Source of the DNA: Acrasis kona
Taxonomy: Eukaryota; Heterolobosea; Eutetramitea; Acrasida; Acrasidae
Reading direction: 5' to 3'
DNA: 64,000 nt
Assembly (NCBI GenBank): GCA_026419775.2
Contig: JAOPGA020001001.1
Span: 1 to 64,000, forward strand
Part shown: one piece after another, positions 1 to 64,000 of the stretch
How positions within the stretch are numbered: position 1 is the first letter of the stretch
How the letters are laid out: the number at the start of each line of letters is the position of its first letter
The notes under the pieces: generated by a model
The model's input: the letters and a program-made list of their open reading frames with translations, nothing else
The model's database searches: none
Told to the model about the DNA's origin: nothing
Made by a program: the position numbers and the translations under genes

Positions 1-2793
1 TCCATTCACGACATCAGCGCTCGTCTCCAATAACTTCCAAGATTGCGTAAACATGCTAAATGTCCAAATGTCACTTTGATACGTCTTGTCGCTGGCGATA
101 CCACCAAATATAATCATTCGGTTGCTGAATGAAATGGCAGAGTGGTAATAACGAAGCGGAATGAAGTCCACATCGATGGATGTCTCCCAAACATTCTTAT
201 CCATGTCATAGATGAACATGGTGGATGACGGTGTTTGAGATAACGTGAGTCCACCATAAATAATCATCTTACTGGCAATAATGACTGCCGTATGCGCGTA
301 AAGCCCAGTGGGTGGGTTAATGTTTAAATGTATACCATCTGGTTTCTTGTTCATCATGTCGTACTGCAGCAGCTCACCTATTTTGACGCCTTTTTCGGTG
401 GCACCACCAAACCATACGGCGTAGTTGCTGTACTTTACTACAGATGCACCACTACGTGGTATTTGGTAGGATGGTATGGAGACCCATTGTGTATTGGATG
501 TGTAATTGGACACATCAACCGTATACATGTCATTTAATGAACCATTTTGATTCGATCCACCCATTACCCACAAATTGTTTTGGTACATGATGCATTGATG
601 AGAGTGCCTTGCTGCCAAGGGCGTAGTATAGTTTACCCACTCTACAACCCTATTATTTAGTTGATAAGATACTTTGCCAATCCACAAATCATTAAAGTAC
701 TTTTTTGTAGAATCAATCCCTCCAAATATGAGTAAAGTAGCAAAACCAAACAATGTATTCTGTACATTGACAGCACAATGTGATAAGCGTGCTGGCGGTG
801 CCTTGTTAATTGCATTAATCTTCTTCCATGACTCACTTGTGTAATTGTACTCCCACAAATCATTAAAATCTGTATTTGCGCCCTGTCCTCCAAACAAATA
901 AAAAAAGGCGCCATCTACAACTGGTATGGTTCTAGTATTCGGGTTTTGTAGAGGGTCGCTCGTGTTACCATTTCTATGGGCAGCTACAGACATTTTAGTA
1001 AATGTGGTAAAGCGCCTTGGAAGTGGACTATTTGCAGATGATTTGATGAGCGACCAAGTGTTTGATTCCAAACTATAGGAGTATAACGTATTAAAGAACG
1101 CATAGTTATCAAATCCTCCAAAGATTAAAAGATTATTGTAATTCATGACCGCACTGGCACCTGTTCTTGGACTTGGTAGGGCACCAGAAGGGTGCAGTTG
1201 CGTCCAAGATGAACTACTAAAACTAAACTCCCACAATTCATTTGATAAATTACCGTCATCTCCTCCAAATAAAAAAAATTTATCGTAAGGTTCGTAAGAA
1301 GCCATGGCAAATAAGCTTCTTGCAGTAGGAGATGTTGCAAAGGGAGGTAAAAAGTACCAATAATAAGGATTATAAATATTTTGCGTTAAAACTGAATTTA
1401 ACTTGTTGGTGGGTATGGTTGTTGATCCTCCTGGAAAGGTAAAATTTAATAAACGATTGGTGTATAAATAAGAGATGGATAAACCTCTGTCTTGTGTCCA
1501 ATTTCCATATCTTATGCTTTTCCCATTTTGGTCAACTGACATGATGTCGTAGGAAACGTCAAGTCTATCGCCCAGGTAATTAAATCTTATATTGCCAGTG
1601 GCACCAATCATTTGTAGTCGACTTAATGCGATATTAATGCTATTGACATTGATGACGGAGTTGTTCATCAAAACATTCGTAACGCTATGGGCATAGGCCA
1701 TTATACCATCATATACAAAAGCTCTCCTTCCAATGGATGACACCAAATTACTGTTTATGTTTTGTGCAGACAACGACTGGTTGAACAACAATGACCATTG
1801 ATAAGCAAGGTATTGATTTTTAACAAGTAATGGAGTGCTCGTTGATTGATAAATAAATCCTTTTATAAGCGGCAACACTGATGTATTATTAATTATAAGT
1901 TGACTCAGTGTTGGAGTAAATACCCAGGCTTTATCTGAGGTAGCCATATTGTTGTTATTTATGGAGTTTATTAAAGCTGAAAAAGAGCTTGACCAAAAGT
2001 CAACACTAATAAAAGCTGCCACAATATTTGCACCATAAGAATTTAATTGTGACACCGCAACGTTGGCGTCTTTCATCACAACAACTTTCATTATAGTCAG
2101 TGTGGGTCTTTCATTGATTTGAAGTTGAAACGTTGATAAGCAGTCATGTCCATATTCATCATCACTAATGATAACATATACGTTGTTCATTTGAAATGAA
2201 TATAAAATATCGGCTACCATCTGGGTATGTATTCTATTTACAAAATCTATTCTATACATTAAGGGAAACTCTGTATTATTAGAGAACCGGTTGCTGCCAA
2301 CACCAAACACTATGATGTTTTCTTGATTAACTTTTGAGAACTCTGCCAATTCTTGGGCGATAGAACTTGTTCGTCCCGCCAAAAATCCCACAAAATATGT
2401 GTTTGGTGAAGTTTCCATAGCAGAGCTCTCACTGTAGAGCTGGCTAGCAGCGTCTGTGGGAGTGTTAAATTTGGTAACATCTTTGGCAATCAGTGTGAAC
2501 TTTATGTTGGGATATATTGCATCCTCCGATCGCTGTGGTAGTCCGAATGTTGATGCATTTCTATTATAATCCAAGCCATCTCCTGGGTATATATGTTCCA
2601 CATCCGATTGGAGGTTAACATAGTTTACTGCTGTTTGAGCAGCGCTTTGATGATTAGTTTGTATTTGAGTGCAAGCTTACTAGAAATCAAGCGGATCGGA
2701 ATAGATGAGACCGATAATAAATTTATACAAAACAGAAGATAATGCTGGTGTCACAAAATAAAGCAGAACCAAACAAGCGGATGCCTTTATCAT
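1..2793 (-). CDS. Ligand-binding (PBP1/ANF-like) receptor with kelch repeats, 3' end outside window
   Basis: On the minus strand one frame is open from the window edge to about 2676, so the C-terminus is missing. The ATG at 2793-2791 starts a signal peptide (about residues 1-20). About 400 residues follow that look like the type I periplasmic-binding / ANF-receptor fold (FVGFLAGRTSS, VYVIISDDEYGHD). At least eight kelch repeats come next, each with a GG pair (FFLFGGDDG near 1265, LIFGG near 1125, YLFGG near 895, IIFGG near 105). In GABA-B-like receptors such an ectodomain precedes seven membrane helices; here that part would lie beyond position 1, which is inference. Codons 38-39 are in-frame TAG TAA (2682-2677). 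A 36-nt intron at 2711-2676 would remove both and keep the frame, but its donor (GTCTCA) is weak and it would delete residues that look like the first strand of the domain. A pseudogene is the alternative. Confidence 0.72.
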
Positions 2794-2985
2794 GTGCAAG
2801 TTAATTGTAATGCGATGAAGTGGTTGACCTTTCTAAAATTACGAAATCCGAACGAGGTAGTGAACATGATCATCGAGAAATCAGCTTTGTTAGCGGAAAC
2901 GGAACACATACCTAATTTACAACAACTAGACCCAATTATGTCATAATAAACGGATATCCAAGTTGATTAGTTTTACAAAAATTAT

Positions 2986-4908
2986 TTATTTCATCAATGA
3001 TTTCACAACACTTCTCACACTCAACTTCTTTAAATCTGTGTATGTCTGCCCAACTCCAACGAATACAATCGGATGACCAGTCTTGTATACCATTGAAATG
3101 GCGGCTCCCACTTTATCATCAATCGTGTCAAACTTGGTTAGAACAATTCCATCAATCATGGTCGTCCTATTCACGTATCCATCCGATGCGCTAAACTCTT
3201 GCTCGGTATTCATCGAGGTCGATAGATTACCCAAAGAATCATTGAACTTTTGTAATTGATCCACACCATCGTTTCCTACAAGTGCTTCACCAACGAACAA
3301 GACAATATCAGGACGATTCATTTGGATCAAGGTGGCAAGTTTCCTCATCAATGGTTCATTATCGGCCATACGACCAGCAGTATCAACCAACACAACATCT
3401 ATTTTATTCTTTTTAGCATAAGCGATTGCATCTCTGGCAACAAGTGCTGGCTCCTTACCATAACCTTCATGATAAACTTCAACACCGAGACAAGAAGCAT
3501 GTACTTTTAATTGTTCAACGGCTCCACTTCTGAACGTGTCACACGCTGCCAATAAAACTTTTAGTTTATTTTGTTGTAACCAGAAACAAATCTTGCTTAG
3601 CGAGGTGCTCTTTCCCACACCATTCACTCCACAGAAAGTCATCACATACGGTCTCTTCAACACATCTCTTGCATTGTTGGCATCCCTCAACACGTCAATG
3701 TTACGCTTTGGCGTCAAGATACGAGTCAAGGCTTCGTCCATGGCTTCGTTCACACTAGTCTTGACTGCTTGGAATGCACCCAACTTCTTTCCGATCAGAG
3801 ACTGTTCCACCGACTTGCAAATACCATCCGCAATCTCCGATGCAACGTTTTTCGACTGTAAAAGTTTTTTGAATTCTCCCATGACTGGCTCCAAGTCCGA
3901 TTCGTCGAGCGTGCGATTGTTTGTGAGTGTTGCGAATAATGAACTCCATGTACTCTTCTTGACGGGTTCTCCGCTGGTGTTTACTTGTTTCTTCTTGTAA
4001 TCATTTATGTCAAAGTCTTCTTCGTCGTCGTCGCCTCCCTCTTGAATAATGTCTCCTTCAATGTCTGTCACTGCGTTTGGATCGGGTAGGAAACTCTTTC
4101 TGAACTGATCCATTTTTTGCGAGGGATCAGCAGTTGGGTCCTTCTTTGACATGTCTAATCGTTTGGATCTGTCAGAAGTGTAGGTTTGGTCGGACCACGA
4201 TGTATTCTGCTTGGCGTGTTTGACGGTTTCTCTGGGTGGAGTGTCCTTTTTAGGAGGGAATGTTTTCATGGTCTTTGTTGGTCGTGCATTCTTGGGTTTG
4301 ACTCCCTTGGCCATCAAAATGTCGAATTTACTCATCGGAGCTGAGGAGTCTCTGACGTCTTCCTGTTCCTCGACTTGCTCCGCTGGTTCGTCTTTAACGA
4401 CCTCGCGCGACGGCTCTTGTACGTTTTTTGATGATTTATCTTTATTGGCCTGTGCTTGTGCTTCTTTGAGAGTGTCTCCTACTTTTCTTGCTTCCTTATT
4501 TTCTGAAGCACGCTTTTCTACTGCTCTTACAATGTTTCGGTACTCCAATCCAAAGTCCTTGAATGGCAATGATTCGCTTAGAGTGTATTGCCCCTGTAGC
4601 TTGGCACTTAATAACAGGGCTTTGTATCTATCGATGAACTTGTCTCTGACAATCTCGAGTACCTCCTCCTCAACCGAGTATAGTGTTTGTACGAGGTTTG
4701 CATATACAATAACAAATATAAGGTCTACATCATTCGCGAGTGTCCATTTTAAAGTATAATGGTCAGTTTCATAAGATTTCGCTGATATACGATCCTCTAG
4801 CAGGACGTTTCTTATAAGAGTATTGATGGGGTTTCCTCTGATTCCCTTCTCGGTGTGTTTCCACAATATCAAACCACCTTTTGTTAATATTGCTACCTCC
4901 TCGATCAT
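2986..4908 (-). CDS. SRPRA: Signal recognition particle receptor subunit alpha
   Basis: This 640-residue single-exon gene encodes the SRP receptor GTPase that docks ribosome-SRP complexes at the ER membrane. Residues 1-130 are the SRX longin-like domain that binds the beta subunit (start MIEEVAILTKGG). Residues 130-330 are a charged linker, as in other eukaryotic SR-alpha. The C-terminal NG domain has the P-loop GVNGVGKST at about residue 427, the SRP-GTPase signature DTFRSGAVEQL, DTAGR at about 509, TKFD at about 591 and a closing GVGQTYTDL segment. Length and domain order match the family (638 residues in human). The ATG at 4908 is the first in frame and lies in a 206-bp region shared with the divergent FCF1 gene. 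Confidence 0.97.
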   Translation of the reverse strand: MIEEVAILTKGGLILWKHTEKGIRGNPINTLIRNVLLEDRISAKSYETDHYTLKWTLANDVDLIFVIVYANLVQTLYSVEEEVLEIVRDKFIDRYKALLLSAKLQGQYTLSESLPFKDFGLEYRNIVRAVEKRASENKEARKVGDTLKEAQAQANKDKSSKNVQEPSREVVKDEPAEQVEEQEDVRDSSAPMSKFDILMAKGVKPKNARPTKTMKTFPPKKDTPPRETVKHAKQNTSWSDQTYTSDRSKRLDMSKKDPTADPSQKMDQFRKSFLPDPNAVTDIEGDIIQEGGDDDEEDFDINDYKKKQVNTSGEPVKKSTWSSLFATLTNNRTLDESDLEPVMGEFKKLLQSKNVASEIADGICKSVEQSLIGKKLGAFQAVKTSVNEAMDEALTRILTPKRNIDVLRDANNARDVLKRPYVMTFCGVNGVGKSTSLSKICFWLQQNKLKVLLAACDTFRSGAVEQLKVHASCLGVEVYHEGYGKEPALVARDAIAYAKKNKIDVVLVDTAGRMADNEPLMRKLATLIQMNRPDIVLFVGEALVGNDGVDQLQKFNDSLGNLSTSMNTEQEFSASDGYVNRTTMIDGIVLTKFDTIDDKVGAAISMVYKTGHPIVFVGVGQTYTDLKKLSVRSVVKSLMK

Positions 4909-5078
4909 GACGTGTCAATTATTTGTTTCAAGCTTGTTGATTGTAAAGATTTACAAATCTGGGCAATTCAAGGAATGAACGAAATGTGACAAAAATAAAG
5001 TCAGTTCAACGAACAACATGATGCAATGTTTTGTTGTATGAAATGGAGGTGCTTCATGCAGACTTTGTAATATTTTAC

Positions 5079-5104
5079 TGAAGTTGACTAAAATTTCAAC
5101 TTCA
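5079..5104. promoter_or_regulatory. Inverted repeat just upstream of FCF1
   Basis: TGAAGTTG (5079-5086) and CAACTTCA (5097-5104) form a perfect 8-bp inverted repeat with a 10-nt spacer, ending 10 nt before the FCF1 ATG. The decamer TGAAGTTGAC (5079-5088) recurs exactly at 6981-6990, upstream of KRR1. A role in transcription is inference. Confidence 0.4.
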
Positions 5105-5114
5105 AATACACACA

Positions 5115-5792
5115 ATGGTTCTCGGTGGGGGAAGAAAGCCTGAATTAGTAAGCCACAAACTTCAGAAGAGCCTTGTATCTATTCGTTCTTTGTGAGTATA
5201 TGTTCTTTATGAATGTAAATAACAACCGTTTAGAGAAAAAAGTAAAGATTGGAGCAAGAATGACAAGATGAAGAAAAAGGTACAAAAGAGGGAACAAAAA
5301 GAGAAGGATTTTGCACCAATGATAACGCACAAACCAAAGACCTCGTCCAACATGTTCTTTTCCCACAACATGGCCCTTGGCCCTCCATATAGAATATTGC
5401 TTGATACTAACTTTATCAATTTCTCCATACAAAACAAGTTGGATTTGGTAAAAGCTGCCATGGATGCTTTATATGCAAAATGTATTCCTTGTATAACAGA
5501 TTGTGTTATTGGTGAATTGGAGCGTCTTGGACCAAAATTCAAAGTCGCACTAAGAGCAGCAAAGGATCCACGCATCGAACGCCTCACATGTACACACAAG
5601 GGAATTTACGCTGATGATTGCATCTGTCACAGAGTCGAATCAAACCCAGTCTACATTGTTGGAACTTGCGATAAGGACCTCAAGAGAAGATTAAGAAAGA
5701 TTCCTGGCGTACCCATCATGTACATTAAGTCACGTCAATATTCAGTCGAAAGGTTACCAGAAGTAGATGGAATGGTTTCATCAAGAGTATAA
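5115..5792 (+). CDS. FCF1: rRNA-processing PIN-domain protein FCF1 (UTP24)
   Basis: Exons are 5115-5191 and 5234-5792, with a 42-nt intron (GTGAGT...TTTAG) that joins in phase, giving 211 residues. FCF1/UTP24 is the PIN-domain endonuclease of the small-subunit processome that cuts pre-18S rRNA. The PIN domain is very well conserved: [11 protein letters not shown] carries the first acidic residue, followed by [25 protein letters not shown] and the C-terminal [11 protein letters not shown]. The first exon lacks the basic MGK-type N-terminus of most FCF1 proteins, so the start is less certain than the rest; the alternative is the internal ATG at 5268 (174 residues). It is convergent with KRR1, with 13 bases between the stop codons, and both proteins act in the same 90S pre-ribosome. 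Confidence 0.93.
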
Positions 5793-5805
5793 AAAACTAT
5801 TTTTT

Positions 5806-6958
5806 TTAATGTTTGTTCTTTTTTGGTACACGCTCTACAAAGTCGTTGGCACTCATGGAACGATGATCTAATTTCCGTTTTCTATTATCCGTGTTATTTT
5901 TAATGCGATCCACTAAACTCTTTCCTGACCCTTGTTCTTGTGGTTTCTGTTTTTCTTGAACTGGAATCAAAGTTTTGCTCTTCTCCACTCTTCTCTCTTG
6001 AGATTTTTCTTCTTGTTGCTTTTTGAGTTTTGCATCCTTCCTCTTCTTCTTCTTGTCCTCTGGTAAAAAAGTACTCTCCTGATGCGATCTCCTTGTCGAT
6101 TTTGCTTTCTTCGGGTGGATTGGGGAAAGGTGTGTATTCCTTCTTTGGTTCGGTTGGCTTCTTGGTCTTCTTGACCTTGCTGTTGGGTTGGACGCTCTTC
6201 TTGAACTGAGGAATGTACTTGTTCCAATTCTCAGACACCAACTCTGGTCTCTTTGAAAGTTCTCTTTTGATCATTAATTCTTTGACGTGGTAGATGGGAT
6301 GAATGTTAAACATGCAGTCCTCGATAATGCGCCTGACCACCTTGAGAGATTTCACACCTCCAATAACACTCACTGTCTTTCCTTGGATGAAAATGTACGT
6401 GTCAGTTAACAACTCCAGCGCCTTAAGGGTGGCGCCATCTGGTCCCAACAATCTTTGTCTTCTGCGAACAAATGTTGCATGGTTTCTTGCTAGATTTCCA
6501 ATCTTGACGACATCACTAAAAACATCATCCTCAAGAACTCTGCGTGCTTGTTGTAAAGAAACACCTCTGGCCATTAGATTCAACATGTCACGTCCTTTTA
6601 CAATAATAAATGGGTCGAAGGTATGTTCTGTTGTGGCGATGAACATTTTACCTGCTTTGAGGTCAAGCGTTGCATTGAGTAGGTAAGGTTTCGCGCTTAA
6701 AGTGGCTTGAACAAGAGGCCAAATTTGTTGCAAGTAGGGTTCTCTGTACTCTGGGAATAATATAACAAAACTTGTCTCAGCTGCAAGTCTATCTGGATTG
6801 TCTTCTTCTGTGTATTTACCAGTGCCTTTTACCCACCCAGGTATTTCATCTTTTCCAATCTCTTCACTTAATTCCTTCTTGCTGTCATTTTTGTTTTTAT
6901 TCGAAAATTTTTCTTGTTTGTTTGGTTTATTCTTGTATCTACCAAGCTTTGAAGACAT
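5806..6958 (-). CDS. KRR1: KRR1-like small-subunit processome protein (frameshifted near its C-terminus)
   Basis: KRR1 is a KH-domain RNA-binding factor of the 90S pre-ribosome. The frame from the ATG at 6958 holds the conserved core: GWVKGTGKYTEE near residue 42, FPEYREPYLQ, LNATLDLKAGKM, VKIGNLARNHATFVRRRQR and the KH-like LLGPDGATLKALELL. It ends in a strange acidic tail at 5900. The family's usual basic tail lies in the +1 frame (YFLPEDKKKKRK ... RVPKKNKH, stop at 5806). Dropping one base from the T6 run of the coding strand (6065-6070) joins the two into 383 residues, close to the human length of 381. I take this as a sequence error or a recent indel. TGAAGTTGAC lies at 6981-6990, 22 nt upstream of the start. 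Confidence 0.9.
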
Positions 6959-6980
6959 GCTTTTTTCTCAAAAGTGAAAT

Positions 6981-6990
6981 TGAAGTTGAC
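6981..6990. promoter_or_regulatory. Decamer shared with the FCF1 upstream region
   Basis: TGAAGTTGAC is an exact copy of 5079-5088. On the coding strand both genes carry CAACTTCAA shortly before the ATG. Function is inferred from position only. Confidence 0.3.
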
Positions 6991-7202
6991 CGACCATGCT
7001 TACAATATTGATGAAAAAAGCAAAGTAGGCTGGATGAACCCAAATAACTCGAACGAAGAAACTTCGACAAGTTCACACTTCATGTTACCAATCAGTTTCA
7101 GAGTATCAACGTCACTTCAAAGCGTCATAAGCTTCAGAAAATGAACAGCTTCGCTTGCACTTTCAGCGCTTCGTGGTCTCTACACACTGGAAATATCGAA
7201 TT

Positions 7203-7400
7203 ATGAGATTTAATTTCTCGATGTTCACTGAAAGGAAATTAAGGGATAAGCAGCAAACCGCATCTCACATGATTCTTCAAACAATGTTCCTTTATGGAAG
7301 CAATTTTGGAGAGTCACAACAGAAGCCAACTGATTTACAACTAGAAGAATTTATTAAATTATGTGATGAAAGGATGAGAATGTTTAAATGCAAGACATAG
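7203..7400 (+). CDS. Small hypothetical protein (65 aa) or terminal exon
   Basis: The ATG at 7203 opens a 65-codon frame ending TAG at 7398-7400. The product is basic at the start (TERKLRDKQQ) and then helical, with a repeated acidic/basic end (QLEEFIKLCDERMRM). The frame is open further upstream to a TTTCAG at about 7160-7165, so it could be the last exon of a short spliced gene with its first ATG at 7141. I recognise no family. It lies between two minus-strand genes. Confidence 0.35.
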   Translation: MRFNFSMFTERKLRDKQQTASHMILQTMFLYGSNFGESQQKPTDLQLEEFIKLCDERMRMFKCKT

Positions 7401-7522
7401 ACACAAAGGGTCCCTAGTTTGCTTCAAGAGCATATCAAACTCTGTAAGAATGAAAAAACTCCATTTTAACAATAGTTCTTGTAAGTGTCACAAGCAATTA
7501 TGATGTAATACACATTCTTTTA

Positions 7523-9133
7523 TTATTGTAATCGTGTAGTTTTCTCTAAGCGACTCTTCAAATCATCAATCAATAAATCTTGATTTTCGATTCTTGTTTT
7601 CATTTTTAACATTTCTGTGTTCATTTGTTGAATCAAAAAGCTCATGTGACGAATGTCAACATTGCCGTCTCCATTCTTTTCGTCGCCAACAAAAGTCTCG
7701 CGCTCATAATCGTAAACGACGGGTGGGTTTACATAATAATATAAACGTGTTTCTTCTTTTTCATGTTCGCTCTGCTTCACTTCAGTCAAACCGTATTCCA
7801 AAGCCTCTTGCAAAGTTCCCAATCGATATCCATACTTTTCGATAAGATCGCAAAGACTCAAAGTGATGACTCTGGTGCCTCCGGGTGACGCAGGCGCTGT
7901 AATAGGTTTTCTCTCCTCCTCCGAGTTGCTTGACAACTTGTCCGCCACCTGCGTGACTGTATTACTTACAGTGTCACTAACGGTTTTCGCTGTTCTTGTG
8001 AAAAAGCTGCTAATCTGGTCTCCAATACCGACCTCAGGATTATTGGTGACAACATCAGATGTTGTGGTCGTCGTTGCTACATCACTATCAGTCACAATGT
8101 CACTGGAGGGCATGGGCTCGACAGTAATGATAGAGTCGTCAACATGATTGTCATTTGAAGAAGGTGCTTCCACCTCCACAGAAACCGTTCCATTTTTATT
8201 TGCCAACTTTCGAAGTTGAGCGGCACTAGAGTTTGCAACACTTTTCATGGCAGCCTCTCCTCCTTGTTTTGCCCAAGTCACGCTATCATTCATGTAGTCG
8301 GTTACTTCTTGTAGTTTCTTCTTTATACTTTCTACGGTATTCTCTCCCACATACAAAGATCCATCAGGGGTGACGATTCCAGTTCTTGTGAAGATGCCCT
8401 CATCGTTCCAACCCATTTCCTTAAAATCTTTTTCGCCCTGAGTTAGTTCCTCTTTGGCCTCCTTTTTCTTGCTAATGATTTGTTTCGTCTCGAAATCAAT
8501 TCTTGTCTCTACTACCCTCTTTTTGAACGGCATGACGCCAGCGGATTTAAATACGGCGCTTGCTAACTGTGATACAATGTCTCCGTCACGATCGATTTGA
8601 CCATCTGCGATAAACTCAAACATTCTGCGAACGGCACTGTCCGCTAATATCTCAATGCCCCCGGGCTCATACTTGTCTGCAAAATCTGCCCTTACTTTCA
8701 GGTCATTTAAAAATCCTTCCTTGCGTCTCTGGCTACTTAACTTTTCAATTTGTTTTCTGTAGCGAAGCGCGAGCAGCCTCGCAATTTGTTCTGTAACTTC
8801 CTCAAGATGACTCAAATCAGTTGTAAGATTACCGACACGATGAAGACGTTGTGATTCTCTCGCTCCATGAGTGTTGCTGATTGTATGAGATCCAACACTG
8901 ATAGTAGCACGTGCCACTGGTCCTAGAACGGGTATGAGGCCCACTGCTTCTTTAGCGTAGCCCACACCAGTCTCAACTGTTGATCTGGATCTGGTCACCA
9001 ATCCAGATGTGACAACACGACTTGCAAGTATCACATTCTGGAACTTGTTCTGCACTTGAGAGTAAAATGTGTTTATAGCTTTGCTCTTCTTAATATACTC
9101 TATTTGCTGCTGTTTGAATGACTTGTCTTCCAT
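7523..9133 (-). CDS. Hypothetical protein, 536 aa, with C-terminal coiled coil
   Basis: One long exon with a clear ATG at 9133. No family is recognised. Residues 1-110 are basic and helical, with a Gly/Val/Pro stretch (GLIPVLGPVARATISVG) that may be membrane-associating. Residues 110-300 are charged and helical and include GWNDEGIFTRTGIVTPDG. Residues 320-420 are Ser/Thr/Val-rich and probably disordered. The last 45 residues form a short heptad-type coiled coil (MLKMKTRIENQDLL). There is no signal peptide. Normal codon use and the uninterrupted length support a real gene. Confidence 0.75.
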   Translation of the reverse strand: MEDKSFKQQQIEYIKKSKAINTFYSQVQNKFQNVILASRVVTSGLVTRSRSTVETGVGYAKEAVGLIPVLGPVARATISVGSHTISNTHGARESQRLHRVGNLTTDLSHLEEVTEQIARLLALRYRKQIEKLSSQRRKEGFLNDLKVRADFADKYEPGGIEILADSAVRRMFEFIADGQIDRDGDIVSQLASAVFKSAGVMPFKKRVVETRIDFETKQIISKKKEAKEELTQGEKDFKEMGWNDEGIFTRTGIVTPDGSLYVGENTVESIKKKLQEVTDYMNDSVTWAKQGGEAAMKSVANSSAAQLRKLANKNGTVSVEVEAPSSNDNHVDDSIITVEPMPSSDIVTDSDVATTTTTSDVVTNNPEVGIGDQISSFFTRTAKTVSDTVSNTVTQVADKLSSNSEEERKPITAPASPGGTRVITLSLCDLIEKYGYRLGTLQEALEYGLTEVKQSEHEKEETRLYYYVNPPVVYDYERETFVGDEKNGDGNVDIRHMSFLIQQMNTEMLKMKTRIENQDLLIDDLKSRLEKTTRLQ

Positions 9134-9344
9134 TTTGTTATTTAATTAAAAAAGAACGTTCTAAAAACATGGTTGACGATTGCAACCATGGTTTTACGAA
9201 AAATCTAGCGTATATTTAGAAGATCTGCGAAGCAGTGAAAGCATCTACATATATTATAATTATATGGTGGGATGGGTACATATATCGATAGATCACAGTG
9301 ATTTACATAACATAATAACTTTACATTTACAACTTTACATTCTC

Positions 9345-9850
9345 TTACCACCTCTCTTTTAAAAATGTGATAGTTTTTTGTGTGGGATTGGCCTTCCGTT
9401 CGAATTTTTGAAACTCGTTGTCCATAATGGTAATTCTTTCCGATCTTCTACTTTCAAGATGCATTGGAATTTCATTATTTTTACTACCACTTGTATGTAT
9501 GTTAATCTTGTTTCCATTTAGATTGTTTGACTCATTGTTGTTTCCATAGAGCTTGAGCCCTTCCTCTAAAAGTTCGTCCATGGTCTCTTCTTTTATGAAG
9601 AAGTTCTGTTGTACATCTTCTGGACTTGTTCGTTGCATTTGTTTTGAAATTTCTCCACAGATTTAATGCTAGTTAGGACGAAGTCTCCGGCGTCTGATGT
9701 CGTTAAGGAGGGGTAAGAACAAAAATCTTTGAATCTGTCAAGGAACAAACGATTATTTCCTGTACCCAATGGAAACCAAATGAATCTTTTAATAGGATTA
9801 AAAAGGAGTATTGAAATTCCGCTGGAATTATACGAAAGAGGAAGTGCCAA
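9345..9850 (-). pseudogene. Broken open frame, possibly a decayed or mis-sequenced gene
   Basis: Two minus-strand frames follow one another. The first (9850-9593) has protein-like sequence such as FIWFPLGTGNNRLFLDRF; the second (9638-9345) starts MQRTSPEDVQQ and ends FLKERW. They would join if one A were added at the AAA of the coding strand near 9638-9640. The upstream part has no in-frame ATG, because a TAA precedes the TTG at 9850, so the 5' end is also missing or spliced. No family is recognised. It could be a gene with one sequencing error and an unseen first exon, or a pseudogene. Confidence 0.35.
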
Positions 9851-10151
9851 TAATTGAATTTAAAATTCATCACTTGGCGAAAATATCTGCAGTATCATGA
9901 TATCGCTTATTATTAATGAAAACATTATGTTTGACTGAGACTATTTATCTGTGGATACAATTTTGCAAAATCGACCCCTGCGCGTTATTGTTTCTAAAGA
10001 TTCCAATATACATTTTTGGCAGTGGATTATACCTTTTAGAAAGCGGCCTATTGTTAATGGAAGCGTGCAAACCTCAGCCGAAGGCTTTATCGCTGACATA
10101 TTGAAAACAAGATTCTTGTGATGGACATTATTATTAACAGAGTTTTTTATT
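9851..10151. other. Intergenic, no feature seen
   Basis: About 300 bases between the broken frame and the 3' end of the Ras-like gene. I see no conserved coding frame, repeat or RNA gene. Confidence 0.5.
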
Positions 10152-11045
10152 TTAATTTGAAACCATCAACTCAGAACGACTAGGGAAGTATGCTTGGTCA
10201 TTTTCGCTTTCTGAGATAGACTTGAAAGTAAGTATCTCGCTCATTTTTATTGACAGCCTTCTTGAGAGGGACATTCTTTTCTCTATCGGAGATGAACAAG
10301 TAGGTGAACCAGGTGAGGAGCAATACGCATAGTCAGATGGTATTTTATCTGAGGTCATTGGAGATGACGGTGTCGATGGAGGAGTTAAGAATGTCCTTGA
10401 TACACTTATAGCGAATCTTTTGCTTGATCTTGATTTAACAGGTGTTACACACTCTTCAACTGTCTTAGGGATTGTATCAACTGGCTCTAAAATATCCTGC
10501 TTCTTTTTAGTGATTGACCAATTAGGGCCAACTTCTGTGCACACCATCATATTTATCAAATTCTCAAAGGCCTCCTGTACACCTCTATCATGCTTTGCAC
10601 TTGTGGAAAGGATGGCGTAGGGCGAGGCATCAAATTGACCTGGAGTAGTCACACTTTCATCATCACACTTGTTCTGAACGATTACTGCTGTTACTTGGCT
10701 TACTTCCTTGAGAGCTCTAATGCCTTCAATCTGGTCTAGACATTTCTTAAGAGAAGTGTCATCCTCTCTTGAGCACACCACCATAAATCCGTCACATTGT
10801 TTGATGTAGTTTTCGCTTATATAGTTCTCTTCATTTCCGCATGTATCTAGGATATCTATTTGGCAAGTCATAACCATGCTCTCTCCACTTTCTGATGTAA
10901 GTCCAACGTCAAATCTTGTATTGTATAGGTCCTCTATGGTTTCATCATGCTCGAGGGGGAAAGTTTTATCAACAAATCGTTTGATAAGTGCAGTTTTACC
11001 ATGGGCTGATGGTCCTACGACTCCAAGTGTGTATGTTACCTTCAT
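10152..11045 (-). CDS. Divergent Ras-like small GTPase with Ser-rich tail
   Basis: 297 residues from the ATG at 11045. The GTPase fold is visible: P-loop GPSAHGKTAL (residues 10-19), effector-like DETIEDLY near 35 as in Ras, DTCGNEE in place of DTAGQEE, NKCD in place of NKxD, and STSAK as G5. The Gly-to-Cys/Asn changes around switch II and the NKCD box suggest altered nucleotide handling. The last 110 residues are a Ser/Pro-rich tail (TPPSTPSSP, SPGSPTCSSP), a likely phosphorylation target. The end (SELMVSN) has no CAAX box, so it is not prenylated in the usual way. I place it in the Ras superfamily without naming a subfamily. Confidence 0.85.
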   Translation of the reverse strand: MKVTYTLGVVGPSAHGKTALIKRFVDKTFPLEHDETIEDLYNTRFDVGLTSESGESMVMTCQIDILDTCGNEENYISENYIKQCDGFMVVCSREDDTSLKKCLDQIEGIRALKEVSQVTAVIVQNKCDDESVTTPGQFDASPYAILSTSAKHDRGVQEAFENLINMMVCTEVGPNWSITKKKQDILEPVDTIPKTVEECVTPVKSRSSKRFAISVSRTFLTPPSTPSSPMTSDKIPSDYAYCSSPGSPTCSSPIEKRMSLSRRLSIKMSEILTFKSISESENDQAYFPSRSELMVSN

Positions 11046-11313
11046 TGTTTTTTGTTTGTTTATTGAGTGCAGCCGTAAAGGATAAAACTATTTATCTTGT
11101 TAAACTTAACGTCAACGTCACTCCTCTTTTGTGGATGGCATCCAAAAACAATCTGCGAAAAAAGAAAAATTCTCCATCTAAACATTTTAAACATTCAAGG
11201 ATCACTTTTAAAATAGCATGAGCTATTCAACAGAAAAAACACACAAAAATGCAACAGTTCGGGCATTGCTTCATTTTTTACAAAAAAAATTGATAAATAA
11301 TTTTTAATTTGAA

Positions 11314-13137
11314 TTACATCAACAATGACTTTCTCTCATTCCTACCTTGCATATACTTGTAAATACCAGTGATGGTGAATCCGACAATAGCAAGAATCAT
11401 GGTAAAACTAATCACGCTGAACAAAGTGACAAACACGATAAACAAAATCCTCTCGGTCTCTGCCGATGGAAGATGACAATCAACCATCCACAGCGCAGCC
11501 TTGATTCCTCTATCTTTATTCATTGAATTGTCGTTGCTTGGCGCTTTATCAGGTGCACCCGTAGAAATGAACAATTGACTATTCTCGGTCCCATCGCTCA
11601 TGATGCTCCTTCTAACTCCCAAAACAGCAGCGCCTCCGCCGACCGGTAGATTGTAAATCAAATTGGTTTTTGATTCTGGAATGTAATTTACCAAGAGCAA
11701 ATGACCAGTGTACTTGTAGTGATTTTCAAAGTTTTCGACGAGGCTACCTCCGACGAGCGCCTTGCTTGCATCTCCGTCGGTGGAGTAGGATACGGAGTAG
11801 ATGACGAATCTACGCTTGTTTTCCTTTACGGATAAATCTCCGGTGGGTCCGTCGATTAGACCGTGAGTGATGGATCCAAGACTTCCGGTGGCGTTGAACG
11901 TGACTGACACCAAGTGAGATACAAAGTTTTCTGGTATTGGGGCGGAAACGTTGGATGGAACGTCGATGGTGTTGATTCCTACTAGTGCTTGATTTTCCTT
12001 GACGTCAATGTCTGCTGGGAATCCAAATACGTTCAATTCGACGCTGGTCTCTAGGTCACCAGTGGCCAAGTTGATCTTGATGAGATGGACTGATGGTTGA
12101 GATGAAAGTAAAGTAGGGTGAACGGCCCTGAAGGCTTTGATTTGTTGATCGTTTACTGTCGTGGATACGAATAATTGTGCTGGTGATGCTTTGAAGACTG
12201 CTCCGTTCGATGCGACTCCTGCTACGTGTGGTACGACCACCTTGTGATATAATGTGTTGACGTTGGTTGTTGCGAGTGACTTCATGGCCTCTTCGCGTGC
12301 GGTGGTTAATACATATCTTGCAACCTTGATGCTTCCTGCAGTGTTGATGAGTGCTACGAAATCAACAATGACACCGAACTTGGCGTCTGGGTTCTTCTTT
12401 GCGCTCAACAGCTTGACTGAAACAATCTTTTGATGGGAAACGGAAGACAAATCAATGGCTTCTTGGTCAACTTGGGTGCATGGAACAGGATTGGCACATA
12501 CGGATCCTGGTTGGACTTGACCTTCGACGTTGTAGATTGGTTCGTCCTTTAGCTCAGCATAAGCAACTTGTCCGAATAGTGGATATCTTCTCTCCTCGAC
12601 GTCATCTTTTACCTTTTCAATAATGTTTGCTTCTCTGCTTGCGTCCACAACTGTAAAGTGGATCTCGCTCAACTTGGTGGCGTTGTTGAACACTAGTGCT
12701 GGCACGATAACTATTAATGCCTCGTTTTCGAAAATTTCGGATACTGGAATGACGTTGCTGACACCGAATAATCTTGTGGAGCGAGTCGCATCTTCATAGT
12801 TGAATAAATTAGCGGCGGTCTTTTCGGTGATGACGGGGTATGTGCTATATTCTCTGTCCCTGCTGAATAGAGGGACGTCAATCACTTTGGTGTTGCCACG
12901 CGATAGGAAGGAACCTGATTCGTCTTTCTTTGGTAATAGTGTTTCGAAGTCGACATTGTATTGATGTTGAACAAAAACAGATTGTACGTCTTTGATTGGT
13001 TGAGACTCTTGAATGTATTGTCTATAGTGTGAGCTTTGTACGACTTCTGCTGATGCATTAAGTTCGTCACATTTGTTTTCTGCTTTAGCTACAATTGCAA
13101 ATGCAACTAGGAGGACGAATACCAGCCCCTTTATCAT
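11314..13137 (-). CDS. Type I membrane protein with large ectodomain, family unknown
   Basis: The frame extends above 13137, but the ATG at 13137 gives a standard signal peptide (MIKGLVFVLLVAFAIVAKA), so I start there (607 residues). An ectodomain of about 520 residues rich in beta-forming sequence follows, then one membrane span near the C-terminus (LFIVFVTLFSVISFTMILA) and a short basic tail (YKYMQGRNERKSLLM). Repeated segments such as the HLIKINLATGDLE and HLVSVTFNATGSLG pairs hint at a beta-propeller, which is inference. The single-exon structure and strong codon preference suggest good expression. Confidence 0.8.
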   Translation of the reverse strand: MIKGLVFVLLVAFAIVAKAENKCDELNASAEVVQSSHYRQYIQESQPIKDVQSVFVQHQYNVDFETLLPKKDESGSFLSRGNTKVIDVPLFSRDREYSTYPVITEKTAANLFNYEDATRSTRLFGVSNVIPVSEIFENEALIVIVPALVFNNATKLSEIHFTVVDASREANIIEKVKDDVEERRYPLFGQVAYAELKDEPIYNVEGQVQPGSVCANPVPCTQVDQEAIDLSSVSHQKIVSVKLLSAKKNPDAKFGVIVDFVALINTAGSIKVARYVLTTAREEAMKSLATTNVNTLYHKVVVPHVAGVASNGAVFKASPAQLFVSTTVNDQQIKAFRAVHPTLLSSQPSVHLIKINLATGDLETSVELNVFGFPADIDVKENQALVGINTIDVPSNVSAPIPENFVSHLVSVTFNATGSLGSITHGLIDGPTGDLSVKENKRRFVIYSVSYSTDGDASKALVGGSLVENFENHYKYTGHLLLVNYIPESKTNLIYNLPVGGGAAVLGVRRSIMSDGTENSQLFISTGAPDKAPSNDNSMNKDRGIKAALWMVDCHLPSAETERILFIVFVTLFSVISFTMILAIVGFTITGIYKYMQGRNERKSLLM

Positions 13138-13829
13138 GTTTTTGTGACAAGTCAACTGTGAAAACGACGTCGTTATGTTGTGAACGGAGTAATTTACTCC
13201 CACACAACTGCGAACAACCAAGTCCTAAGCTCCATGAAAACGCACAATAGAATCATCAAATTTGTTCTCGATTTACAAACACAAGGAATATAACCGGTTA
13301 ATCCCTTAATAGAAGAGCTCGCTAGCAAATTGGAATTGTCAAAAACAACATCAGGCAGAACTTTAGAAAACAAATTCATACTAGGTAGGAAGACAAGTTC
13401 TCCATACAAAGAAGCAAAGAATGATTCACAAGTAATTAGAATAAAGACAAATTTCAATTGTCTAAATGAACTCTTGATGTAATGAAAAGTCATTTTTCTT
13501 GCCAAACACCATTCCATAGAACAAGGTCTTTGTATTAAAAATTATTAATGCTCTTACTCCTTTTTTTTAACTGACTTTTAAGTTGTTCGCAGATCCCTCG
13601 TATCCGTTTACTCTTCCTCAAATCACAATAGGATTAAACAATATGATCAAGTGCTCAGAGCACCTTCCGCTGAATATGGTGTCTCAGGCCAGTTCCTTGG
13701 TGGTAGAAGAATTTGAACATCCGTTGTAAAATCAAAATAAAAGCACTGGTCAATTCGAAAGTGTGTGTGAAATTTTCTTTAAAAGAACCGCATCATCCAA
13801 TATACAGGTAGTTGCAACTATAAGTCATA
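13138..13829. other. Intergenic region upstream of RPL12
   Basis: About 690 bases between the divergent membrane-protein gene and RPL12. It must hold both promoters. A minus-strand frame at 13194-13517 has no protein-like features and I do not count it. No repeat or RNA gene seen. Confidence 0.5.
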
Positions 13830-14324
13830 ATGCCCCCAAAAGTTGACCCCGGAGAAACCAAAATCATCTACTTGCGTGCCGTTGGAGGTGAAGCAGGTGC
13901 TGCAGCCACCCTTGCCCCAAAGGTCGGTCCTCTTGGTTTGTCACCCAAGAAGGTCGGAGACGACATTGCCAAGGCCACTGGTGCCTGGAAGGGATTGAAG
14001 GTAACTGTTAAGTTGTCCGTACAAAACAGAGTTGCATCAGTCGAGGTTGTTCCATCAGCTGCCGCTTTGGTCATCCGTGCCTTGAAGGAAGCACCAAGGG
14101 ACCGTAAAAAGGTCAAGAACGTTAAGCACAACGGTAACATCTCATTGAAGGATGTCATCGCCATTGCCAAGGAAATGAGAGTCAGATCCAACGCTAAGGA
14201 CCTAGCTGGTTCAGTTAAGGAAATCCTTGGAACTTGCGTATCTGTTGGTTGCACCGTCAATGGTGAGGACCCAAGAAACATCCAATCAGGCATCTCAGAA
14301 GGTGAGATTGATCTCCAAGAATAA
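13830..14324 (+). CDS. RPL12: 60S ribosomal protein L12 (uL11)
   Basis: 164 residues, the usual eukaryotic length (165). uL11 binds the GTPase-associated centre of 25S/28S rRNA and anchors the P-stalk. Family motifs run throughout: [58 protein letters not shown] and the C-terminal [17 protein letters not shown]. No intron. Codon use is strongly biased, as in the profilin and RPLP0 genes of this window. Its P-stalk partner RPLP0 is encoded at 42950. Confidence 0.98.
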
Positions 14325-14504
14325 ATTAAATAACTTTAAACAATCATGTTTTTATTTAACCAAGTGTTTTCAATTAAACAATGACCATAAAATGCATTCA
14401 TAAATTTTGAAGGAACATAAACCCAGTGTCCCTCGCTTCATACAGAACTGTGAAATTGTTTTAATTTTGTAAAACTAATTGGTTGACTATTGTTCATTCC
14501 AAAC

Positions 14505-14912
14505 ATGTTACGCAGACTAGCGACAACCGCATCACCACACTTTAGAAAGACTGTCGGCGCACCAAGCCGTTTCGTTTTGCCAGTTTCACAAAAGAGATTC
14601 TACGCAGGAGGTGGAGGAGGAGAAGAAGAGGAAGAGCATGATTTAGTGTCTGTAGTCCCAGAGAAGTATGAAAACCTCTTCTACGCAACCTTTGGTTTGG
14701 CTACAGTTGCCTTCGCCTATTTTTTGGCCTCAGAGGACGTTCTTGTTGCGGCCAAAAGAGATCTTGAAAAGCACCAGAAGATGCCAGGTAGCATTGCTAA
14801 CCCAGCTAAAGGGGAGTCAAACAAACCAGAAGTCACCGAGGAAGATAGGGATATCCAAAAGATTCAAGAAGCTGAATATGCTGAGCACCAGGCAAAGGCA
14901 AAGGCACACTAA
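14505..14912 (+). CDS. Putative mitochondrial inner-membrane protein, about 135 aa
   Basis: The ATG at 14505 opens an Arg/Ser/Thr-rich, acid-poor leader (MLRRLATTASPHFRKTVG), typical of mitochondrial import. A Gly-rich hinge and a run of Glu follow, then one membrane span (YATFGLATVAFAYFLASE) and a charged helical tail rich in Lys, Glu and Ala. This is the build of small accessory subunits of respiratory complexes, but I cannot assign it to one. Confidence 0.75.
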   Translation: MLRRLATTASPHFRKTVGAPSRFVLPVSQKRFYAGGGGGEEEEEHDLVSVVPEKYENLFYATFGLATVAFAYFLASEDVLVAAKRDLEKHQKMPGSIANPAKGESNKPEVTEEDRDIQKIQEAEYAEHQAKAKAH

Positions 14913-14950
14913 ACTGTACATTTGTTTAACTGTTGTGGGAATACATTAAT

Positions 14951-16127
14951 TTAATTGTTTACATTTTCAGTTCTTAAAATTATTGGATGATTCTTTATCA
15001 TTCTTTCATAAAATCTTTCTCCCTCTCCTCTTCTTTCCTTGGCATAAGCAGCACTACGAACTCTCTTGACTACTTCCAAAGAGGGTATGACTTGATAGAT
15101 GAGTGGTGCAGTTTCAACAATGGACATTGCATTGTCAACGTCCCCAGCCGACGCGTACTCCTGTGCCATAGAATTTATGGTACGATTCGATATCTCGTAC
15201 TCATTCTGTATTGTTTGTTTAATCATGTCCTCCGCTAAATCAAACATATGCCTTCTTGCGTAAGACTCGGTAATGATGCGATAGGAATGACCATCTTTAA
15301 GATCCATGTCCTTAAATAATTTTATCGCATCGTCGTACCGCGCCGAGGATATTAAACTGGTGAGCGCATTGTTGTGTGCTTCAATCTTGCTTTGGATCTC
15401 TTGTAACTTTGTGAGCTTCGGCTCGACGGGACGAGGTGCAGTTCTTGTGAGTACATCCATTGTTGTCAACAAGGAGTTTGTTTCGTCATTTGGTTCAATC
15501 TTGTTGGTTAACATGAGGTTGTACATCTCTCTGGCTTGTTCAAACTCTTCCCTTCTCGTGTGAAAATCAATCATGAAATTATAAGGGCCTGGGGTAGTTA
15601 CATCTTTTACAGACGCGTTGAATAGATTAACAACATTCACGTTGTAAAGGCCTCTTTGATAATATCTTAACATGGCTATTAAGACCAAACTATTATCGTC
15701 TTTTTTTAACATGGCGAGTGAATTTTGAAACAAAATCTTGCTGATCTTTAATTTTGTTTTTAGCAGGCCTCGCCCTGTCGATCATTTTGGCAATTGTATC
15801 AGGTAACGGTGTTACATGTCTTTTAATGTGAGCGTGAAGTACTTTTCGTGCTTCCATTCCCGTAACATCCTGAGGGAGAATGTGCAATATTAGTTCATGT
15901 AGTTTGTTTGATAGATTTATGTCGTTCTTTTTTGATTCTATTTGTTCTTGTGATTCAACCTTCTTCAACTTCTCCTGCTTGTGTTCATCAAATGTGAGCA
16001 GTGGCTTAAAGTCCTGGGTCAGTCTCTTTTTAGGCAGCTCAACGTTCGGTAATCTCTTCGGTGTTTCCACAATCTGGGCGTAGTATCTCAGGTAGTGGCA
16101 TCTCCTGGAGACAAATGCACACCACAT
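14951..16127 (-). CDS. Mitochondrial PPR-like protein (one frameshift)
   Basis: The frame from the ATG at 16127 runs to 15693 and the rest lies in another frame ending at 14951. Dropping one A from the A7 run of the coding strand (15701-15707) gives one 391-residue protein with a smooth join (FTRHVKK then DDNSLVLIAML). The N-terminus is basic and targeting-like. The C-terminal half has helical-hairpin repeats of pentatricopeptide type (PGPYNFMIDFHTRREEFEQA, EMYNLMLTNKIEPNDET, DAIKLFKDMDLKDGHSY, INSMAQEYASAGDVDNAMSI). PPR proteins bind organellar RNA. The 3' end is convergent with the 14505 gene, 38 bases apart. Confidence 0.8.
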
Positions 16128-16261
16128 ATCTTACAATAAATATTTTTTTTGAACATTAGATGACTTGATTTTGTCTTTCGAAGAAGAGGTCAGAGTACAA
16201 TAGATAGAGAAAACGCCTTAAGAACAAGATTTAATTACACATTATTACAGTTTATCACATA

Positions 16262-17003
16262 TCAGTACATCATTTGGTTAACAAAACGAATTTTCTTTGG
16301 TGAGAATCCAATTCCCATACCACCTTTTTGTTGTTGTTTAGCCTCTGGCAATGTTTCTTTGTTGTGAATGTTGTCTGTCATATAACACCTTCTACACACA
16401 GCGACGTACATGTCTGATCCACCAATAACCTCAGTGGCTGTATCGTTTGTTATACGCTTACTAAAAGCGGCATCATGTTGGCAAATCATACACACGGCGT
16501 TTAGTTTGACAACACTTTCACATAATGGGATCAAATCAATAACGACTGGGAAAGGTTTTCTTTGGAAAGTGCCGTCAAGGGCACTAACAATTACAATCTT
16601 TCCCAAGTTAGCAGCCTTTTCGCAAAACTCAACAAGATCTGGGAAGAATTGGCCCTCGTCAACGGCTATAACATCGTAATCGTATATGGTACTCCCGATT
16701 TTGCTCAAAATATCAGTAGGGATAGCAACCACCTTCTGACTTTCAAAATTAATTTCACATAAAATGAGAAACTTACTTATCGTGTGTGGCGATACTATCC
16801 TTACTAAACCGATCGTCACGTACATATTTTATAAGCAAACATTTTTTCTTCGCAATTTGATATCTCTTCACCCTTCTCAATAGCTCTGTGGACTTTCCTA
16901 AGAATATTTAGTGATTGATTAGCTCCAGGTTCTTACCTGCAAACATTGGTCCCATAATTAACTGTATGTTGCCATTGTATGTTGTAGACATTTCAGAGTC
17001 CAT
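16262..17003 (-). CDS. TK1: Thymidine kinase, TK1 type
   Basis: Exons (minus strand) are 17003-16937, 16897-16777 and 16739-16262, with introns of 39 and 37 nt. The join is in phase and gives 221 residues. TK1 phosphorylates thymidine with ATP in the salvage route to dTTP. The P-loop [14 protein letters not shown] spans the first splice junction. [17 protein letters not shown] carries the catalytic Glu, [11 protein letters not shown] follows, and two Cys pairs (CMIC, CRRC) form the zinc-binding lasso domain. The C-terminal tail ([15 protein letters not shown]) is shorter than in vertebrates and lacks an obvious KEN degron. Confidence 0.95.
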
Positions 17004-17614
17004 GCTTGATTTTTCTCTCAATTATTCCAGAAATGTTGGAACTTCAGGTCATTTTTTTTATTGACATGTAACGGATAACACTATTGTCAACTACATTCCG
17101 TTTCCATCAACTACAAAGTATTGGAAAAAGAGAATTTACAGAGCCCACAAAAAACAAGCACATTTCTCATGCACAGGCTTGGGAAATTGGTTGAGTAGGA
17201 CAAGAGATGACACATACCGACGTCATTCCACGGTACAATCATACCGTGTGTAAATTCCTGAAAACTAGACATGTTAATGACATCTTAACTATAACAACGT
17301 GTCGGCCAATTATAGGCCTCTCTTATTATTATTATACATTGACAAACTACCGCGAGCAACAATGAGTACATCCAAAAAGTTACTGATGAAATGCAAACTA
17401 AACATCGAAAATACTAACAAAGATATGCAAAATCAACTCACATCTTCTATTCGCCACAGAAGCATTGGAGAGTAACTTATTAAAGACGTCGACACAACCA
17501 CTACTTGTATGAGAATAATACATCGTTAAATAATTGCAGGTTCAGTGTTTAAAGCTTTGCTATTATGAACAAAAGAGATGCAAAAAAACATAATAGATGG
17601 AATGAACACAATCT
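17004..17614. other. Intergenic, no feature seen
   Basis: About 610 bases upstream of TK1 and downstream of the aldo-keto reductase gene. It is AT-rich with no protein-like frame, tRNA or repeat that I can support. Confidence 0.5.
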
Positions 17615-18686
17615 TTATTGTAATGGGGGAGAATCTGCAAAACAAGCGTCCATCAGCATTCCGGGATACCTTTCTCCTCTTACTTCAGTGGCCTCGCTCA
17701 ACTTTCTAATTTCTGACTTTTCTTCTTCAGAAAGTTTGATCTTTGTTGCTGATGCATTCTCTTCCAAGTACTTCACTCTCTTTGTTCCTGGTACAGGGAA
17801 TATGTTGACACCATTGCCTTGTGCTGCAATCCATGCAAGGGTGGCTTGACCTGGTGTGCATCCTCTCTTCTTTGCGATTGCTTCGATTCCATCAACAAGT
17901 TTCAAATTCAATTCGAAGTTTCCTTCAGAGAAACGAGGAGCCCAGGACCTGAAGTCAGTTGGTTCAAAGTCGGCTCTTGACCTGATGGCGCCAGTTAACA
18001 TACCCCTTCCCAATGGAGAATATGCAACAATTGAAACTCCCAATTCTCTACATGTATCGAGGAGTTTAGTCTGCTCACTCTCAATTTCCAAGGCAAAGGG
18101 TGAATACTCCATTTGGACTGCGGCTATTGGGTGAATCTTGTGGGCTCTACGAAGAGTATCTGCTGAGCATTCTGATAGGCCAAGGTGCTTCACTTTACCC
18201 TCCTTGATGAGTTCTACCATTGCCTCCACTGTCTTTTCGATGGGCACCAATGGATCAACTCGGTGCTGATAGTAGAGATCGATGTACTCCACGCCTAATC
18301 TCTCCAACGAAGCGTTGCAAGAACTTTTGACATACTCTGGGTCTCCTCTAAGGCCTAAGCTTCCATCTGAGTTCAAGAGTATAGCAAACTTTGTGCACAG
18401 GAAAATCTCTGACCTTCTTCCATTTTCTTTAAACCAACGTCCAATTAGCTTCTCGTTAGTGAATGGTCCTGTTAAAAAAGTAAACGAATGGTCAAGATAA
18501 GAACGTACCATACACATCAGATGTGTCCCAAAAAGTAATGCCCAGGTCTGCTGCACGTGTAAGCACTTTGAGAGATTCTTCATCGTTTAATTGACTGATG
18601 CTGTATGAACTCGACATTCCCATACAACCCAAACCTTGTTCTGAAACATAAACATCAGTGGAGCCAAGTCTCTTCTTTTCTACCAT
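17615..18686 (-). CDS. Aldo-keto reductase
   Basis: Exons are 18686-18509 and 18468-17615, with a 40-nt intron (GTACGT...ACAG); together 343 residues. The family reduces carbonyls with NADPH in a TIM barrel. The catalytic tetrad is visible: Asp and Tyr in DTSDVYG across the splice site, Lys in FLCTKFA, and His in DLYYQHRVD. AYSPLGRGMLTG and the NADP-binding end (FPVPGTKRVKYLEENA) match the auxin-induced/pyridoxal-reductase-like branch. The frame is open to a GTG at 18722, but the ATG at 18686 (MVEKKRLGST) is the natural start. Confidence 0.95.
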
Positions 18687-19351
18687 GTTGTGTATTTGAG
18701 TTGTTTTTTTGTTTTGTGACACTGCAATTCCTCTATTTATTCACATTGGACCATAAATGCGGAGACGGATTGTAAATTGAGTAGTTTACAACACTCATCC
18801 GCGGAGACCGATCATACTTGGCCTTGACTCTAACCTCCGAGCGTTTCTCAACTGTGTGCGAGTATGGGCGTGATAATCTGTGGGGCTTCTTTTATATTAT
18901 GTACAAGTTAAAAAAACTTGTTGTATTACCTTGACTCAACGCCGGAAGTGAATAGTGAGTTGCTTTATAAGGGTAAATGTCCCTGCTCTCAATTCCAAAA
19001 ACCCTAATGAGACAGATGACTTTTATCCGAACCATTCGGCTGTAACAAAAATCAGAGACACAAGTCATCCTCATCAATAGATGACAGGAAAGAGCTACGA
19101 AAAATTTAGGTTCCGCACAGAGATGTCAAAAAGACCTACTGTTAAACATAGACGTTGAAATGTATCAAGACGACCTTCTAGATGATATAGAGTCAGAGGT
19201 AGAAGAGTTGGTAAAAGAATCCGTAAACAGCAACAGCAACCTTCTGTGTAAAATACAGATTGGTACAACCTTGAAGAAAAGGCTTCTTCACAGCTCATGG
19301 ATGTGGGCTTTTGTACAAAACACATTTTGGTTAAATAAATCTCGGGCCTCT
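18687..19351. other. Intergenic, no feature seen
   Basis: About 660 bases. A 71-codon plus-strand frame at 19160-19375 overlaps the end of the next gene and has weak coding character (an acidic start, then a hydrophobic end). It could be a real short peptide, but nothing supports it. Confidence 0.4.
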
Positions 19352-20110
19352 CTACTTTATTGTATTCTGCTTTGAGTCTACAACTTTTTGTCTCGCAGAA
19401 TCAAACATATCAAACAAATAGATTGGCGGAACACTATTGTGAAGTTCTCTTACTATGTCAGGCTCAATGACTTCTATTTCCTTCAAAAGCCTCTCTGTAA
19501 ATCTGTAGCAGTTTATTGACCCATCCCACTTCGCTTGGTGTTTACAGTCTTTATGAATGTTGCCTCTATAATCAACACATTTGTCGCACCTACTCACCTT
19601 TCCCACCTCTGAACACATCAGGTCATATACCGTTCCGCACCTTTCTTGTAGATATGGTAGCAGATATGGTCTTTTTAATTGCATCATGTCATTAAACATG
19701 TCTTGTGGTATATTACCAACCAAATAGATCTCCTTGTCATCGTTATCTCTTTTGGTCATTTGGTAGAATTCTACGTTTAAAAAGGTAAATGCAGGTACCC
19801 TAGTGAAAAGTCCTGCAATGTTCTGTGGCATTTTCGTAAGTAATCCAACAGCTTCGTTGTCTTCCTCATCTAGTGATATTGACTCACTATCGCAGATTAA
19901 ATGTATTTGGACACCTCTTATTTCCTCTTCTGTGGAATGGCCGAAGACGTCAAAGACTAGCCTCGTGTGTCCTGTCTCAAAGCCATAATAGTGTGGCTTG
20001 TTTAAAATCAGGTAAATAAGCCCCACTTTGTTTGGGTGAGCAATGCCATAACCACCATAACCACCTCTTGCCGTTTCTTTATAATCGTATTTTCTTGAAT
20101 AATTTTTCAT
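19352..20110 (-). CDS. Hypothetical protein, 252 aa, with Cys/His cluster
   Basis: One exon from the ATG at 20110. The N-terminus is Gly/Tyr-rich and basic. The middle has alternating hydrophobic strands (KVGLIYLILNKPHYYGFETG, RGVQIHLICDSESISLDEED). Residues about 165-195 hold a Cys/His cluster (CSEVGKVSRCDKCVDYRG then HKDCKH) that could bind zinc. I recognise no family. A 49-bp sequence repeated near 22940 lies 48 bp upstream of its start, but in the opposite orientation. Confidence 0.7.
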   Translation of the reverse strand: MKNYSRKYDYKETARGGYGGYGIAHPNKVGLIYLILNKPHYYGFETGHTRLVFDVFGHSTEEEIRGVQIHLICDSESISLDEEDNEAVGLLTKMPQNIAGLFTRVPAFTFLNVEFYQMTKRDNDDKEIYLVGNIPQDMFNDMMQLKRPYLLPYLQERCGTVYDLMCSEVGKVSRCDKCVDYRGNIHKDCKHQAKWDGSINCYRFTERLLKEIEVIEPDIVRELHNSVPPIYLFDMFDSARQKVVDSKQNTIK

Positions 20111-20157
20111 CCCAAGTCAAGTTAGTAAACCACAATGGTTTGAGACTTATCCTTTGT

Positions 20158-20206
20158 AGGATTTTCATTTGAAGACTTATAATTTGAGTTTGCTAGGGTT
20201 TTGTAA
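20158..20206 (+). repeat. 49-bp repeat, copy 1
   Basis: About 90% identical to 22940-22988 in the same orientation, sharing the block TTTGAGTTTGCTAGGGTTTT. Copy 2 ends 30 bp before the ATG of a membrane-protein gene, so it may be a promoter module. Confidence 0.6.
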
Positions 20207-20347
20207 GACAATGGAGTAACATAAGAAAAAGTTATAAAAGTGTAAAGCTTACAAGATGAACTAGTGGGCTTAAGAGTTGTTGTCAAATAGAATTGTTCTT
20301 TTTAATAATTTTTTGTACGTTGAAAGTTGACGAGAACAACACCGTTG

Positions 20348-20513
20348 GTGAGATGCAAAGTACGTTCTCAGTGCGGAGCAACTTTCAAGTTTGGCTTCTG
20401 GGTTGAGAGTGCATAAATGCTTTGCAAATATGACGGATGTTGAAATTAAGTCTGTTCTAGGTGATCTGGCGACAGTGGAGGGGAACAAGTTGAAGGTACC
20501 GAAAAAGCGATAA
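20348..20513 (+). CDS. Candidate terminal exon of a short unidentified gene
   Basis: A plus-strand frame following the 49-bp repeat reads YVLSAEQLSSLASG, then ANMTDVEIKSVLGDLATVEG, then KLKVPKKR and TAA at 20511-20513. It looks protein-like (helical with a basic tail), but no ATG is connected to it. A first exon between 20207 and 20340 would be needed, and I could not find one with a matching phase. The only in-frame ATG is at about 20429 (27 residues). It overlaps an 85-codon minus-strand frame (20270-20527) that I consider a shadow. Confidence 0.25.
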
Positions 20514-20542
20514 ATTTTTATTCGCATGTGACTTCATTGCTT

Positions 20543-21604
20543 TTAGTACTTTTTGGATTCATTCAAGATCACTTGCATAGATGCCATTGTTTCATTGGCC
20601 ACCATGGCAAGTAGCTTTTTAGTGTTTTTGCCTCCCATCTGATAGTCCTTAACCGACGCAAGATACTCTGGCTTGCAAGATGGAAGAATACAAATGGGAG
20701 CATATCCTCTCATCATAAGCACCAAGTTCATCAGCAATCTTGACATTCGCCCATTTCCATCCTCAAATGGATGGATGGTGACAAAGCGCAAGTGAACTTC
20801 AGTCGCAAAAGCAACAGGGTGTTCCTTGTTGCGTTCTTCAGCATTGAGCCACTCGATTAAAGTTGCCATTAGCGCTGGCACTTCTTGTGTAGGTGGAAAC
20901 TCGAAAGTAGACCCTGTAACTCGTGTATCGAAGCGACGGAAGGCACCAGCAAGAATATCTTCATGAAGAGTGTTCTTGAGAACGAGACTATGCATCTCCA
21001 ACAGCTGCTCCAACGATATGATTGTATTACTTCTTGATTCATTGCACACCAATTTTTTTATAAAGTCAACGGCCTTACCACCATCGACAGCCCAGTTGGC
21101 GTCTTTAATTGGTTTGTTTGAAGCTGCAATTCCACGTGTGATGGCGATAAAAGTCTCTCCCAAAGTGTAGGTGCTCCCTTCAATTGCATTACTTGACCAC
21201 ACCATTTCAAACTTCCAATTTTTAATAAGGTCCATTAGAACCTGCGCCGACAGTGGTCTGACCTGTTGAACTTGCGTCTGTTGGTCAGTCAATATCTTTA
21301 AGAGCTCAGGGATACTTGCATCTTGATGCCTTTGCACTAATTTCCAAACGTAGTCGGAGACGTTGGGAGGCAATTGAAGTATTTCTGACACTGGTATAGT
21401 CCTTCCAGAATCAAACCCAATAGCGCGAATTCCCACAACCTCTCCTCTATTGATAAGGTGGAATGTGGATATCTTCGTGGATAAAACTGTTGAAATATCT
21501 TTTGGTTCGCAGGCAACTTTATATTCATTTAATGTTGTGTTCTGTGCCTCTTCTTTGTCTGTGACGGTCAATGTGATACCGTTTTCAAAAAAAAACTGTA
21601 ACAT
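20543..21604 (-). CDS. Fic-domain protein (AMP transferase family)
   Basis: 353 residues from the ATG at 21604. The Fic core has the active-site loop HPFEDGNGRMSRLLMN (about residues 270-285) with the catalytic His and all phosphate-binding residues present. An inhibitory helix motif (SSNAIEGSTYTL, about 138-149) lies upstream in the same chain, as in class II Fic proteins, so the enzyme is probably self-inhibited. No membrane span or signal peptide is seen, unlike animal FICD, so it is probably cytosolic. The first 110 residues show no known domain. Fic enzymes usually transfer AMP to hydroxyl side chains; the substrate here is unknown. Confidence 0.93.
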   Translation of the reverse strand: MLQFFFENGITLTVTDKEEAQNTTLNEYKVACEPKDISTVLSTKISTFHLINRGEVVGIRAIGFDSGRTIPVSEILQLPPNVSDYVWKLVQRHQDASIPELLKILTDQQTQVQQVRPLSAQVLMDLIKNWKFEMVWSSNAIEGSTYTLGETFIAITRGIAASNKPIKDANWAVDGGKAVDFIKKLVCNESRSNTIISLEQLLEMHSLVLKNTLHEDILAGAFRRFDTRVTGSTFEFPPTQEVPALMATLIEWLNAEERNKEHPVAFATEVHLRFVTIHPFEDGNGRMSRLLMNLVLMMRGYAPICILPSCKPEYLASVKDYQMGGKNTKKLLAMVANETMASMQVILNESKKY

Positions 21605-21798
21605 CTTGATATTGGTTTTGTTGAACCCAATTAAAAATCTATTAATACATAATTAGTCAATCGAAGGACCCAAACCGCATGTTGATGTGGCGCAAAAAAT
21701 GTTGGACGCTAGAGGTTAGGATCATCATGGGAGAATTAGCCGACCAACAAGAATTATAGGTCAAGAACGGATTAACACTCCAAGCAAACCGCTGGATC

Positions 21799-22434
21799 TC
21801 AACAAACTGTACCCTTTGTAGTTTCTGCTTGAACAGTGTGGCTGTTGAATTTCTTATTCTTATCGTAAGCAGCGGTACTGAACCACGTCCCGTTTATACT
21901 GGCCTTTTTGTACTCAATGAATCCATCGCTTACTAGTCCTCGACCAACACCATAAACCTTTGGAGTAAGCTCTTCCATCCTTGAATGTTTGTACCACACC
22001 GGGCTTTTTGATTTGCCAAGAAATGTTTGGGTTGCCGAGTCTGGAATGTATTTGTGCAACCTTTTTGTGCAATGATGACGGGCTAGAGCTTTTGATGTAC
22101 TTTCAAGCGCTTGATTGGTACCATGAACGCCTCTTGTCAAAGTGCTGTTAAAATCTTCCCAGGGAAAGCATGAAGAAGTCCATAAAGGACCAAATTTTCT
22201 AACACAACTCACAATATGCCTTAATAAATGGATGTTACCAGTGCATCGCTCCTCCCCTGCAAGTATTTGACACCACGACAAAAAGTATAAAATTTGCTGC
22301 TCTGCCTTGTCGAGTTGTTCGATTGTAATACCATCACTTACAAGAACACGAATGGCTTCAACAAACTGTAATAACATTCCACTAATACGTTCGGGTAACA
22401 TGGGGCAGATAACAGATGGAAGAAAATAAAGCAA
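21799..22434 (-). pseudogene. CACTA (En/Spm) transposon remnant: DUF4218-type C-terminal domain
   Basis: The frame reads LDKAEQQILYFLSWCQILAG, HLLRHIVSCVRKFGPLWTSS and CFPWEDFNSTLTRGVHGTNQ. This matches the region downstream of the CACTA transposase (heart-shaped LHxHL...FGP..CF.FE.NG pattern, DUF4218). The transposase domain proper is missing, the track's start is a TTG, and no terminal repeats were found. It ends about 40 bases from the hAT fragment in the same orientation. Confidence 0.75.
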
Positions 22435-22474
22435 AACACTCTTTTTTCAGCTGCTTTGAATGAGGCAAAGTATT

Positions 22475-22799
22475 CTAGAGATCTTGGATATATCCGTATA
22501 TGAAAATGTAGAGGCATTCGAAAATGTGTCCACTTTCTATTAATCTCTCCTCGGCATCTATTGACGATAACGGGATGGCATGATAGTCTCGTGCTGCACG
22601 TGCCAAAAGCGGAAAGTCATGTTGATGATCTCTCCACCATCCTATCAAATCAAAGGTTTCTAGACTTGATTCATCCAACTCTATCACTGGAGTATCAAAG
22701 TATACATCAATGTCTGATTTACGGATGTTATTTGTAACTCTGGTTATTCTTGAAGGTATGCTGCTTCCCTTAGTCTGTGTTTGTGTTGTGTGGGGCAGG
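22475..22799 (-). pseudogene. hAT transposase C-terminal (dimerisation) fragment
   Basis: On the minus strand the frame contains IRKSDIDVYFDTPVIEL, then FDLIGWWRDHQHDFPLLARA and ARDYHAIPLSSIDAEERLI. This is the hAT dimerisation domain (consensus WW..h...FP.LA.LA.dyL.iP..S...ER.FS). The final SxxERxFS box has decayed to SSIDAEERLIESG. Only the last 100 residues of a transposase remain. Confidence 0.8.
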
Positions 22800-22939
22800 A
22801 TATTGTTCTTTTAATTTGTTCCTCATTACACTGCAAATGTTATCCGCAACATCATGCTCCAAATGATTGTACAGGAATGTTGTTTTTAACCGAGGGTCAA
22901 GGATACAAGCAATAAACTACGTATCATTTCCATCCTTCA

Positions 22940-22988
22940 AGGATTTTCTTTTGGAGACTTGACATTTGAGTTTGCTAGGGTTTTGTAA
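22940..22988 (+). repeat. 49-bp repeat, copy 2, just upstream of a membrane-protein gene
   Basis: Five differences from 20158-20206 over 49 bp. It ends 30 bp before the ATG at 23019, where a core promoter or transcription start would lie. Confidence 0.6.
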
Positions 22989-23018
22989 TGAGAACCTTTT
23001 GGTGGGTTGATTAAAATA

Positions 23019-23762
23019 ATGTCAGCTGACCTTCATGGTTGTTGGTTTTACTTGACCTTAGTTACCACAAACCTTTTAATATATTCAGTTGTATCTCAAG
23101 AATATCATATTCATAACAATAGGTACGATCTTGTTAGAAGGTATAATTGGAATACGTCGTTAAATTACATTAATGGAACAACAAAATACAACACAATATC
23201 TCAATCTGTTGATAGTAACGTTACGAAAATAGCCGGAACACTTTATGCGAGCTTTGATGATAACATAAATGTATTAATTTCATGGTCTAGATTAAAAATA
23301 GCTTGGTATAATAACGGCACATCTCTTACTCTAATGACAACAGATTACACGAACAGTACTTTGAATTCGGATGGTGTGGGATTTAGTTATGACGCGTCCC
23401 GCGATTCCACATTAAGTGCAGCCTATATTAACAACGTTACAGTTATAATAGAAACCTATTATATCGCCAATCGCTTCGCGATAACTAGTGGCCAGGATGT
23501 ATATATTGAAGTTGATTTTGAAAATTTTTATTACTCAGAATCAGGTGGTAGTGTTGCTCTCAATAAGGGTTTGATTGCAATATTGTTTTTAGGTGGTGGT
23601 TTTTTATGCATCTTGTGCACTTGTTGTACAATTGCATTTGTAATGTGTTGTGTATATTATGGAAAGATTTCTTATTTTGAAAAGGACTTGAATTGGGGTG
23701 CGTTATTCCCTAAAGACGAATTGGAGGATTTGGAAGATGTTATGGTGGAAGGCCGAGGATGA
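23019..23762 (+). CDS. Type I membrane protein, 247 aa, family unknown
   Basis: The frame opens with a TTG at 23007; the first ATG is 23019. A hydrophobic leader (WFYLTLVTTNLLIYSVVS) is followed by an ectodomain of about 160 residues rich in Asn, Thr and Ser with many N-glycosylation sites (NGT, NVT, NNGT, NST). One membrane span (GLIAILFLGGGFLCILCTCC) with a palmitoylation-prone Cys cluster comes next, then an acidic cytoplasmic tail (DELEDLEDVMVEGRG). No family recognised. Confidence 0.75.
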   Translation: MSADLHGCWFYLTLVTTNLLIYSVVSQEYHIHNNRYDLVRRYNWNTSLNYINGTTKYNTISQSVDSNVTKIAGTLYASFDDNINVLISWSRLKIAWYNNGTSLTLMTTDYTNSTLNSDGVGFSYDASRDSTLSAAYINNVTVIIETYYIANRFAITSGQDVYIEVDFENFYYSESGGSVALNKGLIAILFLGGGFLCILCTCCTIAFVMCCVYYGKISYFEKDLNWGALFPKDELEDLEDVMVEGRG

Positions 23763-23902
23763 TTGCAACGCCTAAGATTGGGCAAGTTTGTACATACGGT
23801 ATTTCTGACACCTTAGGGTGTGAGTACATAATAAAGATCCTCGTGTAAGGTTGTAGTTTTGTAATCAAATGTGAATTCTTTTGTAAAGCTTGTCAGACAA
23901 GA

Positions 23903-24079
23903 ATGGAAACCTCTCCAATCCTCTCTACCAAGGATTTTAACACAAACACAAGTATTCAAGACGTGCCACAATCCCTGTTTGATTATATAGAACAAGAGGA
24001 GGATAAGCAAATATCAGAGAAGTTTAATGCAGGATTTCTGTACGATAGTTTTCACAATAAGCAGAACAAAGACAAGTAA
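23903..24079 (+). CDS. Small hypothetical protein (58 aa)
   Basis: A short ATG-started frame ends TAA at 24077-24079. It reads METSPILSTKDFNTNTS, then DYIEQEEDKQISEKFNAGF and HNKQNKDK. The product is acidic then basic and soluble. It stands 38 bases before the PLD-like gene on the same strand. It could be a real micro-gene, an upstream ORF of the PLD transcript, or chance. Confidence 0.35.
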   Translation: METSPILSTKDFNTNTSIQDVPQSLFDYIEQEEDKQISEKFNAGFLYDSFHNKQNKDK

Positions 24080-24116
24080 CCTCTTAAACATTAATAATTC
24101 GAACTAATATTTTAGA

Positions 24117-25620
24117 ATGATATCAAATGTGATTTGTTATGTTTTGGGCATTTTGGCGATAGTTGTTGTGGCCATTGTTGCAAGTTTCTCCGTTGTGCTC
24201 TCTACCAGAAATGCTCGCTTATTGGTATGTGATTGTTTCTAAAAATCAAAATGTTAATCTTCAAGGCAGAGGAGGGAAACTGCGAATCAACGTATTTGAC
24301 CTTGTTTTTTAGCGTAATAATTTAAAATAGTTGCCGAGTACAGATTGTCGAGTCAATTCCTGATGGTTTACTTGAGTTAAGACCAGGCACTAACTACACT
24401 TACAATTCTTGGATGGACATTATTAATGGCGCCAAGTCTTCGCTAAAGCTTGCACACTTTTATTCCAACCTCGTCAATGATGCCGTGCCAGAGGCCGCAG
24501 GCTACCAAGGTAACGATGTCCACAATGCCCTCATTTCGGCCAAAAGAGACCGCAACATTGACATTGAGATTGTTATGGTAAGTACTTTAGTTTGAATCAT
24601 GTTAAAAAAAAAATGCAATAGAACACACCCACCAAACAATTCCCAGATCTCGACACCGTAAAACTTTTAAACGATAAGATTGCAAAAGTATACTGGTTAG
24701 ATTGGGCGAAGGCATTCAAGTCGGGAATTATTCACACAAAGCTGATGATTGCAGACGATGATGGTAAGTCAAACGCTAGCGACAATAATTAACACAAACA
24801 GCATTCTACCTTGGAAGCGCCAACATGGATTGGACGTCATTATCTCAGGTCAAGGAGTTGGGCATCCACGTCACAAACTGCAAGTGTTTAACGAAGGACG
24901 TTACAAAGGTTTATGAAACATATCGCTACGTAGCGCGCGATTTACAATCAGACATGAATGGATTTTCAGGGTTCCCACAATCTCTCTTTTCTTCGTTCAA
25001 GGACACCAATAGATTAAAAATAAATGATGGCAGTGCCTTCTTTTCTTCTTCTCCCCGCATCATGGCCCCTGGTCGCAACGATGACCTCGAGGCCTTGTTG
25101 CACGTGTTAAGTAATTCCACCTCTCAAATTAATGTGAGCGTCATGGACTACCTACCCTTGTTAAAGTATGGTGATAAAAAACAAATACTGGAGCGAGATT
25201 GACCAAGTGTTGAAAGATGCTGTGATCCGCAATGTTACTGTTAAAATGTTGATTAGTCAATGGAACCACACCGATCCCACTCAAGTCCTAGGTCTACGCA
25301 GCTTGCAGGTGTTTGGTAGGGATTATTGTAAAGCCACCGGGTCGGCCAAGAGACCTCCAATTTGCACTGGTTCCATTCACATCAAAATGTACAAGTACCC
25401 TGATCCTGTTGGTTACCAGCCATATCCCTTCTCAAGAGTAAACCATGCCAAATATGTGGTCACCGAACAGAACGCTTACATTTCTACTAACAATTGGAGC
25501 AAGGACTACTTTTATAATACAGGAGGTATTTCATACGTGACGGATGTGAAGGAGACAGTTAACACATTGAAGGAGATCTTTGATAGAGATTTTGGATCAT
25601 CATATACTTTTGAAATTTAG
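24117..25620 (+). CDS. PLD3/PLD4-like protein, type II membrane (one frameshift)
   Basis: Exons are 24117-24224, 24266-24291, 24331-24577, 24622-24763 and 24802-25620, with introns of 41, 39, 44 and 38 nt. PLD3/4 are endolysosomal 5' exonucleases with a phospholipase D fold. An N-terminal membrane anchor (VLGILAIVVVAIVASFSVVL) precedes CRVQIVESIPDGLLEL. HKD motif 1 is HTKLMIADDD, with FYLGSANMDWTSLSQVKELG after it. Motif 2 is NHAKYVVTEQNA, with Glu in place of Asp as in PLD3, followed by ISTNNWSKDYF. The last exon is interrupted: the A6 run at 25176-25181 must lose one base to join LPLLKYGDK to NKYWSEIDQV. The whole is then 446 residues with all phases consistent. Confidence 0.9.
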
Positions 25621-25799
25621 TAAATTTAATTTTTGTTGATGTCAAATGATCCAATTGGTTACAATATTTTCTAGTGGACAAAATATCCGCCTACGGTGAT
25701 TATTCAAGAATTGGGATTCCCGGGCATTCAAGGGATCCGTCTACGTGATTATTTAAAGATTTAACCTTTTAAAGAACCAAAGAATACAACGGTTTCGAA

Positions 25800-27473
25800 A
25801 TGTTGAGAAGGTTGATATTGATAGCAGCTCTTTTGGCTGCATGCTTTTGTCAATACAACAGCTTCGCATGTCCTGGCGGTTGCAAGACAATCAATGATAC
25901 CTTCAGTGCATGTGCGAGCTTTGGAAACAGGCCAACTTGTACCCAAACTTCATTCTTCGATGCATACACAATTGACAGCACTACTTCTACAACAAATATT
26001 ACAGCAGCAGGATTACTTGATACCACAGAGTGCCGCAAAGCGTATCTTGATTTTCAGTGTGTTGTTTCAGGAGCAATGTTCAACACAACATTATGTGTAA
26101 ATAATGTAGCAGTCCCAAAGATTTGCTTTAGCAGTTGCATCTCTACGTTCTATAGGTGCCAGACTGACCAAGCTCTAATTGCTGCAACGTGTAGCCTCCA
26201 GGTGGATTTAGGATTTGTGTCCTCAACCAATGTGGACTGCATTACTCTATCAACAGCAAATCTTACCAACATTCCGGATATACCCTACGGAACGAAAAGT
26301 CCAACAAATCCTCCACAAAACACCACTACAAGTTCACCAACAAAACCACAAAACACCACTACAAGTCCACCAACGAAACCAACAAATGCTACCACAACTT
26401 CACCTACATCAACGGCAGCACCAGGACAGCCTCAAATCCAAAAGACTACTTCGGTGGATTTGTCCAAGGTAACATGTGCAGCAGGTGACTTCAAATACTC
26501 TTCAGGGTGCATGTCGACAAGTTTTTCATCCGGAGCAGGTCTCTATACTGCTACGTCCTTTAATGCAACTTCGAGCGACAGAAGAAGCATCGTGGTTGCA
26601 CCAGCCATATCCGCGCCACCTTCAGGGTATAAAACTAGTGCGTTGATTGCCTCTATGAACCTATACATAAACAATACTACAACAGACAATGCATTTAATG
26701 TTGTCGAATTCTGGTTGACGTTCAGCGATCAATATGTTCTTGGTGTTCTTGAGGTCAACCCAACAGATGGGTTCAGGCTGAATGTGGTTCACAATTCAAA
26801 GTACGTTAAAATATTCAATCGACAACAATGCAACTTTGCAGTACAAACACCATACACCTTGATGCTATATACTAATGTAACTGGATTCTTATCTAACTCT
26901 GTGACCGCTACACTATCAACATCATCGGCCATCGTTTGCACAGTCTCAATAAAGGCACCAAACCTAGATAACCCAGCAGACGTCACGGCTGTATTCTCCC
27001 AAAGCACGAGATTAGTAACGTTTTCTTCGTCAAGAGATTTGAAGAATATCAAAGCATCAGGTACTATATCTTCCTCAGTGCAAGTATCATCTGTTTCCGT
27101 TCAACAAGTATCTAACAACAACAACTCAACGAGTAGCAGCATATTACCTGCAAACATCGGCTCCATAGTCGCACCAATAGTAGTAATTGGAATAGCTGTT
27201 CTTTTTGTCATCGTGGTTGTTATAATCATCGTAGTAATAGTAACTCGTAAGAAGAGAGCTAAGACTGTTGTTAGGATTGATCCAGGACAGGGCCGCGCAC
27301 CTCCACAATCACATGGAAATACCCACACACCAGTACAGCCATACCCACCACAGCAACAATATCCTCAGCAATACCCACCACAGCAGCAATATCCTCAACA
27401 ATACCCACCACAACAATATCCGCCACAACAGTACCCCCCTCAGTATCCACCTCAACAATATCGTCCATATTAG
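25800..27473 (+). CDS. Surface glycoprotein with Frizzled-like Cys domain and PPQ-repeat tail
   Basis: 557 residues, one exon. The signal peptide is MLRRLILIAALLAACFC. Residues 20-150 are a Cys-rich domain whose spacing recalls the Frizzled CRD (YLDFQC, then KICFSSCISTFYRCQTD, then ATC); this is a pattern match, not proof. A Thr/Pro linker with near-identical PTKPQNTTTSP units follows, then a second ectodomain with many N-glycosylation sites, a membrane span (IVVIGIAVLFVIVVVIIIVV) and a basic stop-transfer. The cytoplasmic tail repeats YPPQQ about eight times. Such Pro/Gln/Tyr tails form flexible scaffolds in annexins and rhodopsins; a WW-domain partner is possible. Confidence 0.8.
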   Translation: MLRRLILIAALLAACFCQYNSFACPGGCKTINDTFSACASFGNRPTCTQTSFFDAYTIDSTTSTTNITAAGLLDTTECRKAYLDFQCVVSGAMFNTTLCVNNVAVPKICFSSCISTFYRCQTDQALIAATCSLQVDLGFVSSTNVDCITLSTANLTNIPDIPYGTKSPTNPPQNTTTSSPTKPQNTTTSPPTKPTNATTTSPTSTAAPGQPQIQKTTSVDLSKVTCAAGDFKYSSGCMSTSFSSGAGLYTATSFNATSSDRRSIVVAPAISAPPSGYKTSALIASMNLYINNTTTDNAFNVVEFWLTFSDQYVLGVLEVNPTDGFRLNVVHNSKYVKIFNRQQCNFAVQTPYTLMLYTNVTGFLSNSVTATLSTSSAIVCTVSIKAPNLDNPADVTAVFSQSTRLVTFSSSRDLKNIKASGTISSSVQVSSVSVQQVSNNNNSTSSSILPANIGSIVAPIVVIGIAVLFVIVVVIIIVVIVTRKKRAKTVVRIDPGQGRAPPQSHGNTHTPVQPYPPQQQYPQQYPPQQQYPQQYPPQQYPPQQYPPQYPPQQYRPY

Positions 27474-27857
27474 ATGTAATAAAATTTTATTTCATTCAGA
27501 TCCGAACTGTTTGTTCTTGTTGTTTCATTGAACATGAGCACATTGATTTGTTATATCAGTTTATCCAAACGTTACTCAATGGATTTGAGATATTGTAATT
27601 TATTTACAAATACATCAGATTTTATATTGAATATGTAGAGCTATTATTACTAAAGACAAACGGTGCTTTTCTATCGATTATAGAACAGTAACGTCACAGA
27701 AAATTTTTCTTTTATTTCGATTTGACCAATTAATTCCTTTACACTGAAAACGTCAAATGATTACGTAATCAATTTTTCTAGTTGATCAAAATCGAGCTCA
27801 AATTTTTGTTTGTGTCAACCAATAAATCTTACAGCGATCACAAAAAAAAGAAGTAAA
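27474..27857. other. Intergenic region upstream of profilin
   Basis: About 380 AT-rich bases holding the 3' end of the surface-protein gene and the profilin promoter. No repeat or RNA gene seen. Confidence 0.5.
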
Positions 27858-28238
27858 ATGTCTTGGCAAGAATACGTCGATAACAACTTGGTTGGAACTC
27901 AGCAATTTTCTCAAGGTGCCATTGTTGGACTACAAGGAGGAGTATGGGCTGCCAGTAAGGGCTTTGATGTTTCTCACGCAGAGATTCTCGCTTTGGCCAA
28001 CGGCTTCAAGAACCCAGACACAGTCAGAACTAACTCCCCATTAGTTGATGGCAAAAAGTACATGGTCGTCAAGGCTGATGAAAGATCTATCTACGGAAAG
28101 TTAGGAAAGGGTGGCTTCTGCGCCGTCAAGACTAACCAAGCTATTGTCATTGGAGTTTACGGAGAGGGTGTTCAACCTGGTTCCGCCGCTTCCGTCGTTG
28201 AGAAGTTGGCAGATTACCTCATTGCCAACAGCTACTAA
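27858..28238 (+). CDS. Profilin
   Basis: 126 residues, the normal length. Profilin binds actin monomers and poly-proline and feeds formin-driven filament growth. The start (MSWQEYVDNNLVGTQQF) and the end (GVQPGSAASVVEKLADYLIA) match amoebozoan profilins such as those of Acanthamoeba and Dictyostelium, the best taxonomic clue in the window. KADERSIYGKLGKGG is the family's central motif. Trp3 and the C-terminal helix needed for poly-proline binding are present. Codon use is strongly biased, indicating high expression. The frame extends to 27810, but the ATG at 27858 is the conserved start. Confidence 0.98.
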   Translation: MSWQEYVDNNLVGTQQFSQGAIVGLQGGVWAASKGFDVSHAEILALANGFKNPDTVRTNSPLVDGKKYMVVKADERSIYGKLGKGGFCAVKTNQAIVIGVYGEGVQPGSAASVVEKLADYLIANSY

Positions 28239-28469
28239 ATGTAAACATAAAAACAATCATTAAGTATACATGTCTTAATATACTCTTATACTCACCGCAA
28301 GCTCGAACTATTTTAATAGCATTCAAATCTAAGCAGAGACCGCAAAAGATTATAATCAGACAAAACACACAGTTCTAAGAAACCGTGATCTTATGCTTAC
28401 TGCGAGGAGAATAGCTACAGTGTAGTTGAACGTTTGATACAAATCTAAATAATTAAAAATTGCCTTTAT

Positions 28470-29981
28470 TTAATTGACGTCATAAAGCGATTTAAGAGAC
28501 AACACACGACCAGATTTCACCAGAGGGTCTTTTTTCAAAAGTGTTTCGGACAGTAACTTTACAGCTCTCTCCTCTTCATTGAGGCGATTGAATGCAGAAC
28601 GAACCTCCTCAACCAATTCTGAATCTTGCCTCAATCTACATAAGCGGATCATTTTATGCAGCAAAAACTCAACAATGTCTAATTCTTGCTGATCCAAATA
28701 ACACTTGATTGCTTCAGAATAAACGCTCCATTCAGTTTCGTGAGTGTTTACAGTTTGATCAATCATGTGATTCCTTCCACTTTTATGATATCCAGAGATG
28801 GACAAAACTGCAAATCTAACGGGATCAATGCCAATATTTAATTGTTTGGCTGCCTCATCTTGTCCATCACTAATACAAGCAACAATAACGAACTCATGGG
28901 CTTGAGTACTCAACAGATTAGAAGAATTAAGACAATTAAATAACGATTGAATATTTTTTAAATCTAATTGTTCACACAGCACTTTCATCACATCAGTGGC
29001 TGTCTCCTGATTTAAAAAGTTATGATTAATTATACAATTTATTAAAATAGGAATTGACTCTGACTCGTTATTATTGTACATGCTTTTCATTACTTGTTGC
29101 AGACTGTCTGGGCACATTTCAACTTTGTTTTGCTTCATTTCTTCCAAAACTTTAGAAAGTTTATCAAACTCATTTTTAATGGCACATTGAACGAAAATCA
29201 AATTAAACATGGTTTGGTTTTTTAAAGCAAGTGGACAAGACTCGAACAAACCATAAGCAATTTTGCCTCTTGAATGACCCAAGCAACCTTTTATTAAAGT
29301 AATGTAGGAATGCGAATCTCTTGGTACATTAAATTGTTGGAACAGTTTATTCGAATGAATCAAGCGACGTACGTCTCCGATGGAATAAAAAGTATCGAGC
29401 ACGTGATTGATTGTCTCTGTTGTGGGTTGAATGTTATAATTATTGCACATTGTGCGCGTGAAATAAAGGGCCTTTCGTGATTTGCGTCTCTTGAGTCCAA
29501 GAAGCACATTATTAATGGTGTTGATGTCTGGACGAATGTTCAACTTGAACATTTTCTGTAGAATTAAATTAACTTTCTTCCCTGTGCCGAGAAGAGATTG
29601 TGCTAGTATCGCTTCGTTCAATATGTCAACGTCAAGGAATCTACTCCTGATCTTGGTGTATACCTTTTTGTGCTGGTTTATTAAGCCCTGATGACGGAGA
29701 TTTGTTAGTTTCGTCATTATTTTACTTTTCACATGGCGCGATCCTCCGTGTAAATTTTTAACATTTGTAGGTTCGGTTTTTGTTAGTGGATGTGGGGGTA
29801 TATTTGTTGTGGTCGCTGTGTGCTTTGATTTGTGAATAGAATCATTCTTAGGCTTAATGTTTTTTTGAACGACTATTCTGGAGTGAATATGTAAAACGCT
29901 TTGAGGTTTCGATGTATGTCGAAGACGAAATACACATATCCAACTGTGGTTCAATTTGTGTATTGCTCTGTTCAAGAACAT
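28470..29981 (-). CDS. Mitochondrial pentatricopeptide repeat (PPR) protein
   Basis: 503 residues from the ATG at 29981. A basic leader (MFLNRAIHKLNHSWICVFRL) suggests mitochondrial import, followed by a disordered basic region. From about residue 95 there are tandem PPR-type helix pairs: LDVDILNEAILAQSLLGTGK, NIRPDINTINNVLLGLKRRK, NIQPTTETINHVLDTFYSIG and VPRDSHSYITLIKGCLGHSR. Each carries the typical Asn/Thr at the RNA-reading positions. It probably binds specific organellar transcripts; no catalytic domain is seen. Confidence 0.85.
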   Translation of the reverse strand: MFLNRAIHKLNHSWICVFRLRHTSKPQSVLHIHSRIVVQKNIKPKNDSIHKSKHTATTTNIPPHPLTKTEPTNVKNLHGGSRHVKSKIMTKLTNLRHQGLINQHKKVYTKIRSRFLDVDILNEAILAQSLLGTGKKVNLILQKMFKLNIRPDINTINNVLLGLKRRKSRKALYFTRTMCNNYNIQPTTETINHVLDTFYSIGDVRRLIHSNKLFQQFNVPRDSHSYITLIKGCLGHSRGKIAYGLFESCPLALKNQTMFNLIFVQCAIKNEFDKLSKVLEEMKQNKVEMCPDSLQQVMKSMYNNNESESIPILINCIINHNFLNQETATDVMKVLCEQLDLKNIQSLFNCLNSSNLLSTQAHEFVIVACISDGQDEAAKQLNIGIDPVRFAVLSISGYHKSGRNHMIDQTVNTHETEWSVYSEAIKCYLDQQELDIVEFLLHKMIRLCRLRQDSELVEEVRSAFNRLNEEERAVKLLSETLLKKDPLVKSGRVLSLKSLYDVN

Positions 29982-30092
29982 TTTTGTAAGCTAAACAAAC
30001 AACTATGATGACATCTATCAAAACACAGCACTTTTAATTGTTGCAGTGGCAACCTTTTATAAAAAAAATTATATTTACTACTATTCTGTAGA

Positions 30093-31325
30093 TTACATCC
30101 AACTCCAAATAAAAACCTGTCCCTCCTTTGTGGCACTCGATATTTTATTCCCATTGATGTAAGCTAAGCACCTAACAACATCGTCATGGTCTACATTCTT
30201 AACGATGGCTCCTGATTCCAAATCTGCAACTTGAAATTGATTTCCAGAGTGCGCTATAGCAATCATGTGTAATGACAACAAACAAATATCAAAAATAATG
30301 ACATTGTCCATTATAATTTTATTGGTAATCGTTCCGCTGTCAATATCCCATAAGTTTACAACACCATCATCGCTTCCACTAGCTAATGTATGGTCATTTA
30401 CGATCCTTAGAGAAAAGATTCTTCTTAGCTGTTGGTGCTCCTGAGTATTTCTTGGATCTGTCCAAGTTTCTAGACATTGTCCTGAGGAAATGTCCCAAAC
30501 TTTTATAGTTTCGTCGCAGCTTCCTGAAGCTAGTTTGCCATCGGGTAGCGCTTCGATAGCTGTCACATAGCTGGTATGCCCTGAATATGATGTTATTGCT
30601 TTTTGGTTCAATCTGTCAAGGAGCACCACGGAATGGTCGTTATCGCAGTAGAAGACAAACCTAGCCGATGTTCCGAAGGTAATTAGTGACCTGTGGAATC
30701 CTGGTCCCAAAGTTACTTCAATCATGTTTTCAATTGTCATTGTTTCGCAGTTGAAAAATGTGATTGACGATTCTGATCCAATCACAATGGTAGATCCGTC
30801 ATCGGCTTTCGCAATCTCTTTTACATGTCTAAGATTTGTTGATTGAGTGGAAACCACGCTTCCTGTTTGAGCCGAAATTTTCGAGATCGTTCCATCATTA
30901 TCAGCTGCGATTATAACGTCATCTTTGAGATATATTATTGAGTTGAGCACTACACCAACCCCGGTGCGTATATTTGATATCAATTCAAGTTTATCAGACA
31001 TTACACACTCCCTCTGAGATAGCTCATCAAAATATAATTTGAAATATCTGTTGTACTCTTGTAGAAAATCTACATCAACCGAGGCATTTGTTTGTTCGAC
31101 ATTTTCGTCACTAGGACCTTTCTTGTCTTCTGTTTCTATAACAGGATCTTGAATGGATTTGTCTTCTGAAAGCGGCTCTTGAAAGACATTTTCATTGGGG
31201 ACATCATCTTGATCTTCTCTATAATAAGAAACTGGAGTGTCAGGAAGGCTAGTTGCTTCTACTCCAGATTCAGACTTCTCCGCACTTGGGTGCTTGTGAG
31301 TTCTCTTAGAAGGAAAGCCCCCCAT
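30093..31325 (-). CDS. WD40 repeat protein
   Basis: 410 residues from the ATG at 31325. The first 90 residues are acidic, Ser/Pro-rich and disordered. From about residue 110 to the end there are six or seven beta-propeller blades. The clearest are TSYSGHTSYVTAIEALPDGK with SGSCDETIKVWD, then LASGSDDGVVNLWD, and the last blade ending EGQVFIWSW. Such proteins are scaffolds. No partner domain such as an F-box is seen, so the role is open. Confidence 0.88.
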   Translation of the reverse strand: MGGFPSKRTHKHPSAEKSESGVEATSLPDTPVSYYREDQDDVPNENVFQEPLSEDKSIQDPVIETEDKKGPSDENVEQTNASVDVDFLQEYNRYFKLYFDELSQRECVMSDKLELISNIRTGVGVVLNSIIYLKDDVIIAADNDGTISKISAQTGSVVSTQSTNLRHVKEIAKADDGSTIVIGSESSITFFNCETMTIENMIEVTLGPGFHRSLITFGTSARFVFYCDNDHSVVLLDRLNQKAITSYSGHTSYVTAIEALPDGKLASGSCDETIKVWDISSGQCLETWTDPRNTQEHQQLRRIFSLRIVNDHTLASGSDDGVVNLWDIDSGTITNKIIMDNVIIFDICLLSLHMIAIAHSGNQFQVADLESGAIVKNVDHDDVVRCLAYINGNKISSATKEGQVFIWSWM

Positions 31326-31517
31326 AACAAATTCTATTTACAAAATAGCAAAAATCTCGAAAAAAATTCAGACACAAAAAATAACATGAAAAACAAGATT
31401 TATCGCTATACATCATTGAAAATGACAGCTAAACTATTTCACTATGTTATACTAGTCTAAATTCCTAATGATGTGTTTATATTAGTTATAGCATATTAAT
31501 AACATCATGAATTGTAT

Positions 31518-31598
31518 GCATCGATGGCCGAGTGGTTAAGGCGACAGACTTGAAATCTGTTGTGGAAACACGCGCAGGTTCGAACCCTGCTCGATGCG
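31518..31598 (+). tRNA. tRNA-Ser (anticodon UGA)
   Basis: The acceptor stem GCATCGA pairs with TCGATGC (31591-31597), with discriminator G at 31598. The D arm holds GGCCGAGTGGTTAAGGC (box A). The anticodon stem ACAGA/TCTGT encloses CTTGAAA, so the anticodon is TGA. A long variable arm (TGTGGAAACACG) is diagnostic of class II serine tRNA. Box B is GGTTCGAACCC. No intron. Confidence 0.97.
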
Positions 31599-31671
31599 AT
31601 TTCATTCGTTAAGTTTTGAAAATGTATTTAGTTTGTAATACTCAACTATATATATCTATCAATAGATTAAA

Positions 31672-32175
31672 ATGGTCTGGAAACAAGTCACGGTATCTCT
31701 AACTGCCCCAAAGAGGGGAATGCATTTAGTTACAGATAAAATAACAAGTCAGATCGGCAAAGAAATTTCTGGCATCAAAATAGGATTGTGCAACCTATTT
31801 AGTATGTAACTTCTTCTTTTCATGTTTAAAAACGTAGTTCAGCATACGAGTGCCGCTGTTACAATCAATGAGAACTATGATACTGGTATGTGCCATACAT
31901 TGACTAATGAATGTTAATAGACCTAAGATGTTAGAAAGGACATGGAGGATGCAATGAATTACATCGTTCCTGAGAATCAAAAGTATTACAGACATACGTT
32001 AGAAGGAAGCGATGACATGCCGGCACATGTCAAGTCCTCATTGTTTGGACCTGGTGTGACGGTCCCAATAACAAATGGTAAATTAAACCTTGGAACATGG
32101 CAGGGTATATGGTTGTGCGAATTTAGGAACGATCCTTCCAAGAGAAACATTATTGTAACTATAAATGGTGAATGA
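31672..32175 (+). CDS. UPF0047/YjbQ-family protein
   Basis: Exons are 31672-31801, 31838-31885 and 31928-32175, with introns of 36 and 42 nt. Together they encode 141 residues, the family's normal size. YjbQ proteins form trimers; some have weak thiamine-phosphate synthase activity, and the physiological role is uncertain. Signature segments are [16 protein letters not shown] across the first splice site, then [35 protein letters not shown] and [13 protein letters not shown]. The conserved His in QHTSA and in the HVKSS loop are the metal or phosphate ligands in known structures. Confidence 0.93.
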
Positions 32176-32370
32176 ATAAACCACCATTTTTCTTTCGTAT
32201 TCAATAAATATTCATTTGTCATGTCACACTGAAACAGTGTACATTTTGGGAATCAAGGTTGTTAAGGAACTACACTCTCTGGGTATAAATAGTTTGAACC
32301 TACGCCCAACTCTTGGCAATTCAAATATTCTGGTTGATTTGATACTTTTTTACAATTTATTTAACAGGCC

Positions 32371-33999
32371 ATGTCCATTGTGATTCTGAACTTTGGTAGC
32401 CAGTTCGCCCACTTAATTGCTCGCCGTGTGCGTGAATTATCCGTGCACAGCGAAATTGTCCCTTATGACATGAAGTTGGATGTTATGCTAGAAAAATTTC
32501 CCAATGTGAGGGGAATAATATTATCTGGTGGTCCAGAAAGCACCCATCAACCAGACGCGCCGTTCCCAGACAAATCTTATTTTGAAGCCTCCACAGTTTC
32601 AGGACGTACTCTCCCAATATTAGGAATTTGTTACGGAATGCAACTTATTGCTACTCACATCGGTGCACATGTTGGAAGGTTAGATGCACCAAGTGACCAG
32701 GAGATTACAGATCATTTGAAGGGGATGGAGTACGGCAAAGCAGAACTAACATTCGCCCAACACGGCGATGGAGGTAGATTATTGAAGGGATTATGCTCAA
32801 AACCCAACGAAGTTGTTTGGATGAGCCACGGAGATTCAGTATCAAAACTGCCTGAGAAGGCCGTTATAACATCCACCACCACATCGTGTCACGTCGCTTC
32901 GTTCGAAATTGCTTCAGAAGACAAGTATGCCGTGCAATTCCACCCAGAAGTAGCCCACACCATTTCAGGCTCCACCATTATGAGCAACTTTGTGTTTGAC
33001 ATTTGCAAATGCGAAAAAGATTGGTCGATACAAGACTTGGCCAAAGATCTCGTTAATAGCTTGAGAGAAGAGGTGGGACCATCAGAGTGCGTCATTATGG
33101 GTGTTAGTGGTGGCGTAGATTCTACAGTCGCCAGCACGCTACTCATCGAGGCATTAGGACCTGAACGCGTCCACTGCGTTTTCGTAGACCACGGATTACT
33201 ACGCAAAAATGAGAGACAACAAGTCATTCAATACTTTGAACACGACCTAAAATTCTCAAACTTCCATCTTTGTGACGCATCTGATTTGTTCTTGTCACGC
33301 TTGAAGGGAGTAACCGATCCAGAGGAGAAGAGAAAGATCATTGGGCACTCTTTCATCGAATCCTTTGATAAGGAGGTGGAAAATATTCTAACCAAGCACA
33401 AGGACATTCAAATTGCATGGTTAGGTCAAGGCACCATATATCCCGATCGTATCGAAAGCGCACAACCCAGCAAGAGCGCTCACAAGATCAAGAGTCACCA
33501 TAACTTGACTCTACCAGCATCCATGAAACTAAAAGTCGTCGAGCCATTAAAAGAGCTCTATAAAGACGAAGTGAGGAGATTAGGTCTCCAAATTGGTGTT
33601 CCAAAGGATTTGATCGATAGACATCCATTCCCAGGACCTGGATTAGCCATTCGTATCTTGGGAGAAATTGATCACGAAAAGGTAAAGATTCTTCAAGAGA
33701 GCGATTATTTGTTTATACAAGAGCTAAGAAATTGGAAGCTCTATGATCAAGTGTGGCAAGCATTTGCTGCATTGATACCCGTTAGGACGGTGGGTGTGAT
33801 GGGAGATGCAAGAACTTATGATTTCATCATTACGTTAAGAGCAGTTACTAGCGTGGATGGCATGACTGCAGATTGGGCAAAACTACCTTACGAATTCTTG
33901 GAGCACATCTCCACTCAGATTATTAACAGAGTGAAGGGAGTGAACAGAGTGTTGTACGATGTTTCACAAAAACCACCAAGCACTATTGAATACGAATAA
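32371..33999 (+). CDS. guaA: GMP synthase (glutamine-hydrolysing)
   Basis: 542 residues, one exon. It converts XMP to GMP using ATP and glutamine, the last step of guanine nucleotide synthesis. The class I glutamine amidotransferase domain (residues 1-205) has the nucleophile in GICYGMQLIA and the partner His/Glu in VQFHPEV. The ATP pyrophosphatase domain follows with GVSGGVDSTVAS. GQGTIYPDRIESA and the dimerisation domain ending TIEYE complete the protein. The length (about 525-540) resembles the bacterial and fungal form rather than the longer animal one. An AG just before the ATG suggests a possible leader intron. Confidence 0.97.
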   Translation: MSIVILNFGSQFAHLIARRVRELSVHSEIVPYDMKLDVMLEKFPNVRGIILSGGPESTHQPDAPFPDKSYFEASTVSGRTLPILGICYGMQLIATHIGAHVGRLDAPSDQEITDHLKGMEYGKAELTFAQHGDGGRLLKGLCSKPNEVVWMSHGDSVSKLPEKAVITSTTTSCHVASFEIASEDKYAVQFHPEVAHTISGSTIMSNFVFDICKCEKDWSIQDLAKDLVNSLREEVGPSECVIMGVSGGVDSTVASTLLIEALGPERVHCVFVDHGLLRKNERQQVIQYFEHDLKFSNFHLCDASDLFLSRLKGVTDPEEKRKIIGHSFIESFDKEVENILTKHKDIQIAWLGQGTIYPDRIESAQPSKSAHKIKSHHNLTLPASMKLKVVEPLKELYKDEVRRLGLQIGVPKDLIDRHPFPGPGLAIRILGEIDHEKVKILQESDYLFIQELRNWKLYDQVWQAFAALIPVRTVGVMGDARTYDFIITLRAVTSVDGMTADWAKLPYEFLEHISTQIINRVKGVNRVLYDVSQKPPSTIEYE

Positions 34000-34008
34000 A
34001 TTTTTTTA

Positions 34009-35215
34009 TCAAGTAAGCCTTCCTTTGCCTTTGGGATTTGCATCCTTCCAATCATCCCACTCTCTTGCTTTGTATGTTTCCAAATCAATTTCGCTCTCGC
34101 TTTCCATGTCCCTTGCTGCTTCTCTCTCTTTTGCAGCCTTTTCTTTGGCTTCCCTCACGTGCACGTCATGCATCTCTTGTTCTACGAATTCTTCCAGACC
34201 AGCGGTTGGTGGGTTGAACTCTCCAAACACATTCTGCCGGATTCTCTCCCTTTCTTGATAATTTCTCATGACTCTGTTGGCCAAGGCATCCTGTGCGGTT
34301 GGTTGTGGTTGTGGCAGAAGAGATGCTGAGATTCCCTTTCTTTGTAAATCGTTCACCACGCCCATGCGTTGTTGCTCGGTGTCCATTCCAGTTATTTTGA
34401 CCATGGTGGGTTTGGGTGCATTCTGGGGCACTTCTTGCCTGCTATTACCTGCCCTCAACATGCTTCCCAAATTCTGCTTCAAGGCAAATTGTAACATGTC
34501 GATTTCTTGCAGCGATAATTTTATCTGATCGATGGAGTCCAAGATGGAGTGAGATATTAAAGTTAATGTATACTCCCTCTCCAAATCATCGAGGGTATTG
34601 GAGGTGGCATCTTTGGAGGTGGCTAATGCTTTTTTGCGCTCCTCTACTGCCTTTAACTGCTTTTGCACTTGAACTTTCCGCCTAAGGCGATCTATTTTAG
34701 AATCACGATCGTTCATACTTGATGTCAAGTTGGGTGCTCTTTTTGAAAGAGTGTTTGAGGTCTAAAAACAGTTATATATAATGTAGCACAGATCTTACCG
34801 TAGAGTCGTCTTGTTCTTGGTCGTCATCCTTTACAAGTTTGTTCAACTCGTCTTGATCCCTCTTCTCGACCAAATTATACTTGTAAAGATCCTTGATGAA
34901 TTTTGCATGTTGGGAGATGGATTGGTTGATGTGTTTGATGCGATTGGATGGGTTGTTGATGTCTTGAACTTTGTTAAATAAACATCCCATCAAGTATGGG
35001 ATCATAAGGTACTTTAGATGGTTCGCCGGTACTTCAGAAAGCTCTTCATTTGATGAAAATAAATCGTTCTGTTGTACTCCGTATGTGTTGCATCTTACTA
35101 AATTATAAATTAACTTGTTTATGGTTTCTTTGTCGTTTATTCCATTTTCTTCCACATCGTTCAAGTATTTGTCTCGCGTCTCATCAAATATTCTTGACAG
35201 GTCCTCCTCGTCCAT
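34009..35215 (-). CDS. TAP42/IGBP1 (alpha4) family PP2A-binding protein
   Basis: Exons are 35215-34799 and 34761-34009, with a 37-nt intron (GTAAGA...TTTAG); together 389 residues in frame. TAP42/alpha4 binds the catalytic subunits of PP2A-type phosphatases and links them to TOR signalling. The N-terminal helical domain contains the family hallmark LKYLMIPYLMGCLFNKVQD and FIKDLYKYNLVEK. The C-terminal part has FNPPTAGLEEFVEQE and the end REWDDWKDANPKGKGRL, which matches the conserved DDWKD.NP.G tail. It is convergent with guaA, 9 bases apart. Confidence 0.92.
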
Positions 35216-35400
35216 TTCGACTATTTCCCTTTGATTATCATGACAATATTACAACACCACTCAACCATAACAGTGAAGGAATACTGGTCTATACACGGCT
35301 ATGGGGATATTTATTTAAAACATCACTTTTCAATTGTGTACCACATTTCTTATGAAATTTAGCAATTTCAGACGTAAAAGAACCAAATTTGGAGTTGGAA

Positions 35401-36493
35401 GATAGACACTCTAACCAGACACTCTAACTCTAAACTTTTTAACCATATTTGGACACACTAAATAATTTGCCCGCAAACACTACAGTTACAAAGACACAAG
35501 ATGGCGCAAACACAAGAGTCCGTTAAACACAGCTGGCGCGAACACAAAGTATAAAATGATCGAAGACATGTAATATTTAATAAACAAACACAACATGACT
35601 CNAAGAAAGACTCTTGCAAAAAGATTTCAAATTAAATCCATTGTTCAAAACATCCAAGAAGCTGAAGAGCGCCAAATACTATTCATAACATCCATGCCGT
35701 TTCACCAAGAGTGCAAGGTCTCACTGGTTTATTTGATTACATTTGTTCTTTACGAGTTGACCCAACTGAACTCAATTTTGAATGCAGACAACACGAACGG
35801 TACGTTAGGATCCTTGCTTTCCTCTGATGTGGATTCCTAAGTCAACTCTTATGTTGTACCGTATACAGAAGAAGAGAGAGAATTGAATGTTACAACCTTC
35901 TTTGAGGACAATAACATTAGTCTTGCAGATGTGGATACCTGTGATGTGACATTATCACCACAAGCTAACATTAGTCTTGGAGGTGCAGATACTTATGACA
36001 TGATGTCATCACCACAAACGAATACATTTGAGCTTCCTTAAACTCCAACTCAACACACTCTAGCATCTCCGTTAATGCAGTCACAAGTACCAACACTAGA
36101 TCCATTTCACCAATAACTGACTCTCCAGTAGCGCAGTTAAGGAAGAAAAAGAGGGACAATGGAACAACACCGGATAAAACACTTAAACACTACCAGTGAG
36201 TCAAGAATGATTCGGATGATTGCCAGTAATCCTTCACTTTTGAATGGTTTGAGAAGGAGCAGATGATTCACAAACTTTGAATAATATGGGGCTGATGAGG
36301 AGGATGACACTGAATATGCTGTCCCTTTGACATGAGATACTCTACTGGAAATGAAGCAAAGAGAACCAAAGAAAATTTACAATTAAAATGTTTATTTTTA
36401 TCAAGTTATTTCTATTTTGAGTTTAGAGTATCTGTTTATAGATTAGAGTGCGGGAAATTCCAAATTTGTATAAAATAGGTTAGAGTGTCTATC
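35401..36493. mobile_element. 1.1-kb non-autonomous DNA element with 16-bp terminal inverted repeats
   Basis: GATAGACACTCTAACC (35401-35416) is repeated as its exact reverse complement at 36478-36493. Inside each end are further copies of the core ACTCTAA. Reading the ends one step in gives TA-GACACTC...GAGTGTC-TA, as for a mariner-type element, but no transposase is present. It holds only a short frame (from the ATG at 35595, with an ambiguous base N at 35602) and no recognised domain. Its right end abuts the larger element exactly and contains the larger element's target duplication. Confidence 0.6.
36487..36493. repeat. Target-site duplication, left copy (GTCTATC)
   Basis: Seven bases identical to 42379-42385, directly outside the two terminal inverted repeats. 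Confidence 0.75.
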
Positions 36494-36511
36494 GAGACAA
36501 CTCAGTTTCCC
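36494..36511 (+). repeat. Left terminal inverted repeat of the MULE-type element
   Basis: 18 bp, perfect inverse match to 42361-42378. Confidence 0.85.
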
Positions 36512-36932
36512 CTCTCCTTTTCTCCCTTTCTCCTTTTTATTTTGCCCTCTCCTCGCGGCCACGACATATTTGTCTATCCATTTTTATCCTTATTTATATT
36601 TATAATTTACTAGTTGACTGTGAAACACACAATATGTAGACCTGCACACGACGTTTGCGGCAACAATAGTTGCATGCTTGAGTAAATAGAAGAAATTGAA
36701 TATGAGGGTATATTATTGAACTTAAAGAAGAATCTAATCGTATAGTTTTTACAGATTTAGTTTAAGTAAGGGTTTTTGGATACGGAAGACGTTTGTCTAT
36801 AAATGTTCAACAACAAGAGTCCTATTTTTATTGTGACAACGGTATGTGTTATAAAATGCTCCTTATTTATACAAAAGATCGGCTTAAAAACGAAGTGACG
36901 AAGAGGAATAAAAGTAAAAAAAAAACAAAAAC

Positions 36933-39900
36933 ATGAACGTCATCACAAGATTATTGATCTTATGTTTGCTTGCTGCAATTTGCAGCAGTAACCCTAATTA
37001 CAGCCCTGTCACTGACCTAGGCCGCACCAACCGTAACAATGGCAACATTGTTTTAATCAACAACAACAACAACATCCCTGGCAACAGGATCAACAACAAC
37101 AACACCAACAACCACTACAATCCTGGTGACGCAACCAACCCTGGCATGCATACCAACCAGAACACCATCAACAACACCCCCAACAACATCATCAACCCTG
37201 GCTCCCATGCCAACCGTAACAACCCCAACAACAACAACCACATCCTTGTCAACAGGATCACCCACAACAACACCCCCAGCAACAACAACATCATCAACCC
37301 TGGCTACCGTGCCAACCCCAACAACAACAACATCCTTGGCAACAGGATTACCCACATTCACACCCCCAGCAACAACAACAACAACAACAACCACACTCTT
37401 GGCAACAGGATCAACAACAACAACCTCATCAACCCTGGCTACCATGCCAACCACAACAACAACAACCTCAACCCCAACCTCAACCACATCCCTGGCAACA
37501 GGATCATCAACAACAACACCCCCAGCAACAACAACAACAACCTCATCAACCCTGGCTACCATGCCAACTCCAACAACAGCACCAACTACAACCACATCCC
37601 TGGCAACAGGATCATCAACAACACCACCACCATCAACAACAACAACAACAACAGCAACAGGAATATCACTTGGGACGACTATGCATGTCAACCTGGTACC
37701 TTCTTTAATGAGAACAATATCACCTTGAATGATGGTATTCTTACAGAAGGTACAGAGTACGTTGATGGTCCTATTGTCTTAAATGACGAGGTTGTGGTTG
37801 GTGTACAAAGCCAGTACAACTCTAGTAGTGCAACAGATATAAGCGATTCTGATCTGAGTGCCATCCACTGCATGATTCCTGCTTCAGACATCATTAAAGT
37901 GAGTGACAGGAACCAGCTCCTGTACAATGGTCAAACATTCCAGCACCATTCTACAAATTCAAGGGGTGAATCTCACTATAGGTGTTCTGCCTACAAACAG
38001 TTGAGGTGCGGATGCAAGATTATTATGCGAACTAAACAGTCTGGTGAAGTTGAATATGAGCTTGTTCGGTTTCACAACCACAGTGTTGTTGCCCAAGGTA
38101 TGCCAGTACTGAGGCCTGAGAGACTTGAGTATCTCCGGACTTACATTAGGGACAACATGCATGAGACCAATCTGAGGCTGATCCAAGATGTTGTGAATGG
38201 AAACAATGTTTTGCCTACATCGCAAAGAAGTGATAGAACAATGTACATCACCCACGACCACATCAAAAGGGCAAGGAAAGAATTCCAAACTGCAAGAATT
38301 GATACTGTCCTAGATGTTGCAAACAGGCCGGATCTTGCCCAGACTTTAGATGGTGGCAGCTTCTTCCAAGGTCTCCATGTCCAACCTAGACTGTTCACAC
38401 TGCTGTTTGCATCAAATTGGATGTTGAACTTGCTCAACTCAGTGACTGAGCATGATCAGCTGTTCATTGATGGTACATTCAGCACTGTTCCTCAAGGTGT
38501 AGCTCAGTTGATTGTTGTAATGGTGTTGAAACGTGGTTCTACAAGAGCACAGCCAGTGACGTTTGCATGGACTCAATCTAGAACTATTGTGGAGTATGAG
38601 TTCATGTGGAGGAGAATTCTAGATCTNGCACCCAATCTGGCCACTGTTCCAAAAATATATGCCACAATTGATTTTGAATATTCTCACATCAGTGCCATAA
38701 AAAATGTGTTTAGCAATGTTCAAATTGTAGGTTGTATGTTCCACTTTCTACAAGCAATAGTGAGGCATATATCCAAGAAGCTGATTCAGTTCCGTACGCT
38801 CCTAGATGCTAATGAGGAGCTACGTAATAAACTGTTGGACAACTTGCGAGAATTGGTTCAGGCTCCCAATCAAGCGACGTTCAATGCTTTGCTGTCAAGC
38901 TTTATTCCTAGGTGGTATAATCAAATTGGTGGCCAAGACTACATCAGGTACATGACCAACACTTGGCTGAACCAGAGTTCAAGATTCCCTCCAAGCATTT
39001 GGTGTCATGGTTTCTTTGGTAGAGACGATGTGCTTAGGACCAATAACATGGTGGAAACTTTTAACAGGGAGATTAACCAAAGCAAGCAACGACACGCAAA
39101 GCTTGATATCAAGCAATCAGTGCAATTGTTACAACGCCTTGAGCAGAGACGAGCTAGAGAATATAATCAGCAGATATTCAACGCTCAAGAGAGGGACAAC
39201 AGACCACTTGCTAGAGGACGTAATGCTGCTGTACCTGTTGTTGCTTCTGTTCCCACACCTGTTCCCACACCTGTTCCTACACCTGTTCCTACACCTGTTC
39301 CTACACAACAACGTTTCTACGCCCGTTGTACCGCCAGTTGTTGCACCACCAAACAACTATGAGATCACTATGGCATTTCTAAACTCTATTAGAGATGACG
39401 ACGATGATGAACCGGCTCCAGTTACTTTGCCACAACACACACCACTACAGCACCATCCACAGGTACAACCTCCAGTACAACCCCGAGTGCAACATCCAGT
39501 TATGCTGCCCAATGCCCCACAACCGCACATTGTGCCACTTGTTCAACCTCAACAGCAGCAGCGTTATCAAATACCAACTCGCAATGCTAGAGAGGCTGCA
39601 AACAATTTAAATACAGGCAGAGGAAGAGGCAGAGGCAGAGGCAGAGGAAGAGGCAGAGGAACCAAGAGAGCAAGGGATGGAGATCCAATAGCACAATTTA
39701 CTGGTAGTTTTGTGCTAGAGCCTCCACAAGGTCCTCCACAAGGTCCTCCACAAGGTCCTCCACAAGGTCTGCAGCGGCAATCTAATGTAAGATAAATATT
39801 ACTTTGATTTAATGCTTATTAGGTTATTAGTAGCAAAATTATCAGCGCCGCTGAATCTAACCAGTACACTCTCCATCAGTACTTTAAAGTCAAGTTACCT

Positions 39901-40305
39901 TCCTCACGATTAGCGCCGTTACAGGTAGGCAGTAATAACAAGGTTGTGAATGACATCAAAAGAGTTTTGGAAAACGTTGAACAGGATCCAGATATTGTTG
40001 TGCAAGAGTCAAACAATATAGTGCAACAATCATCTACCTCAGACGACGATTCATCAATTTCTACAGATTCAACCATGGAGGGGGAGTACATGCTTTCGGC
40101 AAGAGACTTGGTGGAATCTGATTTCATTCCATCTGCCTTTTTGGATGATGACTTCTGTGACTATTCCACTTCATCTGATATGTCTGAAGATGAAATGGAG
40201 ACTTTTGCAGATCTTGCTAGGAAGGAGATAAGAAGAGCGGCTAGAGAGAGGAGGGTAGCAAAAAAAAGGAGAGTGGCAAAAGGAAAGAAACAACGTCGTG
40301 AATAA
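36933..40305 (+). CDS. MULE-type transposase with Asn-rich N-terminus and PIP-box tail
   Basis: Exons are 36933-39786 and 39823-40305, with a 36-nt intron; 1111 residues if one base is dropped near 39305-39320, where the frame shifts (T3 or the CA-rich run). The N-terminus looks like a signal peptide (MNVITRLLILCLLAAICSS), followed by about 210 Asn-rich repeat residues encoded by a minisatellite. The transposase core has a Cys/His DNA-binding segment (HYRCSAYKQLRCGCKI) and the DDE fold: LFIDGTF near 38465, ATIDFEYSHI near 38665 with the MULE-typical VGCMFHFLQA, and TNNMVETFNREIN near 39055. The tail has PTPV repeats, an RG-rich block, QYTLHQYF (39862-39885, a PCNA-binding PIP-box pattern), an acidic stretch and a basic nuclear-import-like end. 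Confidence 0.85.
37040..37660 (+). repeat. Left subterminal minisatellite (CAACAACA / CATCCCTGGCAACAGGAT units)
   Basis: Imperfect units combine AAC triplets with CATCCCTGGCAACAGGATCA and ACCCCCAGCAACAAC. They encode the Asn-rich NPGYHAN / PGNRI repeats of the transposase start. The same unit occurs inverted at 42127-42262. The opposite-strand frame here (Val-rich) is a shadow. Confidence 0.85.
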
Positions 40306-40706
40306 ATGTTAGTTTGTTACAGATTGTGTTAATCTCTTTGAAAGTAGATCATATACAATTCTGCTTCTAAGTATACTTTGTATAAACACCTTGCTTGACG
40401 TTTTTTATTATCGTATTCTTGAAGTTGATAACAAACGTACTACAATAAGACAATTGTTTTATGATATTACATCTATAGTTGTATTTGTGCAAATTTTACA
40501 TTTTGTCCAAACATCTATATCATGCAACATACTTGGCTGGGAGATTGCCGAGGATGAGAGTATATAGCTTATATATATACCTTGTCCACATAGTAGTATG
40601 GAGGCTAGTACTTGTACGATGCTTTACGAGTGATCACTCAAACCTCAAGTATCTTTTTTTATATCAGATTTATTGTAAAATCAAATCAAACAAACTGAAA
40701 ACATCA

Positions 40707-42098
40707 ATGTTACGCAAAGACCAATGCATAGTCTGTGAAAAACATTTACGACGATTCTTTGTTAAGAATTTTGTTTTAAAAGATGATGAAATTTCAATAT
40801 TCGGTATAAAAAACGCCCGCAAAGGATGGGTTTGCCGAGCATGTTATGATTTGGTGGGGAAAAAACGAAAAGAGACATTGCACAACAAAGTTTCTTCATA
40901 TGACATAGGTGCGGCTGAACGAAATAACAGGTTGGAATTTGAATTTATTCCACGGCCAACATCTACGCAGGCAGGTAATTTATTTATTACTGTTATATTG
41001 ATTAGTTTAGAAGTCACTCCAACCTTGATTCCTGTTGAAATTTTAACCTCAGATATACTAGATGGAATTTATGAAAATGATCACATTAAAATTCAAGGTC
41101 TAATTGATACACTAGATTCCTTGCCTGTGGATGTGCTTTACCAGATGCAGTTGACGTTTTATCGTAAACATAATTATAAGAGCGACAGGTGCCCAGGTAC
41201 ACCTTCAACATCGTCAAATTATGACGGTTCCCGCGCAACTATTGACTCTTTAATTGGAGATGGATTTAAAAATATAGACTATAATCATTACATGAGGAGC
41301 GTGGATATGAGTTTGTTATGTCAATTTCATGTTGACTCTGACATACTGTCAAAAGAAATGCTGAGTGAAATGAACAACAGCACATTAGCATTTTGGAAGG
41401 AGAGAAACCCAAGTGTGCGCAAAACGTCAAGAGGTCTGGAGTGTGGAGTCCACCTAGGATATTGGAGAAGGAACGGCAACTACGGTAATGACATTAGTTT
41501 AATTGCAGGAATCGAATTAGACGATGCTAAAAGATGGATATTGCACTTTCGCAAGCTAGGTGCGTATTATTTAACAAGTAATTTAAAATTTATAGGTGTG
41601 TGGGATGCGTTGAACAGATACTTTTTTGAAAGCAACCCAGAGATGTTCAACCACTTTTTAAAAATCAAAATCCCATCAGAGCACAAACGACACTTTGGAG
41701 TTTTTGAAGCTGTGGCTTTAAACTTCAATTTTCCCTGCCTTGTTCATCAGGACACCAAAGATAGCCCAGATACACACTGCGTTGTTGTAACTTTTGGAAC
41801 ATTTGAAGATGGAGGGGTTATAATTTTACATTGTGTGCATGTCGTGTATTACACAAAGCCCGGCTGTATTGCTCAATTTAAAGCAAAAAACATTTTTCAC
41901 GAGAGTACAAAACATAAAGTTGGACATCGATTTGTTATGGTTCTATTCGTGGATGCGAATTCTTTCTATGAAAGTGTTTCACAGTGTTACGAAGAATCTC
42001 CTAACAAGCCTGTTTTCGAATTTATAAAAGAATGCAAGAGGAAAGAAAGGGAAGAAAAGGAAGCAAAAAAAAGTGAAACAAAGAGGAGAAGGCTGTAA
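40707..42098 (+). CDS. TET/JBP-like 2-oxoglutarate/Fe(II) dioxygenase encoded in the transposon
   Basis: The ATG at 40707 starts MLRKDQCIVC. Two 36-nt introns (40975-41010 and 41560-41595) have good GT...AG ends and are multiples of three without stops; removing them gives 439 residues. The N-terminus has CxxC pairs at residues 7/10 and 43/46, a zinc-finger-like module. The C-terminal half shows the double-stranded beta-helix signature: VHQDTKDSPD (HxD iron ligands), FGTFEDGGVIIL, KPGCIAQF, NIFHES (distal His) and GHRFVMVLF (Arg that would bind 2OG). This order matches TET/JBP-type nucleic-acid oxygenases, which are known from fungal transposons. The end is highly basic. A prolyl-hydroxylase-like enzyme is the alternative; substrate is not shown. 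Confidence 0.75.
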   Translation: MLRKDQCIVCEKHLRRFFVKNFVLKDDEISIFGIKNARKGWVCRACYDLVGKKRKETLHNKVSSYDIGAAERNNRLEFEFIPRPTSTQAGNLFITVILISLEVTPTLIPVEILTSDILDGIYENDHIKIQGLIDTLDSLPVDVLYQMQLTFYRKHNYKSDRCPGTPSTSSNYDGSRATIDSLIGDGFKNIDYNHYMRSVDMSLLCQFHVDSDILSKEMLSEMNNSTLAFWKERNPSVRKTSRGLECGVHLGYWRRNGNYGNDISLIAGIELDDAKRWILHFRKLGAYYLTSNLKFIGVWDALNRYFFESNPEMFNHFLKIKIPSEHKRHFGVFEAVALNFNFPCLVHQDTKDSPDTHCVVVTFGTFEDGGVIILHCVHVVYYTKPGCIAQFKAKNIFHESTKHKVGHRFVMVLFVDANSFYESVSQCYEESPNKPVFEFIKECKRKEREEKEAKKSETKRRRL

Positions 42099-42126
42099 CA
42101 CATTAGCAGATACTAATTGCATTGCT

Positions 42127-42262
42127 GGGGGTGATCCTGTTGCCAGGGATGTGGTTGTGGTTGTTGCTGGGGGTGTTGTTGTTGTTGTAGTTGTTGCTGG
42201 GGGTGTTGATGTGGGTGATCCTGTTGCCAGGGATGTGGTTGTTATTGTTGTTGACACTGTTG
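42127..42262 (-). repeat. Right subterminal minisatellite, inverted copy of the left one
   Basis: Read on the minus strand it has the same ATCCCTGGCAACAGGATCA and ACCCCCAGCAACAAC units as 37040-37660. It lies just after the dioxygenase stop. Confidence 0.85.
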
Positions 42263-42360
42263 TATCGAAAATAAACATTTATTTATATGTGGAAAAATCG
42301 CGGGAGCGTTCCTTTCCTTTTTTTTTTACTATTTCCGTCAGGGGAAAGGAGACAGGAGGG

Positions 42361-42378
42361 GGGAAACTGAGTTGTCTC
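42361..42378 (-). repeat. Right terminal inverted repeat of the MULE-type element
   Basis: 18 bp, exact reverse complement of 36494-36511. Confidence 0.85.
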
Positions 42379-42385
42379 GTCTATC
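42379..42385. repeat. Target-site duplication, right copy (GTCTATC)
   Basis: Identical to 36487-36493 and adjacent to the right terminal repeat. Confidence 0.75.
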
Positions 42386-42949
42386 CATAGACCCCCAAAT
42401 TTGATAAAAAGATTGCTCGGTCATCTAAGGACAGTCAGTTTTACTCTACATAAGATTCAGTAACATCTGTGAACATCTACTGTGTTTTTTCTTCACGGCA
42501 ATGAATCAAGTTACAATAGACGTATAAACATATTATAGTAATTATAATTCCAAGGTTATGGGAACCGTATCCTTACAATAAACCTCAAAACCACTTGTTG
42601 AAAGTTTTTTTCATCATCTTGTTTGTCACATGATAAATAACACATTGTGTATAAATTGCTGTTCTATCATTGCTCCTGGATTGTTCAATCATTGCTACAG
42701 TTTACAAATGTTCAATACAAAAGTTCACTTGATATCATTCACAAAAATTGCAGCTAAATGAGTATTTGAATATCTAGTAATATGACTAATGCTCGCAAGT
42801 TCACATAAGAAGATAAAAAAAGTTTTTCTAAAAATAAATATCTGTTGTAAAGTCGGACACTTTTCATTCAACAAGAATGTTTTTCACACATTTGCAAAAA
42901 ATCGAAAAACAAAAAGCATTCCAAAGATTTTGATCTCCCCAAATACATA
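42386..42949. other. Intergenic region upstream of RPLP0
   Basis: About 560 AT-rich bases between the mobile element and RPLP0. It presumably holds the RPLP0 promoter. No coding frame or repeat supported. Confidence 0.5.
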
Positions 42950-43933
42950 ATGGCAGATAAAGGATTAAGCAAGGCTGACAGACAAAAGAAGAAGCTCGGC
43001 TTCATGACCGAGTTCCAAAATCGTTTGGAGACATACCCAAACTTATTGGTAGTTCACGCAGACAATGTCGCTTCATCACAAATGCAACAAATTAGAAAGG
43101 CTCTCCGTGGAAGAGCAGTAGTCAACATGGGTAAGAACACCCTCATGAAGAGAGCCATGACCGACTACAAGGAAAACAAGGACGGCAAATGGAACAACAA
43201 GGAAAATGCCGAGAAAGTATGGCCACTATACGATTTACTAAAGGGAAACGTCGGTCTCATCTTCACCAAGGAACCATTGGCAGACATTCGTGACGTCATC
43301 GAGAGCAACAAGGTAGGAGCACCAGCCCGTCAAGGTGCCATCTCCCCAGTTCGTGTCGTCGTCCCAGCAGGAAACACCGGTCAAGAACCAACCAAGACAT
43401 CATTCTTCCAAGCATTGAACATCCCAACCCGTATTACTCGTGGTACCGTCGAAATTACCACCGACTACTTGTTGCTAGAGCCAGGCCAAAAGGTCGGAGG
43501 TTCCGAAGCCGTCTTGTTGCAAATGTTAGGCATCATGCCCTTCGCATACGGTCTAAAGATCGAGCAAGTATACGAGAACGGAGCATTCTACGCACCAGCT
43601 GTCTTGGACATTAAGGAAGAAGACTTGTTGGCAAAGATCCAAGAAGGTATCAACGACGTTGCAGGTTTGTCCTTGGCAACCGGATTGGTCAACGAGGCAT
43701 CCGTACCTCACCACGTCGCAAACGCATTGAAGAGCTTGTTGTCATTGTCCGTTGCTACCGACTACAACTTCCCAGAATCAGAGGAGCTCAAGGGATACTT
43801 GGCAGACCCAAGCAAGTTCGCAGTTGCCGCACCAACAGGCGCCACCACTCAAGAAGCACCAAAGGCAGTTGCCGCACCAGTCGAGGAAGAGGAAGAATCA
43901 GAGGAAGAGATGGGCTTCGGAGGTCTCTTCTAA
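42950..43933 (+). CDS. RPLP0: 60S acidic ribosomal protein P0 (uL10)
   Basis: 327 residues, no intron. P0 forms the base of the ribosomal P-stalk, which recruits translation GTPases. Family segments: GRAVVNMGKNTLMKRAM, GNVGLIFTKEPLADIRDVI, AGNTGQEPTKTSFFQAL and IPTRITRGTVEI. The C-terminus ends in the conserved stalk peptide EEESEEEMGFGGLF that contacts elongation factors. Strong codon bias like RPL12. Confidence 0.99.
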   Translation: MADKGLSKADRQKKKLGFMTEFQNRLETYPNLLVVHADNVASSQMQQIRKALRGRAVVNMGKNTLMKRAMTDYKENKDGKWNNKENAEKVWPLYDLLKGNVGLIFTKEPLADIRDVIESNKVGAPARQGAISPVRVVVPAGNTGQEPTKTSFFQALNIPTRITRGTVEITTDYLLLEPGQKVGGSEAVLLQMLGIMPFAYGLKIEQVYENGAFYAPAVLDIKEEDLLAKIQEGINDVAGLSLATGLVNEASVPHHVANALKSLLSLSVATDYNFPESEELKGYLADPSKFAVAAPTGATTQEAPKAVAAPVEEEEESEEEMGFGGLF

Positions 43934-44289
43934 ACACATTACAATTTTAAAAATTATCCAATATTTATACTTTAATTGCGGGGTTAAAGTATGGACAAAA
44001 CACGGAAAATGCCTAAATAAAAATTGCCATAACCAACCAAACCTTTTGTTTTTTTATTGTACTTGTTGTCTTGAAGACCTGATTGATGAAGTTTCGAATT
44101 TATTAGGAGATTTGATCCATGGGCAAAACTTCACTTTAAAACACATATTTTATTATGCTAGTTGTATTGATTGTATGTTGATTCTGATGTTTTATGCTTG
44201 GTCCATGTGGTTATTCCACACTCAATTTTTGTAGGCTGAGCTTACCAAAAAGAGGTTGACTCACCGTGACAAACAGATCAACAATAAGA
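43934..44289. other. Spacer between RPLP0 and the RRM gene
   Basis: About 355 bases, AT-rich, probably the RPLP0 3' UTR and the promoter of the next gene. The frame running through from RPLP0 (to 44234) is a shadow. Confidence 0.5.
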
Positions 44290-46006
44290 ATGAGGCACGA
44301 GGAAGAACAACCCGAGCCGAATGTCCGAAAAAGAGACGACTACCAGAATGAATATAGTGATAAACGCCGCTCCACAGATGACTTGGATAATGATTCCGGG
44401 AGGGGCACAAAACGAACTCGAGATTATAACGATATAGATCCAAACTTTGACCGTCATGGTCACCCTGCCTCCTGCAAATTGTTTTTAGATAAACTACCAA
44501 CATCCATCAAAGAGGAAACAATCAGGTCCATGTTGAAGCACTTTGAGCAGACATTTTCAACGATACAACTTGGAAATAAGGAATTGAAACAGGTATTAAC
44601 TGATTGATGAATTATGATGATGTTTAATTTTTGAATTACTTTTGATGATATTTTCTCTTTTTTGAATTTCATTATTGAGCACAGGGTGAGCACCGTACAT
44701 GTATGATTAATTTACAACCCTACTTGAAACTAACTTCCAAGGTATTGTGACGTTTACAGACGTAAAAGAGGCTGTACAGGCCAGACAAGAGCTGCAGCAC
44801 TACCAACTAGATGATTGGCCGTCACCTATCGTGATAAATTTTGCCAAGGCAGGTAGCGCTCCACGTCCCACTTTTAGAAATAACAAATCCAACAATAACA
44901 ACCACAGAGACAGTCATAGAGACAGCCGGACGCCGCCGAGGTACGAGCAGAATTATAACAATAACCGACAGCAGAGCTATAAAAGATCATCTCCTCCCGC
45001 CTACCAACAACATTTAAACTATGCTCCACAACAAAACCAACATTATCAACAGCCGCCCCAACCTTATCACATGCAGGTACCAGTACCAACTCAACAAGCC
45101 GCTCCAACGCCATACTACATGCCACAAGGACCCGTATACGGACAAACGCAACCAACGGTACCCTATTATAATTATCCACCCTATGCACAGCAACCATACA
45201 TGCCAGTCTATCATCACACCACACCATACACAAATCCAGCGGACGACTACGCAAGGCAAGAAGCACGTCCCTACTATTACGATAAACCACAACCAAACGT
45301 GCCGTCGCCACCTCGACTTTATGGAGGCAACAATGAACATTATCACCAACAGCAACATTCATCAGGAGGTGCGTCGGAGGAGAGGGACAAGTTGGGTAAC
45401 AGGGCCTGCTCTACGTTGTTTGTAACAAACCTCAATCCAAATGTGACTGAGGATGAAATAAAAAATATGTTTCCGCGCGCACAAAGGACATTATTGGGCA
45501 CAAAGGTTTTGAGACCTGGTGAATATAGAACTGCTTACATTTTTTTTGATTCTGTTCAAGTTGCCATTAATGAACGCCATAGAGCCATGCAGAACGATCG
45601 TGATATTGGCGTACACTTTTCCAAGAGACCGCAAGATCAATTGTATGGTGACTTTACTCCAGAAAGACAAGAGACACCGCCTCCGTGTTCTCCGTCTCGT
45701 AATGTTGACCAATACTATGACAATCGTGGTAATCCTGCCACGAGTACCTTGTTTGTAGACTGTCTTCCGCCAGGGTGCAGCGAAATGGATGTCTTTGAAA
45801 AATTTAAAAAGTACCTTCCTGCCTCCATAAAACTTGGTACGAAAGAGTTGCGTGATAATGAGTACAGGACTTGCGTCGTGCAATTCATACAGGTGGATAG
45901 AGCCGTTCAAGCTAGAACAGAGTTGAATGGGACCATATTTGATCAGAGGTGGCCGAGAACCATGCATATAAACTTTAGAAGGAACGAAGCCAGAAGAAAA
46001 TATTGA
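44290..46006 (+). CDS. RNA-binding protein with three RRM domains and a Q/P/Y-rich linker
   Basis: Exons are 44290-44592, 44685-44700 (only 16 nt) and 44742-46006, with introns of 92 and 41 nt; 527 residues in frame. RRM1 runs from ASCKLFLDKLPTSIKEE to IVINFAKAG. A prion-like linker follows, rich in Asn, Gln, Pro and Tyr (QNQHYQQPPQPYHMQVPVPT). RRM2 starts ACSTLFVTNLNPNVTEDE and RRM3 starts ATSTLFVDCLPPGCSEMD. All three share an unusual central motif of the type LGTKELRDNEYRT, suggesting internal duplication. The RNP2 motifs (LFLDKL, LFVTNL, LFVDCL) are good. It is a likely mRNA-binding, granule-forming protein; the target is unknown. Confidence 0.88.
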
Positions 46007-46105
46007 AATCTTGGTGTCGTTAATGTTGTAAACTGTTCATTGAAAAGAACCAATACAATTCGGTTGACTCTTTTAAAGAATTTTTATCATACAGTCCGTC
46101 ACGCA

Positions 46106-47655
46106 ATGTTGTCAAGAACTCTCAGACGTACCTTTGCAACAAGCCACAACGTAATTAATTGTTCAATATATCTTGTATTTACTTGTTTGAATTTCCTATA
46201 GTCTGTTCAAAAAGCAGTAAAGCAGGAGAATGGATTTGCTACCAAATTGAAGACATTATTAAACCCAAGCGAAGCTGCTCCATATCCCGCTTTTGACTCT
46301 GAATATGGACCCAAACAATCACCACTTGAGACCAAAGAATTGTTCGCGCTAGAGGAGAAGAACACCGTCCAAGTAACAAATACATCCAACAACGTTCAAG
46401 TCATCTCAAATGTATGTACCATGCCAGCCATCACACGTAACTCTCATCATAGGATTCCCAAGTAAGAGGAAACTCTGTCGTTAGTATCTATGTGAACGCT
46501 GGTTCTCGTCATCAAACCTTCAAGAACTTGGGCGTCGCTCACTTTGTAGAAAGATTCTTCTACTCTGCCACCAACAACCGTACCTTCTTACGCATGGTCA
46601 CTGATTTACAAAAGACCGGTGGATATGTGCAAGCCGAAGCAGGAAGAGAAGAGATTGTATATCAATTCGAATCGCTTCGCGACGCCGTTCCTCAATTATT
46701 TGAAATCGTGAGCGACAGCATCAACCAAGGTCGTCTGCACGACTGGGATCTCTTGAGCAAACAAGAGGCAGTCGAACGCGACCTAGACACTTACTCCTCG
46801 TCATCAGAAATCTTGTTGAACGAGGCATTGCATCAAACCGCCTTCGACCACGCCACGTTGGGCAACAGCTTGATCTGCCCCAGCTTCAATCTGAAGAGCA
46901 TCACCACCGATCAAGTCATCGCATACATGAATGCATTGTACGTGCCCAGTCGCATCAATGTGGTCGGCACCAACGTGGATCACTCTGATTTGGTACAAAT
47001 GACCGAGACCATGTTCGGCAACATTAAGGAGGAGGGCTTGAACAGAGAGGTTGTGGACCTGCAGAAGTCCCGCTACATTGGTGGCACGTCGCGCATCTAT
47101 GCCAAGGACGAGAACTGCGAGAGCGTGTTGGCGTTCAAGAGCAGCGCGTACGTTCCAAGCAAGAAGTACCAAACTTATCAAGTGTTGGTCAAGTTGTTGG
47201 GCAACGGTCAACACGGATACAGCGGAACCCTCAACAACAGGAGCAGCGTATTGAACCAATTGGCCAATCAACACCAATTGATCAAGGCCAAGGCGTTCAA
47301 CTTTGCATACAGCGACAATGGTTTGATCGGCGTGCACTTGGTTGGAAAGGGAGGCGCCATCACGCAGAGCGCCAACGGAGTGCTCAAGTACGTCAGACAA
47401 TTGGCCACCAAGGTAGAGGACAAGGACCTACAGAGAGCAAAGAACATGGCCTTGTTGGAGTTGTCCACTCAATTGGAGACCAGCGCAGGCATCAACGAGT
47501 TCCAATCTAGATTCCGCAGCCAAAAAGAACAATTAGACAACTTGAGAAATGTGACCGCTGCTGACGTGCAAGCTGCAGCTGCAGAAATGTTGAAGACACC
47601 ACCCACATTTGTAAGCTATGGTAACATGGACGGATTGAAGACATTAGACGCTTAA
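46106..47655 (+). CDS. Complex III core protein 2-like (M16 family, mitochondrial)
   Basis: Exons are 46106-46150, 46202-46411 and 46453-47655, with introns of 51 and 41 nt; 485 residues. The first exon encodes a targeting peptide (MLSRTLRRTFATSHN). It has the two-lobed M16 fold, with SIYVNAGSRHQTFKNLGVAH near residue 90. The zinc motif HxxEH is degraded to HFVER and the glycine-rich loop of alpha-MPP is absent, so it is most likely the non-catalytic core protein 2 (QCR2/UQCRC2) of the cytochrome bc1 complex. A processing-peptidase subunit is the less likely alternative. Confidence 0.85.
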
Positions 47656-47716
47656 ATGCATTTTATTTTTGGTGCATGTACAAAAAGAATGGGTTAAAAA
47701 TAAATTGATGATTGTT

Positions 47717-48289
47717 TTATTGTTTTTTATTGAGTTCTCCACTTAACCATTTGACACCGACGTCTATTCCAGTGTTTTTTAGTGCATTGGTGCCCACAAT
47801 GTTGAAGGATCGATCTTTGATTTCTCCCAATCCCATCACATCCGAACATTCTTGTGCTGATAGCGAGCCTTGTATGTCTTGCTTGTTGGCGAAAAATAGA
47901 ATGGGAATGTTCTTCTTTTCTGTATTTGTGTTAGTGTGCAGGAGTAGAATCATCTAACCTTTTTCGAGCAACAAGTCCAATTCGTTCTTTGCCACAGTCA
48001 TTCTCACCCTGTCGGCAGCGTCTATCACAAATACAACTGCATTTATGTCATCGTAAAAGCTTTCCCAAAGGTTTCTAAACTTCCCTTGTCCAGACATATC
48101 AAATACAGAGAATAACAGATTCTCCTTCTCAAACTCCTCCACCGAGAATCCAACAGTCGGTGTAACATCAGCAACTTGAGCCTTTTTAGCTTTCAAACTA
48201 TTTATTATTGTCGTTTTCCCGCTATTGTCTAACCCACAACATACAATCTTGACCTTCTTCTTTTTGCCAGACGACAACACTGAGCCCAT
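47717..48289 (-). CDS. ARL6: ARL6 (BBS3) small GTPase
   Basis: Exons are 48289-47959 and 47919-47717, with a 39-nt intron; 177 residues. ARL6 recruits the BBSome coat to ciliary membranes. Its diagnostic segments are present: [15 protein letters not shown] (P-loop), [11 protein letters not shown] (switch I), [20 protein letters not shown] (switch II, the ARL6 form with DMSGQG), [18 protein letters not shown] and LFFANKQD. The start [12 protein letters not shown] has Gly2 but looks more like a basic amphipathic lead than a classic myristoylation site. It is convergent with the QCR2-like gene, 61 bases apart. Confidence 0.93.
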
Positions 48290-48361
48290 AATGATGTACA
48301 GATAAAATAGTAATAGTCAACAAATTGTGGCGGAATTATTTACATTTATTGTAATACATCA

Positions 48362-51300
48362 TCATTCAATCTTCTTTGAACTTCTCATCAAATAAATATC
48401 ATCAAAATCTTGTGCATCCGTTTCATTTACAAATGCGCTCACTTCTATGCTAGACTCTGGTCTCTTGGTCCTGCTAGTCTTTTGACTGCTCTGAACCACA
48501 GAAGCAGAAGCAGCAACCGCAGCAGCAGCGGCAGATATTTTTGATTTTTTATGAATGGGCGGCAGAATGACCGTAGTGTCCTCTGGCGTAGCAGGACTAT
48601 ATACAGGTAGCGTGTCAGGCGATGGTTGCAGATAATAATTAAAGGTTGTAGGTTGAACATCTTGTCTAGCAGAGTAGTGATGAGGAGTAATCTGCAAGTC
48701 AAAGGGATCGGCAGTGACGGGCAATGACATGGGCTGCATGGGTGATTTCTCGCCAAAGAAACCTTTTCTTTTATATGGGAATGGAGCGTTTGGATTGGTG
48801 ACCCTCGAGTGTTGCACGCTGGTGTGCTCTCTCAAGAATTGCTCCAATATCACATCGTGCGTACCAAAGTGAGTTTTTGATTGATCGCCATTCATCGCAT
48901 CGATTGCATCGCTCTGCTGTGATGATGCTTGTTGTTGAGATGATTTATTCAAGTTGCTACGAACTTTCTTCATTTGACGAGGCACACGAGTGGGTTGTGG
49001 CAAATAGTGCCTCAACATTTCCTCTGGCATCTCCAAGAAACTAGGATCCAAATCTTCATCCACATGATAGACTCCCATGGCCTTTTCTCTCTCTTGGTTG
49101 GTGATTTGTTGCTTCTTTTGTTCCCATTCCTTATTTCTCTGCAGTAATGCCTGCATCATTCGATGAACATGTGGTGGTGTTTTCGGAGGTTCGTATTGAT
49201 GAGTGAATTGTTGATCTTGTCTGACCTGTAACACTTGTTGTACCTCCTCTGCAGTTAATCCCTTACCAACCAACATGTTTGTAATCTTGTCCACGCTTAA
49301 TTGTTCGTTTCTGTAACCAGTCACCGTGTTACTTCTCTTGTTGAGTAAATTGATTGGTTGCGATGCATCGGTCGATGATTGAATTGATTCTTGCAAAGCT
49401 ACGCTCCAATTCATGTCCTTTTGTGTTAATTGAGCAGTGGGGGTGCTTGGTTTATGTGGCATGATCAAATCGCCTTCGTCTTTTTGCCATGGTTTATATG
49501 CAGTGTTGTTACTTACTTGTTCTTCTTGTTGATGGGGTGGTGGTGGTGGTAATAATGGTTGTTGTGATCTGAATGGAATCATTGTGGGTGGCGATGGCGA
49601 TCTTCTATCCATCTTACGTGGTGCTTCTCTCTTGTGTATTTCTGCGCTCTGTGTAATTTGTATTTCGTCATTCTCTGGTCTTGCTTTTGGAGGGGTCAAT
49701 CCCGTTCTCTTTTTCATTAATTGTAGACCCATTCCCTCTTCGTTATCGCTATCATCGTCATCGTGATGATCATCGCTAATGATTAATTGATTGGGTGTTT
49801 TTAATACACCTTGTTGTTGTCTTGACAGGTGACGTAACTTTGAAACATAGTTACCGTATCGACCCTTTGGACCATCCGTCGATGGCGATGATGATGATGT
49901 TAATTGATCTTCTTCTTGATCCAGTAGCGTCTTTACTGCATGTGACGTCAGTTCATCAGATCTCACATCTTGATCAATGTCCTTCGTATCTACATCATCA
50001 GTGTTATTGGTATCATCCTTGATTATACCAGCGATCGAATCACTCACCAATACTTGTTTAGAATCACTCAATTGATTCTTCTTCTTCTTCTTCTTCTTGT
50101 GAACCTTATCATCATCGCTCGAATCAATTTCTTCGGAGTCTCTTAATCTAGTCATACTATCCGATAATCCTCTCCTCCTAGCACCAGTGCCATTATTCAG
50201 CGATTTCTTCTTGGTGCTCTTCTTCTTATCTCCTTCATCCATCGCCACTTCATCATCATCATCATGTTCGCTCTTTAAATTTACCTGAATCGATACGTGA
50301 TGATGCTTTAGCGATCCCTTGAACGTAGCAACCAACGATTCGCACATGTGAAGCGTATTTAGTAAATTCTCTACCTGACTCTTGAATTGATAAGCAGCAT
50401 CCGATAACTTCTCGTTGGTTGGTTCCAACGCCCTGTTCAACTGTAATAATTTATTTCTGCTCAGCGTATATTGTTCGAAATTCCTCTTGTCTATCAAATT
50501 CATGAATGCGTTGGTGAACACGTTAAGGTATTTCCTAATCTTGACGAGGAACGAATCGCGATCCGTAATTTCCACCAACAACAAGTTGAATCCTTGATTC
50601 AAGTGGGTCATCATCTCGTTGACTTTTGTTTTGTACTTGATGATTGTTTTATTTGCCATGCTACATCTGATTTGTAATGCTTCGCATTGTGATTTTAATT
50701 GACTCAAGCTGATCAGCGTGGTGCTGCTCATGTTGGTGACCGCTTGATGATTGTGGTTGACCTGCAACTGACCAAATTTCGCTTGTTCCAAATCCTTCAA
50801 TCGTTGCTCCAACAATAATTGATAACTACGATTACGATTGCGAGATGATTCCAACATTTGAATTTTTTCGATCAAGCTCCTACACAGCTCCACTGTTTTT
50901 TGTGCCTTTTCGTCGTGATTGGTGATGGATTCCATCTCTGCCATTCTAGCGTTCATCACCTCCATCAACGGCCTGTCCATCATCATTCCTGATTCGTCGT
51001 CTTCGAACGTGGATGACGCGGACGATGCGGTGCTCGTTCTGCTGTTGATCTTGTGCAGATGAGATTGTGCATTCTTTTTTTTGGATTGGTATTGATTACG
51101 ATTGAATCCCATGATTGCATTATGCGTTTCGGTCATGTTGATCATTCGTTCCAGATCGGCGTGTAGTTTGGCGTGATCTTGTAGGAACCAATCGTAGGCA
51201 TCGGACGATTCGAACATTAATTTATTTTGTTGCTTGATGATTTCTGCGTGAATGTTGTCGATCATTGTTTTTTGAGTGTTGAGGAAAACTAACCATCTGG

Positions 51301-53790
51301 GATGGAATTGTTCTTCGAAGCTAGTGAACGATGGATAATTGGATCCGTTCAATAATGATTTTAGATTCTTCATGTAGGTGCGCAAGTTTAAAAGTGGGTC
51401 CAATGCGTTCGTTTTCTCTCCGAGGTAACTGGGTGGTTGTTGAGCGTTGGGAGCGACTCCGAGTGATTTTGGCGATTTGGATCTCTTGACGTTTCCTTTT
51501 AGTTTGTTGCTCACGTTTTGTTTCTTTTTTAATTTGGAGTGGGGACGCGATGATGTTGGCGTTGACTCGTTGTGATGGGGTGGATTGATGGGCGTGCCTG
51601 GTGTGCCTGGAGTGTTGGTTGGGTGGTGATGTAATTTGTTGGTGGATGATGACCTGGAGATGTCACCTGGTGTGGTGCGAACGGGTTCTGGACTATCTGG
51701 TTCCGTCACTAGGTTGATGGTGCAGTCGATGGAGTCGTCGTTCATTTCGTTTAATTGTTGCGATAACGCCTTGCCTCTTTCTTTGGCTTCTCTTTTCTTT
51801 TGTCTGACTGCTTTGATGGCTCTGATGGCGCTCTCCATGTCGTTTTGTTGTTCTTGTTCGTCGCCTTCATTCTCGTCGTCAATATCCTCTCCGCCCAGTA
51901 ACATTCTTAATAGTTTGTAATCGGTTTGAACTCCTACTTCGAACTTTTCTGCTTGTTGTTGTTGTTCAAGCACTTGAATGTAATTCTTCATTTCTTCAAT
52001 GTCTTGTAATTGTTTTAACTTTGTTTCCTCTTCCTCTCTTCTTCTTTGTTCTTCCTTTTCCTTTTCCTTCTCGTGATTCTCAAAGAGTGCTAATAGGGAG
52101 GGATCGTTGGATATGATTCTGGATAAATTCTCCTGTAATTCCTTAATTTTGTTTCTGAGGGATGTATTATCGGTTACTAAATGTTGATTTTCTCTCATCA
52201 GGTGCGTGAAGCTGTATACGTGCGGGGAAGAGTTTGTATTGTTTGGGTCCGTATTCATTTGGAAACTGCTTGCTCTGGCCTCGTCCGCAACCGATGGTCT
52301 GGTGTGGGATACCATGAGATTGGAAAGAGGTCCCGTGTCGGATTTTTTTTGTTTCTCGAAACTATTGTATAATTGATGGTATTGTACAATCGACACCTTG
52401 TGATGGGGGAGAGTTCTTAATTTTTGACGAAGTGATGCATTCTCTCCATCTAGTTCCACCACAATTCTCACGAGAAAGTCTTTTTCGATTTGTAAAGCCG
52501 TCTTTGTATGGTTTGTATGTACAGTGCATTTTGCAAACGTCGTGATTTTGCGTTCAAGCTCGATTTTTGTAAACTTTCTTGTTGAGAATTAGGATTGTTT
52601 GACTGCAATACCCTGCTGATGAGCTCGTCGTCATCGGCATCTTCATAAGATGCCATTAAAAGCTTCCTAAAGTCCTCTTTGGCTTGTATCTCATTCTTGA
52701 GCGTCTCTCTCAGTTCTTTGACTTCTTGTTCAATGTGATGTGCTACTACTTGTTCTCTTTTTAATGTTTTTATCAAGACTGCATTCTTGGCGTAGTTTTG
52801 ATCAGCCTTTTCTCTCATCTTGTTGATAAATCGACCGCTACGTTCTACAAGAGATGACATGCGCTGCTTGAATGCATTAAAGGAAACACGAAGAGCGGTA
52901 TTTGGAGCTGGACCATCCTCTATTACTGCCTCATCTTTTTCTTGAGAGGTGAATTGAGCTGATGATAACATTGGTTGTATAAATGTCATCATCTCGTCTA
53001 ACGCATACTTTATACATTGCGTATTTTCGCTTATGTAATCTCCGCTCTCAGTAAACAACCATTTCTCCTCTTCGTTGAGCACCTCGAGCTTATACAACAT
53101 CTCCTGAAGACCTACATCTGATTTATGCTCAATCAAATTATCTAGATTTTTTGCTTTAGCTTGCTTAATTTTTGTAGGAGGAGCGGTGCTATCGTCATCT
53201 TTGTAAGAGGACGACCTGATGGACCGAATCAATTCATCCCACCTTTTACCCCTCTCATCCATCGATTCTCCAGACTCACTTAGAATCTGTTCTAATACTG
53301 GTTTATTACGAACCTCGCTCCATAGAAGCAAATCTGCTTCAACGGCCATTCTTTCCAATAAATTTTGATTTTGTTGCTTTAGTGTCAACTCGATATTGTC
53401 TTTTGTCCTATCAAGATATTGTTGCCTCTTTTTAAAACTACCTAATACCCTTTCCATCTCTTCTTCTTCGTTTTCCTCTATTTTACGAGAAAATCTATCG
53501 TTTCGGTTCGATATGGGTTGAAAAGGCGTCGGATTTAGGTTAGGCATTTTTGAAGCGATGGTCTCAGAGAGTATTTGCATTTTATGATCAAAGTCGTTCA
53601 CGTCATCAGTTTGAATAGGAGTTCCGCTTTCTAATTTCTTCTTCCTTTCCATCTGCATTAACATCATCATAATCATCTCAGGAATAATTTTGACGTGTTC
53701 GTTGTCATTCATAAGTCGAGACATCTTCGCATTGTGACCATCACCATCAGTTCTCTCCTCGCTATCTTTCGATGGCTCTTCTTGGTTCAT
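48362..53790 (-). CDS. Very long coiled-coil protein (about 1809 aa, one frameshift)
   Basis: Two adjoining frames: 53790-52468 (start MNQEEPSKDSEER) and 52471-48362, the second without its own ATG at the join. Adding one A at the AAA near 52503-52505 of the coding strand links them through continuous heptads (LYIQTIQ then TALQIEKDFLVRIVVELDGE). The protein has long coiled coils in the first 700 residues, then Ser/Asp/Lys-rich disorder, an Ala run (AAAAAVAASASVV) near the end, and no catalytic domain. I recognise no family. A centrosomal, ciliary or cytoskeletal scaffold would fit the architecture and the nearby ARL6 gene, but that is inference. Two separate genes are possible. Confidence 0.7.
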
Positions 53791-53913
53791 TGTTATACTG
53801 GCCAACCACTGTACTTCATGCGCGAGCGGTTATCAAAAATGGTTACAAGTAATCTTTAAAATCAAACGCACATGGTGGATACGCAAACATAATCAAATCA
53901 GTTAAAAGACAAA

Positions 53914-54618
53914 CTATTTTAATATACAACCACTGAGTGTATGGTTTGAGTTTCTGTGGTGCGCTTCATCACCTCTTACACAGAGTACGACCTGCCTCAA
54001 TGTTGCGTCTGCGTTCAGTTTATAATAATTAATTGCGAGCTTTGGAACTTGGATGTCTAGCACTTCAGGTACTCCTCTATCGATTGCCTGAAGAAAGTCA
54101 GTATAATACCAAACCGCCTCCTCTTCCATGTATCCGACTACTCTATGGCAAAAGTTTCTACTGACCAAGTATGAAGCGCAGTACAAAACAAAATAGACAA
54201 CTGTCGCAAAGAAGATTAATATTGTCTCTAAAATGCTGGGCTTAATAACCTCCGCCCACAACATTAAATGTGTTCTTTCATTCTCTGATTCTTCTAGCAG
54301 TGCGGCAATACGTTTCTCTTCCTCTGGCGATGACGCCCCAAAAATGTAGTGAAGAACACCACCAACAAGTCCGGGTATTGAAGCGCATGCTTCAAGAAAA
54401 ACACCATGGTGTACAAACCTTCCTGAGAAAATGTATCTTGTTAGAAACCTAACAATATAAACAATGGAAAAGGCAATGTAATCGGACAGCACTTGGGGTT
54501 CAAAGTGGTAGTTTGTATCAATATTTTCTAACTGTTCAAAATCAACGTTTGTTCTGTCTGCACCTTCAAAGTGTCTTGAGTAGTGCTCTCTTGTATCGCT
54601 GGTGTGTTGTGTTTTCAT
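53914..54618 (-). CDS. AOX: Alternative oxidase (5' end uncertain)
   Basis: AOX is the diiron ubiquinol oxidase of the mitochondrial inner membrane that bypasses complexes III and IV. All iron ligands are present in the four usual motifs: FLEACASIPGLVGG, ESENERTHLM, GYMEEEAVWYYT and RGDEAHHRNSNH. The membrane-binding helices lie between motifs. The first in-frame ATG is 54618 (MKTQHTSDTREHY), but the frame stays open and protein-like to about 54696 (NWYLPTPVFYLPCR) behind a CAACAG acceptor. A first exon with the mitochondrial leader probably lies further upstream; I could not fix it. Confidence 0.93.
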   Translation of the reverse strand: MKTQHTSDTREHYSRHFEGADRTNVDFEQLENIDTNYHFEPQVLSDYIAFSIVYIVRFLTRYIFSGRFVHHGVFLEACASIPGLVGGVLHYIFGASSPEEEKRIAALLEESENERTHLMLWAEVIKPSILETILIFFATVVYFVLYCASYLVSRNFCHRVVGYMEEEAVWYYTDFLQAIDRGVPEVLDIQVPKLAINYYKLNADATLRQVVLCVRGDEAHHRNSNHTLSGCILK

Positions 54619-54696
54619 GTCCGATACTTCCGTTTCTATTTTAATTCGGCATGGAAGATAAAAAACCGGAGTCGGCAAATACCAATTAGCTGTTGC

Positions 54697-55339
54697 TCAA
54701 CAGGTTCAAACAGGTATGAAAGAGATATAATATTGAAACAAGATTAGTTACAAGGCAGCAAATATAAAAACTATAGGTTAAAGTCGTCATGAAGGCGGAA
54801 TACATTTGTGTGCATGACTACTAGGGTTGATTATGATTTGATTCCTCTACGCCACCAGAACTGGCGCAACAGTACTCAAATACATTTTATATTCAAACAA
54901 CAAATTAATTAGGACTACATACATCATGCCATGTAATGTAAAACATGATTTCAACATTGTAAATGCATATCCATGTGCGTCTAACGAGATACTAGTAGAG
55001 CTCATAAATTATTTCGCTCCCACATTCTTTAGTTGGCTGCACTCTATTTTCTCGATCCAAAACATTAGAATAATTCCATAACAAAATGATTTGATTGTAC
55101 TTTGAGCTATTAATAGTAAGTATCATAGATGAAAAGTATTTCACTTTCACACAAAGCAGTTTTATAAAAATGTACATCTGTCAGACAAATCCAAATTCAA
55201 TTCAGATGAATTGTAATCAGTAATCCAAAGAAACATCTGAACTGCTTACCCAAACAGTAATCTCGTCATCAAACTACATCCGTCAATTAAATTTACAAAA
55301 TCGTGTTTATTACAAGTGCAATCTCTTCAACGTGATGTT
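54697..55339. other. Intergenic / missing AOX first exon
   Basis: About 640 AT-rich bases. A plus-strand and a minus-strand frame of about 60 codons here have no protein-like features. The AOX leader exon may lie near 54770-54820, where minus-strand ATGs occur. Confidence 0.4.
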
Positions 55340-56270
55340 CTATTGATTGCGACACATATCCTTTGAATTGAAATTTTCATTTTCCTCCGGAGTATATTGC
55401 ATAACAAAGTTGTCGACCTCTATGAAGAACCTATCTAGTTTTTCCGTAGACTTTGAAGATGCAAGCTCAATCCTTCTTAGTTTGACGCTCTTCTGATTTC
55501 TATTTGTACGATGTGCTTCCGTCAATATGCTCTGGTGTGCCTTCCAATCTGTTTGGTTATCTTTCATGTTTTGATTTTTTGCAAGTTTTTTTACGAATTT
55601 ATCGATTAATAATCCGTGTGGAGAATAATAAACTGCCGCGGGAGTGACGGGGAGATTTATACCGAATTCTGCCACTACCAAAATGGTAATATAGTTAAGT
55701 AACCCTTAAACATCTGATAATACATCAACATGTATCCTCTAAAAGATAAAAATTGATGTCATTCATCAAGTATATTGTCAAAGTCACCCGTGTCTCTGTC
55801 TATAAAGTACCTGCCATTCTGATTTTGTTTGCATTCATTGTATATTTTGATCTCGCTATTTATCGACTAAGTGAGGGAGGTTTACCATCATTTTAAACGA
55901 TATTCTCCAAAGAAAATCAAAGGTTTTTGATGATCTGTGATGCAACTATTAATGAACTAAATGCGATCTTACAGCTCTAATTTTTTATTATGTGATACAA
56001 CATTTTGTAATGTGCTCATGTGAAATACTATGAATGCAATGTTTTATAATTGCTAGGTCTATGTTGGATCTTATACATAAACTGTCCTTTTTGTCTGTTG
56101 ATCTCTTTTTTTGAAGTAATCATACTTCTTGATTGCAGAAATTAATTTCTTCAAGTTCCGTCTTTTGTTGTTTCTTTCCATCATCTTCCATCTGCAGGCA
56201 AAGTATTTTCTCTAATTTGCTGCAAGTTGAATTCTAATTTGATGAACCGTAGGTTTGTCACGGGTACAAA
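55340..56270 (-). CDS. Tentative multi-exon gene with a BTB/T1-like segment (model unresolved)
   Basis: Several protein-like pieces occur on the minus strand. 56230-56110 reads LEKILCLQMEDDGKKQQKTE. 55873-55758, behind an AG acceptor, reads SEIKIYNECKQNQNGRYFID, then RDTGDFDNILDE, close to the potassium-channel tetramerisation (T1/KCTD) consensus GRYFIDRD...F..IL. 55681-55340 reads INLPVTPAAVYYSPHGLLID and ends KDMCRNQ. I could not connect them with convincing splice sites in one frame, so this may be a spliced KCTD-like gene or a decayed copy. Confidence 0.3.
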
Positions 56271-56733
56271 ATAGAATTACTTTATACATGTGCATATATA
56301 ACATCGTCCACATTGCTTCAAAAAGTCCATGTACACTTATCAACCTTCATAAGCGCTTCCGTTGCTGCTTCCGTTTGTTTCAGTTCTCATTGTCAACCAT
56401 GGATCGATGAGACCAAGGACATAGCACTAATGGGGAGATTGCTATACATTTCGAAGACCCCTCAGACAGAGCTAAACGCCCTTATAAAGCACTTAGGATT
56501 GAGTGGAGTGAATTGGTGAGGTGGTACATACGCTGTAGGCGTGTGTAACAAATTTTTTTATTTAAAAGTGATTCAAACGTTACCAGTAATAATGACGGTG
56601 TTCTCAAAAATGGATTACTCTGCAATTCTATTAAATTTTCTCGCGGGTGACTGTCACATTTTTTGCAATAATAACTTTATGATTTCAATAAGTTTTTTAT
56701 AAACATATTTTTATTATATATTCTTCACAAACT
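56271..56733. other. Intergenic, no supported feature
   Basis: About 460 bases. Plus-strand frames around 56313-56545 are short and match nothing I know. Confidence 0.4.
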
Positions 56734-57549
56734 TTAAACGATGATAGCAGCTGCGGCTGCAGCTGCAGCTGTTAAGTATGCCACTGGTACAATACTAGTA
56801 TCTGATGCTAATCGGCCATCATTATCATCGACTTGGTTGTCAACGGGTGCTGTACTTGATGGTGTATTGTTTTCATTGTTTCCAACTGATGGTTGTGTTG
56901 TAGAAGGTGAGTTTGTAGCTACAGTCGTAGGTTGAGCTGCAGATGTTGTTTTTTTAGTAGGAGCAGATGTTAGCGTCTCACTTTGTGTTGACGTCTCTGT
57001 AATATTTAGCGAGAACCCTGATGTACCAGTTGAGGAATTATGCCCTTGTATTATTATGGACGGTCCTCCGTCGTGAACTTCTGGTGACACAAAAATTACT
57101 ACTTGTGTACCCCCTGCGGTAATAACAGACTTTAAATAGTCAGTTGCATCCCAGCTAGCCGTACAAGAATTGTCAAGGCTGGCACTAAGTACGTAATCGT
57201 TGGAGTTTGATATACTGCAATTGTCGCTTTCTGTAGCTGCGTCATCGAATGTAGCGGTCTTGTCATTATTGCTGTGGTAGATTAATTTGAAGTCGGAAAC
57301 GCCTTTTAGATCACAAGTTCCTTTAACAGTGAATATAGCACTTCGGATTTTGTCTATAGAAAGTCTGGGTGTGGGAAAGCCGACGTAAACATCAGTGGCT
57401 GCTGTTGCCACAAGCTTATACGATGCTGTAGTGACGCACGTCGTTCCATCTCTTCCGTGATTAGTTTCCAGTCTGTCCTTGGTGTTGTAGATAACTGCTG
57501 AACAGATGTACGTTGCCAGTAGCAATAGTAAAGCTAGTTGCTTTTTCAT
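56734..57549 (-). CDS. GPI-anchored-type surface protein with DNRLRE/CBM96-like domain
   Basis: An ATG at 57579 is possible, but the one at 57549 gives a textbook signal peptide (MKKQLALLLLLATYICSA), so I prefer it (271 residues). Residues 20-190 resemble the DNRLRE/CBM96 beta-sandwich seen in many secreted proteins (DVYVGFPTPRLSIDKIRSAI, TASWDATDYLKSVI, SGFSLNI); this is recognition by pattern. A Ser/Thr-rich stalk follows, then a hydrophobic C-terminus without basic tail (YLTAAAAAAAAIIV), the usual GPI-anchor signal. It is divergent from the sedolisin gene; the two share about 200 bp with two perfect palindromes. Confidence 0.75.
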   Translation of the reverse strand: MKKQLALLLLLATYICSAVIYNTKDRLETNHGRDGTTCVTTASYKLVATAATDVYVGFPTPRLSIDKIRSAIFTVKGTCDLKGVSDFKLIYHSNNDKTATFDDAATESDNCSISNSNDYVLSASLDNSCTASWDATDYLKSVITAGGTQVVIFVSPEVHDGGPSIIIQGHNSSTGTSGFSLNITETSTQSETLTSAPTKKTTSAAQPTTVATNSPSTTQPSVGNNENNTPSSTAPVDNQVDDNDGRLASDTSIVPVAYLTAAAAAAAAIIV

Positions 57550-57598
57550 TTTTATCTTTGTTTTGATAAAACGAAACATTTTAGCTCACAAATATGTA

Positions 57599-57616
57599 TT
57601 CGCCATATATGGCGAA
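57599..57616. promoter_or_regulatory. 18-bp palindrome containing a CArG box
   Basis: TTCGCCATATATGGCGAA is a perfect palindrome. Its core CCATATATGG matches CC(A/T)6GG, the site of SRF/MADS-box factors, which amoebae possess. It lies between divergent surface-protein genes. Binding is inference. Confidence 0.55.
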
Positions 57617-57652
57617 AAGCTGCGCGTCTTGTATTGGACATCCATGTCTAAT

Positions 57653-57670
57653 ATTACTAATATTAGTAAT
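57653..57670. promoter_or_regulatory. 18-bp A/T palindrome in the same divergent promoter
   Basis: ATTACTAATATTAGTAAT is a perfect palindrome, 36 bases from the CArG palindrome. The low GC makes chance more likely than for the other one. Confidence 0.4.
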
Positions 57671-57752
57671 GGATAAATTTCAATCGACGCCATCTATTTT
57701 TACTTCTACCAAATATATTTAAAAGTAGTTGAAAACTGAAATAACAGCAAGC

Positions 57753-59408
57753 ATGAAAACAAGCAATCTTCTACTTATCAATACAACATTGTTATTGTTG
57801 GTATTATTGAAATGCGCCCAACCGCAGAGCCCCACCAGAATTCTACCACATCGGTTTATGAGTCCTACCCCAAACGTCCGTATCGCGAGAGATGCTGATG
57901 ACGATCACACTCCTAACAGAATTTTAACTCCCTCCGATTTTATATCCCTTTATAATATACCATGGTCTGCCACTGGCGGTCAAGGAAGAACTATTGGACT
58001 TTTTGGAGGAGGAAGTAGCGCCAAAAATATTGAGGAAAGCTTAGTACAATATTGTATCAGGTTCAATCTACCAATCTGTAATATATCCAATGGATGTCTC
58101 AGCATCGTTGACCAAGACGGAGGCACCAATTATCCAGCCTATGATTACGAGAGTACAAATGAGTCAATCTTGGACGTTGAAATGGCACATGCGGTTGCGC
58201 CTGGTGCGAAGAAGATTATCATGATGGCACCAAATACTTATGACGACACACTCAAGGGAATCAAGTACTTGGGAGAACATGCAGAGTATGTTGGTCTTCA
58301 ATTTGGATACAAAGAAACAGCGACACTGTCACGTGATTTTATGAGAGATGTTGACGATTATATCTCCAGCAAACCATTGGTGAGTTTCTTTGCGTCAAGT
58401 GGCGACTCAGGGTATGGTTCAGTCTTGTTTCCAAGTTCTTCACCGAACGTAGTATCAGTAGGGGGAACTCAATTGGTATATGATGGCGATAATTTCAAAT
58501 ACGAAGACGGGTGGGATCTTAGCGCAGGTGGTTGTTCCATTTACTTCAACGCTAGTATTCCTCAGTCATTGTCACCACAGTATCAATCAGTAGGGTGTAA
58601 CAACAGAAGATCCACTCCAGACGTTGCCATGGCCGCCGTATACGCTCTAGTTGTACTCTACCAGTCATCAGGCTGCACAGGAACGCAATGTGATTATTCA
58701 TTTGGTGGTACTAGCGTATCGAGTCCTCTGTTCACGGCTAGAGCTGCTCTCACAGGAATACCTGTCAAACCAGAATACATATATGGAGACAATATTGTGT
58801 ATAGAGATATTACATATGGAAAAAGCTATGATAGTTCCGTTAGCTGTAAGGTTGGATATGACTTTCTGACTGGACGTGGCACGTGGATCGGAGATAGAAT
58901 AATCGCACCTCCTGTCACACAAATACCCTCATCATCTGTACCACCTGCTTTTACTTTAACTCCTACAACAGTAGTATCTACCACTACAAAAGCACCCACA
59001 AATATGTTGACTACTACACAGGCCCCTGCTGCATCTGAGTCCCTACTTACTACTAGATCGCCATCAGTAGTTTCTGCAGCACCTTCTGTTAGACCTACAA
59101 ATATAGCACAAACTACTGAATTATTGACTGTAGCTCCTGTAACAACTGCCACGCCCATATCCTCAAATGCACCCGTTACAAAAGAACCATCATCAACAGA
59201 CTCGGTTACCACCACTAATCCAAGTCCATCTAGCTCAGCCATACCAACAACACTCCCAGTCACGGTTACAACCAAGGCACCAATACAAAGTGGAAGTAAT
59301 CAATCCGGAGAAGATATCTCCAGAGAAGCTAGTAGTGCACCTTTGATACCTATTGCTGCGGTTAGTGTACTTATAATCATATCAACACTTCTATTTTATG
59401 GATTTTAA
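57753..59408 (+). CDS. Sedolisin-family (S53) serine protease, membrane-anchored
   Basis: The ATG at 57753 gives a signal peptide (NLLLINTTLLLLVLLKCAQ); the frame's TTG at 57729 is ignored. 551 residues. The S53 catalytic set is visible: Glu/Asp in NESILDVEMAHAVAP (residues about 138-152), the oxyanion Asp in FFASSGDSGYG and the nucleophile Ser in SFGGTSVSSPLF. The calcium site appears as YRDITYG and the YDFLTGRGTW end. The usual pro-domain of about 180 residues is missing; only about 45 residues precede the catalytic domain. A Thr/Ser-rich stalk of about 130 residues leads to a C-terminal hydrophobic signal (AVSVLIIISTLLFYGF) suggesting a GPI anchor. Confidence 0.9.
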   Translation: MKTSNLLLINTTLLLLVLLKCAQPQSPTRILPHRFMSPTPNVRIARDADDDHTPNRILTPSDFISLYNIPWSATGGQGRTIGLFGGGSSAKNIEESLVQYCIRFNLPICNISNGCLSIVDQDGGTNYPAYDYESTNESILDVEMAHAVAPGAKKIIMMAPNTYDDTLKGIKYLGEHAEYVGLQFGYKETATLSRDFMRDVDDYISSKPLVSFFASSGDSGYGSVLFPSSSPNVVSVGGTQLVYDGDNFKYEDGWDLSAGGCSIYFNASIPQSLSPQYQSVGCNNRRSTPDVAMAAVYALVVLYQSSGCTGTQCDYSFGGTSVSSPLFTARAALTGIPVKPEYIYGDNIVYRDITYGKSYDSSVSCKVGYDFLTGRGTWIGDRIIAPPVTQIPSSSVPPAFTLTPTTVVSTTTKAPTNMLTTTQAPAASESLLTTRSPSVVSAAPSVRPTNIAQTTELLTVAPVTTATPISSNAPVTKEPSSTDSVTTTNPSPSSSAIPTTLPVTVTTKAPIQSGSNQSGEDISREASSAPLIPIAAVSVLIIISTLLFYGF

Positions 59409-59801
59409 ATTGCTATGTATTGGAACAAACATAATAAATTTACGTCTTTAGTATCAATGAGTTGTTTGATGATCAATCAAAGATCTATTTTTACCTTCTT
59501 GCCAGCGCCTTCTGAATTTGTGTTGAAGCAGAACACCATTATTTTGAAAAATTACTCACGGGAACGCCAGTACACGTATTTGTAAAGGTAAACAATATGA
59601 TTGGGTTACCATCATCGTAGTATAGTGGGTGAATGAACTGAGTATAGTCTTCACATGGCGAGTTGTAATTAATAAACAGTGTTTAGACAGCCGCTGTATA
59701 CAATTAACAATACATGCGGAAACCCAGCTGTAAGATGACAAAATAATTTGGGCACCTCTACTTGCACAATCCTAGCCTGTATGTGAAATAACATAATATT
59801 A
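59409..59801. other. Intergenic, no supported feature
   Basis: About 390 AT-rich bases after the sedolisin gene. No coding frame beyond chance length. Confidence 0.4.
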
Positions 59802-59847
59802 GGTACACAACATTTGAATCAATGATTTAATTCAAATGTTGTGTACC
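59802..59847. repeat. Perfect 18-bp inverted repeat with 10-nt loop
   Basis: GGTACACAACATTTGAAT (59802-59819) and its exact reverse complement (59830-59847) enclose CAATGATTTA. It could be a transcript hairpin, a terminator-like structure or the end of a foldback element. It marks the border of the decayed region to the right. Confidence 0.75.
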
Positions 59848-59876
59848 GACATTTATATTGTTAACGTAGTCCAACC

Positions 59877-60000
59877 TAAAGATTTAACAGAAACAGGCTC
59901 CGACTAGGTAATAGATCGTAACGATTAACAAGAAAATAGGTTCCGGTCAAGATACATACAATTAACAGAAAAATAGGCTCCGGTAATGTATTTGTAATTC
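59877..60000. repeat. Three imperfect tandem repeats of about 38 bp
   Basis: The block (G)ATTAACAGAAA.AGGCTCCG recurs three times, near 59880, 59924 and 59962, with GGTTCCGG in the middle copy. They follow the hairpin. Confidence 0.5.
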
Positions 60001-60343
60001 GAAATGTTGATGAGTTTCCTGAGAAACCGTTCGAATATGTGATGCAAAGTTTTTCAAAGCTAATGACCCTCTGGCGCTGTAACAAACGAAACAGCACGGA
60101 TAAACGTTCCAAATTGTATATGGTTTTTTATGATCGAATCTGTCAAGACAGATTCTATGAATATTTCCTAAAGGTACACTGCAGTATGTACAATAGGCTA
60201 ATTTCAAACACGAGTAATACAAACTTGGGATCTGACAATTGGGTCGGAGGGACGGCTGCAAAAGAGTTCAATCTCGTTGTTATTAAACAATATTTATTAT
60301 GAAACATCTTCCTCAATGTTAACGTCCTCAACAAATTCAAGCA

Positions 60344-60830
60344 CTAAATCGGGCCGAGACAGTTACTCAATTCGCTGTCTTCCTGTTGCACCTGCATTCT
60401 CTCAAGCAATTTCCTGGCGTATTCCACTTCCTTGTTCTATTGCTTCTTTTTCTTATTCTTGCTGATGATGGCAGCTTTAGATTCTGCAACGGACAACTGA
60501 GACTGAATTGTGTTTCTTCTAATGCTCGCAAGTGGCTGTGAATGTTTGTCCTTCTCGCTACTTTTCTTCTTGGCTGCCTCCTTCTTTTCTTCTCCCTGAA
60601 TGTACTCGTTGTCTGCAAAGTAATAGAGATTCGGTTCCCTTTTCATCTAACTATCCCAATCACTGCGAACTTTTTCAGGATCCTTCTTCTTCTCCTTAAG
60701 GTCATCATCATCAAGTTGCCCGTTCAATGGTCCTATTGTCGTATGGAAAATCTTGCCACCCCTCCTCCCATTTGATATTTTGTTGGATATTGAGGTAACG
60801 CTGTATTTTTTCTTCCAAAACTAATTATGA
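60344..60830 (-). pseudogene. Decayed gene with in-frame TAG codons and a frameshift
   Basis: One minus-strand frame reads DDDDLKEKKKDPEKVRSDWD, a TAG at 60649-60647, MKREPNLYYFADNEYIQGEE to KNKKKKQ, a TAG at 60439-60437, NKEVEYARKLLERMQVQQED to LGPI, and a TAG at 60346-60344. The upstream part continues better in another frame (IKWEEGWQDFPYDNRTIE). Protein-like sequence across stops and a shift points to a pseudogene. All three stops are TAG, one C-to-T step from CAG. No family recognised. It lies next to LINE remains. Confidence 0.5.
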
Positions 60831-61467
60831 AGCATAGTGCAAATAGACCTGCGAATGATTATTTTACAACTAAAATCACAGTTATAATTGTAGTCGTCAC
60901 GCCAAGCCCTATACTTAAAACCAACGCTGGCTTATCATTGGAATGGGGTATGGAAATCGGTGTCGCACAAGGTGATCATTGCAGTCCCACTCTCTTCAAT
61001 ATCAATCATATTAAAACCGAGTTTGTTATAGTCGATCACCAAGAAAAACAACTACCCAGCTCACAATTATATTCTGGTAACATCATTGTAAAGGCCGAAT
61101 CATCCGGCAGATACCTTGGTTATCTTGTTGGCGAAGAGGAACACATGAAAGATTGTATACCTAAAACACGTTCAATCTAATCAAACAAAGAAAAACGAAC
61201 TCGATGCACTTTGATAACAAAACTCTAGACATGCAACGATTTGTTAAAACACTAATGAAATCAGGCATATTAGCCAATTGGAGGCTATTCACACTGATCT
61301 ACTTGACGATCTTGACGAGTTTGCTGATCCAATCTACTCCAATGTTTATTGACCAGAAGCTTGGAGGACTAGGATTTGACACCCAAGATATACAAGCATC
61401 AAATTTTGTAGAAACTTCAATATTTATTCTAAACGGCGAAAAACGCAACCAACAAGAACATGGTTGA
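60827..61467 (+). pseudogene. LINE-type (non-LTR) reverse transcriptase remnant
   Basis: Two short frames show reverse-transcriptase hallmarks. GVAQGDHCSPTLFNI (about 60960-61010) is the fingers/palm motif GV.QGD..SP.LFN. SSGRYLGYLVGEEEHMK (about 61095-61145) is the RYLG motif after the catalytic box. LGGLGFDTQDIQASNF (about 61360-61410) matches the GGLG...A segment after the polymerase. The YxDD box is missing and the frames are broken, so this is a relic. Confidence 0.65.
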
Positions 61468-61782
61468 CTTCATGCACTGAACCTTACAGAACAAAGAAAA
61501 CTCAATATCACTCGGACAATTAGTGTAGATCACATCGTCATGAATTACTGCAGCGATATGTGGTTCTTGTCACAAGGACATCATCGATGACCTGATGTGA
61601 AACAAATCACCAGTAATCACGTTCAAAATTACCTACTAGATCAATTAAAGAAAAAAAAGCTAGTTTGAATAACGAAGTTTATAGACTGAATCTTCGCCTA
61701 GCTGTTCTTCATACAACATCAAGTCAAGGATTAATGCAACTTACAATAGAGTTTAGAGGGAAAGCGTGGGAACTTAAATGAT

Positions 61783-62547
61783 ATGAACAATCAACCTGCT
61801 CACATTAAAAAATTATTAAGTAATTGTTGCAATTGTCATTATATCTATAAACACATGAACTCCCCAAATGATCCACTTACATCAACCATCGATGATGAAT
61901 TCTACATGAGTGATGTTGACCTGTCTGACATTGACATCTCAAAAAAAAGCAAGACGGTCTGCGCCAAAGTAACTACTTACCTGACAACAGCGACATTGAA
62001 TATAGTCGCATGGGTATACGAACTAGCCAGTTTTTTTGAACTTAATGGAATCATTCGTGTAATTAGTGTGCCTACCGATTCAACAGGCAGGGTTGAAAGG
62101 AAGAGAATTAGGGAGAATCTGCCAGTCGTTGGACCAACGAACTTTATTATAAAAATGAAGTTGTCTCATGCTTCAGCGAGGAGGATTACATTATTCGCCT
62201 CCATAATAATGACGACCAATAACTTTAGATTCATAGAGTTTATTGGTTGTAATAGAAGAAGGGCTTTTAATAATCTCACTCTTATTGATCCGCAGGCGAC
62301 ACATAACGCAGCCACGAACTACGTTGGCCAGGCTGTAATACTTCCATTGGTGTTACCTACTCCCTACTACGTTTTACAAACATACAGAGCGTATTCCTGG
62401 ATGGGAGACAAGTTTATGACATTCACATTCTGTGACAATACAATCTCAGTTTTGCCGGTACCAACAGACAATTCGCATGATTATCTGAACTTCCTAAGAA
62501 CCACAGTAAATGGTGACTATCGTCAAATAAACTTTAGGTTCTTTTGA
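61783..62547 (+). CDS. Hypothetical protein, 254 aa, in a decayed region
   Basis: ATG at 61783. It has a short Cys cluster at the start (NCCNCHYIYKH), an acidic segment (DVDLSDIDISKK), then mixed alpha/beta sequence (NFIIKMKLSHASARRITLFA, YSWMGDKFMTFTFCDNTISV). After the TGA at 62545 the frame goes on with protein-like codons (DLWENIKEGTHAFKE), so the stop may be a mutation. It follows the LINE relic and may be part of a mobile element. No family recognised. Confidence 0.4.
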   Translation: MNNQPAHIKKLLSNCCNCHYIYKHMNSPNDPLTSTIDDEFYMSDVDLSDIDISKKSKTVCAKVTTYLTTATLNIVAWVYELASFFELNGIIRVISVPTDSTGRVERKRIRENLPVVGPTNFIIKMKLSHASARRITLFASIIMTTNNFRFIEFIGCNRRRAFNNLTLIDPQATHNAATNYVGQAVILPLVLPTPYYVLQTYRAYSWMGDKFMTFTFCDNTISVLPVPTDNSHDYLNFLRTTVNGDYRQINFRFF

Positions 62548-62884
62548 GATTTATGGGAGAACATCAAGGAAGGAACACATGCATTCAAGGAATAAACTTC
62601 ACTGTTTAACTTTTAAAATTTTCTTGTTTTTTGATCATCACATCACTTCTGGTCTAGATCAGGACGAACTGGGCGATGATCTTGATCTGCAACCAGAGAA
62701 CAATCCTCAAGTTGTGGCCACATGTACTGTGGACAGCATACATGAGCAAGAAGCTACACATGACCAATAATACTCTCGCGTTCTCACATGATTTGCACCG
62801 CGATACATACAATTTTAAAAACTTCTATAGGTAAGCAGTTTGTTTCAATACACAGACCATAGTGACCTCAAATATTATTATTTA

Positions 62885-63634
62885 TTAAATAACGCCTCTA
62901 ACCTTTAACAACCAATTATTCAGAATATCAAAGTTAGGGTTCGTTTGTTTTAAATCGGCATATTCTATATAGTCAGACCACGGCTCGCTTTTATCCACCT
63001 CGGCCAGTCTAGAATTCAAATCCCTCATGTAGGAGTAAAAGGCTTTCTTGTTAGCATCGTGATTACGAACCTCCATTAAAAAGTTCCATTGTTCTGTTCC
63101 CTCTTTGAATCTCACCTGAGGTGGAAGCCCTTTTGTCAACCTCTCCAACTCAATACATAGCCTAAATGCGTGATATAGGCATTTTTTGTAACTACACTCA
63201 TCCTTTCCTTGGGCAGTTTTGATTTCACTTTTCAAGTGACCAAAGTAAGCTTTAACAGTCCTCACGGTTATGAAATTCATAGCAATCTTCTTCAGCTCCT
63301 TCCATTCCTCTGAGCAGTAGCACAGCTCATACTCACTCTCATCGAGAAACAGCAATTGTGTAATTACGGGCGAACCGGATAGCACTTGTTCACAGAATTT
63401 GCCAACCTCATGTATGCTCATGTCAGGATCGTGGCTGTTTAAACTTGTTGGTACATGTGTTAATCCCACTATATTTTTTGTTGGGGCACGAAAAACGCCA
63501 AAATAATCAAAATCTGATTTTCCTGGAAGGGACAGGTTGTACATTGTCGATCCTGCAACGCACGCAAAAAGAATTTCCTCCACCTCGATATTTCTACTTT
63601 TAAGGTGCTCAAGAATAACTTGCTTCACGTCCAT
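62885..63634 (-). CDS. Predicted nucleotidyltransferase (RlaP/YcgL-type)
   Basis: 249 residues from the ATG at 63634. The minimal polymerase-beta fold motif is GSTMYNLSLPGKSDFDYFGV (about residues 28-47): GS followed by SDxD with the two metal-binding Asp. HEVGKFCEQVLSGSPVITQLL and the helical C-terminal half (KAYFGHLKSEIK, LYHAFRLCIELERL) match the family PF10127, found with RNA repair systems in some bacteria. No RNA ligase gene is nearby here. It probably transfers a nucleotide to RNA or another substrate; the substrate is unknown. Confidence 0.8.
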   Translation of the reverse strand: MDVKQVILEHLKSRNIEVEEILFACVAGSTMYNLSLPGKSDFDYFGVFRAPTKNIVGLTHVPTSLNSHDPDMSIHEVGKFCEQVLSGSPVITQLLFLDESEYELCYCSEEWKELKKIAMNFITVRTVKAYFGHLKSEIKTAQGKDECSYKKCLYHAFRLCIELERLTKGLPPQVRFKEGTEQWNFLMEVRNHDANKKAFYSYMRDLNSRLAEVDKSEPWSDYIEYADLKQTNPNFDILNNWLLKVRGVI

Positions 63635-63718
63635 TTCTTCTCACTGACTTTGTTGTTTCAAGGTTCGACCTGCGAACTTCCGAAAATTGTAAAGGTTTTA
63701 TAAAGTTGACGTATTACA

Positions 63719-64000
63719 ATGACACAGTTAGAGTTTGATGTTGTCTTTCAAGATTATACATATGAATATACTCATGCTCGGACCGCATACAATGTTAAGC
63801 CAACAAAACACAGCATGAAAAGATTTCAAAACAAGGATTATGAGGAAGCATACCAAGAGAGTGATGACGATGAATCATCTCGTGATATTGAACTCGGAGA
63901 GATGGATACAATCTCTCAACCAAAATGGGTTGGGTCAATGCGTCAAGTTCGGTCTGAGATGCGGAAAATACAAGAACTACGTAATTTGATAAATTTAAAC
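63719..64000 (+). CDS. Syntaxin-16/TLG2-like SNARE, N-terminal part only
   Basis: The ATG at 63719 starts a frame that runs off the window (94 codons). It opens MTQLEFDVVFQDYTYEYTHA, has an acidic stretch (EESDDDE-like) and reaches QPKWVGSMRQVRSEMRKIQE. This is the conserved PPKWVD...I..K..EL start of the Habc domain in syntaxin-16/TLG2, the trans-Golgi Qa-SNARE. The SNARE motif and membrane anchor would lie beyond 64000. It is divergent from the nucleotidyltransferase gene with 84 bp between the ATGs. Confidence 0.6.
   Translation, partial: MTQLEFDVVFQDYTYEYTHARTAYNVKPTKHSMKRFQNKDYEEAYQESDDDESSRDIELGEMDTISQPKWVGSMRQVRSEMRKIQELRNLINLN

Follow-up and report, generated by a model that had tools for sequence, protein, structure and literature searches.

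A stretch of 64,000 nucleotides from Acrasis kona (contig JAOPGA020001001.1, positions 1 to 64,000; the window) contains an open reading frame (ORF) for a putative 2OG/Fe(II) oxygenase, and the locus raises the question of whether this is an enzyme of the TET/JBP type, whether it travels as cargo of a transposon, and what it would do for its carrier. An earlier note, made from the letters of the window, had proposed a TET/JBP-like gene inside a MULE-type transposon of an amoeba-like host, and an enzyme that may oxidise a methylated base so that the element escapes silencing. The host, A. kona, is a heterolobosean social amoeba for which, according to the available part of PMC11589745, a genome of 44.02 Mbp and stage transcriptomes have been published; a word search of its main text gave one word starting with transpos, and none starting with TET, dioxygenase or methyltransferase. 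The genome copy searched in this study comprised 37.35 Mb.

The boundaries of the element (Table 1) were read from its termini and from its insertion site. The terminal repeats are identical in 37 of 42 alignment columns, one column being a base outside the element, and the outermost 19 bases are the same at both ends. The left terminus reads GAGACAACTCAGTTTCCCC at 36494, and its complement ends at 42378; copies on other contigs start at the same G and the preceding base differs among them, so that the end was set at GAGACAACTCAG... The heptamer GTCTATC stands on both sides and gives a target duplication of 7 bp, as determined from the sole copy with both ends, and a motif search of the other fetched copies found no second intact MULE end. 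Target duplications of MULEs are usually about 8–11 bp. For the empty site, the flanks were joined without the element and without one target copy (joint after base 73) and used as the query. Matches on C939, C554, C32, C518, C889, C976 and C408 began at query base 1, 3 or 9, crossed the joint and ended at base 82 or 83, with 80–97% identity; these sites are paralogous, being copies of an older repeat whose end has at least seven other genomic copies, and only 9–10 bases were matched past the joint because the older repeat ends there. The joint between the MULE and the older repeat is seamless. The intact terminal repeats and target duplication that had been described around the oxygenase gene were thereby recovered. 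The older repeat, host of the MULE insertion, has GTTAGAGTGTCTATC-type inverted ends and occupies 35395–36493 and 42386–42400 of the window. Inverted repeats at 37.1–37.7 and 42.1–42.3 kb were also considered as element ends and rejected as low-complexity CAACAA/TTGTTG sequence.

Table 1. Positions in the window of the element, its insertion site, its genes and the predicted functional sites.
Feature	Position	Strand	Basis or remark
Whole MULE element (5,885 bp)	36494..42378	+	Terminal repeats, target duplication, empty paralogous sites
Target site duplication, left (GTCTATC)	36487..36493	.	Sequence repeat
Target site duplication, right (GTCTATC)	42379..42385	.	Sequence repeat
Left terminal inverted repeat	36494..36534	+	Match to right repeat; same terminus on other contigs
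Right terminal inverted repeat	42340..42378	-	Match to left repeat
End of older repeat hit by the MULE insertion	36421..36493, resumes at 42386	+	Seven genomic copies without MULE
Transposase: low-complexity N-terminal part, FLYWCH zinc finger, MULE DDE domain	36933..39362	+	Pfam
ORF3, 119 aa, acidic then basic	39946..40305	+	Conserved among element copies
TET/JBP-type 2OG/Fe(II) dioxygenase gene with N-terminal CxxC...CxxC part	40707..42098	+	PF12851, family profile, relative's fold
Probable intron 1 of TET gene, 36 nt, in frame	40975..41010	+	GT...AG; splicing inferred
Probable intron 2 of TET gene, 36 nt, in frame	41560..41595	+	GT...AG; residues missing in relatives; splicing inferred
HxD iron-binding motif, H347 and D349	41745..41753	+	Predicted; alignment
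Distal iron-binding His, H398	41898..41900	+	Predicted; alignment
2OG-binding Arg, R408	41928..41930	+	Predicted; alignment

The transposase ORF matched PF10551 in Pfam above its cut-off (E 3.1e-7, 31.2 bits against 27.6), in agreement with the proposed MULE-type carrier, and the FLYWCH family PF04500 likewise (E 2.8e-5). Its dN/dS between the window and C158 was 0.09. The small ORF3 was 95% identical at the amino acid level over residues 1–93 in C432 and 88% in C871, with a pN/pS of 0.31 against the C269 copy.

In the TET gene, the motifs that had been listed occur in 2OG/Fe(II) order (HxD at H347/D349, GG, PG, distal His at H398 and Arg at R408), and D349, H398 and R408 are invariant in a 9-row family alignment; in front of the catalytic part lie the CxxC pairs C7/C10 and C43/C46, as claimed. 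Two in-frame 36-nt GT...AG stretches, through which the TET ORF reads, resemble introns; residues encoded by the second stretch are missing from the relatives aligned there, and introns of A. kona are given a span of 9–95 bp in the available part of PMC11589745. ORFs on C623, C542 and C492 resemble the window TET in its N-terminal CxxC part alone (23–24% identity over about 85 residues, one ORF having 706 aa), a part that is perhaps a separate zinc module also joined to other proteins.

Assignment of the enzyme was pursued at the levels of domain, profile and fold. Against Pfam at E ≤ 10, the sole match listed for the window oxygenase was Tet_JBP (PF12851), with E 2.6e-5 and a score of 23.9 bits that is below the curated cut-off of 34.9; seven of nine TET family members matched this model at E ≤ 1, and the distant member C539 gave no match at E ≤ 0.1. 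With the family profile, the PDB returned CcTet of Coprinopsis cinerea (7vpn, 7w5p, 8jkk; E 1.6e-6) and NgTet1 of Naegleria gruberi (5cg8, 5cg9, 4lt5; E 2e-4) and no other family at E ≤ 0.01; a 5-row profile reached CcTet at only 0.0035, and the window TET alone at only E 0.14. A search with the single window protein gave nothing at E ≤ 0.001, and a scan of viral contigs gave no match. In a large protein collection, of which the 8,000 best word-sharing candidates were scored, the TET profile found one protein at E ≤ 0.01, the hypothetical protein AKO1_003123 of A. kona, whose 321 residues occur letter for letter within the TET ORF of C575. Structure prediction, as proposed in the earlier note, succeeded for a relative: the model of the window protein had a mean pLDDT of 36.5, and the good model was that of C778, a relative about 40% identical to the window TET, whose best fold match was CcTet (8–9% identity in the structural alignment, iron-binding residues in stretches with pLDDT < 50). 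Taken together, the Pfam match, the PDB profile and, more tentatively, the predicted fold of the relative support an enzyme of the TET/JBP type. It is extremely improbable that the protein is instead a 2OG enzyme of the AlkB or prolyl hydroxylase kind, unconnected to TET, since no better match to either appeared in the PDB profile search, and AlkB, FTO and prolyl hydroxylase ranked lower than TET in the comparison of the C778 fold.

Across the genome, the window TET matched 74 stretches and the more distant C539 TET 52, and the merged matches amounted to 63 places on 62 contigs, several of them weak (E near 1e-4). Merging dropped three N-terminal-only rows (C623, C542 and C492); 30 of the 52 C539 rows entered, and the others fell on contigs already included. 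Near-identical contig pairs such as C778 and C222 (99% identical over 7.4 kb) may be alleles, so that distinct TET loci may number fewer than 63. Seventeen of the 63 places were read with their surroundings, and the carriers of the other 46, among which a host TET locus may lie, were taken from hit coordinates.

Linkage of this gene to the MULE recurs among the copies. On C432, the transposase, ORF3, TET part and right terminus follow each other in the window order at 94–97% identity, with the TET frame interrupted and the left end off the contig; the search for further copies with both genes was thus answered by C432, and the MULE copies C158, C51 and C269, which are truncated or diverged, had no window-type TET. 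The TET followed by the right-end region on the same strand was found on C274, C432, C845, C116 and C656 in addition to the window, and on C23 a gap of about 6.5 kb, which we take to be filled by an inserted repeat, separates the TET from the right end. The remaining contigs with window-like TET DNA comprise fragments (C807 and C545) and a rearranged locus (C193). C656 and C116 share the same 2.0-kb internally deleted form (98.3% identical), which starts at the MULE terminus and sits in different flanking DNA in the two cases; no HxD was found in the frames read for its TET remnant, and its right ends stop inside the terminal repeat, so that the target duplication is not readable there. Since the right end follows the TET on five further contigs and the short form is mobile, the cargo moves with the element ends: the TET dioxygenase gene is a regular cargo of an A. 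kona MULE. That the MULE instead landed by chance in or next to a TET gene of the host would be in keeping with the 47 of 63 TET-like places, many on short contigs, where none of the three searched carrier proteins matched within 5 kb; against it stand the gene order of C432, the junctions with the right end on those five contigs, the TET remnant behind the same left terminus in the mobile short form, and the seamless joint with the older repeat, and this explanation, which we hold to be very unlikely, is refuted in the main by the recurrence of the linkage.

The state of the copies bears on whether the cargo is still in use. TET dN/dS was 0.07 for C778 versus C211, which shows that these relatives have been under selection, and comparisons with C575 or between groups were saturated at synonymous sites. 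Among the near copies of the window TET, pN/pS was 1.01 for C432, 1.47 for C274, 0.43 for C545, 0.28 for C23 and 0.80 for C807, values that look like the weak or absent constraint expected of decaying copies; together with the loss of HxD in C656 and C116, this indicates that many TET copies are dead. The transposase tail of the window is moreover in a different frame from that of C432, so that its transposase may be defective and the copy less than fully active, and an ambiguous base (N) stands at 38627 within the element. Stops, truncations and HxD loss in several copies, the shifted tail and the ambiguous base would all be expected if the cargo had fallen out of use, with the window copy and most of its relatives as decaying remains of a TET-bearing family that was active in the past. 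However, the TET frame of the window has no interruption, TET frames of 527, 468, 427 and 362 aa are still open on C778, C575, C211 and C539, and pieces on C274, C432, C807 and C545 are 97% identical to the window, which suggests a fairly recent spread; we consider the relic explanation unlikely.

What such a cargo would act on can be approached from the methylation context. A protein on C395 combines BAH and C5-methylase domains and has DNMT1 as its best PDB match, and PF00145 was found above cut-off on six contigs (C395, C767, C143, C486, C921 and C224). CpG decay was counted where the element was aligned with seven contigs, in nine alignments that each spanned at least 200 bases at 88% identity or more; loci such as C158, C475, C656 and C116 did not enter. 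C/T-type differences were seen at 79 of 315 CpG, 87 of 1480 CpA, 27 of 685 CpC and 60 of 1080 CpT positions, counts that are not independent, the window being one partner in every alignment; the element alignments held 273 transitions and 68 transversions. For the MULE core the observed/expected ratio of CpG was 0.35, and for the TET ORF 0.84; elsewhere in the window, 78 stretches of 1400 bases, each overlapping the next by half, had a mean of 0.80 (sd 0.12). The codon usage of five genes in the window predicts about 74 CpGs for the MULE core, which has 25, and about 62 for the coding part of the TET, which has 38. From this decay and depletion the elements look as if they had long been CpG-methylated, the TET part less so; the milder depletion in the TET may reflect later capture or protection, and differences in codon usage could contribute.

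With the DNMT1-like host enzyme and the CpG decay as indirect support, we infer that oxidation of a methylated base may serve escape from silencing, as had been supposed, and judge it probable, with moderate confidence, that the element is a MULE with a TET/JBP cargo whose enzyme counters its silencing by 5mC. The host would methylate the CpGs of the element and thereby silence it, the TET enzyme of the element would oxidise 5-methylcytosine in its own and related DNA, the methylation would then be lost or read differently, and the transposase would be expressed long enough for the element to move. Relief of 5mC silencing has been proposed for the fungal TET-positive transposons in the available part of PMC12730594.

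A rather unlikely alternative, and the one that survives best, is that the cargo is a true TET/JBP enzyme acting on thymine (JBP-like), 6mA or RNA, so as to mark element DNA or aid transposition. The host belongs to Discoba, which also contains the organisms with base J. Among solved structures the nearest relative is CcTet, and this enzyme also acts on 6mA (PMC12730594, available part); NgTet1 also acts on thymine; in N. gruberi, 5mC lies on repeats and no 5hmC was detected despite TET-like enzymes (PMC12344493, available part), so that the substrate in Heterolobosea may be another. On the other side, the CpG-specific decay and the DNMT1-like gene suggest that the mark encountered by these elements is 5mC, and we retain the anti-silencing action on 5mC as the preferred reading.

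The MULE transposase is not the only one found beside TET genes in this genome. MULE matches lay within 5 kb at five of the 63 places, on the same strand upstream of the TET at C495, C432 and C871, on the same strand 3.4 kb downstream at C269, and on the opposite strand at C193. Plavaka-like matches lay within 5 kb at seven, on the same strand 288–1680 bp downstream at C778, C222, C454, C352 and C211 and on the opposite strand at C371 and C420; about 1.5% of the genome is within 5 kb of a Plavaka-like match, so that about one of the 63 would be expected at random, an expectation to be read with the fact that transposons do not insert randomly. The transposase ORF of C778 scored 15.3 bits against the Plavaka model (cut-off 26.3), and its relatives C949 and C996, at 33% and 32% identity, score above that cut-off and have their neighbours in frame; no element ends were found for the C778 carrier. 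In A. kona, the TET family thus also stands next to transposases of at least one further type, a point that the earlier note does not make. For KDZ and Dicty_CTDC, no match was obtained in the genome, and the control genomes were equally without a match, which makes these negatives uninformative. Within the window itself, a Plavaka-like transposase stretch lies at 22054–22446 on the minus strand (27% identity, E 9.8e-12, 215-aa open frame).

At four further places (C539, C361, C677 and C919), an ORF first seen beside the C539 TET matched on the same strand, 0–608 bp upstream. This ORF is multi-copy, with open frames up to 1,512 aa and a weak exonuclease match under the cut-off, and appears by eye to contain CRC-like cysteines and a ULP1-like part; the distant TET group (C539:7500-13500, C361, C677, C919) may with it form a third transposon carrier. 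We infer that the TET gene acts as a cassette taken up by several A. kona transposon types. More tentatively, and somewhat short of an even chance, it would be an exchangeable anti-silencing cassette, carried as a selected copy by each of several unrelated transposons, namely the MULE, the Plavaka-like element and perhaps the exonuclease-containing third element, in a continuing contest with DNMT1-based CpG silencing, and these TETs would belong more to transposons than to the host. The slight lead of the transposon-linked fungal CcTet over the heterolobosean NgTet1 would then agree with arrival from fungi, or with one ancient source in transposons common to both.

Among known systems, CcTet resembles the A. 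kona TETs most, being their best match by sequence profile and fold; the likeness concerns the catalytic part, the CxxC part aside, and the low identity in the structural alignment sets the two apart. Kojima links CcTet to Kyakuja transposons (PMC12730594, available part). NgTet1 is a somewhat weaker match than this fungal enzyme, and the A. kona elements offer a way to ask what heterolobosean TET-like enzymes do. MuDR elements likewise bear epigenetic cargo, namely the plant Vandal anti-silencing protein and oomycete SET genes, which unlike the present cargo are not TET/JBP dioxygenases; the available text of Kojima names MuDR for such other cargo and not for TET, and its list of TET-positive DNA transposons comprises fungi only and no MULE (PMC12730594). 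The presence of TET/JBP genes in DNA transposons is already known from fungi, and the MULE carrier in a heterolobosean appears to be new. No earlier pairing of a MULE with TET/JBP, or in a protist, was found in the literature searched; Iyer 2014, reportedly the original fungal paper on transposon-linked TET/JBP, may mention protist cases. The closest parallel remains the fungal TET-positive transposons, whose TET/JBP passengers are reported in the available part of PMC12730594 and which share with the A. kona element a full DNA transposon with terminal repeats, a target duplication and a TET/JBP gene, as well as the spread of TET genes over several carrier types, but differ from it in carrier and host, here a MULE in a heterolobosean instead of a fungus. 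The MULE carrier and the signs of further carriers suggest that the tie between TET and transposons is neither fungal nor bound to one transposon family, and point to the same putative countermeasure against silencing having been acquired independently or horizontally.
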